DNA from: Petasospora fabianii
Taxonomy: Eukaryota; Ascomycota; Saccharomycetes; Phaffomycetales; Wickerhamomycetaceae
Reading direction: 5' to 3'
Length of the DNA: 64,000 nucleotides
NCBI GenBank assembly: GCA_022641835.1
Contig: CP048717.1
Span: 930,001 to 994,000, forward strand
Shown here one piece after another: positions 1-64,000 of the stretch (position 1 is its first letter; every line of letters begins with the position of its first letter). The notes under the pieces are model-generated. The model had not been told where the DNA came from. It ran no database searches and worked only from the letters and a program-made list of their open reading frames with translations. Both the position numbers and the translations under genes were made by a program.

Positions 1-1270
1 TTGCAGCTTGGAATTCCTTTGCAGAATGTATTAAGCTCATCAAGAATAATAAGTCCTTATTCGACACATCATCCAACGCACGTAGCTTAATGTATTCACG
101 ATACATCACCAGTGCTTCCGAGCTATATCCCAAAAACATATTGTATCCGTTAGGCAGCAATAGTCCGATGCCAACACCTTGTTCACTATCATCACCGTAC
201 AAACCAACATCCAAAAGCTGATCAAGCTCATGAGCCTTACCAGTGCCAACATTCTGTAGTCCAGCCAAGATCTCAATGGCGGCGAACCAACTCTTCGCTA
301 GCAACAGACTCGGTGTGGTGTCGTAGAATCTGATGTACTTCATGAACAGGTCCTTGGCTCCTCTTAGATGTGCTCTCCAGTTCCCTGAACTGGAGTCCGA
401 TCCAAGTAAGAGGATCGTCAATATCAATGGCTCAATGTTACTGAGAATTTGTGTTGAGTCCTGAAATACTTCGCTCAAACTCTTCAAACATGTTACAAAG
501 TATCTTGACTTATCTTCATCCTTGGTGGCAAGTGACAACATAGCAGCAAGTAGGTATGGGGAGGTCTTAGCGTGGAGGAGCAGGATCTCATTACAGAGCT
601 GTTGATCGAGTGGAAGAAGCCATGCGGAGATCTTATCATAGAAGATCTCAAGATGGGACTTGTATGGCTCGGAAAGGTTGAATGATTCGATTGCATCCTG
701 TTTCTTGACGTTTTCAGAACCTGTAAAGTCAAGTAGAAATTCATCAAATTGCGGGTTGATGGATTCGATGATGTCTTGGGCAAGAGTCGAGGCTTCGTTA
801 ATGATGTTCAAACGTCGATCTTCTGGTGGTGATATGTGCGTTTGTTGGGAGTCTGGGAATTTCCTCGTTGTCTGTCGCGATACTGAACCATTATTTGGTA
901 GGTGATGCTCTTCAGATGGTTGTCGCTTCGGAGCATTTGTTGGGGTAGTATTGCTGAAATCGATGACATTGTAATAAATACGAGTATCTTCGGGGCTGTT
1001 CTTGGCGGAATCTCGTATACTCTGTGACCCTGGACCTGGCGTTGAAACTGCAGTCTTCGCACGACTGTCAGACTTCTGAGGTTGTGCTGGATCAGCCATG
1101 AGGTTCCGTGTCTCACTGAACTTTATGGCCTTGACATAGACACATGTCTTCCCAAGATGCGAGCACTGCCAACATTCTGGTTTGGCTTCGTCACACTTAA
1201 GCTTCCGACGTTTGCACTCCTTGCAACCGTTACGCGAGTATTGCCTTTTCTTAATCACCTTGTCAGCCAT
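1..1270 (-). CDS. Zn2Cys6 transcription factor, LYS14-like (3' part outside window)
   Basis: The frame is open from an ATG at 1270 down to base 1 (423 codons), so the C-terminus is missing. Residues 16-43 form a fungal Zn2Cys6 cluster: Cys16, 19, 26, 33, 36 and 43 with CX2CX6CX6CX2CX6C spacing, preceded by YSRNGC. The stretch from YSRNGC to CVY resembles Lys14 and its Candida paralogues, which activate lysine biosynthesis genes. That resemblance is recalled, not searched, and many C6 factors share parts of it. The rest is a low-complexity linker followed by a helical region typical of the fungal middle-homology domain. It would act in the nucleus as a DNA-binding regulator. It is divergent from SCT1 and shares a 431-bp promoter region with it. 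Confidence 0.75.
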   Translation of the reverse strand, partial: MADKVIKKRQYSRNGCKECKRRKLKCDEAKPECWQCSHLGKTCVYVKAIKFSETRNLMADPAQPQKSDSRAKTAVSTPGPGSQSIRDSAKNSPEDTRIYYNVIDFSNTTPTNAPKRQPSEEHHLPNNGSVSRQTTRKFPDSQQTHISPPEDRRLNIINEASTLAQDIIESINPQFDEFLLDFTGSENVKKQDAIESFNLSEPYKSHLEIFYDKISAWLLPLDQQLCNEILLLHAKTSPYLLAAMLSLATKDEDKSRYFVTCLKSLSEVFQDSTQILSNIEPLILTILLLGSDSSSGNWRAHLRGAKDLFMKYIRFYDTTPSLLLAKSWFAAIEILAGLQNVGTGKAHELDQLLDVGLYGDDSEQGVGIGLLLPNGYNMFLGYSSEALVMYREYIKLRALDDVSNKDLLFLMSLIHSAKEFQAA

Positions 1271-1701
1271 TGTCTAAATTGCGTTGCTGCTGCCGGTACG
1301 TGACGCACGAGGTTAAACCTCGTTATCGTGTGCTGTCTGTTGATCAGCTGAACTCCGGAGGTAGGTGTGTGTCCCCTGCCAGACATCTTTTAGATCACGT
1401 GCAGCGGTTATGAGCGCGCGATGCCGCATCGAACGACAGGCTGCTCAACAAAAAATCAAGCGCCCTCCCACTCATCTTCACCAGGGCGGTTTTTGCCTCT
1501 TCTACTACCGCTCCATCTCTACCGCCGTGCTCGTTTTTGGGTATTACATCTCTTTCTGTAAAAGTTTCACTCACTCCACCTTCTACCTCTTCCTCCGCCT
1601 TGTCCCGGTCCCCTTTCCCCTTTTGGCAGCGTCGTCCTTCGGTCTTCGTTATCACCCCCTGATCTATCTATCCCACCCACACGCATACACATACACACAC
1701 A
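1271..1701. promoter_or_regulatory. Divergent promoter between the C6 factor and SCT1
   Basis: This stretch holds no convincing gene. It contains a TCACGTG E-box at 1395-1401, the Cbf1-type consensus, and a long pyrimidine-rich tract at about 1455-1640 leading to the SCT1 start, typical of yeast 5' leaders. Frames here open only from non-ATG codons. Confidence 0.5.
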
Positions 1702-3711
1702 ATGTCCACCCCGGCCAGCGCAGACAAGCCGGTGACAGACACTTACAAGCCATATCCATTCTACGCTCTTCTTGGATATGACTTTGTGACGTGGCTTCTG
1801 TCCTCAGCTTTTGCGTGCTTCTTCCGTGAGATTCGTCCCAGAGGTGCGTTCCGTATCCCAAAGACCGGACCAGTGATCTTTGTTGCCGCCCCTCACCACA
1901 ACCAGTTTGTCGATGCGGGTATCCTTGTCGGACAGGTTCTGCACGAGGCCAAGAGACGTGTTTCTTTCTTGATCGCTGACAAATCTATGAAGGTTGCAGG
2001 TGTCCGTGAGTTGGCCACGATGGCATTAGCCATCCCTGTCAAGAGAGCACAGGATAACCTCGCCACAGCTTCAGGTGAGATCATGATTGATCCTGAAGAC
2101 CCTTTCAAGATCATTGGTTTCGGCACAAAATTCACCACAGAGGCCACTGTGAAAGGTTTGATTGGATTGCCACGCTCGAAGGGTAATACTGAAATTGCTG
2201 AGATCATCAGTGACACTGAGCTCATCATCAAGAGAGAGTTCAAGAAGTCTGCCATGGATGTGCTCAAGAACAAGACATCTTACAAGCTTGCACCAAAGAT
2301 CAACCAAAGAGAAGTCTACGAAAAGGTCTTTGCCCATTTGGCTCACGGTCAATGTATTGGTATCTTCCCTGAAGGTGGTTCGCACGATCGTACTGATCTC
2401 TTGCCATTGAAAGCTGGTGTTGCCATTATGGCGCTCGGTGCCATGCAGGCACACCCAGGAACTGACGTCAAGATTGTCCCATGTGGTATGAACTACTTCC
2501 ACCCACACAAGTTCAGATCTCGTGCTGTCATCGAGTTCGGTCATCCAATCTCCATCTCAAAGGAGCTTGTTGACATGTACTCTGATCCTAAGACATCCAA
2601 GGAGGCCATCCAGAAGGTGTTGGACATCATTGAAAGTGCTTTGAGAGCAGTCACCGTGATGTGCCCTGATTATGAGACATTGATGGTCGTTCACGCTGCA
2701 AGAAGATTGTACACCAACGGTAAGAATTTGCCTATTCCATTGGTTGTGGAGATCAACAGAAGACTAGTGAAGGGATACCAACACTACAAGGACGAACCAA
2801 GAATTATCGAGCTTCGTAAGAAGATTCTCAAATACAACCAAAAGTTGAAGGGCATGCATTTGCCAGATCACGATGTTGAAGACGCTAAGGTTGATTACCT
2901 CAGAAACACCGGTGTCTTAATTTACAGAATCATCAAGTTGATGTTTATGGCCGTATTGGCTCTTCCTGGTATTCTCCTTTTCACACCAGTTTTCATTACT
3001 GGTAAAATGTACTCCAACAAGAAAAAACGTGAAGCATTGGCTGGTTCCGTTGTCAAGGTGAAGGCTAATGACGTTGTTGCCACATGGAAAGTGTTGGTTG
3101 GTTTGGGACTTGCCCCATTGTTGTACATTTTCTACTCTTGTGTTGGATTGTACTACTTTAGAAGCTCGAACGTCAACAAATTCCTCTTGTTTTGGGGTAT
3201 CTACATTGCCAGTGCTACTGTTACATATTCCGCCTTGACCTTTGGTGATAATGGTATGGACTTGTTCAAGTCTATCATCCCATTGTACCTCTCTTTAGTC
3301 TCCCCAGATGAGTTGTTGAAGCTCAAGGCTGACAGAAGAGAGTTGAAAGAAAGTATTATCGAAGTTATAAACGAACTTGGTCCTCAATTGTTCCCAGACT
3401 TTGACCATTTGAACCCACAGAACTTCGATGAGCTGCTTGAGGACAAGAAGACCGACGAGATCAGAAGAAGACGTGAAAGAAAGAGAAGACAAAGAGGTGA
3501 TTCTCCTGAGTCTGACACGTCTGATGCTGAGTCGCTCTCAAATGCTTCCTTGTTTGCCTCATCAAGTGATGCCGAAAGTGAGTTCTCTGAGACTTCTCTT
3601 GACTCTGCTGGTGAAGCCGAATATTCTACTGGTATCTCCAACAAGGTTGTTGATGCTTTGAGAGAGAGAAGAAACAATAATGATGAGAAGAGTGAGGATG
3701 AGGAGGATTGA
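1702..3711 (+). CDS. SCT1: Glycerol-3-phosphate O-acyltransferase (SCT1/GPT2 family)
   Basis: This 669-residue enzyme should acylate glycerol-3-phosphate at sn-1, the first step of phospholipid and triacylglycerol synthesis, in the ER membrane. The acyltransferase blocks are visible: the HX4D catalytic motif at His66-Asp71, the FPEGGSHDR substrate-binding block at about 222-230, and the IVPCGMNYFHPHKF block soon after. An N-terminal hydrophobic stretch (about 25-41) and later membrane segments (about 405-430, 465-490, 500-520) fit the multi-pass topology. The tail is acidic and serine-rich, as in yeast Sct1 and Gpt2, where it is phosphorylated. The ATG follows an ACACACA leader. Yeast has two paralogues, so SCT1 versus GPT2 is not decided. 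Confidence 0.93.
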   Translation: MSTPASADKPVTDTYKPYPFYALLGYDFVTWLLSSAFACFFREIRPRGAFRIPKTGPVIFVAAPHHNQFVDAGILVGQVLHEAKRRVSFLIADKSMKVAGVRELATMALAIPVKRAQDNLATASGEIMIDPEDPFKIIGFGTKFTTEATVKGLIGLPRSKGNTEIAEIISDTELIIKREFKKSAMDVLKNKTSYKLAPKINQREVYEKVFAHLAHGQCIGIFPEGGSHDRTDLLPLKAGVAIMALGAMQAHPGTDVKIVPCGMNYFHPHKFRSRAVIEFGHPISISKELVDMYSDPKTSKEAIQKVLDIIESALRAVTVMCPDYETLMVVHAARRLYTNGKNLPIPLVVEINRRLVKGYQHYKDEPRIIELRKKILKYNQKLKGMHLPDHDVEDAKVDYLRNTGVLIYRIIKLMFMAVLALPGILLFTPVFITGKMYSNKKKREALAGSVVKVKANDVVATWKVLVGLGLAPLLYIFYSCVGLYYFRSSNVNKFLLFWGIYIASATVTYSALTFGDNGMDLFKSIIPLYLSLVSPDELLKLKADRRELKESIIEVINELGPQLFPDFDHLNPQNFDELLEDKKTDEIRRRRERKRRQRGDSPESDTSDAESLSNASLFASSSDAESEFSETSLDSAGEAEYSTGISNKVVDALRERRNNNDEKSEDEED

Positions 3712-4249
3712 TTTCTCGATATTCCGCGTTGTTTGATTTCAGTTTGAAGTTCCTTTAGGAGTCAGTGTTCCTTTTGCACATATCTAATGATGTTTTTGTC
3801 TTTAAATGGTGTGTTTATAGACCCTGGGCCAACAAACATTTTTTAGCATCACTTTATACTAATATCTTAATCTGTTAACACATTAATCGTTCATCATCAA
3901 CTCCGTATTAGCTGGGTCTACAATCAGGGAGATGACAAATTGGCGGTAAGTTCTTGATAACGTCCAGTACCGCATCATCTTGCCGGCCAGCCAAATGCTA
4001 GTTCATCATTCAATGTATAGCTGACACAATGAGCCTAATCTTACTAGTCCTTGGTCTTTACGATAGTAAACTATGATAAATGTGTAATTTTGCAAACAAA
4101 CAAAGTTGATTAAGGGCATGTGTGCCGTGCAGCAGGATCAACTAATCGTAAATATATCGTAACCTATCCGAAAAGAACCAATCCTCTCTATCAAAGAAAC
4201 GCAGCAACATCACAGCAGTTTTTATTTTCCTTCGTCAAACACTTCCACC
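3712..4249. other. Convergent intergenic region SCT1/STT3
   Basis: These 538 bp lie between the 3' ends of SCT1 and STT3. The sequence is AT-rich and should hold both polyadenylation regions. No RNA gene or coding frame is recognised. Confidence 0.5.
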
Positions 4250-6463
4250 TCAAGCCTCAAATGGCTCCAACTCTGGACGCTTCTGGATTCTCTTCTTCAC
4301 GCCAGCAGCAGTCTGCTTCTCAAACTTGGTAGCATTCTGCAAGTCACGACCAACGTTATCGAGGTCCTTCACCTTGTAGATACGAACCATCCAGTTCTCC
4401 GATGTGAACGCCTCTTCAACAACGTTCAACTCTGGCTCCTCTGGGATAACCTGGTTACGGACTCTGTCCACAGCTGGTCTGCCCATCTTCTCGTGCAAGT
4501 CAACAAATCTGTGATAGGACATCTTGTACATGAGAGAGTTCTTCATTGTCTCAGTAGCATCCTTGTCAACCTTGTACTCACCCTTATCTGTAAAGAAGTT
4601 TCTCTCCTTGACCTCATCCGGCCAGATACCCTCAGCGATACGCACCATCCATAAGAACTTGTTTAAGTCATCACCGGAGTATCCCAAGAAACCACCAAAG
4701 ATGATAAGGACGTAATCGACATCGTGCTGCTTCAACACTTTATAAGACACCTCCTCAGAAGAGCACATAGCCTTACCAACGGTGGCAATGTGGGTGTTGT
4801 TCCATGTGTTGTTGTCAACAAGAGTAGTACGGTCAGCCATACCACCAATTTGGTATCCATAATCCCACCATGCAGCAACCTTAGCATCTTCATCGGTATT
4901 CATACGGAGCCAGTAGTATGCCTCACGGTAGTCGTCAATGAGAACCTGAGAGCCATCAGCACCTCTAGATGCCAACACAACCGATGGAGAAGAGTATGCG
5001 TTGGATGTCACCCAGGTACAGTGGAAGACAAACAAGTAGAGGTAGAAGACAAAGGTACCAATGACGGAGAGTCTTGAGACGATGTCTAACAAGGAGGTCT
5101 CGGTTCTCTTCTTGGCTGACTTGATCTCAGCATCCTCGACAACAGTTTTGTTCTGTTCCAAATAAGCGGAGAAGTCAAGGTAGATGTCAAACAACTTGGA
5201 AAGGGCAACTGCGGCAGACACGCAGATGATTGGGGTAAGAGTCAACATCAAACGAACCATGACGCCGGCAAAGTAAGAACAGAGGACGGCGTAAGCGATA
5301 ACAAAGACGTGCTCGTTTTTCAAATCTTGGAAGAGCAAATAGATACCAGCTGGGAACAACCAGACCAAGAATTGAGTGTCAAAGAAGAAGGCTGGCCAAG
5401 CAGTTGGCTGATGCTCTGAGACAGATGCGATGATTGGAATGTGAATCTTGGCATAGTTCGTATCCCACAAAGAGTAGAAACGACCAGTCCATGGGGCAAT
5501 CCAACCGGCATATGTCAGACCAACAAGGCCTGCAATACCAAGGACAATAATCAAGACGATTGAGACGGCTAAGACAGACTTGAACTCCGAAGATGGAACC
5601 TTTGAACGGATGTAATCACCGAAGGCAACGATCTGGATCAAACCAAACACACCAAGCGCAGCCATGTGGTCGTTGGAACGGATTGGAAGGAATCCAACGA
5701 ATGGGATCTGCATAGATGCCAAGGTACCAATTGCGTACCAAGTGGTGTAAGCAGTGTAGAGCTTGTGGCTATAGCGTCCCATAAGGATTAAGATGAACAC
5801 GTGCAATGGGATCAAGTTGGTGATGAAGACGTAACCACCCCAAGCAGAAACCATGTAGAAGTAGAAGCCAGCGGCCCATGAAGCCCAGAAGACGGAACCT
5901 TCCTTAGATGCCTTGATCCAGAAGTAGAATGCAGCCATCAACAACGTAATAGCGATGGCCTCATTATCGTAGGAACCAGCAACGGATCTGGAGATATAAC
6001 CTGGGGCAATACCCATGAAGGCAGCAGCGAGCAGACCTGCAGACTTGTCCTTAATTTCTGCGGTGAATAAGTATGTGAAGTAGGCAGTAACACCTGAGAA
6101 AGCTGGTGCGAGCATGACACAGATATTTCTAATGTCAACTGGAAGTCCAATCTTTCTGAGACCGTGCCAGATAGTGCCAGATGTCACCATGAGACCCGGG
6201 TAAAGAGTACCACCTGTGACTCTTCCAAGTGGATACCACGTTCTGTCATCGAACCAATTGAGGAACTCGTAGTATGAATGCGATACGAGATATTTGGTAG
6301 CTCTAAAGTTGAACCAAGGATCGAACTCGTGGATGATGGACTCGAAACGGATGACCGAGAAGAGACGCGACGACACGGCCGCACAGGCGATGGAGATGAG
6401 AATCAATGCCCTCAAAATGAGCTTGACATTGACCAATGTAGCCTCTGACACCTCAATAGCCAT
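4250..6463 (-). CDS. STT3: Oligosaccharyltransferase catalytic subunit Stt3
   Basis: This 737-residue multi-pass ER protein is the catalytic subunit of oligosaccharyltransferase, which moves the lipid-linked glycan to Asn in N-X-S/T sequons (718 residues in S. cerevisiae). The N-terminal region has the first-loop motif HEFDPWFNFR with catalytic Asp48. About a dozen hydrophobic segments follow. The lumenal domain has the signature WWDYG at about residues 531-535 and, shortly after, the NNTWNNT stretch that carries the conserved glycosylation site in yeast Stt3. The ATG at 6463 opens directly on a membrane segment. It is divergent from PIB2 across a 0.4-kb promoter. Nothing is broken. Confidence 0.98.
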   Translation of the reverse strand: MAIEVSEATLVNVKLILRALILISIACAAVSSRLFSVIRFESIIHEFDPWFNFRATKYLVSHSYYEFLNWFDDRTWYPLGRVTGGTLYPGLMVTSGTIWHGLRKIGLPVDIRNICVMLAPAFSGVTAYFTYLFTAEIKDKSAGLLAAAFMGIAPGYISRSVAGSYDNEAIAITLLMAAFYFWIKASKEGSVFWASWAAGFYFYMVSAWGGYVFITNLIPLHVFILILMGRYSHKLYTAYTTWYAIGTLASMQIPFVGFLPIRSNDHMAALGVFGLIQIVAFGDYIRSKVPSSEFKSVLAVSIVLIIVLGIAGLVGLTYAGWIAPWTGRFYSLWDTNYAKIHIPIIASVSEHQPTAWPAFFFDTQFLVWLFPAGIYLLFQDLKNEHVFVIAYAVLCSYFAGVMVRLMLTLTPIICVSAAVALSKLFDIYLDFSAYLEQNKTVVEDAEIKSAKKRTETSLLDIVSRLSVIGTFVFYLYLFVFHCTWVTSNAYSSPSVVLASRGADGSQVLIDDYREAYYWLRMNTDEDAKVAAWWDYGYQIGGMADRTTLVDNNTWNNTHIATVGKAMCSSEEVSYKVLKQHDVDYVLIIFGGFLGYSGDDLNKFLWMVRIAEGIWPDEVKERNFFTDKGEYKVDKDATETMKNSLMYKMSYHRFVDLHEKMGRPAVDRVRNQVIPEEPELNVVEEAFTSENWMVRIYKVKDLDNVGRDLQNATKFEKQTAAGVKKRIQKRPELEPFEA

Positions 6464-6865
6464 TGTTTGGAATGTGTGTGGGCTGTATCAGCTGTGTAAT
6501 GCGTAATGCTCAAGGGGTGTTCCTCTCCTCTCTGCGCTTGAACACGACACGTCGAGGAAACACCAGCAAAGCCGCAGGTGTCCGGGTGCAGCGATCGCTC
6601 CCGTGCGATCGCAACGGTCACGTGCCGATAGTGAGCGCGAACTCGTTTGGCGCGCCAATCTGCATCGAGCGAAACTCATAATTCTTCGATTGGGGAAAGT
6701 CCGGAGAGGAGGTGGAGTGTAGCACTTATTGAGAAGCGGTTACGGTTACGTCTGCACCTTTGCACCCGCTGAATTTGTCTGAAATCTCGGGTTCTTTCCA
6801 ATAACTTGTGTCTCTCCATTTGCCACCAAAATCCTGAGCCAAACCCGCCACCACGTCCACGAGTG
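6464..6865. promoter_or_regulatory. Divergent promoter STT3/PIB2
   Basis: This short divergent promoter carries a GGTGTCCGGGTG motif at 6577-6588, two copies of the 8-bp palindrome GCGATCGC at 6591-6598 and 6605-6612 (starts 14 bp apart), and a TCACGTG E-box at 6618-6624. The sites are packed within 50 bp. No gene is seen. Confidence 0.5.
6577..6588 (+). promoter_or_regulatory. GGTGTCCGGGTG motif, copy 1
   Basis: This is one of three perfect copies of a 12-bp sequence, all found between 6.5 and 9 kb. It resembles the yeast Rap1 site read on the opposite strand (TGTACGGATGT type) with two substitutions. Binding by Rap1 is inferred. Confidence 0.35.
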
Positions 6866-8389
6866 ATGAGTCAGGAGACCGGCAATACCGCCAATGACCG
6901 CGAGGGCGAAGTCATCGACAATATCCAACCAGAAGGTGGCACAAATGGACATGACGAAGTTCAAGACGAACAGCAAGAGTCACATCACATGGAGCACTTT
7001 GAACCGCTCCAGCCAGCTGACTCTGAGATCACTTTCCACAAGCGCACCGTCCCTAAACAGCGGACTCAAAGTGTCCAAAGCGTACTCTCAAGTGTCTCTC
7101 TAAGAAGCTTTGTTCATCAAAAACCACAACAGCAAGCTCAACAACAACAGCAACAGTCACAGCAACAACAGCAAAACCAAGGGACTCAACCACAGTTCAT
7201 CAGTGTCAAAACTCACATACAAGCGCCAGCCACGGCGGCATCCTCCAAGAGACGAGCCTCCTTCGAAATTGGTCAGAGGCTGCCGTTCCACAAGGATAAT
7301 GAAGCGACAGAGAATGGTGCATCAGATGAGGCCATTGACAGTGAGGAGCTTGAGCCACAACAAGAACAAAGGAAGCTCACCGATGACGCATTGAAAAGAC
7401 TTAGTTCATTTAGTAATAAGTTCACGCCAGCTGAGGTTGACATAACCATGAGCACCAAGAAAGTTGATGAGGAAGATGTCCAAAATGCATTAAAGGAACC
7501 AAAAAAGATTGATACAAATATCCCGTTCCGATCACAATCCGCATCTCAGATTAATAACATGCGTCCTTTGTCGGCTCAGTCATCGAGAGTCTTGAGTCGT
7601 AACATGTCAAATCTTTCGCCAGTTGCCCATTCCGATGTTGATGAAGAGCAGGCTTTGACCAACAGCGGTACAATACGCAATCCAAACGATTACATTGGTA
7701 ACGAAGGAACACCAAGCAAAATGCATATCAAACTTCCACAACATATAGATCCAGGACAACCAATGGTACCAACACCGAGCTCGAACAGCAGCATTGACAA
7801 TTCAAATCTCAAGACTATAAATGACCCAAAACGTCCAATGTACGTCCCAGCAGTGCTTCGCCAATCTAATACCAATCTCAAACCGGAGGATGTGCGGCAC
7901 ATCAATGAACAGAACTCAAGGAAATCAAAGAGCATCTTGCACGAAGCGGCAAACTCGTTGCGCACACAATCGTCACACTGGTCACTCAGATTTGAAGGAT
8001 CTTCAGGTAAGTCTCCAACTCGTGCCCACTGGCGCCGTGATTTGACACGTCATTCATGTGCTCTTTGTGATAAGAACTTTACATTCTTTGAGAGACGTCA
8101 TCATTGTCGTCGTTGTGGTGACATCTTTTGTGCTGAGCACACATCTCATCTACTAAAATTGGGCCTGGATGCTCAGTTTACTCTTGGCGGACAAGGTCTC
8201 TTGTGCAAAGTTTGTGATAACTGCTGCCGTGATTATGAACAATTTGTGAAACGGGAGCTTGGCGAAACAGGTGCAACTGGTGGTAGAAAGTCTAGTATCG
8301 TCACGGAGGATCAACAAAAGCAGAATAGTGGAGACGCAAACGCTATGGTTGGTACTGTGCCAGCTGATTGGAGTTGGAGTTCATTCTGA
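6866..8389 (+). CDS. PIB2: FYVE-domain TORC1 regulator Pib2
   Basis: Pib2 is a vacuolar and endosomal PI3P-binding protein that links glutamine and amino-acid supply to TORC1. The start is placed at ATG 6866 (507 residues); an in-frame ATG at 6806 would add 20 residues. After a long disordered, glutamine-rich N-terminal part comes the FYVE zinc finger at about 389-460, with WRRD, the ERRHHCRRCG phosphoinositide-binding motif and paired cysteines. The last residues, VPADWSWSSF, match the short C-terminal tail that in Pib2 activates TORC1 and that separates it from the small E3 ligase Pib1, which would end in a RING. The family's usual length is about 600 residues, and the shortening is in the disordered part. 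Confidence 0.9.
   Translation: MSQETGNTANDREGEVIDNIQPEGGTNGHDEVQDEQQESHHMEHFEPLQPADSEITFHKRTVPKQRTQSVQSVLSSVSLRSFVHQKPQQQAQQQQQQSQQQQQNQGTQPQFISVKTHIQAPATAASSKRRASFEIGQRLPFHKDNEATENGASDEAIDSEELEPQQEQRKLTDDALKRLSSFSNKFTPAEVDITMSTKKVDEEDVQNALKEPKKIDTNIPFRSQSASQINNMRPLSAQSSRVLSRNMSNLSPVAHSDVDEEQALTNSGTIRNPNDYIGNEGTPSKMHIKLPQHIDPGQPMVPTPSSNSSIDNSNLKTINDPKRPMYVPAVLRQSNTNLKPEDVRHINEQNSRKSKSILHEAANSLRTQSSHWSLRFEGSSGKSPTRAHWRRDLTRHSCALCDKNFTFFERRHHCRRCGDIFCAEHTSHLLKLGLDAQFTLGGQGLLCKVCDNCCRDYEQFVKRELGETGATGGRKSSIVTEDQQKQNSGDANAMVGTVPADWSWSSF
7129..7180 (+). repeat. CAA/CAG tract coding for polyglutamine in PIB2
   Basis: An imperfect CAA/CAG repeat encodes about 16 residues, nearly all glutamine. It interrupts the disordered N-terminal half of Pib2 and is a likely length polymorphism. 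Confidence 0.8.
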
Positions 8390-8532
8390 GCGAACTGTAC
8401 ACGTCTCATGATACTATCTATAAAACCACGAATAATTATACACAATGCATTTAATGGGATTCCCCTGAAAGGATATATTATGGTCTCTTGGAGTAACTCT
8501 AGTGACGAGTAGGACGAGTACAACTGCCTCTT

Positions 8533-8544
8533 GGTGTCCGGGTG
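8533..8544 (+). promoter_or_regulatory. GGTGTCCGGGTG motif, copy 2
   Basis: Perfect 12-bp match to copies 1 and 3, in the same orientation. It lies 145 bp past the PIB2 stop and about 650 bp before DCP2. Confidence 0.35.
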
Positions 8545-8931
8545 TATCTATATTCTCTAAATATACATCAGTGATATACGCTATGCTAAATTAAGTTGGT
8601 GGATTCAAAAGAGTAAATAAGGTTCAGAAAAAATCATCGATACTATTCACTCTTTTGAAAGTATTGAATTATTAATGTTTATCTCACAACTGAAGATATA
8701 TTTCAACTTAACCCCAGATTATAGACCTCCACAAATAAATTTATATTCAAAAATCTCTCCAAATTTTTAAAAACACGCAACGAGATCCTAAAGAGTAGTC
8801 CAAAGTGGTGAAGAAGTGGTAGAGCTGGTTTTAGGATAGTCTAAAGTATATTTATGAGATCAAGGACCCTCTTAAATATTCTCATAAATACCTAATTATA
8901 AAGATGAAGTTGTGGCCCCTAGACTATGGGT

Positions 8932-8943
8932 GGTGTCCGGGTG
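8932..8943 (+). promoter_or_regulatory. GGTGTCCGGGTG motif, copy 3
   Basis: Third perfect copy, about 245 bp upstream of the DCP2 start codon, a normal distance for an activator site in yeast. Confidence 0.4.
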
Positions 8944-9188
8944 ATTCTCTTCCGCGAATAACTTGTCGCGTTCGCGCGCGCGCGCTGACTCGAGATCATG
9001 GTGAAAATGGCTGGCAAAGAGGCCTTCGACGGCCCGCCACTGTAATTGATCATCAACTGCAAAGACAACTCGCATACGAAAGTCATAAATCGTTCTCATT
9101 CAATTGTCGAAGGGAGAGAAAGAAAAGAAATTGTGCTTCTATCACCACATACCAACCACTTCATACTTGAAAGAAGCAGACATACAAG

Positions 9189-12127
9189 ATGTCCATCCAG
9201 TTAAGAGATGGTCTACAAAACCAGCCACTTGACAAGGCGTTAGAAGACCTTTTGGTCCGTTTTGTCGTCAACTCGCCCGCTGAAAGTCTGACCACAAGTG
9301 AAGTAAGTCTCTTCCACCATATGAGTCAATCGCTAAGGCTTAATTGAGCTAATTAATTAAGGGCCCTATATCTCAGTTTAACAACAAGTCACTAACCCAC
9401 CACTAATAGAGAGTTTTCTTCCTCTTTGAAGAGGCACACTGGTTCTACTTGGACTTTTTGCGTACCATCAATCCAAGTCTTCCATCTTTAAAAATGAGAG
9501 CGTTCTCCAAAAAGCTGATTGAGCTTTTTCCGATGGTCTGGCAAGGTGGTGATCTTGAAGAGGGTTTGAAGGGATTCTTAAATTACAAGCGTTCCATTCC
9601 AGTCAGGGGTGCGGCTTTGTTCAATACCCAGCTCAATAAGTTGCTGCTTGTACAGGGTACCGAATCTAACTCGTGGTCGTTTCCAAGAGGTAAGATCTCG
9701 AAAGATGAAGATGATGTTGCATGTGCTTGCAGAGAAGTCAAAGAAGAGATCGGGTTTGATATCTCCCCATACATCAAGGAGGACGTCTACATCGAGAGAA
9801 ACGTTCAAGGTAAGAACTTCAAGATATTTATGTGTAAAAACGTTCCAGATGACTTCCCTTTCAAACCAATTGCCAGAAATGAGATCAAATCCATTGTTTG
9901 GGCTGACTTCAAATCTTTGACAAAGAAAGTCAAGAACGACTCGTCAAAATACTTTTTGGTGCCAGGCATGATCCATCCCTTGATCAACTATGTCAAGAAG
10001 AACAAGGGTGAGATTGATGAGGCTAAGCTCAAGTTGGATGTCGAGATCCAGCTGAAGTCTATGCTTGGAATCGGAGAGACCCCATCTCAGCCAGTCAACG
10101 ATCCAGGAAGAGAGATCTTGGACTTTATCAGAGAATCTACTGCCAAGAAGCAACTCAAGGACCAACAGGAGAATGCCCAGAATCACCAGTCCCTCAATAT
10201 GCATATTCCACCTCAGATGCCAATGTATCCAATGCCTGCCTTTGGATTCCATCCACCACCATTCCAACAACTTCCTCTCATTGCGCCATTTGCTCCTCCT
10301 CCTATGGGTGCTATGGGAATGCCTTCCATGCAGCTGCCAAACTTTGGTATAAACCCAATGATGTTCCAGGGCCCACCAATGCCAGTGAGACCAACTCAAA
10401 TACAGGCTCCTCCATCTACAGACCAGTTACAAAGACCATCTCTCAGCTTCAGAAACGATGCTGGAAGCAAAGAATTGCTTGGTCTTTTGAATTCCAAGGA
10501 CACCAAACCGAAAGATGGAAGCGGATTCTTGTCTCAGTTGATGGGTACAGACGCTAATGAGGAGAAGCAAAAGAAGAAGATCACATTGTTGAAGAGAGAT
10601 GCATCGGCCGAAGACAGCTCATCGAAGCACAAGAATGACCTGCTTGCATTGATCAAGCAACACCCAAAGAAGGTGGACACACCTTCTTCAACACTGGAGC
10701 AGAAAGAAGAACCTCCAGTATCACATTCGAACAATGCTTCTGCCGAGTTGCTGAATCTATTGAAACCAAAGAAGCCAACGGCTAATGGTGATGCTGCTTC
10801 GAAGACAAAACCTAATACGAGAGAGTCTTCCCCACAAACCCAGGGAAAGAAAGAGAAAACAAAGGAGAAGCCACTATCAAAGAAGAAGATGAAACAACCA
10901 TCTTCCAATGACGAGTCAGCTCACCTTCAGGCCAAGCCACCAAGCAAGGAGCTGCTTGAGCTCATTAAGAAATCTAAAAAGCAAAATGACGACGACGCTG
11001 AAATCTTTGAAGACTACAGTGATGATGATTACTACGAAGAAGAAGAACATGAAGATAATGGTGAAAAGTTTTTTGAGGCTCAGGAACCAGCAGCCGTACC
11101 TTCAGCAGTCGAACCAGTGAAGAAGATGAGATTGCTGAAGAGAGGTCAGACGCTGGATGACCTCAAAGCAGAGTCAGAAACCGCCGAGAAGAACGAGTCC
11201 CTACATGATACTGCTGATGCTAACGAAATAGGGAGTGATTTGCATGAAGCTCACAGTGTTTCAACAATTCAGTTTTCTGATGATGATGAAGACGACGATG
11301 ACGATGACGAAGATTCGAGTGATGAGACTAAAGGTGACATTTTAGAGAATCCATCCACTGCCCACATCACTGTCGATGCCCTGGAGGCATCCGATGATGA
11401 TGACATCTACAATGCTCCTACTCCACAACCAACTGTAAAGACCAGTGCTGGTGCTGAGATTCTGGATAGTCTCAGTCGTGACACACCAACACCAACACCA
11501 ACTGTTGGCACTAATGTTGCCGGTAATGAGATCTTGAGTATCCTACAAAGTAAGCCGCAGACACCAGTCGCCACACAGGAAAACATCAACGCGAAGAATG
11601 ACCTCCTTGGTCTTTTGCATAAGAGTCAAACACCACAGCAGCCAGCAACACCAGCATCTGATCCTAGTGCCGATTTGTTGGCTATGTTGCACAAGCCACC
11701 GGCCACACAAGAGTCTGCTGCTACGCCCGTTGTAGCACCAGTACCATCACAAGTTGCAAAGGACCCAAGTGCTGACTTACTCGCTATGCTCCATAAGAAG
11801 CCATCTAATGAGCCAAGCCCATCTTCAACACCAGTTTCAGCCCCGCTTAGGGAGTCCTCTTCACCATCCAATGACCTCTTAGCCCTGCTTAAAAAGCCTG
11901 TGAAGTCACCAGAACCAGAGCAATCTGCCTCATCCCAACCACCCCAGTCTTCTCCAACACAGAACGTTGGATCGCCAGCCAACGACTTGTTGAGCCTTCT
12001 TCATAAGGCTCCAACTCCACCTGCATCTACAAACTCAGTAGAGGCCTCGCCAGTCGCTGCTCCGCAACTGGAGAAAAAGGAGAACCCAGGAAAATCGTTG
12101 ATGAACTTGCTCTTCAAGAAGAAGTGA
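9189..12127 (+). CDS. DCP2: mRNA-decapping enzyme Dcp2 (one intron)
   Basis: Dcp2 removes the m7G cap in 5'-3' mRNA decay, working with Dcp1, Edc3 and Pat1 in P-bodies. Exon 1 is 9189-9302 (38 codons). The intron is 9303-9409, with GTAAGT, ACTAAC at 9391-9396 and TAG. Exon 2 is 9410-12127, giving 943 residues. The splice restores the regulatory domain, reading ..TTSE then RVFFLFEEAHWFY. The Nudix box runs from about 133 to 155, beginning GKISKDEDD and ending REVKEEIGFD, the GX5EX7REVXEEXG pattern. The long C-terminal region contains at least eleven short Leu-rich helices of the LLxLL/HLM type, the motif that binds Edc3 and Pat1, plus acidic runs. S. cerevisiae Dcp2 is 970 residues. The sense is unambiguous. 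Confidence 0.97.
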
Positions 12128-12422
12128 GTCAATAAACGTCACACTTGTACACACAATTGTTAATCCCTTTGCAATACATTGTAGCTTACTCGACTGGCAG
12201 TTGTTTGTTGTTATGGCGACACCGCGAATCGATCAGAAATGTAAACAAACGGAGCGGAAAAACGCGTAACGCTCCACACATTATCCTTTCTCTTTCCCAT
12301 TGCCACCCGCTCCTCAATACACTTCCACGGTGTTTCGCCTCTTGCCTACTCTCCTGCCACTGAGACGGTCGCTGATTCGTTCCTCCACTGCGCTACTGCT
12401 ACCCAGAATCAGAGCTCACAGA

Positions 12423-15400
12423 ATGGCGCCTCCGTTGCAGGAAGCAAATTTGAACACGATGAGCTCTTCGAACCCCAAGAAGAAGACAGCCACTGATCAG
12501 TATCAGAAGCTCTCACAGCTTGAGCATATCCTCAAAAGGCCAGATACTTACATTGGTTCGACAGAGCCACTGGAGCAAAAGATCTGGGTATACTCCAATG
12601 AGGAGGAGGGAATGCTTGACAAGGAGGTTAAGATCGTTCCAGGTTTGTTCAAGATCTTTGATGAGATCCTCGTCAATGCTGCTGATAACAAGATCCGTGA
12701 CCCTTCTATGACCAAGATTGAGGTTGTGATTGATGCTGAGAATAATACTATTTCCATCAAGAACGACGGTAAGGGTATCCCAGTCGAACATCACGAGAAG
12801 GAGAACATGTACATCCCAGAATTGATCTTTGGTAACCTCTTGACTTCTTCCAACTATGATGATAATGAAAAGAAGGTTGTTGGTGGTAGAAACGGTTATG
12901 GTTCCAAGCTTTGTAATATTTTCTCCACAGAGTTCACTCTCGAGACACTTGATCTCACTGCCGGAAAGCTTTACAAACAGACGTGGAGAAACAACATGTC
13001 CGTCGTTGAGAAGCCAAAGATCACCGCTGCAAAGGCCAAGAACGAGTTCACAAAGATTACATTTAAGCCAGACTTGGAGAAATTCCACATGGATAAGCTT
13101 GATGAAGACATTTTAGGTGTGCTCCGTCGTCGTGTTTACGATTTGGCTGGTACAGTGAAAGGTGTTTCCGTTTACCTTAACGGTGAGAAGTTGAAGATTA
13201 GAAACTTCAAGGAGTACGTTGAAATGTATGTGAAGGCCATGAACAAGAAGAGACAAAGTGAGGGTGATATGGCTGAAGCTGATGCTCAAAAGAAGCCAAA
13301 GATCATCTATAAGATGCTTGACGACCCAAAGTCTAAGGGACGTTGGGAGATCGCTTTTGGTGTCTCGGATACACAATTCAACCAGGTTTCCTTCGTCAAC
13401 TCGATTGCCACAACTTCTGGTGGTACACATGTGACATACATTGCTGATCAGATTGTCGATAAGGTTGGTGCAGCTTTGAAGAAAAAGCACAAGAACTCTC
13501 AGGTTAAGCCATTCCAGATTAGAAACAACATGTTCATCTTCATCAACTGTTTGATTGAAAACCCAGCTTTCACATCCCAAACCAAGGAGCAATTGAGTAC
13601 CAGAAAAGCTCAGTTCGGCTCCGAGTGTAAGGTTCCAGATGAGTTCATTACTCAGGTGATGAAGACCGAGTTCATTGAAAAGATCATGGATGTTGCTCAG
13701 GCTAACGCCGATAAGGCACTCAAGAAGACAGATGGTTCCAGAAAGTCCAGAATCACCAACTTGCCAAAGCTTCATGATGCCAACATGGCAGGTACTAAAG
13801 AAGGTTATAAATGTACTTTGATCTTGACAGAGGGTGATTCCGCCTTGGCATTGGCCGTTGCAGGTCTAGCAGTTGTCGGAAGAGACTACTATGGTTGTTT
13901 CCCGTTGCGTGGTAAACCATTGAATGTTAGAGAGGCTTCTCATACCCAAATCTCCAATAATGCGGAGATCAATGCCTTGAAGCAGATCATTGGTTTGCAA
14001 CACAAGAAGAAGTACGAGGATACCAAGTCTTTGAGATATGGCCGTATCATGCTCATGACAGATCAGGATACCGATGGTTCCCATATCAAAGGTTTATTGA
14101 TCAACTTTGTTGAGAGTCAATGGCCAGAGCTCTTGAAGATTCCAGGATTCTTGTTGGAATTTATCACTCCTATTGTTAAGGTGAACATCACCAAGCCAAG
14201 AAAGGAAACCATTGCCTTCTACAGTATGCTTCAGTACGAGGACTGGGTCGAGAAAGAGAGTCACAAATTCACTTGGACCCACAAGTACTACAAGGGTTTG
14301 GGTACTTCCACTCCAGAAGAAGGTCGTGAGTACTTCTCCGATTTAGTTCAACATATGAAGACATTCGAGCCATTGCAGGATGAGGACAAGCAATACATTG
14401 ACTTGGCTTTCTCCAAGAACAGAGCAGATGACAGAAAGGATTGGATTGGATCATTTGTCGAAGAAGGAAATGATGACCGTTATGAGATGGAGACTGTCGG
14501 TATTACTCAGTTCATCAACTACGACTTACGTCTCCACTCTATCTATGACTTGAAGAGATCTGTTCCGAGTGTTTTGGATGGTTTGAAGCCAGGTCAAAGA
14601 AAGATTATGTTTGGTTGTTTGAAGAGAAACTTGAAGAATGAAATCAAGGTTGCCCAGTTGGCTGGTTACATTTCAGAGAAGACAGCTTACCACCACGGTG
14701 AACAGTCTTTGGTTCAGACTATCATCAACTTGGCTCAGGACTTTGTCGGCTCCAACAACTTGAACTTGCTCTTGCCAAATGGTGCTTTCGGTACCAGATT
14801 GATGGGTGGTAAGGATGCCTCTGCTCCCCGTTATATTTTCACCGCTTTGGCTCCACTCACTTCTAACGTTATCCACAAGGACGACAGTGCTCTTTTGACT
14901 TACAACGAGGATGACGGTCAGCTGGTTGAACCGGTTTCTTACATTCCTACTATTCCAATGGTATTGGTCAACGGTGCTGAGGGTATTGGTACCGGTTACT
15001 CCACTCTTGTTCCACAGTACAACCCGGAGGAGATTGTTGCCAACTTGCGTGCACTTATGAACAACGAGGAGATGACTGAGATGGCTCCATGGTACAAGGG
15101 TTGGGATGGTCAGGTCCAAAAGATTGGTCCAGACAGATACAGAATGTTCGGAAAGATTGAACAGTTGGATGCTAATACCTTGGCAATCACCGAGCTTCCT
15201 CCAAAGATGTGGATTTCCAACATGAAGGAGTTCTTGCTTCAGGGCCTTGCTGGTACTGACAAGGTGAAGCCATGGATCAAGGACTTTGAGGAAAAGCACG
15301 GTCTTGGTATTAGATTCATCGTCACTCTTTCTGATGAGGAGATGAGAAAGGCTCACGCTGTTGGTCTCTACGAAAAGTTCAAGTTGTCCCAGATTGTGAA

Positions 15401-16952
15401 CTTGACAAACATGGTCTTGTTCGACGCTCAGAACCGTATCAAGAAGTACGAAACCGTTGAGGAGATCATGAAGGACTTCTACTACGTCAGATTGGAGTTC
15501 TACCAGAAAAGAAAGGAACACTTGGCTAAGCAGTTGGAGAATGAGCTCGCCAAGTTGTGCGCTCAGGCGCGTTTCCTCAAGATGGTCATTGGAGGTGAAT
15601 TGATTGTTAGCAACAAGAAGAGAGTTTCCTTGATTGAGGAGTTAGAAGACTTGAACTTCCCTAAGTTTGACAAGAAGGGTAACCCAGTCTACTCCAAGAC
15701 TGACAGTGCTGATCTGACCAGAGATGAGACCATGTTGGAGGACGAGAGTGAGTCTGAAGAAGCTGCTGATGAGGATGCCAATGTTCACACTAGAGAGTCT
15801 GTGATATCCAGTTTCGATTACTTGCTTGGTATGCCAATTTGGTCTTTGACTAGAGAGAGATACGAGAAGATCTTGCAGCAAAAGGCAAGCAAGGAGGACG
15901 AGTTGACTGAGTTGCTCAAGTTGAGTGCCAAGGACATTTGGAACAGAGACTTGGATGAGTTCCTTGTTTCTTGGAAGAAGTTCCTAGTTGATGACGAGGC
16001 CAAGAGAATGACCCTGATATCCGGTAAAAAGGGTAAGAAGTCTCGTAAGAGAGCTGCTGACAGTGATGATGATGACTGGGGCAATGCCAAAAAGAAGAAG
16101 ACCACCAAGAAGGGCAAGAAGGACGAAGATAAGTGGGATTCTGTCAAGGGTGAACTGATTCCAATTCCAGACTTTGTTCCACCAAAGACAAGGGTCAAAA
16201 AGGAGTCTACACCATCTGTCAAATCCGAGGATTCTACTGCCATCAAGTCCGAGTCTACTCCTGAAGTATCATTGCCTTTAACTGAGAAGGCGAAGACTTC
16301 AGTTGATAAGCCCAAAGAGGAACCAACACAGAGTAAGTTGACTTCATTCTTTGGTGTCGGCGGTAAGTTTGGTACGCCTACAAAGGGTTCTGATCCTTTT
16401 AGCTTTGATGACGATGACGATGGTGATATCAAGGGACCTAAGATCGAAGAGGGTACTGGATCGAATGATGATTTGGATGTCATCAAGCCTGTCAAGAAGA
16501 CATATGGTAAGAAAGTTGCTATCAACAAGAACACAGCTCCTAAGAGGGCCCCAGCGAAGAAGAAGAAGTCTGTTATTTCTGACTCTGATGATGACGATGA
16601 GCCAAGCGATGCGTTCGGTGAGAGTGATGATGACTTTGAGGTGATAGATGAACCAAAGAAGACCACCAAGAAGGCAGCTGCTCCGAAGAAGGTTGAGCCT
16701 CCTAAGAAGAAGGCCACACCGGCTGCAAAGAAGGCTGTAGCACCAAAGAAGAAGAAGAAGTCAGACGATCTTCTTGATGCTGACCTTGATCTTGATATGG
16801 AGTCGATGGATCTTCCAACTGAGCCAAGAGCTAGATCAGGAAGAGCAAAGCCAAAGACTTACAAGATTGAGGACTCTGAGGAGAGTGATGTCATGTCTCT
16901 TTCAGATGATGAATCTGAAGATTTTGAGGATGACGATGACGAGTATGAATGA
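12423..16952 (+). CDS. TOP2: DNA topoisomerase II
   Basis: This nuclear ATP-dependent type IIA topoisomerase passes duplexes through a double-strand break to decatenate chromosomes. The start at ATG 12423 gives 1509 residues (S. cerevisiae 1428); a second ATG is at 12459. The order is: GHKL ATPase with GRNGYGSKL; transducer; Toprim with EGDSA near Glu470 and DQDTDGSHIKGL; cleavage domain with active-site Tyr804 in SAPRYIF; then a long acidic/lysine-rich C-terminal tail carrying nuclear localisation and phosphorylation-type sequence. The reading frame stays open 51 codons further upstream without an ATG (see findings). One ACGCGT (MCB) lies at 12262-12267, consistent with cell-cycle expression. 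Confidence 0.98.
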   Translation: MAPPLQEANLNTMSSSNPKKKTATDQYQKLSQLEHILKRPDTYIGSTEPLEQKIWVYSNEEEGMLDKEVKIVPGLFKIFDEILVNAADNKIRDPSMTKIEVVIDAENNTISIKNDGKGIPVEHHEKENMYIPELIFGNLLTSSNYDDNEKKVVGGRNGYGSKLCNIFSTEFTLETLDLTAGKLYKQTWRNNMSVVEKPKITAAKAKNEFTKITFKPDLEKFHMDKLDEDILGVLRRRVYDLAGTVKGVSVYLNGEKLKIRNFKEYVEMYVKAMNKKRQSEGDMAEADAQKKPKIIYKMLDDPKSKGRWEIAFGVSDTQFNQVSFVNSIATTSGGTHVTYIADQIVDKVGAALKKKHKNSQVKPFQIRNNMFIFINCLIENPAFTSQTKEQLSTRKAQFGSECKVPDEFITQVMKTEFIEKIMDVAQANADKALKKTDGSRKSRITNLPKLHDANMAGTKEGYKCTLILTEGDSALALAVAGLAVVGRDYYGCFPLRGKPLNVREASHTQISNNAEINALKQIIGLQHKKKYEDTKSLRYGRIMLMTDQDTDGSHIKGLLINFVESQWPELLKIPGFLLEFITPIVKVNITKPRKETIAFYSMLQYEDWVEKESHKFTWTHKYYKGLGTSTPEEGREYFSDLVQHMKTFEPLQDEDKQYIDLAFSKNRADDRKDWIGSFVEEGNDDRYEMETVGITQFINYDLRLHSIYDLKRSVPSVLDGLKPGQRKIMFGCLKRNLKNEIKVAQLAGYISEKTAYHHGEQSLVQTIINLAQDFVGSNNLNLLLPNGAFGTRLMGGKDASAPRYIFTALAPLTSNVIHKDDSALLTYNEDDGQLVEPVSYIPTIPMVLVNGAEGIGTGYSTLVPQYNPEEIVANLRALMNNEEMTEMAPWYKGWDGQVQKIGPDRYRMFGKIEQLDANTLAITELPPKMWISNMKEFLLQGLAGTDKVKPWIKDFEEKHGLGIRFIVTLSDEEMRKAHAVGLYEKFKLSQIVNLTNMVLFDAQNRIKKYETVEEIMKDFYYVRLEFYQKRKEHLAKQLENELAKLCAQARFLKMVIGGELIVSNKKRVSLIEELEDLNFPKFDKKGNPVYSKTDSADLTRDETMLEDESESEEAADEDANVHTRESVISSFDYLLGMPIWSLTRERYEKILQQKASKEDELTELLKLSAKDIWNRDLDEFLVSWKKFLVDDEAKRMTLISGKKGKKSRKRAADSDDDDWGNAKKKKTTKKGKKDEDKWDSVKGELIPIPDFVPPKTRVKKESTPSVKSEDSTAIKSESTPEVSLPLTEKAKTSVDKPKEEPTQSKLTSFFGVGGKFGTPTKGSDPFSFDDDDDGDIKGPKIEEGTGSNDDLDVIKPVKKTYGKKVAINKNTAPKRAPAKKKKSVISDSDDDDEPSDAFGESDDDFEVIDEPKKTTKKAAAPKKVEPPKKKATPAAKKAVAPKKKKKSDDLLDADLDLDMESMDLPTEPRARSGRAKPKTYKIEDSEESDVMSLSDDESEDFEDDDDEYE

Positions 16953-17021
16953 TTTGGCGTTCAATCGGTTTACTACTGTATACTAGAAATGTGATAAAAG
17001 ATTTTGGTAATTTATTCATAA

Positions 17022-17903
17022 TTAGACAAGGTGACGAGACTTGGAACTCTCAAGCTCTATCTCAACTACCACATCTCTTAGCTCTGCAGTGCCCAGATGA
17101 TCAAAGTAAATATCAATGACCACCAATATCCACTGCATAATTGAGCCAATTGAATACCATCCATTGACCAATTCCACTTGGTGCTTGTAATAGCACATTA
17201 TAGCAAAACTCATAACACCAAAATATGCGTCTCTCAACACTTTCCTCGTTCTGTTCAGTGAGAGATTTTTTGATGTGATCTTGGTTTGGTAAAGATTTAT
17301 CCATACCAGCGTTGATAATGTATAGATAACGTATGCGTTCATGCTTGCTTTGACATTGTCATCGTTTGGAATACAGCTGAATGTGACAAGAGATATGTAT
17401 CGTATCAGAGCCGTGATGCCGAGATATTTAGCAGTACTTGTTGACTTCTTGTGTACAGCATTGATTGCGAGGGTATATCGGAGGATGTTGACTGTCGAAA
17501 GGACAGCAATACCAATTTGGTAGAGAGAACGAGATGGATAAGTGACATTCACAGTGCTCTGAATGGATGGGAAACTTATGGTGTGTTAGCAGCGATATCG
17601 AACTGGGAAAAGGGTATGGGGTACTTACAACTCATGCTTTAGTGAGTCGGCTGAAAAGATCTCAGAATAGCGAAACGCAAAAGCTGATAACAGAGAACTG
17701 CTAAAGATAGCTGCATTGACATCAGTTAGGATTTATAATGAGGATGATAGAGAGAATGTGGAGACGTACATGTCTTGATCAGTGTAGACACTCTCACGAG
17801 GTCTGAACCCGCAATCTGAACCTTGGTGTTAGTATCTGTCGTGATCTGAACTTATACAGCTGCCACTCACCTTCAGACCTGAAGACTTGAACTGAGATCG
17901 CAT
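17022..17903 (-). CDS. PGAP2-like GPI-remodelling membrane protein (four exons)
   Basis: No long open frame covers this gene; it appears after removing three tiny introns. Exons, 5' to 3' on the minus strand: 17903-17871, 17815-17770, 17710-17629, 17574-17022. Introns: 17816-17870 (GTGAGT, TACTAAC, CAG), 17711-17769 (GTACGT, CCTAAC, CAG) and 17575-17628 (GTAAGT, GCTAAC, AAG). Phases agree and the product is 237 residues. It reads MRSQFKSSGLK, then AGSDLVRVSTL, a membrane segment, FPSIQS, and further segments ending in a WYSIGSIMQW stretch. That order parallels human PGAP2 (GTLVRL, YLPSVSSAIG, VYTIFAILEY), which acts in GPI-anchor lipid remodelling. In S. cerevisiae this domain is the N-terminal part of Cwh43; here it stands alone. 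It is convergent with TOP2. The AAG acceptor is the least certain junction. Confidence 0.75.
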
Positions 17904-18212
17904 TGGTTTGAACCTTAAGTAATGGACAGAGGAGAGGATTATGTGTCAGTTCTGGTAAACACGCGTCGCGATTGTCTCGTCGTGTTGGCTTCATAACGGC
18001 ACCACCAGAAGAGCGCGTGGGGCCACCACAATAGCTGTATAGCAGTGATTCTATTAGGTTCAACGTTCCAGGGGCCCTAGTATTATATTAGAAACACAAT
18101 AAGTGCCATATATAAGATTATGTAGCCAAGTTAACCACCGAAAAGCAAAAGTCGTAGATCAGCTGATCGAAGGTAATCGGTATTTCAGTAACCAAATTCC
18201 GTCAGAAAAGTG

Positions 18213-18285
18213 GCTGCTTTAGCTCAGTTGGGAGAGCGTATGACTGAAGTTCATAAGGTCTTGTGTTCGATCCACAAAAGCAGCA
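18213..18285 (+). tRNA. tRNA-Phe (GAA)
   Basis: This 73-nt cloverleaf has acceptor GCTGCTT/AAGCAGC with discriminator A, D arm GCTC..GAGC with AGTTGGGA loop, anticodon stem TATGA/TCATA with loop CTGAAGT (anticodon GAA, G at 37), and T arm TTGTG-TTCGATC-CACAA. There is no intron, unlike the S. cerevisiae tRNA-Phe genes. Confidence 0.96.
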
Positions 18286-18288
18286 CTT

Positions 18289-18308
18289 TCTTTTTTTATT
18301 TTTTTTTT
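18289..18308 (+). terminator. Pol III T-run terminator of tRNA-Phe
   Basis: T-rich runs begin three bases after the tRNA 3' end, the normal RNA polymerase III stop. Confidence 0.85.
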
Positions 18309-18704
18309 GGCACACCAACACCAAATGGTTCAACTTCCCATCAATTAGCTAACTGGCTACTAGTTATAAAATCGGATTAATCTTACCTGAGTTGCTTGAA
18401 TTATTGACCATACGGGCTATGGGATATAAGGGAATGCGCGCGATTCTTAATCTGTTGATCTTGCGCATTCCATGGCTCAATTCTTATAAAGTTCCAAAGG
18501 AATCCGTATCCTGTCAATGATATTCAATTCTTTATTGAATGAATTCAGAGTAGAAAAACATAGTTTTCATTGCCCTTTAAATCGCCATGGGGTATGGAGG
18601 ATCAAGTCATGCTTCTGCATGAGGTTGGTGAATCGCTACAAGTTTTCTACAATTTGGCCAGTTCCTTACAATGGCATAATCCAGTTATCATTATAAAGAG
18701 GTAT
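18309..18704. other. Intergenic region after tRNA-Phe
   Basis: No gene is recognised here. It ends at the 3' end of the binding-protein-like gene. Confidence 0.4.
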
Positions 18705-19604
18705 TTACAAGGACACCACACCCTTTTTAAGTCTTGATTTGATAGTGTCTCTCGAGTCGTCTAAAACACCAGCCTCGATAAGCACATTATATGTCTTCTC
18801 CACAACGGTATCCTGATCAATTGATTTGACTAAGGCAGAATCCTGGAACTCAACGGTCTTGATCCACTCCTTAGCGTCCTCCTCAGAGTAATCCAAGTTA
18901 TTGAAGATATACTCGACAGCCTCCTCCTTGTGTGAGTTGAAGTACTCAATACCTTCGGAAATAGCAGCCAAGAAGTCAGAGATTTGCTTACTTTTGCTCT
19001 CCACAAGCTCAGTTCTGGCATTAATCACCCATGAAGGCCATGGTGTATAGATATCACCAATGTATTTGACCTCCTTGTTATCGTAGTATCTCTTCGTTGT
19101 AAAGTACTCCCACATGAAGGCGTCGGAAGCCTCAACACCCTCTTTATGATTCACAGAGTCTCTCAAGTTCTTAAAAGTGGACAAGATTGGGAATCCATCG
19201 AAGAAAGGTTTCTTGAATCCAAGCTGTAAAGCCAATACATAAGCCATAACATATGAACCTGATCCAATTCTACTGACACCAATCTTCTTCCCCGCAAGCT
19301 CCGCCTTATCAGTAAACTCTCTATTGAAACCTGTACTCACAGCCCAACGCAGTGGTGACTTGACATATGTACCAACCAGCTTGTAGTTTTCCTTACCCTG
19401 TGCAATGCCCCTAACAAAGGCCTCAGTGAGTCCAATGGCAATGTCGAGAGAGTTATCTTCAAGAGATTGGATCAAATGGCCAGATCCGGATGGGTATGGG
19501 ATCAACTCCACGGTGAGTCCGCGCGAGGTGAAGAAGCCCTTGCTCTGCGCAAAGGCAATTGGGGTACTGAAGTGCTCAGGGACGTAGCCAACTTTCAAGG
19601 ACAT
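18705..19604 (-). CDS. Ca3427-like protein with periplasmic-binding-protein fold
   Basis: The start is at ATG 19604 (299 residues); the upstream frame opens only from TTG. The sequence begins MSLKVGYVPEHFSTPIAFAQSKG, continues with GLTVELIPYPSGSG and has a type II periplasmic-binding-protein layout like the SsuA/THI5 group. It resembles the fungal family named after Candida albicans Ca3427, whose structure showed a PBP fold but whose ligand is, as far as I recall, not established. There is no signal peptide or membrane segment, so it is probably soluble and intracellular. It might bind or act on a small sulfonate- or pyrimidine-like molecule, but that is inference from the fold only. It is transcribed away from the neighbouring LAA2-like gene. 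Confidence 0.75.
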   Translation of the reverse strand: MSLKVGYVPEHFSTPIAFAQSKGFFTSRGLTVELIPYPSGSGHLIQSLEDNSLDIAIGLTEAFVRGIAQGKENYKLVGTYVKSPLRWAVSTGFNREFTDKAELAGKKIGVSRIGSGSYVMAYVLALQLGFKKPFFDGFPILSTFKNLRDSVNHKEGVEASDAFMWEYFTTKRYYDNKEVKYIGDIYTPWPSWVINARTELVESKSKQISDFLAAISEGIEYFNSHKEEAVEYIFNNLDYSEEDAKEWIKTVEFQDSALVKSIDQDTVVEKTYNVLIEAGVLDDSRDTIKSRLKKGVVSL

Positions 19605-19889
19605 AGTGATAGTGGGGTAGAGAGTCTTTAACAATTAGTAAAAGATTAGAACAATGAGTACGCAACATATTAATGTTTCTGTCTCGTCTCGTCACATTAC
19701 AAATTGGTGGTGTTCAGGTGTAACCTCTGTTTATTGTTACGCGAACTTGTTTTATTTCCACATGGCTTAAGAGCACGGGGAAGTATCAATCACGTCAAGA
19801 AGTTCTGCATTCAGCATCACAAGTCGACATAAAAAGAACCAGAGACTGGTTTGACCTTCGATTGATATAGAAGAGTGACATAGAACAGA

Positions 19890-20879
19890 ATGTCGGACGA
19901 ATTGATAGTGGATTTCCCCAAGCGGACAGTGATTCCCGACACAGTGGTTGAGAACACTCATGAGGCAACGCAAGGCAATAATGAGAGTGCTATGCCTTCA
20001 GAAGCGGAGGAAAATGCTGTTGCTGAGACCACTATTGAAGAACAGGCGAATGGTGCGACAATTAATGGAGTTGGAGATGCCGAAGATGACGAGGATGATG
20101 ACTTTGGTGACTTCTCAGACGCATCATTTGATGACTTTGAAGAACCGCAAGCTGCACCGGAACCAAGCTCACCTACTATAGAAGGCGCCGAGACAAACCC
20201 AACTATTGGTCAAGAATCAGAGTTCCCACAGAGTCTATTCCAGGATGCCAGTGCCTTGGACACGAGGATCAATGCCCTTTGTCATGAGGCATTCCCAAGA
20301 GAGCTCGAGAAATTCACAATTCCTTCTAACACATCAATTCTGAACGAGCGGTCAGAACACCTTTTGGAACGGCTCGTTACCCCACCATACCTCAAACCAT
20401 ACAACTGGAAGAAGGGCTCATTACGAAGACAATTACTTGTTACGTTGGGACTACCCGAGGACGTTGCGGTACAGAGAGTGCGCAACAACGAGTTTGATAT
20501 GACGAGCTACGTGGCGAAGAAGCTAGAGGAGCTCAGTATCAACGCTGATGAGAAGAAAAAGCTACTGGATATCACTGATGAAGAGGTGGTTCGTCTTCAG
20601 GCGCACGTACTTGGTGAGGATGAGCTGACGGGTATGGATGAGGAACAACTTGATTCGGCGATTGCGCAGTTGCAACAGGCTGTTGGAGACGTAGAGAAAT
20701 TGGTGAGCGTATGGGAGGATGAGAAGAACCGTTTAGAGGAGGACCATCGCACATATGAGAGCGTGGTGGAGAACCTCGTGGGCCACACACAAAGACTACA
20801 ACGTGAGGAAGCTCTTCGTGCTTTGAAGAAGGGTAAGGAGCGCAAGCTCGGCCTGTTCCGTCGCAAGACGACACGATGA
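19890..20879 (+). CDS. Probable Laa2-like AP-1/clathrin accessory protein
   Basis: This is a 329-residue soluble protein. The N-terminal third is acidic and disordered and has a DDDFGDFSDASFDDFEE stretch at about 71-87. DFGDF-type motifs bind the gamma-ear of AP-1. The middle (about 120-190) reads HEAFPRELEKF..LNERSEHLLERL..PYLKPYNWKKGSLRR, which I recall as the conserved block of the yeast YBL010C/Laa2 family, a partner of Laa1 in recruiting AP-1 to the Golgi. The C-terminal third is a coiled coil (about 235-310). The role is inferred from the motif and recalled family; without a search another DFGDF endocytic adaptor remains possible. Confidence 0.6.
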   Translation: MSDELIVDFPKRTVIPDTVVENTHEATQGNNESAMPSEAEENAVAETTIEEQANGATINGVGDAEDDEDDDFGDFSDASFDDFEEPQAAPEPSSPTIEGAETNPTIGQESEFPQSLFQDASALDTRINALCHEAFPRELEKFTIPSNTSILNERSEHLLERLVTPPYLKPYNWKKGSLRRQLLVTLGLPEDVAVQRVRNNEFDMTSYVAKKLEELSINADEKKKLLDITDEEVVRLQAHVLGEDELTGMDEEQLDSAIAQLQQAVGDVEKLVSVWEDEKNRLEEDHRTYESVVENLVGHTQRLQREEALRALKKGKERKLGLFRRKTTR

Positions 20880-21052
20880 GAAGAATCTGTTGAAATGTTT
20901 AGGTACTTGCATAATAGAAACGTTCGGGATGACAGAGAATGTGTACTACCCGAAGTCTCGTACCGCATCGTTTAGGTAAACATAGAAAGTCTCTGGCTCC
21001 GAGCCGGGCCGGAAAAGCCGAGATCGAGATCAAAGCACCACTTCTTCGGGGG

Positions 21053-21060
21053 TATAAAAA
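21053..21060 (+). promoter_or_regulatory. TATA box of ERG4
   Basis: TATAAAAA lies about 100 bp before the ERG4 start codon, after a GC-rich promoter stretch. This is a canonical TATA element at a usual distance. Confidence 0.55.
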
Positions 21061-21159
21061 AGTGCGCGTCCCCCGAGACCCAGTTGTTTGTTTAATAGCA
21101 ACAACAACAAACGACGCGTCAGACGACTGAATCCTACCCAGGCCACACGTTAGCACACA

Positions 21160-22512
21160 ATGGCTAGAGACGATAGCAGATATCTGCAGGGAAAGATCGA
21201 GTACGAGTTTGGTGGTACCGCGGGTGCCCTCGGCATGATGATCGGGTTCCCGCTTCTCATGTGGTACATGTGGATCTCTGCTGAGTTCTACAATGGCCAG
21301 TTCGCCACCCCAGCTCCTGGTGAGTCCTTCCAGGACTTTGTTAAGCACCTGTACCAGATTTTCCTTGACCATGGTGTCCCAAGTGCCCGTGCTTGGAGAA
21401 TCTTCTTGACATTTACTGCCGTTCAGGTTGCTTTCTACTACATTCTTCCAGGTGTTTGGACCAAGGGTCAGCCACTCAAGCACCTTAAGGGGAAGCAATT
21501 GCCATACTTCTGTAATGCTATGTCTACCTTCTACACATCCAATGTCATTGCTCTTGTTCTCCACTTCACTGGTATTTTCCCACTCTACACCATCCTCGAC
21601 CTCTTTGGAGAGATCATGACAGTCGCTATTATCATTGGTATCTCCTTCTCTATCTTCCTCTACCTCTTCACTCTCTTCGTCACCAAGGACTACCACAACA
21701 TGACAGGTAACCATATCTATGACCTCTTTATGGGTGCTCCATTGAACCCAAGAGTCGGCATCTTGGACTTGAAGATGTTCTTTGAAGTGAGACTACCATG
21801 GTTCATTTTGTTCTTCCTCACCCTCGCTGCCACTTTGAGACAAATCGAGACATACGGTTACCTCAGTCCACAATTAGGCCTCATCATGCTTGCCCACTGG
21901 TCCTACGCCAATGCTTGTGCCAAGGGTGAGGAATTGATCGTTCCAACTTGGGATATGGCTTATGAGAAGTTTGGATTCATGCTTATCTTCTGGAACATTG
22001 CTGGTGTTCCATTCACTTACTGCCACTGTACTTTGTACTTGTCTTATCACGATCCAAAGGAGTACGCATGGTCTACTCCATACATGGTCGCTTTGTACGT
22101 TGTCTACATCATTGCTTACTACTTCTTTGATACTTCAAACTCTCAAAAGTCATACTTCAGAAAGAGACTCCGTGGTGACCTCGGTGTTAGAAAGACTTTC
22201 CCATACTTGCCACGTCAGTACATCGACAACCCAAAGATCTTAACCACCAAGATTGGGACTCACTTCCTCATTGACGGATGGTGGGCTTACGCTAGAAAGC
22301 CACACTATACCGCTGACTACACTCAGGCTCTCATTTGGGGTTTGACTTGTGGTACCGCTTCTCCATTGCCATGGTTCTTCCCTGTTTTCTTCTTTGTCGT
22401 CTTGATCCACAGAGCCTTCAGAGATCAGCACAAGCTTGAGAAGAAGTACGGCGAGGACTGGTTGAAGTACAAGCAGGCTGTTCCATACATGTTCATCCCA
22501 TACATCATTTGA
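21160..22512 (+). CDS. ERG4: Delta(24(24(1)))-sterol reductase Erg4
   Basis: This 450-residue multi-pass ER enzyme makes ergosterol by NADPH reduction of the C24(28) double bond, the last step of the pathway. It aligns by eye with S. cerevisiae Erg4 (473 residues) along its length: [85 protein letters not shown], and the C-terminal sterol-reductase block [20 protein letters not shown] followed by [22 protein letters not shown] codon at 21349-21351 falls on the leucine of the conserved KHLYQ block, which argues that CTG is read as Leu. Confidence 0.98.
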
Positions 22513-22944
22513 ATTTGTCTTGTTTAGGCTGATGTGTGTCGTGCGCATTGCGCGTACCTCCTTGATGATGCCTTTACTTATGTGTCTCCTTGATGGATCA
22601 CTACAAAAATGATAACTTTCAATAGCCACAAAAGTGCATATGTATAAGTATCGTAATATTGACCAAATGTAGCAGTTCTATAGCCACATAGTGTGAACCA
22701 TTAACATGGGAAATGGCCTGATGCATTCGAGTCAGTTGTAATCAACCGTTCAGCTGGCGTCTTAACGCGTCATGGACGTTGATATGGGAAGTTGGAAACC
22801 TATTTTGAGGTAAATGTAGCCTACAGACTTCATGATGGATCAATGATTATCATTCAAGACCTTGATATGGGTTCAGATGACATATCCCCAGACCAGTGTG
22901 CTGTAATGGTAGGTTGATTTCTGTAAATTAATCTCTCGAAGATA
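22513..22944. other. Intergenic region ERG4 to tRNA-Cys
   Basis: No gene is recognised. An ACGCGT hexamer lies at 22765-22770. The 11 bases just before the tRNA (TCTCGAAGATA) are repeated before the second tRNA-Cys at 30 kb. Confidence 0.4.
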
Positions 22945-23016
22945 GCTGGTATGGCGCAGCGGTAGCGCAGCAGATTGCAAATCTGTTGGTCCCCAGTTCG
23001 ATCCTGGGTGTCAGCT
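22945..23016 (+). tRNA. tRNA-Cys (GCA)
   Basis: This 72-nt cloverleaf has acceptor GCTGGTA/TGTCAGC with discriminator T, D loop AGCGGTA, anticodon stem GCAGA/TCTGT with loop TTGCAAA (anticodon GCA), and T-loop TTCGATC. The T-run at 23030-23036 is the terminator. It is identical to the minus-strand copy at 29915-29986. Confidence 0.96.
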
Positions 23017-23029
23017 GTCCTTCAATTAA

Positions 23030-23036
23030 TTTTTTT
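23030..23036 (+). terminator. Pol III terminator of tRNA-Cys (+)
   Basis: Seven T's follow the tRNA by 13 bases. The intervening sequence is shared with the second copy. Confidence 0.8.
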
Positions 23037-23215
23037 GCATGTCGATACTCCATATTTTTTTCACCATTCAAAATGGGTAGTTATATTGAAGATTTGATTG
23101 GATTTTATCAATTTTAAAGAGCATATAATGATTGATTATATCGTTGTCTTTGCCCCTCTCCCCGCCTCATCTTCCCCAGATCTCAATGCGCATGCTGATA
23201 AAAATCAACTTCCTC

Positions 23216-23234
23216 ACGCGTTTGGCTGACGCGT
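23216..23234. promoter_or_regulatory. Tandem MCB elements before the SFR1/MEI5-like gene
   Basis: Two ACGCGT hexamers at 23216-23221 and 23229-23234 are 13 bp apart. ACGCGT is the MBF (Mbp1-Swi6) site for G1/S genes. The hexamer also occurs elsewhere in this window, so the tandem arrangement is the main evidence. Confidence 0.45.
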
Positions 23235-23289
23235 TTGACACCTTTACATGTGATTGATGCAGATTAAAGCCATTGTTAAAAGATTCTCA

Positions 23290-24273
23290 ATGTCTTACAA
23301 CCAAGAGAATGTCCCAAGTACTCCAGTGATAGGACGGAGTGCACCGTCCGAAGATGAAGAAGACCGCAGTGTGCTTATCCCGATAAAGCATCCGAACACT
23401 ACACCACTTCCTCCTGTCGACCAGGATGATAGCTCATCTCTCGTGATTAACAAGAAACGCAAGCTCAAACTCTCTGCTGATCCTGAAGAGACACTTGATA
23501 AGTCTCAGCTCATCCCGACGAAGTCAAGATCTCGCAATGGGTCCACGTCTTCCAAGGGCACACGGGTTCCTTCATTGAATGACACGTACAAGCCAGAGCT
23601 TTCTCCGCCAACGACAAACCAATCATACAAGTCATTCGAAGAGAGTCCAGATATTGTTAGGAGCACCAGTACACCGACCCATGACATGCGTTCTTTCTCC
23701 TCTCCGTCGAAATTACCACCACAGAGCACGCCTAATCCAGACATCAAGGAGCTTAAGCGGAAGGAGACCAATTTGGATTCACGTATCAGAAAAGAGAGGG
23801 CTAAAGTCGAGACATTGAAGAGAGCCAAGACCATTCTACTCAAGAATGATAGCCAAAATAATGCTGAGTTGGTTCTCAAGTGGAGAGATGCTGCTCAGAA
23901 GGCATCCAACTACTTATACAATGCCGCTTTGGAGAAAGTGGAGAAAGCTGGTGGTAAAAAGGAATTTGTCAGACGTGAAAAAGAGAGGTTGAAGGATAAC
24001 ATGGAGTATAGTATGGATAGTTCATTTCAGGATAGAATTGGTGAAGTTACACAATCCGAAGAGTACGAACAGTTACCAGAGGGAGAGAAAGAGAGGATAT
24101 TACAACAACTTGATGAAGAACAAGAAGCTGCAATGAAAGAGTTAGAGAAGTCTTTTATTAATGAGGATGATGATGCGGATGAGGACGAGGAATTTACTAT
24201 GAGGGACCTTTACAAGAGACTAAAGATGGATTACCAGCTCGTCTTTGGAAATCGAGATCATGAGCGGGATTGA
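23290..24273 (+). CDS. Sfr1/Mei5-like recombination accessory protein
   Basis: Starting at ATG 23290 the product is 327 residues. An in-frame ATG at 23257 would add 11 residues but would leave only 22 bp to the MCB elements. The first half is disordered, with a basic NKKRKLKL patch that could be a nuclear signal. From about 160 there is a coiled coil, then KWRDAAQKASNYLYNAALEKV and GGKKEFVRREKE, the core of the Sfr1/Mei5/Dds20 family, and an acidic tail ending in DEEFTMRDLYKRLKMD. Family members pair with Swi5/Sae3 and help Rad51 or Dmc1 load on single-stranded DNA. S. cerevisiae Mei5 is meiosis-specific while S. pombe Sfr1 also works in mitotic repair. Confidence 0.75.
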   Translation: MSYNQENVPSTPVIGRSAPSEDEEDRSVLIPIKHPNTTPLPPVDQDDSSSLVINKKRKLKLSADPEETLDKSQLIPTKSRSRNGSTSSKGTRVPSLNDTYKPELSPPTTNQSYKSFEESPDIVRSTSTPTHDMRSFSSPSKLPPQSTPNPDIKELKRKETNLDSRIRKERAKVETLKRAKTILLKNDSQNNAELVLKWRDAAQKASNYLYNAALEKVEKAGGKKEFVRREKERLKDNMEYSMDSSFQDRIGEVTQSEEYEQLPEGEKERILQQLDEEQEAAMKELEKSFINEDDDADEDEEFTMRDLYKRLKMDYQLVFGNRDHERD

Positions 24274-24398
24274 TCACCTGGGTAAGGTTTATGAATGATG
24301 CTATGTTTACAACTTTATGACAATGTAACGCTATTTAAAGTATACGATGAAATGTAGTAATTACGGTCATGTATTATAGTCTTCAGCAGGGACTCGCT

Positions 24399-27300
24399 TC
24401 AAAAAACATCGTCAAGTTTGAGTCTTGGAGCAATGTTCATGGACAACAACTCCTGGAACAACAACTTGGCAGCATATGGGATCGTCATCTTGACAACGTT
24501 CTCAGCACTCTTACAAGAGGTACACCAGCCGTTGTAACCCATCAAACCACACTTGTCACAGACATCAACATCAAAGGCATCTGAAGACAACATCAATCTC
24601 TCCAACAACAACTGAGAAGCACCGTAGGCAATCACACAGTCTCTCTCCATTTCACCCAATCTCAAACCACCATCTCTAGATCTACCCTCAGTAGGTTGTC
24701 TGGTCAACACAGCTCTTGGACCTCTTGCTCTGGCGTGCATCTTGTCCAAAACCATATGTTTCAATTTCTGGTAGTAAATTGGACCAAAGAAGATGTATGC
24801 CTGAAGACACTCACCAGTGATACCGGAGTACAACATATCCTTACCGGAGTAGTTGAATCCCTTATCGACAAGGATCTTGGACATATCTTCAAGCTTGGAA
24901 CCACCAAAGCAGGTACCATACTCAAGGGAACCGTTCAACACACCAGCTTTACCACTGATCAACTCAATCATCTTACCAACTGTCATACGAGATGGGAAAC
25001 CGTGTGGGTTCATGATAATATCAGGACTGATACCATCGTCGTTAAATGGCAGATCCTCTTGTTGAACAATGATACCACAAACACCTTTCTGTCCGTGTCT
25101 AGAGGAGAACTTGTCACCAAGTTCTGGTCTTCTGGTCTGTCTCAGTAGCACCTTGATCAAAGCCTGGTCGTTATCAGAAACGGACATCATGACCTGATCA
25201 ATGTAGGAAGGTTCTGGGGCCTTATAGAATACCGGGGTCTCCCTATGTTCACTTTCACTTTGACTCATGATGCTATCGGAAGCGTTGGTTGGAACACACT
25301 TGTTGATGTACACCTGACCACTCTCAACTCTGGTACCAACCTCACCGAGACCATCAGGACCCAGGGAAGCGTGCTGGAAAATTGGCTCACCGTTTTCATT
25401 GACTCTCATACCGGCAACAATGTCCTTGGTGTGATTTGGATATCTCTTGAGAACAGTGGTGTTCTTACGAAGAACTTGACAACGTCCGAAACCTCTGTCA
25501 ATGGAAGCCTTGTTCAAGACCAAAGCATCCTCAATATCGTAACCAGAGTAGGACATAACTGCAACAGTGGCGTTCTGACCAGCTGGAAGCTTGTCATAAT
25601 CAATCAATTCAATAGTCTTGGTCTTCACCATAGGTTGTTGTGGGTACACCATCAGATATAGCAGCGTATCAATACGCTTGAACTGGTTGTATGCAATAGC
25701 TCCAATAGCCTGTTTACCCATCGCACACTGATATGTGTTTCTTGGGGACTGGTTATGATGTGGGTATGGAATCAAACCGGCAACGGCACCAAGTACCGTG
25801 AATGGTTCGATTTCAAGATGTGTAATTTGATCTGAGAGATCCTCCTCGTACAGAGCAATGTAACAATCATTCTCCTCGTTAACATCCAAGTACTCAACAA
25901 GACCCTGCTTCAGGAAGTCATCGAACTGAAGACGACCTTGCTTGAGTTTGAGCAAGTGATGGGCCTTGACTTTTGGAACACCTTTTTCAACAATAATAAG
26001 TGGACGACAGATACGACCACCATCAGTAGCGATGTGAACAGCCTTTTGATGAGCGTTTGTGTAGATGGAAATGAACTCAGAAACTTTACCGGAACGTCTT
26101 AGTGTTCTGAAAAGGGAGACAAACTTGGCTGGGAAACGTGTGGTACCAATGAGCGTACCGTTCAAGTATACACCAAAGTTTGCATGCAGCGAGGCCGAAT
26201 CGATGGCAGAGATAGACTCAACACCAATAAGGAAGCACAGTTGCTTAATCGGGTCCTCTTCATCATCTGTAGTAATATGTGTCATGAGGGCAAGATTCTT
26301 AACAAGACCACACGCCTCACCTTCTGGAGTATCCGAAGTACACAGCATTCCAAATTGTGAGGGTTGTAGAGCTCTTGGACCAGAAACTTTTCTGGACTTT
26401 TCGAACTGAGAGGAAATTCTCGTCATCATACCCAACGCTGAAACGTAACTGAGTCTGGAAAGGACGTGAGTAACACCTGCTCTCTCCATCTTGAATCTCT
26501 TCAAAGACCAGTTACCGGTAGAGATGGCTCTGTTAAGGCCGGATGTGATGTTGTTAGAATGAACATTGATGGATAGCAGTGGATTGAACTCTGTGGCTCT
26601 GTTTGGCTTCTTCAAAATCTTGTCAATGTTAGCCTTGAAGTCGGAGTTGAACTTCTTGAACAAATCTTCAAAGAGAAGAGACATCAATTGACCAGCCAGC
26701 TCAAGACGCTTGTTACCGACATAATCTCTGTCATCAACCATAGTTGGGTTGTGCATAGCCATAATGACTCTTCTTGTCATCATAGCCATGTAGAGGGCTT
26801 TTTCCTTGAAGTCGAGATCGTTGACTGTGAGATGTGCGATGATTGTTGTGGCAATAGCCTCGATACCTTCCTGAAGAGTGGTGAGCTTAGCTCTTCTCAT
26901 AGTCTTAACCTTGGTACCAAGGTACTCGAGGGCTTGATGCTGTGTGAAAATACCAAGTTTGGCAGCTTCTTCAAAGTTAATGGCAAACAGATCCTGGTAG
27001 GCAGCATCGTCACCACAGACGAGCTGCATGATCTCGAGATCTGACACGACACCAGCAGCCTTCAGCACAACAACAATCGGAACTTCTTCACTAATGGAGT
27101 TGTGTTTCAAGTAGATCTTGTCGTTCTTGGTAACGACGTAGGTCTTGGATTTTCTCTCATGTGTAGAGGATGTGACAGAAGCCTGGACGATACCCTTCTT
27201 CTCATCAGCTTCAACAATGATACGGTTCTTAGAGAGCTGCTCCTGAACCAGGATAACCTTTTCAGTACCATTAACAATGAAGTATCCACCTGGATCGAGA

Positions 27301-27845
27301 GGACACTCGTTAAGACTGGCCATCTTCGCCTGGGAGGCACCATTCAATGTACACTTGTTAGATCTGAGCATGATTGGCATCTTACCAATCTCGAGATCAC
27401 GATGCATAATGATCTTGCGGCCCCTTGTGTACTCAACATCCACGTATATAGGAGCAGAGTATGTCAGGTCACGGAGACGACACTCATGTGGAGGAAGAAT
27501 CTGATCAATGTTGCTAGCCTCTGATTTGTAACCAACACGAATGTCGAGGTACTTAACGTAGAACTCCGGATCGACATCCGAGAGCACGAGCTCGTTTGCC
27601 TTGATGATCTTTTTAAGGTCGACGTCGACAAAGTAATTGAAGGAGTCGAGATGCTGCTTGACGAGACCCTTAACCTTGAGGAAAGCGGGCAGGAGGTTCC
27701 ACTTATCGTGTGCTGTGTTGATCTCATCTGTGAGATGCTTACCCTTGTACATTGGCTGGAGCATCTCTCCGAACGCCTCATCGTGCGCGGAGTCCTTGGC
27801 CTTCGAGCCCTTCGACCTGACCGAGTTCCTGCGCTTAGAGACCAT
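24399..27845 (-). CDS. RET1: RNA polymerase III second-largest subunit Rpc2 (C128)
   Basis: This 1148-residue protein (1149 in S. cerevisiae) forms one side of the Pol III active centre, which transcribes tRNA, 5S and U6 genes. The start is ATG 27845 (MVSKRRNS); the frame upstream opens only from TTG. It matches yeast Rpc2 almost throughout: [47 protein letters not shown], the lobe and fork region, [17 protein letters not shown] in the hybrid-binding domain, and a C-terminal zinc-binding [17 protein letters not shown]. The gene ends convergently with the SFR1-like gene and is divergent from TFB2 over a 230-bp promoter that contains a Pol III-type B box. Confidence 0.98.
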
Positions 27846-27975
27846 CGAGATGAAGCTGAAAGGACGGTGGTTCCAATGGTAAAAGAGACCTGACGGCTCT
27901 TCTCTAAACCCATCGCTTACAAACAATTTTTTCTGCCTCCGCGCGGCTCAGATTAATTTCGCGAATTTTAATACT

Positions 27976-27987
27976 GGGCTCGAACCC
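27976..27987 (-). promoter_or_regulatory. B-box-like (TFIIIC) element in the RET1/TFB2 promoter
   Basis: On the minus strand the sequence reads GGGTTCGAGCCC, close to the Pol III B box GGTTCGANTCC. About 25 bases before it on that strand (28027-28010) lies TCCTCAGTGCTTAAGAGC, which resembles a tRNA D-arm/A box. No acceptor or anticodon stem can be drawn, so it is not an intact tRNA. Confidence 0.45.
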
Positions 27988-28075
27988 GTAGTCGGGCACT
28001 ACACATGAAGCTCTTAAGCACTGAGGATACTATTTAAAAGGATACCAATTGGGTTATCATTGGCCGCTGTTGGAC

Positions 28076-29613
28076 ATGACCACTAATCTTTTCAAGTCCA
28101 CAGTCAATGAGTATCTCGAGGGGCTCCCGGAGTCCGTCCAGACGAGGCTTTACCATTCTGTAAGTCCTCCCACACCCAGGCCGATGCACTCGCCACTCCC
28201 CACCAGTTTACTAACAATGACTCAAAATAGCCTGCCACATCTCTCTCGATCTTCAGATTGCTTCCGGCACTCGCCAAGTTCTATGTCATGTCCATGATCT
28301 TCAATGAGAAGCCCGTACAAGTTAGCGATTTTGACCGTTGGGTTAATCCGAATGGTCGCATCGAGCAAGTCGAGGCAATTAGAGCACTCAAGTCTCTACA
28401 TTTGCTTAAGGAACACAATGGAGTTGCCGTTCTCAATCCCGTGTTCAGAAAGAGTTTCAGAAACGTGCTCACGGGGACAGATATTGGTAATTCGTTTGGT
28501 GTTCTCTGCGATACCGATGACGCACACAAGGTTGACGTTGCCTTCCTTGATAACTACGCTGCGAGCAAATGGGAATCGATTCTTCACTTCATGGTCGGAA
28601 CAGAGCTACAAGAGTCACCGAGTCCCACTGTGCTTGAACTCTTGAGACATAGTGGTCTGATGGAGGGGAAAACGGCGAAAAATCTCTCCATTACGAACCA
28701 GGGTTTCCAATTTCTCTTACAAGATGTCAATGCCCAGCTATGGACATTGCTTCTTCAATACCTGATCAAAGCAGAAGAGCTTCAAATGGATCCAGTTGAT
28801 GTCTTGAACTTTATCTTCATGCTTGGTTCTTTGGAACTTGGCAAGGACTATTCCGTTTCCGTCCTGACAGAGACACAAGTGAGTTTGCTCAAGGATTTAA
28901 AAGATTATGGTCTCATTTACCAACGTAAATCCACTTCCCGTCGTTTCTACCCTACACGACTTGCAACTACACTCACATCTGATGTCACAACTCTAAGGTC
29001 CGCCTCGGCTGCCATGAATAAAGTCATTGAACATACAAAAGAAGGTGCATATGGAGAAGATAACATTGAGAATGCTGGTACAATCATCATTGAGACCAAT
29101 TTCAAACTTTACGCATATACAAACTCACCACTTCAAATTGCCGTCCTTAATTTGTTTGTGCATTTGAAACAACGATTCTCGAACCTTGTGACGGGTCAAA
29201 TCACTCGTGAGTCAATTCGTAAGGCACTTCAGAATGGTATTACCGCAGACCAGATCATTTCATATTTAGAGACACATGCTCACCCCCAACTTCTCAGAGC
29301 CGCAGAAGATCAGCTTGAGAAGAAGACTGACTACGACTCTAACACTAAGGAACAACTACACATTCTTCAACCAACTATTGCTGATCAGATCAAGCTTTGG
29401 CAATTGGAAATGGATAGAATCCTCAGCTTCGATGGATATCTCTTTACGGATTTTTCAAGCGAACAGGAGTATCAACTATTACAGAAGTATGCTGAAGAGA
29501 TTGGTGTCATGCTCTGGTGTGATCATAATAAGAAAAAATTCTTTGTGACCAAGGAGGGAAACGCACAGGTGATTGCATATGCTAATAGAAAGTTGAGGAA
29601 GAAGGCTACATGA
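28076..29613 (+). CDS. TFB2: TFIIH subunit Tfb2 (p52), one intron
   Basis: Tfb2 is a core subunit of TFIIH that anchors and stimulates the Ssl2/XPB translocase in transcription initiation and nucleotide excision repair. Exon 1 is 28076-28159 ([20 protein letters not shown]..), the intron 28160-28230 (GTAAGT, TACTAAC, TAG), and exon 2 28231-29613, for 488 residues (513 in S. cerevisiae). The splice yields [22 protein letters not shown], matching yeast Tfb2. [11 protein letters not shown] and the C-terminal [21 protein letters not shown] block, which contacts Tfb5, are present. Nothing is missing. Confidence 0.96.
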
Positions 29614-29914
29614 TTTGTGCACGCAACGACAAACTAATGAATTATTTGAGGACTGGCCACTGCTGTAGATATAGAATAAGTGTGAGAATATTGAAAGATT
29701 ATGATATGCAGGCATTTCATTATCATTTCTCCGCGTCTGAGTCAAACAAACCGCAAACGGCAAGGCTAGGCTGAGCTCCTTTGAGGGAAGAAGCCCCTAA
29801 ATTCATACTTTGTGGCAGTCTAGTAGTGTTATCTGGACGTTTTACCGGACTTTAGAGGTGTAACTTCACCCAGAATATGGATTATCGATTTGCAAAAAAA
29901 ATGAATTGAAGGAC
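29614..29914. other. Intergenic region TFB2 to tRNA-Cys (-)
   Basis: Nothing is recognised apart from the A-run at 29894-29901, which on the minus strand is the Pol III terminator of the tRNA-Cys. Confidence 0.4.
29894..29901 (-). terminator. Pol III terminator of tRNA-Cys (-)
   Basis: Eight A's on the plus strand give a T8 run 13 bases after the tRNA on the minus strand. Confidence 0.8.
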
Positions 29915-29986
29915 AGCTGACACCCAGGATCGAACTGGGGACCAACAGATTTGCAATCTGCTGCGCTACCGCTGCGCCATACCAGC
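29915..29986 (-). tRNA. tRNA-Cys (GCA), second copy
   Basis: The 72-nt gene is identical to that at 22945-23016 but in inverted orientation. The flanks are also shared: TCTCGAAGATA before it, and a stretch of about 20 bases up to the T-run after it with a single difference before the run. This indicates duplication of a unit of roughly 105 bp. Confidence 0.96.
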
Positions 29987-30944
29987 TATCTTCGAGACTC
30001 GAAAAATATTTTCTTCGCTACACCAGGTTTGCCTTGGGGGTTAGAGCATCGTATCTTGCAATAGTATGGTGTGCCTTCTTCAAAACGAATTTAATTCAAG
30101 CCTTGAATGGTACCATACTAGAGCTCAATATGACATCTGCTTATCGAACTACCGGAGATCGTATTCAATTATCCCAAGGGGTACATCCGATTCATATCAC
30201 ATAAACCCACAAAACAGACCCGTGATAGGTACACAAGAGCACGCTCTAAATCACAAAAATCACTAATTCATAAAATTTCTGCATATCACGCCCAACTTGA
30301 CGGGGCTTACTCGTCCCTCAACGGTCGCCCTGATCGATGCGTCATTGGTCATTGTGTGGGGTTTGATCGAGATGAGTAGTGCCCTTACCGCGGTACCAAA
30401 TTGGTGGTTGCAGGTACTCGGGGTTTGAAATAGTTGATTATTCAAGGGGTTGAGTAGGTTAAATATGAGACGAGCCAGATCATACCATTTTTAAGCCCTT
30501 CTATTATTAACTAGAGGTATTCACTCCTCTAGTAGAAAAACAAGCAAATGCCGCTTTTGAACAATGCTCTTTCAAGGGTCCAAGCTACCACCAAAACCCG
30601 CTCGGGAACCGGAACTTTACGCGAAACCCCGACAGGGCAGAATACGAATAGAGAAACTGTGGCCGGGGGCTTTCAAAAGAAACAATTTCGGGGACTCCTA
30701 TGCCTTTGACCATGCAGAAGCATATTGAATGACTCCCTTGTCTCTCTCATTCCCGAAAAGTCTTAATATAAGAAGCTGCTACCTAGCTCATCACAGCATC
30801 CCACCGTCTTTGGTCTCCTATTCTCCCCATCACATCATTCATTTCACACAGTTTCATTAACCGCATTGGTGCTAGCTATACACAACAAAGATTCACATCG
30901 ATTTACAGCTCATCACACACATCTACAAAACAAAATCACACAGC
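29987..30944. other. Intergenic/promoter region before SSU1
   Basis: This 0.96-kb region shows no credible gene. A 66-codon ATG frame at 30066 has no recognised features. A TATA-like TTAATATAAG lies near 30762 and a pyrimidine-rich leader at 30795-30850, consistent with an inducible SSU1 promoter. Confidence 0.4.
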
Positions 30945-32105
30945 ATGCATCTCCCAGAGTTCCGAACGCAGTGGTTCATCTGCTCCATGGCCACCGGTAT
31001 GGCGACATCGATCCTTTACAACTTCCCCTACCCTGCCCGTTGGCTACGAGACATTAGTTACATCATGTTTGCTCTGTGTTCCCTATCGTTGCTCATAACA
31101 AACGCTCTCTTCTTTAACCAGCTGATAAGAAGCCGGCAATATCGTCATGATGTGCTTTTCAACATCCATCATAACGTGTTCCTGGGCTGTGGTGTTATGG
31201 GATACACCTCTTGGGTAACATCAATGCACTTGGTGTCACAAGGACACGTCCCAATTTTCACATATGTCCTTTGGTGGATCAGTAACCTTTTATCTCTAGG
31301 CGCAGCCTGGGTAATTTTCCTTTGCATCATTTGGAAGACAGACATCAGACTTGAAAAGTTGTCCGCTACTGTTATTCTCCCAATCGTTACACTGACTCTT
31401 ACTGCAGCTCAAGGTGGTATCATTACACCTTCTCTTCCACAACCTCTTCAGCATTCAACCATCATTATCTCCTTCCTCATATGGGCTAACGCCGTGGCAC
31501 TCTCATTTATGGTGCTTACGATATACCTTAATCGTCTCGTGCTTTACAAATTCCCTTCAAAGTCGGTGATCTTTACATCCTTTATTCCAATTGGATTTTT
31601 AGGACAGGGCTCTTTAGCCATCCAGCTCTTTGGCCGCAACTACCACGACTATGTCATGAAAGGTGTCGAGATCATGACTGAAGCTGATGCTCTCAGTACA
31701 AAGATTCAAGGTGACATATTCCTATATGCTGGTGTGCTTGCGGGTCTCTTCCTAGAGGCTATGGGTTTCTGCATGACGTTCTTTGCCGTGTGGGCCGTTT
31801 TGAGCTCTGGTAAACACCATTTCCACTATGGCTGGTGGGCCATGACTTTCCCACTTGGAACCATGTGTCTTTCAACTCACCAAACGGCCCAAATAATGGA
31901 CTGGGAGACGTTCTACGTTGTTGCGACAATCTACGGAACCGTTGTGCTTATGATCACTATAGTTTGCATCTCCATGTCCTTGCTTGACCTCTACAGATGG
32001 ATCAGATCTTCACCAGAGACAGAGGCGGCCACAGTTGAGGAGAGCAAGAGAAAAGATTCACTGAGCACGGAGCACACAGCGCCTTATGAAGACAACCTTG
32101 TCTAA
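30945..32105 (+). CDS. SSU1: Sulfite efflux transporter Ssu1
   Basis: This 386-residue plasma-membrane protein has about ten hydrophobic segments and belongs to the TehA/Mae1 (TDT) family. Ssu1 exports sulfite and confers SO2 tolerance. The first segment matches yeast Ssu1 closely (ILYNFPYPARWLRDISYIMFAL); VLWWISNL, GFLGQGSLAIQLFG and GWWAMTFPLGTMCLS are also Ssu1-like. S. cerevisiae Ssu1 is 458 residues; the shortening is in the loops and the C-terminal tail. The related Mae1 malate carrier is less likely given the FPYPARWLR block. It lies 340 bp upstream of GLR1 on the same strand. Confidence 0.88.
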   Translation: MHLPEFRTQWFICSMATGMATSILYNFPYPARWLRDISYIMFALCSLSLLITNALFFNQLIRSRQYRHDVLFNIHHNVFLGCGVMGYTSWVTSMHLVSQGHVPIFTYVLWWISNLLSLGAAWVIFLCIIWKTDIRLEKLSATVILPIVTLTLTAAQGGIITPSLPQPLQHSTIIISFLIWANAVALSFMVLTIYLNRLVLYKFPSKSVIFTSFIPIGFLGQGSLAIQLFGRNYHDYVMKGVEIMTEADALSTKIQGDIFLYAGVLAGLFLEAMGFCMTFFAVWAVLSSGKHHFHYGWWAMTFPLGTMCLSTHQTAQIMDWETFYVVATIYGTVVLMITIVCISMSLLDLYRWIRSSPETEAATVEESKRKDSLSTEHTAPYEDNLV

Positions 32106-32445
32106 TCAGATACCCAAACATCATAGACAACTCGCCTGACAGTGCTGTGGCGCGGGTGAGTTGACTATCACGGCCTCAGACGACGCCCACGCTTTTGCTA
32201 CGACTGACTTAATATTCATTCCATTTGCATATCGAAATCTTCTGGAAATGTAGAGAATCTGTAAAACACAATCAAACTAATTTAGTCGTCGGTCGGTGGC
32301 GTCCCCCGCAGGGATTGACCGATTTGTAATGGCGACACCCCCGTTTGGACTCGCGCGAAATTCTGTATTTAAGCCCGTTGGGGCCATAGTGCCCGAATAA
32401 CATACCCCGAGCAACTTTGAAGTTCTTCTCCTCCTCCTCCACTGG
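32106..32445. promoter_or_regulatory. SSU1-GLR1 intergenic region / GLR1 promoter
   Basis: This stretch contains a heat-shock-element core TTCTGGAA near 32239 and CGCG-containing sequence near 32352. No gene is seen. These motifs are short and only suggest stress control. Confidence 0.3.
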
Positions 32446-33876
32446 ATGACATCTCGCCTATTCAACATTGCTCGCCAATTCTCTACAATGGCTCCAATTG
32501 CAAAGAATCATTACAACTATCTCGTCATCGGAGGTGGATCTGGTGGTGTTGCTTCCTCCCGTCGTGCTGCCTCTTATGGAGCAAAGACTATTCTCATCGA
32601 GGGTGGTGCCATCGGTGGTACCTGTGTCAACGTTGGTTGTGTGCCAAAGAAGGTGATGTGGTACGCCTCTGATGTAGCTAAGACCATCTCCGAGGCTAAG
32701 GAGTACGGATTTGATGTTGATCCAAAGCTCGCTGCTACTTTCAACTGGGACTTCTTCAAGCCAAAGAGAGACGCTTATATTAAGCGTCTTAACGGCATTT
32801 ACGAACGTAATCTCGAAAAGGAGGGTGTTGAGCTCGTCTATGGTTGGGCTAAGCTTCTCTCCAAGGACACCGTTGAGGTCACCAAGAGAGACGGTTCCAA
32901 GGAGACTTACACTGCTGATAAGATCCTCATTGCTACCGGTGGTAAGCCAGTTCAGCCATCGATCCCAGGTTCTGAGCATATCATTGACTCTGATGGCTTC
33001 TTCAAGCTTGAGAAACAGCCAAAGCGTGTTGCCATTGTCGGTGCTGGTTACATTGGTGTTGAATTCGCCGGTTTCTTCCACGGATTGGGTTCCGAGACAC
33101 ACTTGATCATTAGAGGTGACACCGTTCTCAGAAAGTTCGATGACTCCATCCAGACCACAATCACTGATCACTACGTTGACATTGGCGTTAACGTCCACAA
33201 GAAATCCCAGGTTAAGTCTGTTGAGAAGCAGCAGGATGGTTCTCTCAAGCTTCTTTTGGACAATGACTCTAACATTGAGGTTGACCAGCTCATCTGGACC
33301 GTTGGTAGACACTCCTTCCTCGGTCTTGGTCTCGAGAACGCTGGCGTCGAGGTTAACGAGAAGGATAAGATTGCTGTCGATGAGTACCAGAACACCACCG
33401 CTGAGAACATCTATTCCCTTGGTGATGTGACAGGTGAGGTTGAGCTCACCCCAGTTGCCATTGCTGCTGGTAGAAAGCTCTCTAACAGACTCTTTGGTCC
33501 AGAGGAGTTCAAGAACCAAAAGCAGGACTATGAGAACGTTCCATCTGTTGTCTTCTCTCACCCAGAGGCTGGTTCTATCGGTTTGACCGAAAAGGCGGCC
33601 CGTGAGAAGTTTGGTGATGACCAGATCAAGGTTTACAAATCCCGTTTCACACCAATGTACTACGCCATGCTTGAACACAAGTCTCCAGTCTCTTACAAGC
33701 TTGTCTGTGCCGGTAAGGATGAGAAGGTTGTTGGTTTGCACTTGGTTGGTGACTCTTCTGCCGAGATTCTTCAAGGTTTCGGTGTTGCAATTAAGATGGG
33801 TGCTACTAAGGCCGACTTTGATAACGTTGTCGCTATTCACCCAACCTCTGCTGAGGAACTTGTCACTTTGCGTTAA
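32446..33876 (+). CDS. GLR1: Glutathione reductase Glr1 (two in-frame starts)
   Basis: This 476-residue FAD enzyme reduces glutathione disulfide with NADPH. The redox disulfide is at Cys60/Cys65 in [19 protein letters not shown] near the N-terminus binds [14 protein letters not shown] binds NADPH; and HPTSAEE near the C-terminus holds the catalytic His. The first 14 residues ([14 protein letters not shown]) form a basic, amphipathic mitochondrial-type presequence, and a second ATG at 32488 begins the cytosolic-type protein. S. cerevisiae GLR1 uses two AUGs in the same way to supply both compartments. The gene follows SSU1, another sulfur-related gene. Confidence 0.97.
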
Positions 33877-34394
33877 GATTTGATTTGATCTAGATTGATG
33901 AATATATAAGCTATAAAATTCGGTAGCTGATGTTCAAGCGTATTATATTATGCAAAGATGTAGTGCCCATTAGGTCAAGGTTGGTTTCAAATGGCTTATC
34001 TGCTGATTTTGGTCTTCTGCTATGATCACGGAGCCAGTCCAAACTTGGCATCAGAAACGGCCTCAAAGACTATACACAAGTTCTTGAGCGACGGGTACAA
34101 TCGAAATGAATAGCTTATCACAGATATGTCACAAATATAGAGTATAGCACCGCATTCTGCTTTGATATGTACACTATTCAAGCACTTGATATGAGGTTGA
34201 ACCAATCTTGTAGATATCTGTGAACTCCAGTTAATATACACTGCTCACATCACTATAGAGCGAGCATAGATCAACAACATGATAGGACATGCTACAAAGT
34301 GATGACTAAATGTACAAATTAACGTTGAAATTTTTTTTGCATTGTGTAAAGAAAATCAGAACATGACCAGAATGAAACCCTAGACAACTCCAAT
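33877..34394. other. Convergent intergenic region GLR1/RPS6
   Basis: These 518 bp are AT-rich between two 3' ends. No coding frame with an ATG or RNA gene was recognised. Confidence 0.4.
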
Positions 34395-35576
34395 TTAAGC
34401 CTGGGCAGCCTTCAAGGAAGAAGCTCTTCTCTTCTTAACCTCAGCCTGAGCAGCCTTACGCTCGTGCAATCTCTTGGCCAACAACTGGGCGTACTCAGCA
34501 GCAGCATCCTTCTGAGCCTGAGCGTTTCTGACCTTCAAAGCCTTGAGGTGTCTCTTTCTCTGGATAGTCTGTGGAGTAACAAGTCTCTGGATCTTTGGAG
34601 CCTTAGTGTACTTCTTCTCACCCTTGACAATCTCTCTTCTGATGACGTACTGTCTAACGTCATCCTCCTTGGAGAGACCGAAGAACTTTCTAATGTTAGA
34701 AGCTCTCTTTGGACCAAGTCTCTTTGGGTTCTCAGTGTCGGTAAGACCCTCGAGCTCAGCGTCACCCTTCTTGACAATGACGAGGGCAAGAACAGCAAGG
34801 TCAGCGTTGACAATGGCACCTCTGACGGACTTTCTCTTTCTCTCACCATCTCTTCTTGGTCTGTAACAAGAGACACCCTTCTTAAGCAAAAGCTTAACAC
34901 GGTTTGGCAAAAGGACACCCTGCTTCATTGGGAAACCCTGCTTGTCGTTACCACCAGAGATCTTGAAGACGTAGCCCTTGAACTCGTCACCGACGGAGTC
35001 ACCCTCGACCTCCTGACCGATTCTCTTCTCGTAGAAGACACGGAGACGGTGCTCGTCGTCAATATCGTAGGACTTGTGGGTACCGTTAGGTGGGTAAGAA
35101 ATGTTCAACTAGAGACATGGGTTAGTACTTATTCTCGGAGAGAAGAATTTGAAGTTGAGAAGGCGGAGAGAGGATTTATGAGGTTATCAGCTGCTTTTGA
35201 GTGATTTTTGATTGTCGGTAACAAATGTGCGTTGTCATTTGCCATCATATGTTCAGTGAGAGATGGTTCATAACATCAAACAAAGTGGTGACTCAGCACT
35301 TGGACATCACGGTGAAAAACTAGGTGGCAAGTGATAGTGACGGTTCGTAGTTTCTTAGTCTTTGATATTGAAGTGTCTTATACGGCGATCCTTGGGTATA
35401 CTGTGCTCTTTTCGCAAGATATCATGAGTGAAAACTTGATCTTTGATGGTGGTCGGGTCGGTGATTGTGACGACGCTGCTGGGCTCCAAACGTGGTATCG
35501 CAAAGCTTCAAAATGGTTCATTTCCTCTCTCGTGTGATTCTCTTCCTCAATATGTTGTCGTATCACATACTTTCAT
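34395..35576 (-). CDS. RPS6: 40S ribosomal protein eS6 (Rps6), one intron
   Basis: Exon 1 is just six bases at 35576-35571 (Met-Lys). The 462-bp intron runs 35570-35109 with GTATGT and CTAG. Exon 2 is 35108-34395 and starts [25 protein letters not shown], giving 239 residues (236 in yeast). Rps6 is a small-subunit protein whose C-terminal serines are phosphorylated downstream of TORC1; the sequence [10 protein letters not shown] is the conserved phosphosite. An intron right after Met-Lys is the known arrangement in yeast RPS6 genes. The promoter carries a Rap1-type and a Cbf1-type site. Confidence 0.97.
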
Positions 35577-35814
35577 GATTGCCTTGACTGGTGCTGCCTC
35601 CTTACCTGTGTTGTAGAGTGTATGCGTACGCCAACAAAATAAATTTCAACGGACTCGCGGACAATTTTCGTGAGTGGGTCGAATAACGGGCAAACTTCCT
35701 CTTTGGGGTATTGATTGAAATTTTCCTACAATCGCGAAATTTCCACCCCTCCAAAAGTCGAACAGGAGTCGACTTCAATTCGCGGGGAAACCGAGTCGCG
35801 AATGCTGTGACCTG

Positions 35815-35827
35815 ACATCCGTACACC
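35815..35827 (-). promoter_or_regulatory. Rap1-type site of RPS6
   Basis: The minus strand reads GGTGTACGGATGT. This is the same sequence as the unit junction of Candida/Kluyveromyces-type telomeric repeats and fits the Rap1 consensus. It is about 240 bp upstream of the RPS6 start. Confidence 0.6.
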
Positions 35828-35854
35828 ACAACAATAAGAGGGCAGCACTGATAG

Positions 35855-35864
35855 GTCATGTGAC
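35855..35864. promoter_or_regulatory. Cbf1-type site of RPS6
   Basis: GTCATGTGAC fits the RTCACRTG-type Cbf1 site (minus strand GTCACATGAC), 28 bp beyond the Rap1-type site. Confidence 0.45.
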
Positions 35865-36236
35865 TGAGAAGGAGGGCATTAGAAAAAACGTCTTTTCGGG
35901 GATCAATTAACGGATTAACGTATACGGCGCAGAAGTGCGCATCATCACCCCGCGATAAAGGTTATATGCTGTTGTTGTCTTGCAGTTGCATATGTTGGTT
36001 TGGTTACGTGATCTGAAGTGAGGTGTAACCCCATTCGCAGCGTCTACATATACAAACGGGATAACAGTGATAAGGGAATACCGAGATTCTGTAATTACAT
36101 TATGAGATTAAACTTTTATGTGGGCAGAGATCTCGCAAGCCCAGGTGGTATCATAAACCAGAGATTAGATGTCAGTGCAAGTGATTTAACCGATGATGAT
36201 GTATGTATTCCCGTATTATAGCAACAGTTATTAGTG

Positions 36237-37778
36237 TTATTTATCATCACCCTTTTCGGGCTTCATTTTCGAGAATCGGATCTTTTTCCCCTCTAACTGA
36301 TCACCGTCCTTTGCTTCAGCCTTGGCATCCTTTTGAAAGTTTTGCAATGGTGAATCAACAGGATCATTATTCAGCATGGTATGTTTTCGAACCTTTGCAT
36401 TGGCAGCAGCGTTTGATCCTCCTGGAATTGGCAACATGTATGGACCAGCCGACGATGGGTATGGTGTGTTACCGGATCCAAATGGAATGTTCCAATCGTT
36501 AGAGTAGAAATTTGAGGGTGAAGGGAACAAATCCGGTACATATCGAGATGGCAATCCTGTGAGTGGAGTTTGTTCGCCCGTTGCAATGGGCTTGAAGCCA
36601 CCAGCAGTTGTGCCTGAATGGAAATGAGCTGTTGGATTAGGAGGAGGAAGATTAAAGAGTCCAGATGGAAGAGTTGCCGATACCGGTGTCGAGTGGTTGG
36701 AAAGAATCCCCAAGCCTGAGGGTTTAATGTCATCCCCACTTCTCGCACTCGATGGTGTTTTTTCACCATCTGCCTTTGATGTGTTCGATATATCCTTGTT
36801 ATTGCCCTTAGACGTATCGGGTGCTGTCACGGTCACAGCAGAATCCTCGGGCTTTGAGCCCGGTGTTGGCTTAGTAGGATCTGATGGGATCTCAACACGT
36901 AAGATCGGACGCGTACTTATGCTGTTATTAAGCGAGCGAGCACGAGAATTCATGAATGGGGAGCTATGGATATGTTGTGTGTTTTGCACCATGGGGGTAT
37001 TGATAGCAGGTAAATGTTGTGCCTGAGGTGGTTGCATTGGATCCTGTCTATGTTGTAGTGGTGAGTTGTTGAAGTTTCCCTGAACTGGGAATTGGTATGG
37101 TTGCTGCATTGTAGGAATTTGGAAACCTTGGTAGTGTGGTGGGACAGTATCTGCCTCTGGATGACCGGGATGATGAGCCCAATGTTGAGATGAAGGGACA
37201 ACAACAGCTGCTTGTGGGTGACGCATGTGCTGTGGATACGAGGATAGATCAGCGACAGGAGCCGGATGAGGTGCGTTAGAAGCTGGAGCCTGTATAGAAG
37301 GAGGTACTTCCACTTCTGGTTCACTCCTCACTCTAGGATGATTCTTTGTTGTCTTGCGACGCTTGACAACGGGTTTGGATTCATCTTCTTCGTCATCATC
37401 GTCATCGTCATCATCATCTTCGTCATCATCCTTCTCCTCGATGGAGAAGCTCACTGAGGAGGTATTCCTATGGTGTGTCTTGAGTCCATTGCCATTCACA
37501 CGAGATTCGAGTGCATAGTCACCATAATCCTCTGGTGTTTTAACATCATGTGTGAATCTGCCATCCTTGTAGGATACAAGAAGGTCATCAGCGTTGACAG
37601 ATGTATACTCATAAAACTTTTGATTGTTGTGTCCGAGAATGATGACAGCAAGGTCAACCTGACAGAGAACCGCTAGTTCATGTGCTTTCTTGAAAAGACC
37701 TGCTTTTCTCTTGACAAATGTAACCTTACGGTTCCTTTCATCTGTGATGGGCTGAATAGAAATTTTTCTTCTTCCCAT
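36237..37778 (-). CDS. RLM1: MADS-box transcription factor Rlm1
   Basis: The 513-residue protein begins with a MEF2-type MADS box (residues 1-60): [48 protein letters not shown]. This is closest to yeast Rlm1 and its paralogue Smp1. Rlm1 is activated by the Slt2 MAP kinase and turns on cell-wall genes. A run of about 20 acidic residues follows at about 115-135, then a long Pro/Gln/Ser-rich region with several S/T-P sites, expected for a MAPK target. There is no intron. S. cerevisiae RLM1 encodes 676 residues. Confidence 0.9.
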
Positions 37779-38557
37779 TGTGTAATTGTGTGTGATTGGG
37801 TGTTTAAGTGTGAGATATGAGGTACTGGAAGATGTAAGTGACTCTGTAAAATGTGTAGAGGATGTTTTGTTGTATCGAAGGCCGAAAAAGAGTTTGTTAT
37901 TTCTGGGCGAACTTGAACAATAGGGAAACCCCCAATTAATGCTGGGGAGGTTGGCCTAGTCAAACGGCTATATGGGGGAGCAACGACTCGTGTCAAATGC
38001 TTTCAAAAGATTGAAGGCAAAACGTCTGATGGGTGAAGACGACGGAAAGTAGTATCGTATGCCGAGAACAATTGGACACTATAATTTGTTTTTTGTTGGA
38101 GTGCAGATATGGGCTTTTGGAAGCCTGATGAGCACTGGAACAGGAGCTTTTGACAGTTCTATGGAGTGGCAGCTGCAGAAGGCTAAAGCGAGCTCTTTAC
38201 AACGGCTTAGCGAGACGTGTAAGTTTCCAGCGGTGGCTGGAGAAGATGGATAACGCGTACGTGCGACTTTGTGCTTTACTTTAGGCCCGTGCTTCCAACG
38301 AAGTTCACCGTTGATGCGAAGGTTTTCCAAGAGATGGGTAACTGTATTGCTATTTTTAGTGACAAAGACGCGGAAGCGAAATTTTGCACTTTCCCCAGAG
38401 CGGCATACGTCATGGATTACCGGATTGGTATCATTGGCGTAAAGTGGTGTGTCTCTATATCCCGATTTGGATTTTGGTGTAATTATTGCGCCATTTCTCG
38501 CCAATTGGTCGCGTCTAATCGAAAAAAAAGACCATCAAGACTTATACAGACTAAGAG
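37779..38557. promoter_or_regulatory. Divergent promoter RLM1/MBA1
   Basis: These 779 bp hold two promoters. A 64-codon ATG frame at 38059 and an overlapping minus-strand frame without ATG have no recognisable features and are not called. Confidence 0.4.
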
Positions 38558-39457
38558 ATGGAGCCTGCCGGTATCTCGACGCTGCTGCTTCGATTCACCA
38601 TGCAGAGATCACTTACCATCACAACTACCAGGGGGATTGGGCTCTACTCCTCGAGAGCCACTGCTCAGAGGTGCTTCTCCACCACTAGATCGGCCCTCGA
38701 AGAGAAGTCAAAGGAGAAGAAGAACGCTCAGCAGAATGTCTTTGATCCCCGCTTTATCGGTTTGACTAGAGATATCTATGTCCCAGTTGACTACAAAAAC
38801 CTTCCATCACCTTTTTCACAACCAAAAGCTGTCTGGAATTCGCTTCTCAGAAGACTTTTCACACTTGGTATGAACACCATCCAGGTAGGTCTTCTCCGTT
38901 GGCAAACAGGTATCAAGCCCGAGTTCCTTCTATGGAAGAACAGAGCCATCGAGGCTTATGTTTCTACAAACAAGGCATTTGCATCAGGTAATATCAAACC
39001 AATTGAGAAGGATATCTCCGTGTGGGTTGAAAAATCATTGAAATCTCGTGTAAGCTCCATCCCAAAGGACGTCAAGCTTGATTGGAAACTCATCAAGTTT
39101 AATGAGAAGCCAAAACTTGTTGCATTCAGACCGGTCATGCTGCCAGGAAGACCAGTTGAGTACGCACAGGTTGTCTATAAGTTCAACACTAAGCAAGAGC
39201 TGATCAATGTGAACCTCAAGACAGACAAGGTGAAAAAGATTGAGAGAGACGTTACTGACTATGCTGGTTTCGTCGTCAACTTGGACACAGACAAGGTTAT
39301 ATTGGCCGGTACTGTCTTTGAGAACACACCATTCGATAGAATGCCAAAGCCAGAAGATATCGATCAAAGCTTGATCTTCGAGGATATGCGTATCAATGGT
39401 GATATCTACAGAGCACCACCACAGATCAAGTCTACCACGGCCGAGGAGACAAAATGA
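38558..39457 (+). CDS. MBA1: Mitochondrial ribosome receptor Mba1 (mL45-type)
   Basis: This 299-residue protein begins with a 40-50 residue Arg/Ser/Thr-rich presequence. The mature part has a Tim44/mL45-like fold signature: FDPRFIGLTRDIYVPVDYKNLPSPFSQPKAVW, an amphipathic NRAIEAYVSTNKAFASGN region and AQVVYKFNTKQELI. Mba1 sits on the matrix face of the inner membrane, binds the mitoribosome exit tunnel and aids co-translational insertion with Oxa1. S. cerevisiae Mba1 is 278 residues. A second ATG at 38600 could also be used. Confidence 0.85.
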   Translation: MEPAGISTLLLRFTMQRSLTITTTRGIGLYSSRATAQRCFSTTRSALEEKSKEKKNAQQNVFDPRFIGLTRDIYVPVDYKNLPSPFSQPKAVWNSLLRRLFTLGMNTIQVGLLRWQTGIKPEFLLWKNRAIEAYVSTNKAFASGNIKPIEKDISVWVEKSLKSRVSSIPKDVKLDWKLIKFNEKPKLVAFRPVMLPGRPVEYAQVVYKFNTKQELINVNLKTDKVKKIERDVTDYAGFVVNLDTDKVILAGTVFENTPFDRMPKPEDIDQSLIFEDMRINGDIYRAPPQIKSTTAEETK

Positions 39458-39601
39458 TCAGTGTCTAATGACCAGCTACGACAGATAAAAAGCATACAAA
39501 ATCAACTGTAAATATAAACATGATTCAATAATGGTACATAGTACGTTGCATATAATTGCTTTTGTACATTATTTTAATTTGTAACAACTCATCACTCCCC
39601 A

Positions 39602-42600
39602 TCACTTCTTCTCAGTCATTGTGTTCATGACGTTAACGTAGCCTCTACCACCCTTTTTCTTTCTTCTAGTAGAACCACCAGCACTCAACAAGGAGTCCAA
39701 GTCAGATGCATTGGCCAGAGATGGTTTTGGAGGACCACCCGCAGGACGTGGAGGACCACCAGAGGCAGAACTTAGAGATGGTGTAGCGGATACAGGACCA
39801 CCAGACACTGGGGATAACGAGTCACTGACAGAACCGGAACGCGGCTTTCCAATCGTGGATGGCTTCTTCTTGATAATTGGTGGAGGAGGAGGTCTAGCGA
39901 TAGCCTCGTTCTCCTCTGGTGCAGCATTCTTGTTAACCCATCTCTTGAGCTTCTCATCGTAAACGAAAGAACTCTCTTCACCCAACTTGGCCCTGTGAAC
40001 AGTTGGTCCCTTGTCATCACCCTTCTTCAACCATCCGAACCAGCCAGAACCACCAGTATCCTTTTGCTTCTGCTTTTGTTGTTCAGGTTTCTTGTCCTCC
40101 TTGACGGGCTTTTGGGCAACAGCATTTGAAGCACCATCCTCATCATCACTATCCTCATCCTCAACAAAGTCGTCATAAGTCTCATCGTTCTCAGCGATAC
40201 TGGTGATAGTATGAACCTTTGGTGGCTCATAAGCAGTCTTTTTCATGGACGGAGGCTCATATCCACTGACGGAGGAGCCAGCGGTGCCCGAGGGCAATGG
40301 CGCAAACTTGGACTCCTCTGGAGAAACGACATACTGAGAGGCACCAAAGGATGAATTTCTGGAGGAGGAGTCACCAGCAGTACCTGGTTGATATGGACCA
40401 AAGTTGCCCTTTTGTGGAGAGTATGTGTTTTGAGAAGATGGCACGTAACTCTTCTGAGGCGATGGGGCGTATGCATTTTGAGGAGGAACATATGATGAAG
40501 TCTTCGGTTCGTATGGATTGTGGACGGAGCCAGATGGCTGAGAAAGCTTCGGTGGCTGATATGATGGAGTCACTGGTGATTGAACCGGAGAGATGGCAGA
40601 AGAGTCTGTGATGGACTGTCTCTTTGGTTGTTCAATTTCTGAGGTTGACTTAGAAGGAGCAGAATCGGCCTGTGGAGCAGTTGGGCCAGACGCTTGGTAG
40701 CCGGCCTGGTAACCGCCCATCGAGTAGAAGTCAACGTTCTCGTCAATGGTTGGCACAACAGGTGAAGACTCAGTAGAAGGTGTGTAGGACTTTGGTGTGA
40801 ATCTTCCTGCAGCTGAACTCTTCTTCGAAGATCTTGGACCCCCGTTGATTGATGGTACAGATGGCGATGGATGAGCAATCGGAGCATATGGGTTGACAGC
40901 AGCTGGAGTCTGCTTGGAGTGCTCTCTGGACTCCCAAACTTTGTCTTGAAGGTCTTGAGGAACGTCATGCTCCTCAGTTACAGACTCATCGGAGCCACGG
41001 TCTGGCACAACATATGGCGAAGCATTGACAGATCCCATTTCACTCTGAGTTTGGGACTGGTCACCATTGTGAGGAGTTTCTGGATCGAATGCAGACCCAT
41101 CAAAGTCGCCATCTTCAAGGTTAGGAGCATCTTGGGACTGAGACGCTTCACTCTCACCGCCAAACTGAACACCATGAGTGTCTGTGCCAGTAGCTAAGTC
41201 TTCTTGAAGAGTCTCAGGTGAAGAAGGAGAAACAACCTCATCAACGGTTTCCGAAACAGCCTCAGCATTAGAGTCCACAGTGGCCCCAACAGTGTGGTCG
41301 CCGGTAAGATGATTGATTCCAGCATCAGCGACCGGTGGAACATAATCGACGATATCATGGGCAGCGGACTGGTCCTGGCTCAAGGCAGATTCAGCCACAG
41401 CTGATGATTCAGCAACCTCAGTGGTAGCTGGCTGATTAATTTCAGAAGCTGAAGCAACAGGAGCAGCAGGAGAAGAATCGGTATTAGCTGCTGGAGTTGG
41501 CGCACTAAATGTCTCAGAGACAAGTGATTCAACAGAAGCATCCTGTGGGAGTGAAACAGGCTTCTGGACTTGGCTTGCTTTTGGCTTCGGCTTGTCCTGG
41601 GTCAACAGATCATCAATTCCAAATGATGGCGTAGCTCTACCCGATCTTGGAGCCCCGTTCTTTGGTGGGCCAGCACGTGGTGGACCAGCAACCTTTGGAG
41701 GAGCACCAGCCATTGGAGGGGCGCCCGTCTTTGGAGGACCAGCAGATGGCAGTGGTGCCTTTGCAGGGGACTTTGGTGGGGTGCCAGACTTTGGAGGAGC
41801 AATTGATGTCGAGGAAGCATTTGGTGTAACAATCTGGTTAACGGCTGGTGCACAAGCAGGATCTTTCAGACCAACAGCAGAAGCAGAAGATGTCGAAGAA
41901 GGCTTCATATTCAACTGATCAGATGAACCATTGAATACTGGCAAAGGCATGTTCATATGTGGAGAGCCAGAATGGGAAGCAGAGTGATCGTTACCGTTTT
42001 GGTGATCATAACCACCTGTATGGAACTGGGCTGACGGTCTTCTTACCTGTGGTTCAGCCGCTGAAGGTGCGTACTTTGACTTTGGCAATGGTGAAGCATT
42101 AACGCCGGTTGGCGCAGGACTGGAGGTGACGGATTTGTTCGATGGATGCTGAGCTGGAGCATATCCCTGATGTGAACCACCAAACGAATTCAAAGAGGTA
42201 CCTCTTGCGGAAGCTGCAGCACTGACGGGGTAGGCCGGAGCAGCGCCAGGAGCAGCGCTGTTACCCGGGTCATAAGAGCTTCCACGATGTGAAGGTCCAA
42301 GCGGTCTTGCGAACGACTGGAACTCAGGATTCACAGAAGTGTTGGCACCAGAAACTGACACATATGATGAGCTTCTAGAGATGCTTGGGCTGAACCTGCT
42401 GAAGAGAGCACCATCCTTAGAGTCTGATTGAATCTCATCACCTGAAATGAACTTGTTGAGACCTTTATCAAGTGTGCCCCAAACTCTGTCCAACTTTGGC
42501 TTTGCAAACCAGCCAGCATCAACAGTAGCACCTGACAATCTCTCAGACAAAAACTTGGTGCAAGAAACGAATCTGGGATCAGCTCTCTTAAATGTTTTGA

Positions 42601-45600
42601 ATGAGGTGTTGGCAGCATCCAAATATTTTTGAGCTTCAGCAGGCATGTCATAGTCTGAGAAGTAGTAGGCCAACTGTAAGTGGAGAGTGGAGAGATCAAC
42701 TGGGTGATTTTTACCCTGAAGATACAAACCGTAGATCTCAAGATACAACGTCAACATTAGAGAGTCTGTTGCTTGGAAAGCGGAGAGTGGAGCATCAGCA
42801 ATCATGAACAGGATATAACCAGGAATGAAGGCGCCACTGTCAAGTAGCAACTGGCCAAACAAGGATAGGAATTTCAACAGACAAGCGGGCTCGTTAGTGA
42901 TTACAGCGGCTGCAATTGATTTCCAGTGAGATAGAGCCCAAGTTCTCTTCTGTGTATCAGTGGCAAAGATCTGCATGACACTCTCAACATCGCCAGTGAG
43001 AATTCTGAACAAGAGGGGCAAGAGGTGATCCTCATCACCCTTGAACTCACGGCACAAAAATTTGTCGACCATCTCGAACCATGACTCCTTGCTGATGATG
43101 CTCGAAATCAATAAAGCAAGAGCCATTTCATCATTACTTACGGCCAAGTTCAACGCCTCCTCCTTCTGGCCACTGGAGATGAGAGAAACCAAATGTCTCT
43201 TACTGATAGGAGCTCTTGGAAGCCTGTTTACATGCTCATTAAATGAAGCTGGAACACTCTCTCTGTAATTGACATCACCACCTAAGTTGAACGGAGTAGG
43301 GTCTTTGGCGAGTTTGTGCTTCAACAACTGTAAGATCAACAGCTCATCGCCGCTGGATCTGGAGTCAAACCTGTTGACAACTTTCTGGATCTGATTGTCG
43401 AGGAACCTCTCAGCGGAAGCAGTGTTTTTCCTCGAGACATTCTGGAAGTCCTTCAAAGCCTCATCAACCAAAACTTCTGTAGTCTTAACAACCTGGATGC
43501 CTTGAGAGCCACCATAAGCAGAAGGAGGAATGAAGTAAGCCACCTTGGAGCCAGAACCCCAGGAGAACAACGGGAACTGTCTTCTCATGAGCTGTTCTGG
43601 ATCGCTTTGCTGAGGAGCACCTAGCTGCTGTGAGACATACCCCTGCTGGTAAGTCTGTGCAGGGGCTGGAGCGTAGACCGATGATGGAGCATAAGAGCTC
43701 TGTGCAGCTTGCTTCACTGGTGGAGCAGCAAATGACGGTTGAGGTGGAGCACCAAACCGAGCTTGTTCCTCCTCAACTCTCTTCTGGTTGAGCTTGTGGG
43801 CACTGTATGGGTCATACTGAGTAGCAGACGTACTGGCTTGTCTTCTGTGGTTGATCGGAGCGTATTTGGTGGAACTTGGGGTCACAGTCGGCTGACTTGG
43901 AGACAAAAGCACGGATCCGGCAGCAGGTTGCACAAGGTTTCCAGAAGTGTTGATGGCAGGCAGAGCACCCTGAGCACCTGGATGGGTGTTGGCAACAGGC
44001 CCAGTCAATGGGACAGCCTCAGCGTATGGATTCTTGCTATCAATGAGATGAGACAGCTGTGGTTGAGGTGACTGAGCAACTGGGATAGTAGCTGAGGCAC
44101 TTGGGTTAGATGGCTGTCTGAGGTGGCCCTTTGGTGTAGCGCCCATACCCAAACCAACAGATGGAGCAGCAGGAGCATACTTCGATGCATGAGGTTGACC
44201 AGGTGTTGGCAGAGATGGAGAAGCAAAGCTGTTTCCAACTGGCTGATTAGGCATGCGTACCTGTTGCGGTGGAGCATAGATGTTGGCCTGAGCTGGTGCA
44301 GCCTGCTGAGCCGCTGGCGGAGCATATGGGTTTGGTGGTGCTTGTGAAGCTACTGGTGCTTGTGGGGTTACCTGACTTTGGAAAGCTGGGCTTGGTACCA
44401 ATGGAGAGTGAGCACTCACCACGGAGCCGGAGCGCGGCGCACCCAGTGAAATGGATGGAGATCTGGATGAGCCCGTTGGAGGTACAGATGGTCGTTGCTG
44501 TTGAGCAGATGGCTGACCCATGGCATGTGGTACATTCAATACAGGGCTTGAAGAGGCGGTAGAGGCAGGGGCCCTCGCCTTCTTTGGAACAATCTGAGGC
44601 AATGGTAACTCTTCAAAGAAGGATGACTGTTTCTTCTTGATGGTAGGAGGTGGACCAGAAGCTGTTGTAGAAGAAGGACCGTACCTTGGAACAGTCGGAG
44701 CAGTTGGTGCACGGAATGGCTGTGATGTAGCATTTTGAGCAGGACTAACAACAGCAGGCACGGGTTGGCCGCCTGGAACAGGGACCGCACCAGCTGCCTG
44801 AGAACCCACGAGAGGAGACTGGGCAGTATTGGTAGCTGGGGCATATGGGTTCTTCGGAGGAAGAACCGGTGGAGCAGGTGAACCTGGAGGCTGTGACACA
44901 GTTCTGCCTGGAATACCAACTGGTGGTGTCACTGCACGGGCAGACGCCTGGTATTGTTGGTTCAATTGAGCAGTGGACTGTGCCTTGGCTGGTCTGTGGA
45001 TTGGCTTCTGAGGCATGAAGTCCATTGGGAAGTCGTATGCATCAGATTTTTGCTTCTTCTGGTTCAACTTTGCAATATCAAGATGATGTTGTGACTGCTG
45101 GGTAGTAGGTGCTGGACCAAAACCGTTCGATGGTGCGCCAAACTGTGGATGGTACTGGTTGGCAGATGAAAACTGACCATGACCGTGTATAGGTTGGGGC
45201 TGCGCTGGCTGGTACTTTTGTTGAATAGGAGCAGGTGATGGTGCTGATTGCGTTTGAGCTGGTGATGCACTGGACTCTGCAATCTCATCCTCAAGAAGCT
45301 CTTCTTCAAGCAAGTCATCATCAAGAGCAAGGAATGCAAACTTGTCGGCTTTCTTTGCCACTGGTGCCTCTTCAACAGTTTTATCTGGCTGTGAGATCAT
45401 AGATGCAAAGTCATTGGCTTCGCTAGCACCAAAGAGATCGCTCGACTCGGACTGTGGTGCAGCCTCATGAGGAACTGGGGGTTCATCTCGAGCAGCAGCA
45501 GTTTCTGTGAGATCGAGAGCCGGCTCGTCGTCCAGATCAAGTTTGGCGAATCTCGAGAGAGTATCATTCACGGCTGCTTCAGCAACTGGCTCAGCAACTG

Positions 45601-46948
45601 GTTCAGCAACTGGTTCAGAGGTTGGCTCGGATGATTCCCATGGAAGCGGAGCAGATGGCTCTGTAGATGCAAAGGGGTCTGTGGGTTCATCTCCAGCACC
45701 TGCTGTAGCTGTTAGATCGAGAGCCGGCTCGTCGTCCAAATCAAGTTTAGCGAATCTCGAGAGTGTATCATTGACGGCTGGTTCTGCAACTGGTTCTACA
45801 ACTGGTTCAGAGGTTGGCTCCGAAGATTCCCATGGAAGCGGAGCAGATGGCTCTGTAGATGCAAATGGGTCAGTAGATACCTCCTCAGTAGCCGCTGACG
45901 TAGTCTCAGGTTCATTGTTACCCAAAAGTGATCCCTTGGATGCAGAAGTTTTATCATCTTCTGGTAGTGTTGACTCAATGGCATCCTCGGACAGAGGCTT
46001 GACAGTCGGTTGTTTGGCATCTGGAACCTCAACAATCTCGTGTGGCACAGATTGATCATCGGATAATGGCAGCTGTTCAGTCTGTGCGAGGGCTTCCGGG
46101 TCTGATGCTTTTTCTTCAGCAGTATCCCATGGAATAGCTTCTGATGTAGTCACTGAGCCAAATAGGTCATCTGTGGATTGCTGTGGTGCTGGGTGTGGCG
46201 TTGCATCTGCTGAAGCAGACTCATTCGTTGAAGGCTCTATTGTTAAATGAGGCAATTGCTCAGACACACCTTCATTTTCCAGACCACGAGCACTCTCCGA
46301 AACATTTGATGATTCATTGATAACGGAAACGGGCTCAACAACAGGAGCTGGTTGGTCCCAAGGAAGGTTATCATCTCCTGCAGTACCAAACAATGAGGTC
46401 TCAGTGGAGACTGGTTCCTCGACGCTTGCTTCAGTAGTAACCGGAACTTCTGGGGCCTGAGATGGTTCTGAAATAGCCTCTTCGGTAGGCGAGGCATTGA
46501 TCACTGCTGGTGTTGCAGTTTCAAATATCTCTGCCTCGGTGATAGACGTAGCTTGATCCTGCGGCACAGATTCTGGCTCGGATGGGACAATAGCGGAATC
46601 TTGTGAGGCAGATGGAATGTCGGTTTCGAGCTCGTTAGCTTCGTTCTTAACAGATGTTACATCTGGAACTGGGGACTCTTCAATTGGAGAAGCTGAGGAC
46701 TGAGTGACGGATGACAAGAGTTCATGGTCCTGAGACTGATTGTCTTTAATAGTTTCGGTAGAGTTGAGCGCATCTGGATCGAGGGCAGCATCCTGTGCCT
46801 TCTGAGCAGCTTTCTTGGCTTTCTGTCTCTCCTTTTTCTTCTTATTCTTGTTCTTCTTAGCAGCGGATGCCGTGACAGCTGGCGAGAGCACCGCTGGCGG
46901 CTCTGTCGTCTGTTCGTGTGGAGACGTGTGATCTTCCTGCTCGGACAT
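39602..46948 (-). CDS. SEC16: COPII assembly scaffold Sec16
   Basis: This very large protein (2448 residues from ATG 46948; 2195 in S. cerevisiae) organises ER exit sites and stabilises the COPII coat through Sec23, Sec24, Sec13 and Sar1. The acidic, repetitive N-terminal region contains PWE/PWD motifs. The central conserved domain is at about 1124-1503, beginning FPLFSWGSGSKVAYF and being helical (ACE1-like, Sec13 binding). A Pro/Ser-rich stretch follows, then the conserved C-terminal block SGWFGWLKKGDDKG at about 2299 that binds Sec23. The terminal segment has RRKKKGGRGYVNVMN. A tandem duplication lies in the N-terminal part. No breaks are seen. Confidence 0.95.
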   Translation of the reverse strand: MSEQEDHTSPHEQTTEPPAVLSPAVTASAAKKNKNKKKKERQKAKKAAQKAQDAALDPDALNSTETIKDNQSQDHELLSSVTQSSASPIEESPVPDVTSVKNEANELETDIPSASQDSAIVPSEPESVPQDQATSITEAEIFETATPAVINASPTEEAISEPSQAPEVPVTTEASVEEPVSTETSLFGTAGDDNLPWDQPAPVVEPVSVINESSNVSESARGLENEGVSEQLPHLTIEPSTNESASADATPHPAPQQSTDDLFGSVTTSEAIPWDTAEEKASDPEALAQTEQLPLSDDQSVPHEIVEVPDAKQPTVKPLSEDAIESTLPEDDKTSASKGSLLGNNEPETTSAATEEVSTDPFASTEPSAPLPWESSEPTSEPVVEPVAEPAVNDTLSRFAKLDLDDEPALDLTATAGAGDEPTDPFASTEPSAPLPWESSEPTSEPVAEPVAEPVAEAAVNDTLSRFAKLDLDDEPALDLTETAAARDEPPVPHEAAPQSESSDLFGASEANDFASMISQPDKTVEEAPVAKKADKFAFLALDDDLLEEELLEDEIAESSASPAQTQSAPSPAPIQQKYQPAQPQPIHGHGQFSSANQYHPQFGAPSNGFGPAPTTQQSQHHLDIAKLNQKKQKSDAYDFPMDFMPQKPIHRPAKAQSTAQLNQQYQASARAVTPPVGIPGRTVSQPPGSPAPPVLPPKNPYAPATNTAQSPLVGSQAAGAVPVPGGQPVPAVVSPAQNATSQPFRAPTAPTVPRYGPSSTTASGPPPTIKKKQSSFFEELPLPQIVPKKARAPASTASSSPVLNVPHAMGQPSAQQQRPSVPPTGSSRSPSISLGAPRSGSVVSAHSPLVPSPAFQSQVTPQAPVASQAPPNPYAPPAAQQAAPAQANIYAPPQQVRMPNQPVGNSFASPSLPTPGQPHASKYAPAAPSVGLGMGATPKGHLRQPSNPSASATIPVAQSPQPQLSHLIDSKNPYAEAVPLTGPVANTHPGAQGALPAINTSGNLVQPAAGSVLLSPSQPTVTPSSTKYAPINHRRQASTSATQYDPYSAHKLNQKRVEEEQARFGAPPQPSFAAPPVKQAAQSSYAPSSVYAPAPAQTYQQGYVSQQLGAPQQSDPEQLMRRQFPLFSWGSGSKVAYFIPPSAYGGSQGIQVVKTTEVLVDEALKDFQNVSRKNTASAERFLDNQIQKVVNRFDSRSSGDELLILQLLKHKLAKDPTPFNLGGDVNYRESVPASFNEHVNRLPRAPISKRHLVSLISSGQKEEALNLAVSNDEMALALLISSIISKESWFEMVDKFLCREFKGDEDHLLPLLFRILTGDVESVMQIFATDTQKRTWALSHWKSIAAAVITNEPACLLKFLSLFGQLLLDSGAFIPGYILFMIADAPLSAFQATDSLMLTLYLEIYGLYLQGKNHPVDLSTLHLQLAYYFSDYDMPAEAQKYLDAANTSFKTFKRADPRFVSCTKFLSERLSGATVDAGWFAKPKLDRVWGTLDKGLNKFISGDEIQSDSKDGALFSRFSPSISRSSSYVSVSGANTSVNPEFQSFARPLGPSHRGSSYDPGNSAAPGAAPAYPVSAAASARGTSLNSFGGSHQGYAPAQHPSNKSVTSSPAPTGVNASPLPKSKYAPSAAEPQVRRPSAQFHTGGYDHQNGNDHSASHSGSPHMNMPLPVFNGSSDQLNMKPSSTSSASAVGLKDPACAPAVNQIVTPNASSTSIAPPKSGTPPKSPAKAPLPSAGPPKTGAPPMAGAPPKVAGPPRAGPPKNGAPRSGRATPSFGIDDLLTQDKPKPKASQVQKPVSLPQDASVESLVSETFSAPTPAANTDSSPAAPVASASEINQPATTEVAESSAVAESALSQDQSAAHDIVDYVPPVADAGINHLTGDHTVGATVDSNAEAVSETVDEVVSPSSPETLQEDLATGTDTHGVQFGGESEASQSQDAPNLEDGDFDGSAFDPETPHNGDQSQTQSEMGSVNASPYVVPDRGSDESVTEEHDVPQDLQDKVWESREHSKQTPAAVNPYAPIAHPSPSVPSINGGPRSSKKSSAAGRFTPKSYTPSTESSPVVPTIDENVDFYSMGGYQAGYQASGPTAPQADSAPSKSTSEIEQPKRQSITDSSAISPVQSPVTPSYQPPKLSQPSGSVHNPYEPKTSSYVPPQNAYAPSPQKSYVPSSQNTYSPQKGNFGPYQPGTAGDSSSRNSSFGASQYVVSPEESKFAPLPSGTAGSSVSGYEPPSMKKTAYEPPKVHTITSIAENDETYDDFVEDEDSDDEDGASNAVAQKPVKEDKKPEQQKQKQKDTGGSGWFGWLKKGDDKGPTVHRAKLGEESSFVYDEKLKRWVNKNAAPEENEAIARPPPPPIIKKKPSTIGKPRSGSVSDSLSPVSGGPVSATPSLSSASGGPPRPAGGPPKPSLANASDLDSLLSAGGSTRRKKKGGRGYVNVMNTMTEKK
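45481..45877 (-). repeat. Tandem duplication inside SEC16 (2 copies, period 204 bp)
   Basis: Copy A is at 45481-45684 and copy B at about 45685-45877. Most bases match and the reading frame is kept (68 residues; copy B lacks 12 bp). Each encodes DPFASTEPSAPLPWESSEP, then VNDTLSRFAKLDLDDEPALDL. Within copy A a 12-bp unit coding (S/A)EPV is itself repeated. Confidence 0.9.
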
Positions 46949-48539
<1,591 letters not shown>

Positions 48540-48564
48540 GTTGAGGGGTCATTTACAGTTATTA

Positions 48565-48792
48565 TCAGTTGTTGAATTCATCCCCATAAAGGAAAACTCG
48601 TGTCCTCTTGTGTAGAACAGTGACCCTCCTAACATTTTCAAGAAGGGGTTTAGCCGCATCTCTTGAAGCTGTGCCTCGGTTATCAACATTGATCCGATCA
48701 AAATTACAGGTTTTTAGATGTTCTTCCCATTTGTGACATTGTGTTTTTACAGCATGAACCTTCAAAAACATGCAGAATGAAGCTGGAGTCAT
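48565..48792 (-). CDS. Small ORF of unknown function with one CX9C motif
   Basis: An ATG-started 75-codon frame lies between the MNN9 and eEF1B-gamma 3' ends. It contains Cys8, Cys19 and Cys29; the last two form CX9C (CHKWEEHLKTC). Twin-CX9C mitochondrial proteins need two such motifs, so this resemblance is incomplete. I do not recognise it, and a chance frame is the more likely reading. Confidence 0.2.
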   Translation of the reverse strand: MTPASFCMFLKVHAVKTQCHKWEEHLKTCNFDRINVDNRGTASRDAAKPLLENVRRVTVLHKRTRVFLYGDEFNN

Positions 48793-48966
48793 ATCGACCA
48801 GTTTCAGTTGGGGAAGTCAAAGGTTAAGAGGCAAGATGTAAGCATACAATGTTCACATGTTACAGGGAATCACATTGAATGAGATTTTTAACGACAACTA
48901 CAATTCGCAAATCTTTTCGGAAACGACATAAAACATTGAATTTAGAGACATCACAGTAATCCCAGA

Positions 48967-50476
48967 TTACTTGAAGACCTTACCGTCAGCAACCTCTCTA
49001 ACCTCACCGTTGATGCTCAATGGCTTGTCCCAAGCGAAGACATCCTCAACAAAGGTCTTGTCCTCTGGCTTGGAAGCATCCAACTGCTTGAACTCGTAAG
49101 ACTCCCAGTCTGGAGCAACGTCGAAGGCTGGCTCGTGTTTGTCACCTCTGACGAGGAAGACAGCGACGATACCGTTGTTGTTGTTCTCACCGTAGACGAT
49201 ACCAGAACCGAACAAGTACTTGGTAGAAGCGGAAAGACGGTTGAAGAAACCACCGAGCAAGTTGTTGGACATGAAAGTCAAAGTCAACTCGTCGTTGTAT
49301 TTGTAGTCAACTCTCCACAAGGACCACTCAGTTGGGTCGTAGTGCTCCCAGAACCATGGAAGAGCAGTCTCTCTGGTCTCCTCGTTGGAGTACTTTCTCT
49401 TCCACTCGTCCAAGTCGAACTTGGTGGCCTTACCAAGCAACTCCAATGGGTGCTTTGGCTTCTTGACCTCAGCGTCTGGAGCTGGGGCAGCAGCCTCAGC
49501 AGCCTTCTTTGGAGCGGCAGCAGCCTTTGGCTGCTCCTTCTTCTCCTTCTTTGGTGGAGTGTACTCGACTGGCTTCTCAATGAACTTGGTGTCCTTGATA
49601 GCCTCCAAAGCTGGGTGCTGGATGACAGTCTTGAACCATCTGACAATAGATGGGTGGGCAGATCTCCACTGCTTACCCCACAAGTAGTCGAAACCTCTGA
49701 CGGCACAGGTAGCAACGAACAAGTCAGCAAGAGTCAATCTCTCACCGGCAAGGTAGGTGTACTCAGATAGTCTCTTCTCAATAACAGAGGCAATCTGGTC
49801 AACAGCAGCGTTGGCGTCGGTGACCTGCTTCTTGTTGAATGGAGCCTTACCGATAACTGGCTTGAAAGCAGCAGCAATCTGTGGCAAAAGCTCAGAGGTA
49901 GCAAGAGACATCCATCTGATGATCTGGTGGTAGACGAGGTCGTTCTTACCGAGCAAAGACTTGTCCTCAGAGAGGGAGATGACTGTACAAGAATGTTAGT
50001 GGATGTTCCATTGAACAAATTGAACTGACACGTGGTTCAATGACCCAAAATTCTGATCCATTGGTAATCTTCAGAATAAAACTTCTCGACATAATGTGTT
50101 AAGACAGGGATAACTGTTTAAAAAATAATGGAGTATCATCATTGCAACTGGATTAGAGTTTCTTGGATCAATTGATTCACCTTCACAACTGAGATGGAGG
50201 GCGGACAAACGCACACCACTCATTTTAGAAGGCATTCACGAGTCAGTAACTAGCAATTGGGTAAAGAAAAAACTCACGGTGCAAGTTGACGGCAATGGCC
50301 TCAGTCAACTTGTAGCCCTTTGGACCAACAAAAGCTGGGAACTTGCCCAATGGGAAAGCCTTCTCGTAAGCAGCATCCTTCTCGGCGATGGTGACATCCA
50401 AATTAAGAGCCTTGACGAGACCCTGTGGCAAAATGCATCTGGCGAATGGACCGCCGTAAAGAGTACCCTGAGACAT
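48967..50476 (-). CDS. TEF4: Translation elongation factor eEF1B gamma, one intron
   Basis: Exon 1 is 50476-50278 (MSQGTLYGGPFARC..), the 295-bp intron 50277-49983 (GTGAGT, ACTAAC, CAG) and exon 2 49982-48967, giving 404 residues. The splice reads AVNLH-LISLSEDKS. The protein has a glutathione-transferase-like N-terminal half (thioredoxin fold to about 75, helical part to about 200), a Lys/Ala/Pro linker, and the C-terminal EF1G domain starting HPLELLGKATKFDLDEWKRKYSNEET. It is the gamma subunit of the GDP/GTP exchange complex for eEF1A. S. cerevisiae has two copies, TEF4 and CAM1; TEF4 is chosen because it has an intron carrying snR38, as seen here. Confidence 0.95.
50066..50148 (-). ncRNA. 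snR38: Box C/D snoRNA, snR38-like, in the eEF1B-gamma intron
   Basis: On the minus strand, box C ATGATGA (50142-50136) and box D CTGA (50074-50071) lie 61 bases apart inside the intron. Between them CAGTTATCCCTGT (50116-50104) is perfectly complementary to 13 bases of the 25S rRNA peptidyl-transferase loop (ACAGGGAUAACUG). It ends directly before a degenerate D' box CTTA. The D'+5 rule points to the second G of GGG, which is yeast G2815, the known target of snR38. snR38 is intronic in yeast TEF4. TAATC/GATTA outside the boxes could form the closing stem. Exact ends are estimates. Confidence 0.85.
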
Positions 50477-50816
50477 TGTAAAAGAGTAGTAAAGAGACAG
50501 AAAGGAGAAAAGGGCGAGAAGAGAAGAAAGAGCCACAGGTGGGTTTTGCTGAAAATTTTTAGGTCGCGGGCGATAGACGATTTTTTTGAAAGATGTCCGG
50601 GTTTTTAAGCTGTACACGTGACTTTCCGCAAAATGGCGAAAGAGGGCACCATCTGCGCCAAATTGGCGCGCGTTCCTGCGCATTCTGAAACCGCGCGAGG
50701 GAAATTCGTGATGTTTCACAAAACGCAAAACGCGCCTCAAACGAGAATAACTCTTTAAACCACCCTCCATTCTTCTTATCACCATCGTTTCTTTGGTGAG
50801 TTCCATTTAGTGAGCA
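50477..50816. promoter_or_regulatory. Divergent promoter of eEF1B gamma and the unknown 427-residue gene
   Basis: It contains GATGTCCGGGTTT at 50592-50604, related to the GGTGTCCGGGTG motif, and a CACGTGAC E-box near 50626. The purine-rich run next to the eEF1B-gamma start is its pyrimidine-rich leader on the minus strand. Confidence 0.45.
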
Positions 50817-52100
50817 ATGTCTGCAACAGAGCCTGCTTCAACCGCTCCGAATATGCCTGCAGAGAAGGAGAAAAAGAGACCAAGACCCTTGGATCTTAAC
50901 CGTTCAAACTTGACCCCCGGTGATGGAGACAAGGCCATGAGCGAGTTCGCTATCAAATGTGTCAGTCCAGGACTTCCACCACTCAGCGCTAAGATGAGAT
51001 CCACTGTGTTGATGTCCAAGACTATTGAGGCACAACAGCGCCACATAATTGCTCAAAGAATAGCAGCTACGACTCCTGGCGAACGAGAGAATGATAAGAC
51101 CGGGGGGGAGAATGACGATGTCTCCGTGACCCCATCCACATCGGGCCTGACAAATCATATGGAGGACCTTTCAATCCCTTCATCAGTCACATCTAACAAA
51201 CGTCTCAAACGTGATAAGGTACCCTCCCCGCTCAATCTAGGATTGGCCAATGGCGCACCAAGACCACTTATCAAGTCCGCACCAATCTACAATGTTCGTC
51301 CCCAGCATTTCACACCATCTACGGCAAGGCGTGCTACATTTAGAAAAGGGCCACCAACTGCCGGTCCGGGTCTTTCATCACATCGTGCTCCACCTGGGGT
51401 ACAAATTCGTGGAAGACCAATGATGACTCCACTGACACCACACGACAGCACACTTCTCGGAAGACAGATGCCAACCTCCGCATACCCATACCCTCGTCCA
51501 CAGACTTCTACAGTGGCTCATTTCGGCCGTCGTGCTGTGCCAAAGACAGCAACTACTCTTAGAAATCCATCATCATACCGAACTGGTCCACCGATCACAC
51601 ACCAACAAATGGCACGTTATCAACAACAGCTCGCATACCAACAACACCAATGGGCCAAGTTTAAGCAATACCAAGATACACAGAAAGTGAGTCATGTGAC
51701 TGATGTCTTCCAAGGGGAAGGGACAAGATTCGCTCCATTGGAGGCCCAGCCACTCAGTGCTCAGAGAAACTTTTTTGACCTAGAAAGTGGTCCTATCAGA
51801 CCACAAGTTATCTCTGCTGGTAAGAGAAACAAGAAAAAGGATAGAATCACTGAGGAGTCCGGGGATGAAAATGTGAATGATGATGACGATGGCGATGATA
51901 AAGATGACCCAGAAAGTGCTGCAATTGAAGAAGATGCCGAAGTCGGTACTACTTTGCAGTTTGATGGGAAAGTTTCTGGTGCTTTAAAACTTGGGAACAA
52001 TATCTTCAAGTTTGATCTAGAGAGATATGGATCTACGGACAAAGAGAGATTCCTGAAGCACTGTGCTGCCGCTTGGGACCAATTTGCTAAGATTCCATAA
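50817..52100 (+). CDS. Protein of unknown function (427 residues)
   Basis: I do not recognise this gene. The ATG at 50817 opens a basic, Pro-rich N-terminus with KKRPRPLDLNRSNLTPGD. Next comes a compact-looking block, SPGLPPLSAKMRSTVLMSKTIEAQQRHIIAQR (about 50-82), which looks like a conserved helical motif. The middle is disordered, with Arg/Pro-rich and Gln-rich stretches, then an acidic run (NDDDDGDDKDD) at about 353-365. The last 45 residues (TLQFDGKVSGALKLGNNIFKFDLERYG..FLKHCAAAWDQF) look folded and are likely a second conserved module. No membrane segment or signal peptide is seen. It is probably nuclear or cytosolic. No function is assigned. Confidence 0.85.
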   Translation: MSATEPASTAPNMPAEKEKKRPRPLDLNRSNLTPGDGDKAMSEFAIKCVSPGLPPLSAKMRSTVLMSKTIEAQQRHIIAQRIAATTPGERENDKTGGENDDVSVTPSTSGLTNHMEDLSIPSSVTSNKRLKRDKVPSPLNLGLANGAPRPLIKSAPIYNVRPQHFTPSTARRATFRKGPPTAGPGLSSHRAPPGVQIRGRPMMTPLTPHDSTLLGRQMPTSAYPYPRPQTSTVAHFGRRAVPKTATTLRNPSSYRTGPPITHQQMARYQQQLAYQQHQWAKFKQYQDTQKVSHVTDVFQGEGTRFAPLEAQPLSAQRNFFDLESGPIRPQVISAGKRNKKKDRITEESGDENVNDDDDGDDKDDPESAAIEEDAEVGTTLQFDGKVSGALKLGNNIFKFDLERYGSTDKERFLKHCAAAWDQFAKIP

Positions 52101-52383
52101 GGCCGATAATTCCACAACATGAGGTCATACCTTGAACGTTTCTGTATAATGTAATCTACGGGATGTAAAAGTGTCCTATCTATTGTAACCTCTATCATGA
52201 GTACTCTATAAGCTACGCCACTTCGTTCTTACAATTCCAGCTGAGGCGATTTCATAATTAGTGTGTGAACCGACGTCGTGTGATTAGATCACTCTATATA
52301 AGACGTAAAACAATGCAAATCAAATAAATAACCAACGGTCAAACCTACCCCAGCTAGACCAGCAATAACCCGAGCCCCTAAAA

Positions 52384-54042
52384 TCACAATGTCTTGGACA
52401 TGAATGGTCCGTCGAGCTCATAACCGAGTCTTGCATAGTAGTTTCTGACACCAACACCACTGATCACACTGATCTTCTTGGAACCATGCTCCTCTCTAGC
52501 AATTCTCTCTGCCTCTTCCATCAAAAGTGTACCGAAACCTTGATGCTGGAACTTTCTTGGATCCCTAGAGTGCAAAGGCACAACAGAGCCATAAACGTGC
52601 AACTCTCTAACGATAGAGGTAGGTTGTGACTTGAACTCCTTTCTGTATGTGTGCTTCTTGGAGGCCTTTCTCAGACGCAAGAGACCAATGAGGATGTCCT
52701 GTTTCGGATCCTCATAAGACAAAAATGTCTCCCAGCCACCATTGGCATAGTAGTCTCTTCTAATAAGCTCAACTTGGTCAGGCTGAACCTTATGATGTAC
52801 CTCCTGGATTCCAACTTCTCTTGTTCTGACATCACGACACTTGGTACCGAAGTCTTTCATTCTGGCAAGGGCCAACTCTCTAAGGTTACCGTTCTCGACA
52901 CCAGAGGACACAAGTGGCATTGGAATATCTCTCTGAACTCTGTAAATTCTTGTCCATGGTGGAACCATAGCCAAAATTCTTGCAACAAGGTCAATCAGAG
53001 CATTGGCGTTGTATGATTTGTATCTCCCTGTCTTCCATAATTCGTAAAGACCAGTACCTCTGATAACCAAAGTTGGATAAATCTTCAATCCATCTGTTCT
53101 GAAATCAGGGTTCTCAAAGTATTCCCTAAACTGAGCCAAGTCTCTCTCCATGCCAACGTTAGGCAAATCTGGCATCATATGACTGACAATTTTGTATCCA
53201 GTATCCTTTGCAACAGCAAACGTCTCACACACAGACTTGACTGTGTGACCTCTGTTTGTATCTCTTGCAACATCTTCAAACACACTCTGCACACCAATCT
53301 CCAATCTCGTACACCCATAACGTAGCATATCATCCAAATGCGTTCTTGTACAGTAATCTGGTCTCGTTTCGATCGTGATACCAACACACTTGGTCAAGGA
53401 CTGCTGCGAGTACTTGATGGCCTGATCAAGATCCTTACCGTTGTAACCCGACAACGCATTGTGCAGCTGTGTGATAAAGTCCTCACGATACTCCTTATCC
53501 AAAGACATGAAGGTACCACCCATGACGATGTATTCCACCTTATCGACGGAGTGACCGAGCTGCTTTAATTGCTCAATACGGCCTCTGGCCTGCTCGTAGG
53601 GATCATAACGTGCTCTGATGGCTCTCATGGATGTTGGTTCGTAACCTGTGTAAGACTGTGTGGAGTATTCGAAATCAGAATCTGGACCACCTGGACAGTA
53701 GACACAGATGTTTCCTGTGAAGGAGATGTGTGGACATCTGTGTGGTTTGGACATGACGGCAACGACACCGACACCGGATGCTGTACGCACGGGCTTGGCT
53801 TTAAGCTTTGGAAGCAAATACTTCTTGTATTGGTCTGGAATTGCATTGATGACATCTGTGAGACGTGGCTGAGCCTTAAGTTTATACTTCTTGGAGTTCT
53901 TGGTGATCAGACCGTTGAGGTTGATCTCTTTAGAAGTCTTGAGGGAGTCGATGAGCTCAAGCGTGATATCGGCGCAACACTGGAGGAAGCGCTCCTTTTC
54001 CGGAGCAAGTTTTGGCTTACTCTTCACAACACCGACAGCCAT
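52384..54042 (-). CDS. ELP3: Elongator catalytic subunit Elp3
   Basis: This 552-residue protein (557 in S. cerevisiae) is the catalytic subunit of Elongator, which adds cm5 side chains to wobble uridine in tRNA using acetyl-CoA. The radical-SAM domain has Cys103, Cys113 and Cys116 ([14 protein letters not shown]) for the 4Fe-4S cluster, then [24 protein letters not shown]. The C-terminal GNAT domain (about 400-550) has [21 protein letters not shown] for acetyl-CoA binding and ends [18 protein letters not shown]. The ATG at 54042 matches the family start. It is very highly conserved and nothing is missing. Confidence 0.98.
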
Positions 54043-54282
54043 TGTGGAATGTAAGCTTTCAGACTAAATATCGAGTTTTGTTGTGCTGAAGAAGAGAAGA
54101 TTGTGGTGCCAATAGAGCTGTGTGAAAATGTCATCAAAAAAGAAAAATTACAACTACAGATGAGATGTGGCTCGTACCAGCGCAGGGCTCTTAACCATTG
54201 GATATCAATTTCTCTATACGTAATCCTTTCTATCATTAGTGTATTAGATGGAGAGAAGTTAGTAATTACAGTACAGTTTCTA

Positions 54283-55839
54283 TTAGAGAGATGGAGCAGC
54301 TTCCCGAATGCGACGACTCATAAAAACGTTGACGGTGGCCACTAGGGCCAACATCCACCAACCGAACCAGGCAATCTCAAGCCTCTGACCCCAAGACAAT
54401 AGGTAACCCCAAATGAACGGACCACCACATCTAGCAGCAGACGCAGTGGACACGGTAGCACCATTGACAAAAGCTCTGTGTCTCTTTGGTGCAGAGTTGT
54501 TGATTGTAACTTGGATCTGAGGGATGGACATCGCCTGCGTGAGTGCTCTCGTGGCGGAGAGGAGATAAGATGCAACTTTGGAGAGCGTTTGTCGATCAGC
54601 AAGGAAGACAAGATAGGGCAACAAGATATAGATCACTGGGAAAGCAATGATACATGTTCTATAGATGGAGAGCGTCTTAAAGTTTCGTGTGACGTAGGGC
54701 AGGGCGACCACGACGGCAATGGCTCCTGTAAACCCTGTGGAGGACAAGAGAACACCAGTAACCTTTGAGGAGTATCCGAGACCACCAACAATCTTGAATG
54801 GGAAACGCGATACAAGTTTACCGTCATCGTCACGAACGATATCTGTGGAGAGGAAGATGGCCGCAAACTCGTTGTAGACTGTTTGATGGATAGCAGCGAT
54901 GAAAATACATAATATACCGTAAAATATCTGTGGCTCAAGAAGATCACGGTATGTCATGTTCACCTTCTCCTGTTCAACATCCTGGATTCCAACAGTCTCC
55001 AAAGTCACTGAGTCTGGACCCTCAGGTGTAATCAAGTTCTCAGCAACAGTATCATTGGCAAGCAAGCTCTGTTCAGCCTCGGTGTCAGACGAACGTCTCC
55101 ACGGTCTCTCCCCCATATTCACTTTGAAGAGCTTCTCCAGAATCGTATCACTGAAATCCAAAAAGTAGTCATGACGATACTTGTGATCCCAATGTGTCTC
55201 CTCGAGAAAGAACAACGCGATGAAGCCACTAAGTATGAGGAAGCCAGCAGCGACAATATTTGGTAGGGCATATGGGAAACTCTCCACCAACGGTCTGAGC
55301 GAATCGAATCTGGTTGTCTTTCCACTAAGGTTACCACCGATCAAAGGACCAATAACTGCACCGAGTTGATACACGAGAGGCATTGTAGCGAACACTAGTG
55401 ATTGATTGTTCTCATTCTTTGCAATTTCACCTAGCACAGTTCTGATGACACCAACATTACCGTTCAACAGTCCCATGAAGCATCTTGCTACGAGTGCCCA
55501 GTGGAAGCTCTTTGCAAACCCGAGCATTAGTAAAGAGAGCGCAGTTCCGGTCAGTCCAGTGATTAATACGGGTTTCCTTCCTATCTTATCAGCAAGTCTT
55601 CCCCATCTGAAGCTGGTCAACACTTGACAAAAGGCAAAAGCTGATGCGAGGTATCCCGAGTATTTCGAGATTTCTGCATTATCCTTTGCCACTCCAAAGT
55701 CCTGGATCATGAAATAGACGTATGTGAACAAGGACGTGAAGGCAATCGGCTCAGCAAATCGTACAAAGGCTATAACGATGACTTGTGCCCAGGGGAACCC
55801 GGCCATCTGCTCGCGCAAGGACATGGGCCTTCTGCTCAT
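54283..55839 (-). CDS. Major facilitator superfamily transporter (YCR023C-like)
   Basis: Starting at ATG 55839 (MSRRPMSLREQ) the protein has 518 residues; the upstream frame lacks an ATG. About twelve hydrophobic segments are split by a central loop (about 245-305) that is acidic and has LLAND. The loop after segment 2 has the MFS motif GRLADKIGRKPV. WGRLADKIGRKPVL, GLLNGNVGVIRTVLGEIA and the late NNSAPKRHRAFVNG are typical of the fungal drug:H+ antiporter-like group that includes yeast YCR023C and plant ZIFL proteins. The substrate is unknown; a vacuolar or plasma-membrane location is possible. Confidence 0.85.
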   Translation of the reverse strand: MSRRPMSLREQMAGFPWAQVIVIAFVRFAEPIAFTSLFTYVYFMIQDFGVAKDNAEISKYSGYLASAFAFCQVLTSFRWGRLADKIGRKPVLITGLTGTALSLLMLGFAKSFHWALVARCFMGLLNGNVGVIRTVLGEIAKNENNQSLVFATMPLVYQLGAVIGPLIGGNLSGKTTRFDSLRPLVESFPYALPNIVAAGFLILSGFIALFFLEETHWDHKYRHDYFLDFSDTILEKLFKVNMGERPWRRSSDTEAEQSLLANDTVAENLITPEGPDSVTLETVGIQDVEQEKVNMTYRDLLEPQIFYGILCIFIAAIHQTVYNEFAAIFLSTDIVRDDDGKLVSRFPFKIVGGLGYSSKVTGVLLSSTGFTGAIAVVVALPYVTRNFKTLSIYRTCIIAFPVIYILLPYLVFLADRQTLSKVASYLLSATRALTQAMSIPQIQVTINNSAPKRHRAFVNGATVSTASAARCGGPFIWGYLLSWGQRLEIAWFGWWMLALVATVNVFMSRRIREAAPSL

Positions 55840-56552
55840 TGTGCGGTTTTGTGACTTGAGTGGATGTGTAACACAGTTGCTCGAGAGAGGTATGGGTATC
55901 ACAGTTGGAACAGGTTAGTTAAGTATAGCAATAGTCTGACGATCTGTGATAGATGTCAAATTTTTGGATGCGTTTATGCGCCCCTCCCAATTTGGACGTG
56001 ACTCCGAGAACAAATCCGAGACAAGCGAAGTTAGTCCGGTACACACGATATAGTTTGAAAAAGATCTGTTTGATATGATTTTACGTGTCAGGTGAACTAC
56101 AGGTTGTTCAAGGATACGTTCCGGTGTTGACTTTTCCACTAATATGCGTTGGATGTGCTGTTGTTTTGTTAGCACGTGTGTGAGAGATAAGGTATCAGGT
56201 CTTAAGTGCACCAGATAGGGCATTGGTCCCTAGAATGACGTTTTAAGAGACATAAATACCTCCTATAGAGATTTAAGGCTTCAAACCACTCCTATTTGAG
56301 TCATTTTAAAGTGCTGGAACCGCTACTGAAAAGGGCCAGGCTCAACTTTGGTCGCTACCAATACATACAACGGTATATATCATGTCATCAATACTGTGCA
56401 TTACATGATGACATCAGCAAAGAGCCATCTGTATCAATAAATAGTGAAGCGGAGGCGCAAAAGCTATCCAATAAATAAGAAGATGAGAGTGGGAGTCTCT
56501 AACTCATAGTTTGATTCAAGATGACCCCACCCCAGATAAATAACAACACGAC
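55840..56552. other. Intergenic region between the MFS gene and the complex I subunit gene
   Basis: These 713 bp contain the MFS promoter. A 60-codon frame at 56296-56478 has no ATG and no recognised similarity. No RNA gene is seen. Confidence 0.4.
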
Positions 56553-56804
56553 TCAGTGGTCCCATGGATGTTTCAGTCCCTATCACAGATGTTAGTATAT
56601 ACCTATTGCAAAACCTTTTCTTAAAAAACTTACAAGCATCACCATTCCATCGTTCTTACAACGATAGAGAATCCAGAAGATGGCGACTGCTCCCACACCC
56701 TTAGAGATAATCTTCGAGGCGAGCCCAACGTTCGGAGGCAGTGGAGGGGCGTGACGGATATAGCGAGGACCATGATGGGCCAGTCTTGTGATTGTAGGAT
56801 GCAT
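56553..56804 (-). CDS. Complex I accessory subunit, NDUFB2-like (two exons, 65 residues)
   Basis: Exon 1 is 56804-56634 (57 codons), the intron 56633-56580 (GTAAGT, TATACTAAC, TAG, 54 bp), and exon 2 56579-56553 encodes only GLKHPWDH and a stop. The product is 65 residues: a short basic N-terminus, PPLPPNVG, then a single membrane segment (KGVGAVAIFWILYR), KNDGMVML and the terminal HPWDH. The segment plus a C-terminal G(W/L)(R/K)HPWDH ending matches the small fungal NADH:ubiquinone oxidoreductase subunit related to NDUFB2 (AGGG). The exact fungal subunit name is uncertain. Its presence suggests the yeast has respiratory complex I. Without splicing the reading frame ends in an unrelated tail. 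Confidence 0.72.
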
Positions 56805-57104
56805 TATCAAGTTTGAGCCGGGTGATTGGGTCGATAACTCGTTGTTATTATGGTGAAGAAGGAGAGTGGAGAGAGAAGGTACTCGTTCGATTTGGCTTTG
56901 GCAGCGCGCGCGCGCGGGGAAACTGGACAGAGAAAAAATCGATTTTATTCCCATTTCGGGAAGGTACCTCTTTGGGACACAAACTGGGTTACATAGAATG
57001 ATATTGTCATGTTAATGTCTACAAGCTCCTTGTGGTTTCTTGAGAATCAGTATAGTGGTTATATATACTGTGAAACCTCTAATTCAATACTATATGGCAT
57101 TAAA
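56805..57104. promoter_or_regulatory. Promoter of the complex I subunit gene / NAT4 3' region
   Basis: A CG-alternating run lies near 56905-56916 and GA-rich sequence next to it. Nothing else is recognised. Confidence 0.35.
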
Positions 57105-57737
57105 TCACACCGGACGCTCCATTAAGTAGTACGATGGTTTCACCAACTTTTTACCTCTCAATTGGCGGTCTCTCGGGCTGTCATCACTCAACACATACCC
57201 AAGTTTTTTGTACCAATTTAGTGCTCTCGTATTATCAGAGAAGACGGTCAGCTTTGTCCCCATGATCCCGGATACATCAACACCATCGAATGTCTGTTCA
57301 CCCTTCCTTATGGTCTCAGCTAGCCCGTGTAAGCTTTCAATCAGCGTTGTTCCAATACTCAATCCATGGAATTCCGGGTCAACATGAACCTCGTACAAGT
57401 AGAGTAAGATAACACCTTCGTCTTCTGTCAACACGAACGATTCAAATGCAACGAGTCTGTTATCCGTGGTAGTGTACGTGACGTACGTGAGTCCTTCTTC
57501 AAGCATCTCCTCAATCTTTTCCGAGAGCCAATTTTGGCCCTTGTGTTTCGTGTACAGTGCACCAATGGTCTTCTTGAGAAGATGAAGACTTGGAATGATG
57601 GATTCCGGTGTAGCTTGCGTGATGATCGTCCTCGAAGCGATGAGCGAGGAATCTGTCTTGGAAAGAGCGATAGTTTTGGGGAAATGCTGCTTGATGAGCC
57701 CCTCGTGTGAGTTGAAGGCAAAGTTCTGGTAGCTCAT
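57105..57737 (-). CDS. NAT4: N-alpha-acetyltransferase Nat4 (histone H4/H2A)
   Basis: From ATG 57737 the protein has 210 residues; the frame further upstream starts only at TTG. It is a GNAT enzyme with the Naa40/Nat4 pattern: LYTKHKGQNWLSEKIEEML, LLYLYEVHVDPEFHGLSIGTTLIESL (strand 4 and the acetyl-CoA loop), TKLTVFSDNTRALNWYKKLGY and the final DDSPRDR. Nat4 acetylates the N-terminal serine of histones H4 and H2A. S. cerevisiae Nat4 has 285 residues, longer at the N-terminus, so an upstream exon cannot be excluded. The acetyl-CoA loop reads HGLSIG instead of the usual RGLG type. Confidence 0.82.
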   Translation of the reverse strand: MSYQNFAFNSHEGLIKQHFPKTIALSKTDSSLIASRTIITQATPESIIPSLHLLKKTIGALYTKHKGQNWLSEKIEEMLEEGLTYVTYTTTDNRLVAFESFVLTEDEGVILLYLYEVHVDPEFHGLSIGTTLIESLHGLAETIRKGEQTFDGVDVSGIMGTKLTVFSDNTRALNWYKKLGYVLSDDSPRDRQLRGKKLVKPSYYLMERPV

Positions 57738-60529
57738 GGATCTATTATTTGAAATAGTCAATGTGGAGATCGTTATGAGAGATTGAGGCTGCAATTTCGA
57801 CTTCTCCAACGCGTCATGAAGTTAGTCTTTTGAACCTTGGCTTTTAATGTCGCGGTGGTTGGTGTGCGGGAGAAAGTCGACAGCTTCGTTAATTGAGGTT
57901 TATGAGTTGCTTTTGTCGCAAAAGGTATATATAGTATCAATCGCTCCAAAGTGATCACTCATTGATTACAGCACGAGCCTATACGGCTATTTTCGATGTC
58001 GTGACCATACGAGTGTGTGGAGACTAATATGCGTAAAGACCAGTGGGATGATTGCGAGATATTGAAAAGTAAGACAAGTTTAAGAGATTTGTGTCATGAA
58101 ATGCATTTGTATCAGGCTCGTCCTGATGGCACCAGTGATCCAGGTGCTCTGATAAATATGTCTATCTGTAATATTGTCAATTCCTGATGGTTTGAATGTA
58201 GGATATGCGACGTCAGCTTCAGAGTGTTAAGTTTCTCCATGATGTCGAAAATCCTTGTTCGATACACATTTGGAGTCTTTTCAAGAAAGTATCTGACTGA
58301 CAATCTCACTTACTTCAAATTATCGAAGTAACAATCTCTTGAATGATGGGAACAACGCAACTCAATGCTCGAGATAGCCTTCACAACACGTTTCAACGAT
58401 GGCGTTTAATACGGCATCATTGTGAGATCACTAACAGTCGAATCGGCTCGTCTGTTGTATGAGTAGTACACTCATTCATTATTATATCCCTCCATTGTAT
58501 TACTGAAGTGGTATCAATTAAAAGCTGTTAGATCGGCGAGTTGTATGGGGATAACTGAGTCCCAAGTCTAACGAGTCTCTCAAGGCTTCTTGGATCTCAA
58601 GATCCAGGTCAACAAGGTTCAAATGAGCACGTTCTTTTGCCTCGGCATGCGCCAAATTCTTGCAATGCAAGAGCTGGCAAGTGCAATTATGTGAGATCTT
58701 GAGCCATCAATCGAGTTTTAGAGTTCTAAGCGAAGTTGGAGGAAACACGATCCCTGCTGGATACTCGGGCCAGTAAGGGGGGCAGTGCTAATTCCTAGGG
58801 ACAAGGGTTAAGGGCAAAGAGTTGAACAAAAAAAAAAAAGAAAAAAGGGGTAAGATATAGACAATCAACTCAATCACCAAGTTCTTCCTTTGACCCATCG
58901 ATGTCGATAAATCAATAGAAGGATCGGCCGACGCTACGATCGGCCCGAAGTTGAAGGATGAGATCGCTATCAATAGTACGGCTGATGACACCTGTAAGAT
59001 TGTTTAATTCTGTTTTTTCTTTTCTTTTCTTTCCTCTTCTCTATTGGCTAAATCAACTCGGTTCCTGAGCAAAAAGAAGCACCGACGGATGCAGATGGTG
59101 CCTATCTCTGTGCGGGTGTCGTTTTTACACCTGAGACGGGCAGAAGGGCACCAGGGAAGCCCCGTACTTGGAATTCTGTCGTTTCTATGTGGCCCAAACC
59201 GCACGATAACGTTTCCTTTCGAAGATGAGGCGGGGGAAGCAGAGAGGAGGTTATTCAAATGTCATGAGGAGCAGAGAGAAGAAGAATGCCTCCTAAATCA
59301 ACACCCTTCAACTGAGCCAAAGACACTCTTCATCTCGATCTCCTCCATCTTTTAGAAACACGCCTTGAACTTATTCAAATAAATACCTGGGGGCTTCTCA
59401 CCGGTGCAGCATGCATTTCTCCTTGCATGATATTACCGATTCCAACATGTAAGTGCCGAAATACGCGTGAGCCAGCATCAAAGCTCGTCCTTTGGGCCTT
59501 GATTGATGACAAGACTGTTTTTCCATTCTTCAGCTATGGAGATTGGAACCTTGGAAGTCACGAGGTGATATTGTATTTCTTTTTATCTTATCTTGTTTGC
59601 TGTATATCTATATTTATACGGGGGTTTTAGATAAGAAAGGGAATCCTGGTATAGAGTCTGATTCCCTCTTCAAAGACGACATAGGTGGGAGGGATCGTGC
59701 TTGTTGTTGCGATCTGTACTGCTGGAATACGCACTTGTCTCGGACTATGTAGTGACCGCGTGCCTCGTGCTGGGTACTCGGGGTTTGAGGTTGGGGTTTG
59801 CTGATTCTGGCTAACTGCCGAGTCCTGCTCTCTGCATAAAGTGTCCACCTTGGCACTTGAACTCCTGGAGTCACATGTGATCTGGTAGAGACCAGTGAGG
59901 GAAGTACACAATTGTTAAAAGAGATGTGTTTTGTCTTTGCCGCCCCTTGCTGAATAGCCGTTTATTAATTTCCATCGTATCTCGCTTAGCCCCCTTTGAA
60001 GCCCTTGTCTCTCTATGCTTCCCACTGCGTGTTGTTGATCGGGCATAACTGTTCCGCTGCCGATGATCGACGAGGGGGTCGAAATCTAAAGTTCCTTGGT
60101 TTGTAATAGACAGGTGCAATCTGTCAGGAACACGAAAAATTAGGAAAACACCGACCGCTCATCTTCTTGTTCAACTCTAGGTCATAAGAACTAGTGTATT
60201 CTTCTCTGGGGTTTGGGGAACGCAGCGTACTGCTGATAGTCATTGGATTCGCACTGTGACGTATATAGTGGGCGGAGAATAACCCCTGACTCATAACCCA
60301 TACCATAACCTCTCTCACATACACCCCTGTTTACGCCTCTCTGTCATCTGGCCATCTCCGCATCATGCATCAGATTTCATAACCATATCATTTCTACTCA
60401 GTAAGTATATGTGTGTGTGTCTTTTTTTATGCTTATTTGATGCCAATGCTGCTTGCCTCAGCACTGTCAAGTCCATACATCATGTATATGTGCCTGATGT
60501 TGTCAGGACAACAACAAGAACAGGAGAGT

Positions 60530-60612
60530 CATGTATGTATGTCTCTATGACTGTATAAATGTATGTATGTTAAACTGTAAGTATGTATATAAGTATGCAA
60601 GTACGTATGTAT
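60530..60612. repeat. Imperfect ATGT/GTAT microsatellite
   Basis: Runs of ATGTATGT and GTATGTAT, broken by short unique pieces, cover about 80 bp. Confidence 0.75.
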
Positions 60613-61605
60613 TTTCCCCCCGTGTAACGTACACGTAATCAGAAAGGTTGGCAGGGGTTGAAAGCATGAAGACCTCTCAAGTCATGCCATGTGACCAAGC
60701 GGCTCATCTTTGACGTGATTCTACCAGATGAGTTGCTTGTTGCAAGCCATGTCCAACCACGATGAGCTTGGACGTACAGAAGTTATTGGAACTCGAGATA
60801 GAATGTAAACAACTGTGGCTCTCTTCACGTGGAGAGATGAGGCTCTGTAAAACTTTGTTATACTGTCTTATGTGCTTCCTAAGGCATCAGCTTATTGATG
60901 TCATCAAACACCGCTTCTGAAATGCTTGTTCTGTTTGGCAAATAAGAAGCCAGTCTTTGATCCTCACAATTGCTTATCTCATAACCGGACATCCCTTATT
61001 GTTCCGAGCTGGCAGCTTGGCAAAAGCACAAAGCATCACGAAATTGTTGTAATGTCAGTCGGTTAGTGTTGTTGTTTAGTGTAGTTGTTGCGTTAAATAA
61101 TGACTTTGGGCATCACATCAAAACATCATTCGCATGTATATACTGTGAGATGTATATGATTTATAAAAGCTACAATCTAGACGGCCCATCTTTTCCCGCG
61201 GGAACTCAAGCCTCATTTGACAGCATAGGTCACATCCAAGACTTCAAGAATATGCACGTGTGCACTGTGCACCTCATCAACCACCAATACAGCGGTGTTT
61301 TTGTGTGTGTAGAGTCTTCAGCTCAGCTGATGAGGTCCCTCGGAATGTGCGTGCGCCTATTCCACATTGAAATGCCCACAACGGCCATCCCAGAAGATTC
61401 AAGTTTTTTTGTCTGTTGGAAAATGCGGCTCCAACGGAGCACATGCGGCTTGCTCTTCTCGTGTTCGTGACACCCTTTCAACGGGGGACTATAACCCTCA
61501 CAGAATCCTCGTCGACACAGCCCAGTTGCCCATGCGTGCGCCTCGGAGAAACACCGCAACAACTTGACGGCGACAGGTGACGTCGCGGATGAACCGCCGT
61601 AGTTA

Positions 61606-61654
61606 CTGCTGCTAATGCTGATTCTGCTATTGCTGCTGCTGCTGCTGCTTGTGC
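61606..61654. repeat. TGC trinucleotide repeat
   Basis: A core of seven TGC units (61631-61650) is flanked by interrupted TGC/TGA/TGT units. It is not in a called gene. Confidence 0.8.
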
Positions 61655-62049
61655 TTATGAAATTGCATTAAGAGGTCTCGATGAGCAAAGGCACAAGGCC
61701 TGTGGGGAAGGCCGAGAGGATTGGCAGTGACGATAGGCGAGCGGCAGAGAGAACAATATCTTGACTGGGATGAGGTCTGTCGGCTCTGTGGGCATTACGG
61801 GCCCTTGCAAGGCTCTTATAAGGCTCTTGTAGGCATTGGCTGGTGGGATGTCGACATCCTCCTCCCCAATGGGTCCCCTGGAGGAGTGAGCTCTTCACTG
61901 CTCAGGGGAACACCATCTGCCAACGGCTGCTCAAATCTAGACCTGCAACCGGTCGACTGGCAACCCACCAACCAGCACGCCAACCACTAACTCCTGAATA
62001 GGAACAAACTGCGGTGGAATTACCCAAAATGGGGCGCTTGAATAGTGCC

Positions 62050-62160
62050 CCCTGGGCGCGAAAGCGCGAGGCACCAGCAGCAGTGTGCGCTGGCGCCTGC
62101 GGTCCTGGCCAGCCCGCAGCTTTGTGCAGACGGTACCTCACGGCGACAGGCCGCCGCCGG
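62050..62160. other. GC-rich cluster of four potential hairpins
   Basis: GCGC-GAAA-GCGC (62056-62067) has a GNRA tetraloop. AGGCACCAGC/GCTGGCGCCT (62069-62098) pairs 9 of 10. CTGCGG/CCGCAG (62097-62119) and CGGCG/CGCCG (62141-62156) follow. It could be a structured leader RNA or an independent RNA; no family is recognised. Confidence 0.4.
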
Positions 62161-63224
62161 CTTGGTGGCGCACTCAAGGCTATTGCTCTAGGTTGACAGG
62201 CTAGTTGTGGAGCGGCTTGCTTGAGTAGATGCTGTGTCCTAATGTACCTAGTTCTTATATGTTAGCATAATAATTGTGTCTCCTCTCATCATCACTAGTC
62301 TCGTCCCCCTCCCCCTTCACCACAACATCTGTACGACGACATCTCAGTCGCTCACAGGTGCCCCTAAGTCAGGCGTCCTGTGTTTCTCTGCTTTTGTCTG
62401 TATCCCACTGTGATATCATGTTACTTGCTGCGGTCTCCGCGTCGCGCGAGGTTAAGCTGCGTCTACTTGCATGCCCGCTGACCTGCAGATGTGGCCACTC
62501 TCAGACGAAGCCTGAAGAGGCCCCCAGCTTTCCTCCATCACAGCCTGTATATATTCAGAACCGACGCCCACAACAACACAACAATCGCTCGCATGCGCAC
62601 GTCCACAATCTCTCGCCCACCTCTCCACGTTGCACACGACACACAAACACCCTCTACTTTATCCTCAACCACACAAGATTTGTCAGTCTTGACTCCCCTG
62701 CCCAACAACTCTCTCACACACGTAAACGTTTGACCGTTGTTACCACGCGCGAGTTGATCAACGCCATCGCTGCACCCAACTCTTCTCACTTCTTCTCACA
62801 TCTTCTCATCCTTTGCCCTGGCTCAGGAACGAAAAAAGAGAGTGGTTCAACTTTATAAGTCGCTCTTTGTGACCCTCAAACTTTACGGCACCGTCTCATA
62901 TACTCGTCCGCTGCCCCACCTCCACCTTCACATCCTCCTCACGGCTTCTCCCTCCTGCGGACCCGGGCGCTGACACTTGTCACTGAGCCATTTTCCAGTA
63001 CAGACTACCAAGCAGTCTTCCAACCTGAGTAAATTTTGCCTCTCTAGGTTCTCGAGTCATCCTTGTTGATCGGCGCTCATTCCCCGAGCCCAACGTTTAA
63101 GTACCAAACAACCTGCACATCTCCTGTTCTGCTCCGTTGGGACCCTCCGTTCTTCCTCGCTTTCTTCCGCTTGTGTCTAAAAGTCATTGAGCTCCCACTT
63201 ACTTTAATATTCATTCACATAACA

Positions 63225-64000
63225 TGATCTCTCCACGGGCACAAAGTGAAAGCCAGTATGTCCCGGTGATGGGTGTACCGCAACAACAGCCACAACAACC
63301 ACAACACCAACACCAACACCAGCAACAACAGCAGCAGCAACATCCGGCTATACAATACTCTGCTAATACACCGCAATCCAGCTCGTCGAGTGAAGTTCCA
63401 CATATGAGTGCCACAAACGTCCACTACCAGTTTATGCCTCAGGGAAACGTGCACCAGGTCCAAACACCTTCGGCAGGCTCTTCAGTATCATCGCCTTTCT
63501 CCCAGGTTCCCCCATCATCACACGTTGGTCTCCAACAGAACCTCAATGCTAACAACAATGGCATCGTTAACCACAACAACATGGGTAACAACATGAATAA
63601 TAATGTTAACGCTAATGGCAACAACAACAACAATAACAATTACAATAACAACTATACCACTGCTCCGGGCACACAGATGCAATACAGTAACCTTGGGTCC
63701 TTCTCGTTACCATCTGTCAATGGTTCACACGTCATTCAGCCAACAATGTACGACTCAATTCCACCACACATGCAATTCCAACAATCACAGTTGAGTGCTC
63801 CGCAGGGTAAGCAGATGTTTTATCCACAGCATTATCCACCGATACCACCTCAACAACAACAGTCTGACTTTATGACCCAGATGGTTCCCCAGATTGATCA
63901 CAATGGTTCTACCAACTCTCTCCCGTCCCTCACCACAACCACAGCACCACCAACGATAAACAACCCACCACCGCCTATGGAAGAGAGACCATTCCCAGGT
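63225..64000 (+). CDS. Q/N-rich protein, probable transcription factor (N-terminal part only)
   Basis: The ATG at 63225 opens a frame that is still open at the window end (258 codons). All of it is low-complexity: a Gln/His run at about 20-40, Asn-rich repeats at about 105-145, then Pro/Gln/Ser-rich sequence with PQGKQMFYPQHYPPIPP. No DNA-binding domain is reached. This composition plus a 5-kb upstream region and long leader is typical of yeast morphogenesis regulators such as the APSES (Efg1/Phd1/Sok2) or Zn-finger factors. Efg1-like is a guess from composition only. Confidence 0.75.
63273..63341 (+). repeat. CAA/CAG/CAC repeat coding a Gln/His tract
   Basis: About 23 codons of CAA, CAG, CAC and CCA encode an almost pure Gln/His/Pro tract near the N-terminus of the Q/N-rich protein. 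Confidence 0.8.

Follow-up and report, generated by a model that had tools for sequence, protein, structure and literature searches.

The TEF4 intron of Saccharomyces cerevisiae hosts snR38 (PMC2705663, PMC3454408), which is listed as the guide of 25S Gm2815, a site modified over 85% (PMC8307265), and which is also linked with nucleotide 2815 in PMC8527467. A preliminary description of a locus of the yeast Petasospora fabianii had proposed an snR38-like snoRNA in the intron of an eEF1B-gamma gene. We wanted to know whether this intron indeed encodes snR38, whether the RNA would select the same rRNA nucleotide, and whether the host gene and the intron site are those of S. cerevisiae. Our analyses indicate that the intron almost certainly encodes, on the reverse strand, an snR38 orthologue that would guide methylation of the equivalent of 25S G2815 and would be produced via the spliced and debranched host pre-mRNA. 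The features are collected in Table 1; the window is the whole stretch of DNA that was analysed (64 kb), and positions refer to it unless a contig is given.

Table 1. Features of the snR38 locus and of two other intronic snoRNA loci of P. fabianii
Feature	Position	Strand	Basis and remarks
eEF1B-gamma (TEF4/CAM1-like) exon 1, coding part	50278..50476	-	Domain and PDB matches
Host intron, 295 nt, phase 1	49983..50277	-	5' splice site GTGAGT, branch A 49996 in CACTAAC, 3' splice site ACAG
eEF1B-gamma exon 2, coding part including stop	48967..49982	-	Domain and PDB matches
Predicted external stem, 5' arm	50145..50185	-	Interrupted; 32 predicted pairs in stem
snR38 box C/D snoRNA	50064..50145	-	RF00213, 52.2 bits
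Box C ATGATGA	50136..50142	-	Sequence
D' guide CAGTTATCCCTGT	50104..50116	-	Sequence; same as family consensus; 13-nt complement of presumed 25S ACAGGGAUAACUG
D' box CTTA	50100..50103	-	Sequence; aligned to consensus CUGA; one change from CTGA
Degenerate C' box TGTCGA (consensus UGauGA)	50086..50091	-	Alignment; the label C' is our reading
Candidate second-guide stretch GAGAAGUUUUAUU, for pairing to rRNA/snRNA			
Box D CTGA	50071..50074	-	Sequence
Predicted external stem, 3' arm	50026..50063	-	Same fold prediction as 5' arm
U18-like snoRNA	L002 1475..1539, contig C9 near 308775	-	Intron of eEF1B-alpha (EFB1/TEF5-like) gene
U24-like snoRNA	L034 ~1501..1587, C1:2007630-2007716	+	Intron of ASC1/RACK1-like gene

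Joining the two predicted exons yields a frame of 404 amino acids (gene 50476..48967, reverse strand), whose product matches Pfam EF1G (E=8e-44) and contains GST domains as well. Among PDB chains, this protein is most similar to 1nhy_A, titled "Elongation factor 1-gamma 1" (E=6.3e-59), and 1pbu_A ("Elongation factor 1-gamma"); the former we take to be S. cerevisiae Tef3p. As judged from its predicted protein, the host gene is that of eEF1B-gamma. The 5' splice site of the intron, at 50277..50272 on the reverse strand, is GTGAGT, whereas the two further introns of this genome that were inspected have GTATGT. Searches of the entire genome (12,335,623 bases in 16 contigs) returned one match for EF1G and one for the snR38 family RF00213, both counts being lower bounds because the search scores just its best candidates. 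S. cerevisiae, in contrast to the one eEF1B-gamma match found here, carries two such genes, TEF3 and TEF4.

The host gene is flanked by a gene of the Anp1 family (47436..48539, forward strand) and an ELP3-like gene with ELP3_N, radical SAM and acetyltransferase domains (52384..54042, reverse strand); the open reading frame between the host and the ELP3-like gene (50817..52100, forward strand) gave no Pfam match. Four CTG codons are present in the ELP3-like gene. At least some of them presumably fall at leucine positions, going by the conservation of ELP3, which argues against placement in the CTG-Ser clade.

To be assigned to snR38, the RNA should score at least the gathering score of the family in a covariance search, a check that the preliminary description had proposed. 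In the Rfam search of the window against 4227 families, the snoR38 model matched over its whole length (1-91) with 52.2 bits versus a gathering score of 45 (E=7.2e-6), and the proposed snR38-like snoRNA is thus borne out. Only four matches in the window exceed their cut-offs, the other three being tRNAs; up to E=1 there is one extra match, mir-297, which lies far under its cut-off. Several families gave weaker matches overlapping the snR38 match (SNORD78, TtnuCD17, Afu_328, snR79, snR54 and U30), each below its own cut-off, and were rejected. The identity of the RNA as snR38 is therefore supported by a curated covariance model that scores over its cut-off. The family is well known and the species is new to it: the P. 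fabianii RNA is a typical yeast version of snR38.

The boxes can be read directly from the sequence. Box C, the 13-nt guide, the CTTA box D' and box D were all found where the preliminary description had placed them, and boxes C (ATGATGA) and D (CTGA) conform to the RUGAUGA and CUGA of box C/D snoRNAs. The span from box C to box D is 72 nt, and the guide (50116..50104) abuts the D' box. The family consensus ACAGUUAUCCCUGUCUGA aligns with ACAGUUAUCCCUGUCUUA in the window, and both have a C five nucleotides upstream of D'. Because both the spacing between guide and D' box and this C match the family consensus, the same target G is predicted. Selection of the G2815 equivalent by the D'+5 rule, as proposed earlier, is thus supported by the family-like spacing, and the guide is complementary to ACAGGGAUAACUG, the presumed 25S target segment. 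We predict that the D' guide targets the equivalent of S. cerevisiae 25S Gm2815. The D' box had been described as degenerate, and indeed it differs by one change from CTGA; this sets the RNA apart from the RF00213 consensus, with CUGA, in a comparison in which S. cerevisiae snR38 is the closest system. The yeast site is numbered Gm2812, not 2815, in PMC3511168. We take this as a numbering offset, because the site of snR67 differs likewise (2616 in PMC3511168 versus 2619 in PMC8307265).

Screening the genome for rDNA with an exact 22-base pattern, the 5.8S family and a 183-base 25S query, the last without a positive control, found none. The rDNA array may be absent from the 16-contig assembly. 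Contig C16, which is perhaps the mitochondrial genome, contains closely spaced tRNA genes, one of them with anticodon tca (14 of 30 tRNA loci scanned).

We then compared the intron site with that of TEF4, for which intron-deletion primers are listed in Table 3 of PMC2705663. Translated by eye, these primers encode ALAIQFY ahead of the intron and ANQVA, starting one codon later, behind it. They leave the exact base of the insertion within the codon unfixed, and the first G of the forward primer may be intronic. When placed via the 1nhy alignment (AMAINYYLVKLSQD), the TEF4 intron codon corresponds to AIAVNLH|LISLSED in the P. fabianii protein, so that the intron hosting the snoRNA lies at the homologous codon in both genes. 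Since TEF4 hosts snR38 and its primers put its intron at the homologous codon, the two yeasts have the host as well as the intron site in common, and the pairing of host and intron with S. cerevisiae TEF4 that had been claimed from the P. fabianii sequence holds. S. cerevisiae snR38 therefore resembles the RNA described here in its family (RF00213), its D' guide to 25S G2815, its eEF1B-gamma host and its intron codon. Common descent best explains the shared host, snoRNA and intron site. The excerpts of PMC8476143 and PMC4202332 that we consulted do not mention TEF4.

Could the boxes have come together by chance around an rRNA-like 13-mer in an AT-rich intron? Pairs of C and D boxes at such spacing are common: the window contains 15, versus a mean of 9.55 across 100 shuffles. 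The two boxes alone thus give no support; what carries the argument is the guide together with the covariance model. The window contains the 12-nt guide core AGTTATCCCTGT a single time, none of 100 dinucleotide shuffles contains it, and together with the E-value of the full-length covariance match this excludes chance, the boxes contributing nothing; the host and intron site, which are as in S. cerevisiae, also speak against it. We consider the probability of such an assembly negligible. The locus might instead be a decayed snR38, from which the RNA is not made or does not guide, with another locus or none serving the site. The CTTA of D', the TGTCGA of C' and the four of seven terminal-stem pairs that are non-standard would fit such decay, but the guide and both main boxes, C and D, are intact, the score exceeds the cut-off and this is the sole snR38 match found in the genome. 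Moreover, S. cerevisiae snR38 is itself among the snoRNAs whose predicted C'/D' misses one of two sheared pairs (PMC8413462), so that a degenerate C'/D' is normal for snR38. A relic is thus very improbable.

A functional snR38 would be compatible with a second guide, in which GAGAAGTTTTATT, located before box D, directs the RNA to another rRNA or snRNA site besides the G2815 equivalent served via D'. The preliminary description put this forward, the position of the stretch allows it, and N. crassa CD22 and CD24 each have two targets (PMC2780460). However, the rows for snR38 give one site in S. cerevisiae (PMC8307265) and in N. crassa (PMC2780460), and GAGAAGTTTTATT departs from the family consensus at several, mostly weakly conserved, places. 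We regard a two-site guide as unlikely.

A short terminal stem adjoining boxes C and D is usual, though not obligatory, in these RNAs, and some intronic snoRNAs do without one. In the snR38 match, four of the seven model pairs are non-standard. The intron sequences flanking the RNA are predicted to pair around it as an external stem, which would take the place of the terminal stem. With flanks of 48/48 nt, a length picked post hoc once the fold had been seen, the duplex has -28.8 kcal/mol versus a shuffle mean of -16.7 (sd 3.6), a fraction of 0.003 of 2000 shuffles being as good. The signal varies with the flanks chosen. For 23/26 nt it is weak in the duplex (fraction 0.044), and the constrained fold was equalled by 0.0805 of 2000 mononucleotide and 0.109 of 1000 dinucleotide shuffles; for 48/51 nt the fractions are 0.005 (duplex) and 0.026 (constrained fold; 1000 shuffles), and for all intron flanks 0.0133 and 0.0033, respectively (300 shuffles). 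Folded as a whole, the intron exceeds its shuffles in stability (z -2.6, 0.0067 of 300). The long flank pairing, together with the 5' splice site other than GTATGT, could make splicing depend on snoRNP assembly. We consider this quite improbable; if true, it would tie the output of eEF1B-gamma mRNA to that of the snoRNA serving the peptidyl transferase centre.

Two further snoRNA-host pairings known from S. cerevisiae were looked for in the genome. The U18-like RNA reached 32.6 bits over the entire model RF00093 (cut-off 41) and 23.7 bits over part of RF01159 (cut-off 47). It lies upstream of, and on the same strand as, an exon with an EF-1 guanine nucleotide exchange domain, and is flanked by GTATGT and ACTAAC..ACAG. 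The U24-like RNA, with 40.6 bits, is 0.4 bit short of the RF00069 cut-off of 41 and sits between two WD40 exons, the first of which has a generic WD-40 repeat protein (2ymu) as its top PDB match, followed by RACK1/ASC1 chains. U24 presumably belongs to ASC1 in S. cerevisiae. As both RNAs score under their Rfam cut-offs, their identities lean on position. When tested at 48 nt, the flanks of U24 gave a strong signal (0 of 2000 shuffles as stable), and 13 consecutive flank base pairs are possible from about 10 nt outside its boxes; those of U18 gave no stem signal (fraction 0.482). An external stem is thus predicted for two of the three intronic snoRNAs examined, snR38 and U24. In S. cerevisiae, snR18 (U18) belongs to TEF5 (PMC2705663). 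If U18 and U24 are read by position, all three S. cerevisiae snoRNA-host pairings tested are kept.

Expression, processing and methylation in P. fabianii would follow what is known of the family. The eEF1B-gamma pre-mRNA would be spliced and the intron lariat debranched, after which exonucleases would trim the debranched intron as far as the box C/D snoRNP, which would halt them. Stable RNAs of the box C/D class are bound by Snu13, Nop56, Nop58 and Nop1. Since box C to box D covers 72 nt, the mature RNA would be some 75-80 nt long. Its D' guide would base-pair with 25S ACAGGGAUAACUG, whereupon fibrillarin (Nop1) would methylate the 2'-OH on the second G of GGG; this G is equivalent to S. cerevisiae G2815, which lies in the peptidyl transferase centre. 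In Fusarium graminearum, the level of snR38 drops upon deletion of the debranching enzyme gene (PMC9606315), which fits release by debranching.

Other members of the family show what is shared more widely. Neurospora crassa CD23 is an snR38 homologue that is likewise intronic, guides from D' (to 26S Gm2773) and is 72 nt long (PMC2780460). AtsnoR38Y (Gm2805) and human snR38A (Gm4362) also belong to RF00213 and are guides for the equivalent LSU site, so that, per the listing, family and site are in common with the P. fabianii RNA; the plant, human and yeast members are placed among the C/D snoRNAs that date back to the last eukaryotic common ancestor (PMC3511168). The chicken homologue GGgCD64 is intronic as well (28S-G-3847), but it is recorded in intron 2 of ENSGALG00000001886, and the introns of chicken EEF1B2 house other snoRNAs (PMC2653536). 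Because the chicken RNA has another host gene record, host conservation is not universal. For the eight intronic snoRNAs of S. cerevisiae, PMC4202332 reports 64 of 84 cases in which, following whole-genome duplication, a single copy of the host retained both the intron and the snoRNA. As far as consulted, no mention of snR38 is made in the main texts of PMC5033589, PMC2926782 (both on Candida) or PMC3596301.

The main use of this finding is in the annotation of the P. fabianii genome, and it leaves the picture of snoRNA evolution unchanged. It adds another yeast in which snoRNA, host gene and intron site have stayed together, a retention that is expected where an intron persists on account of a needed RNA encoded in it.
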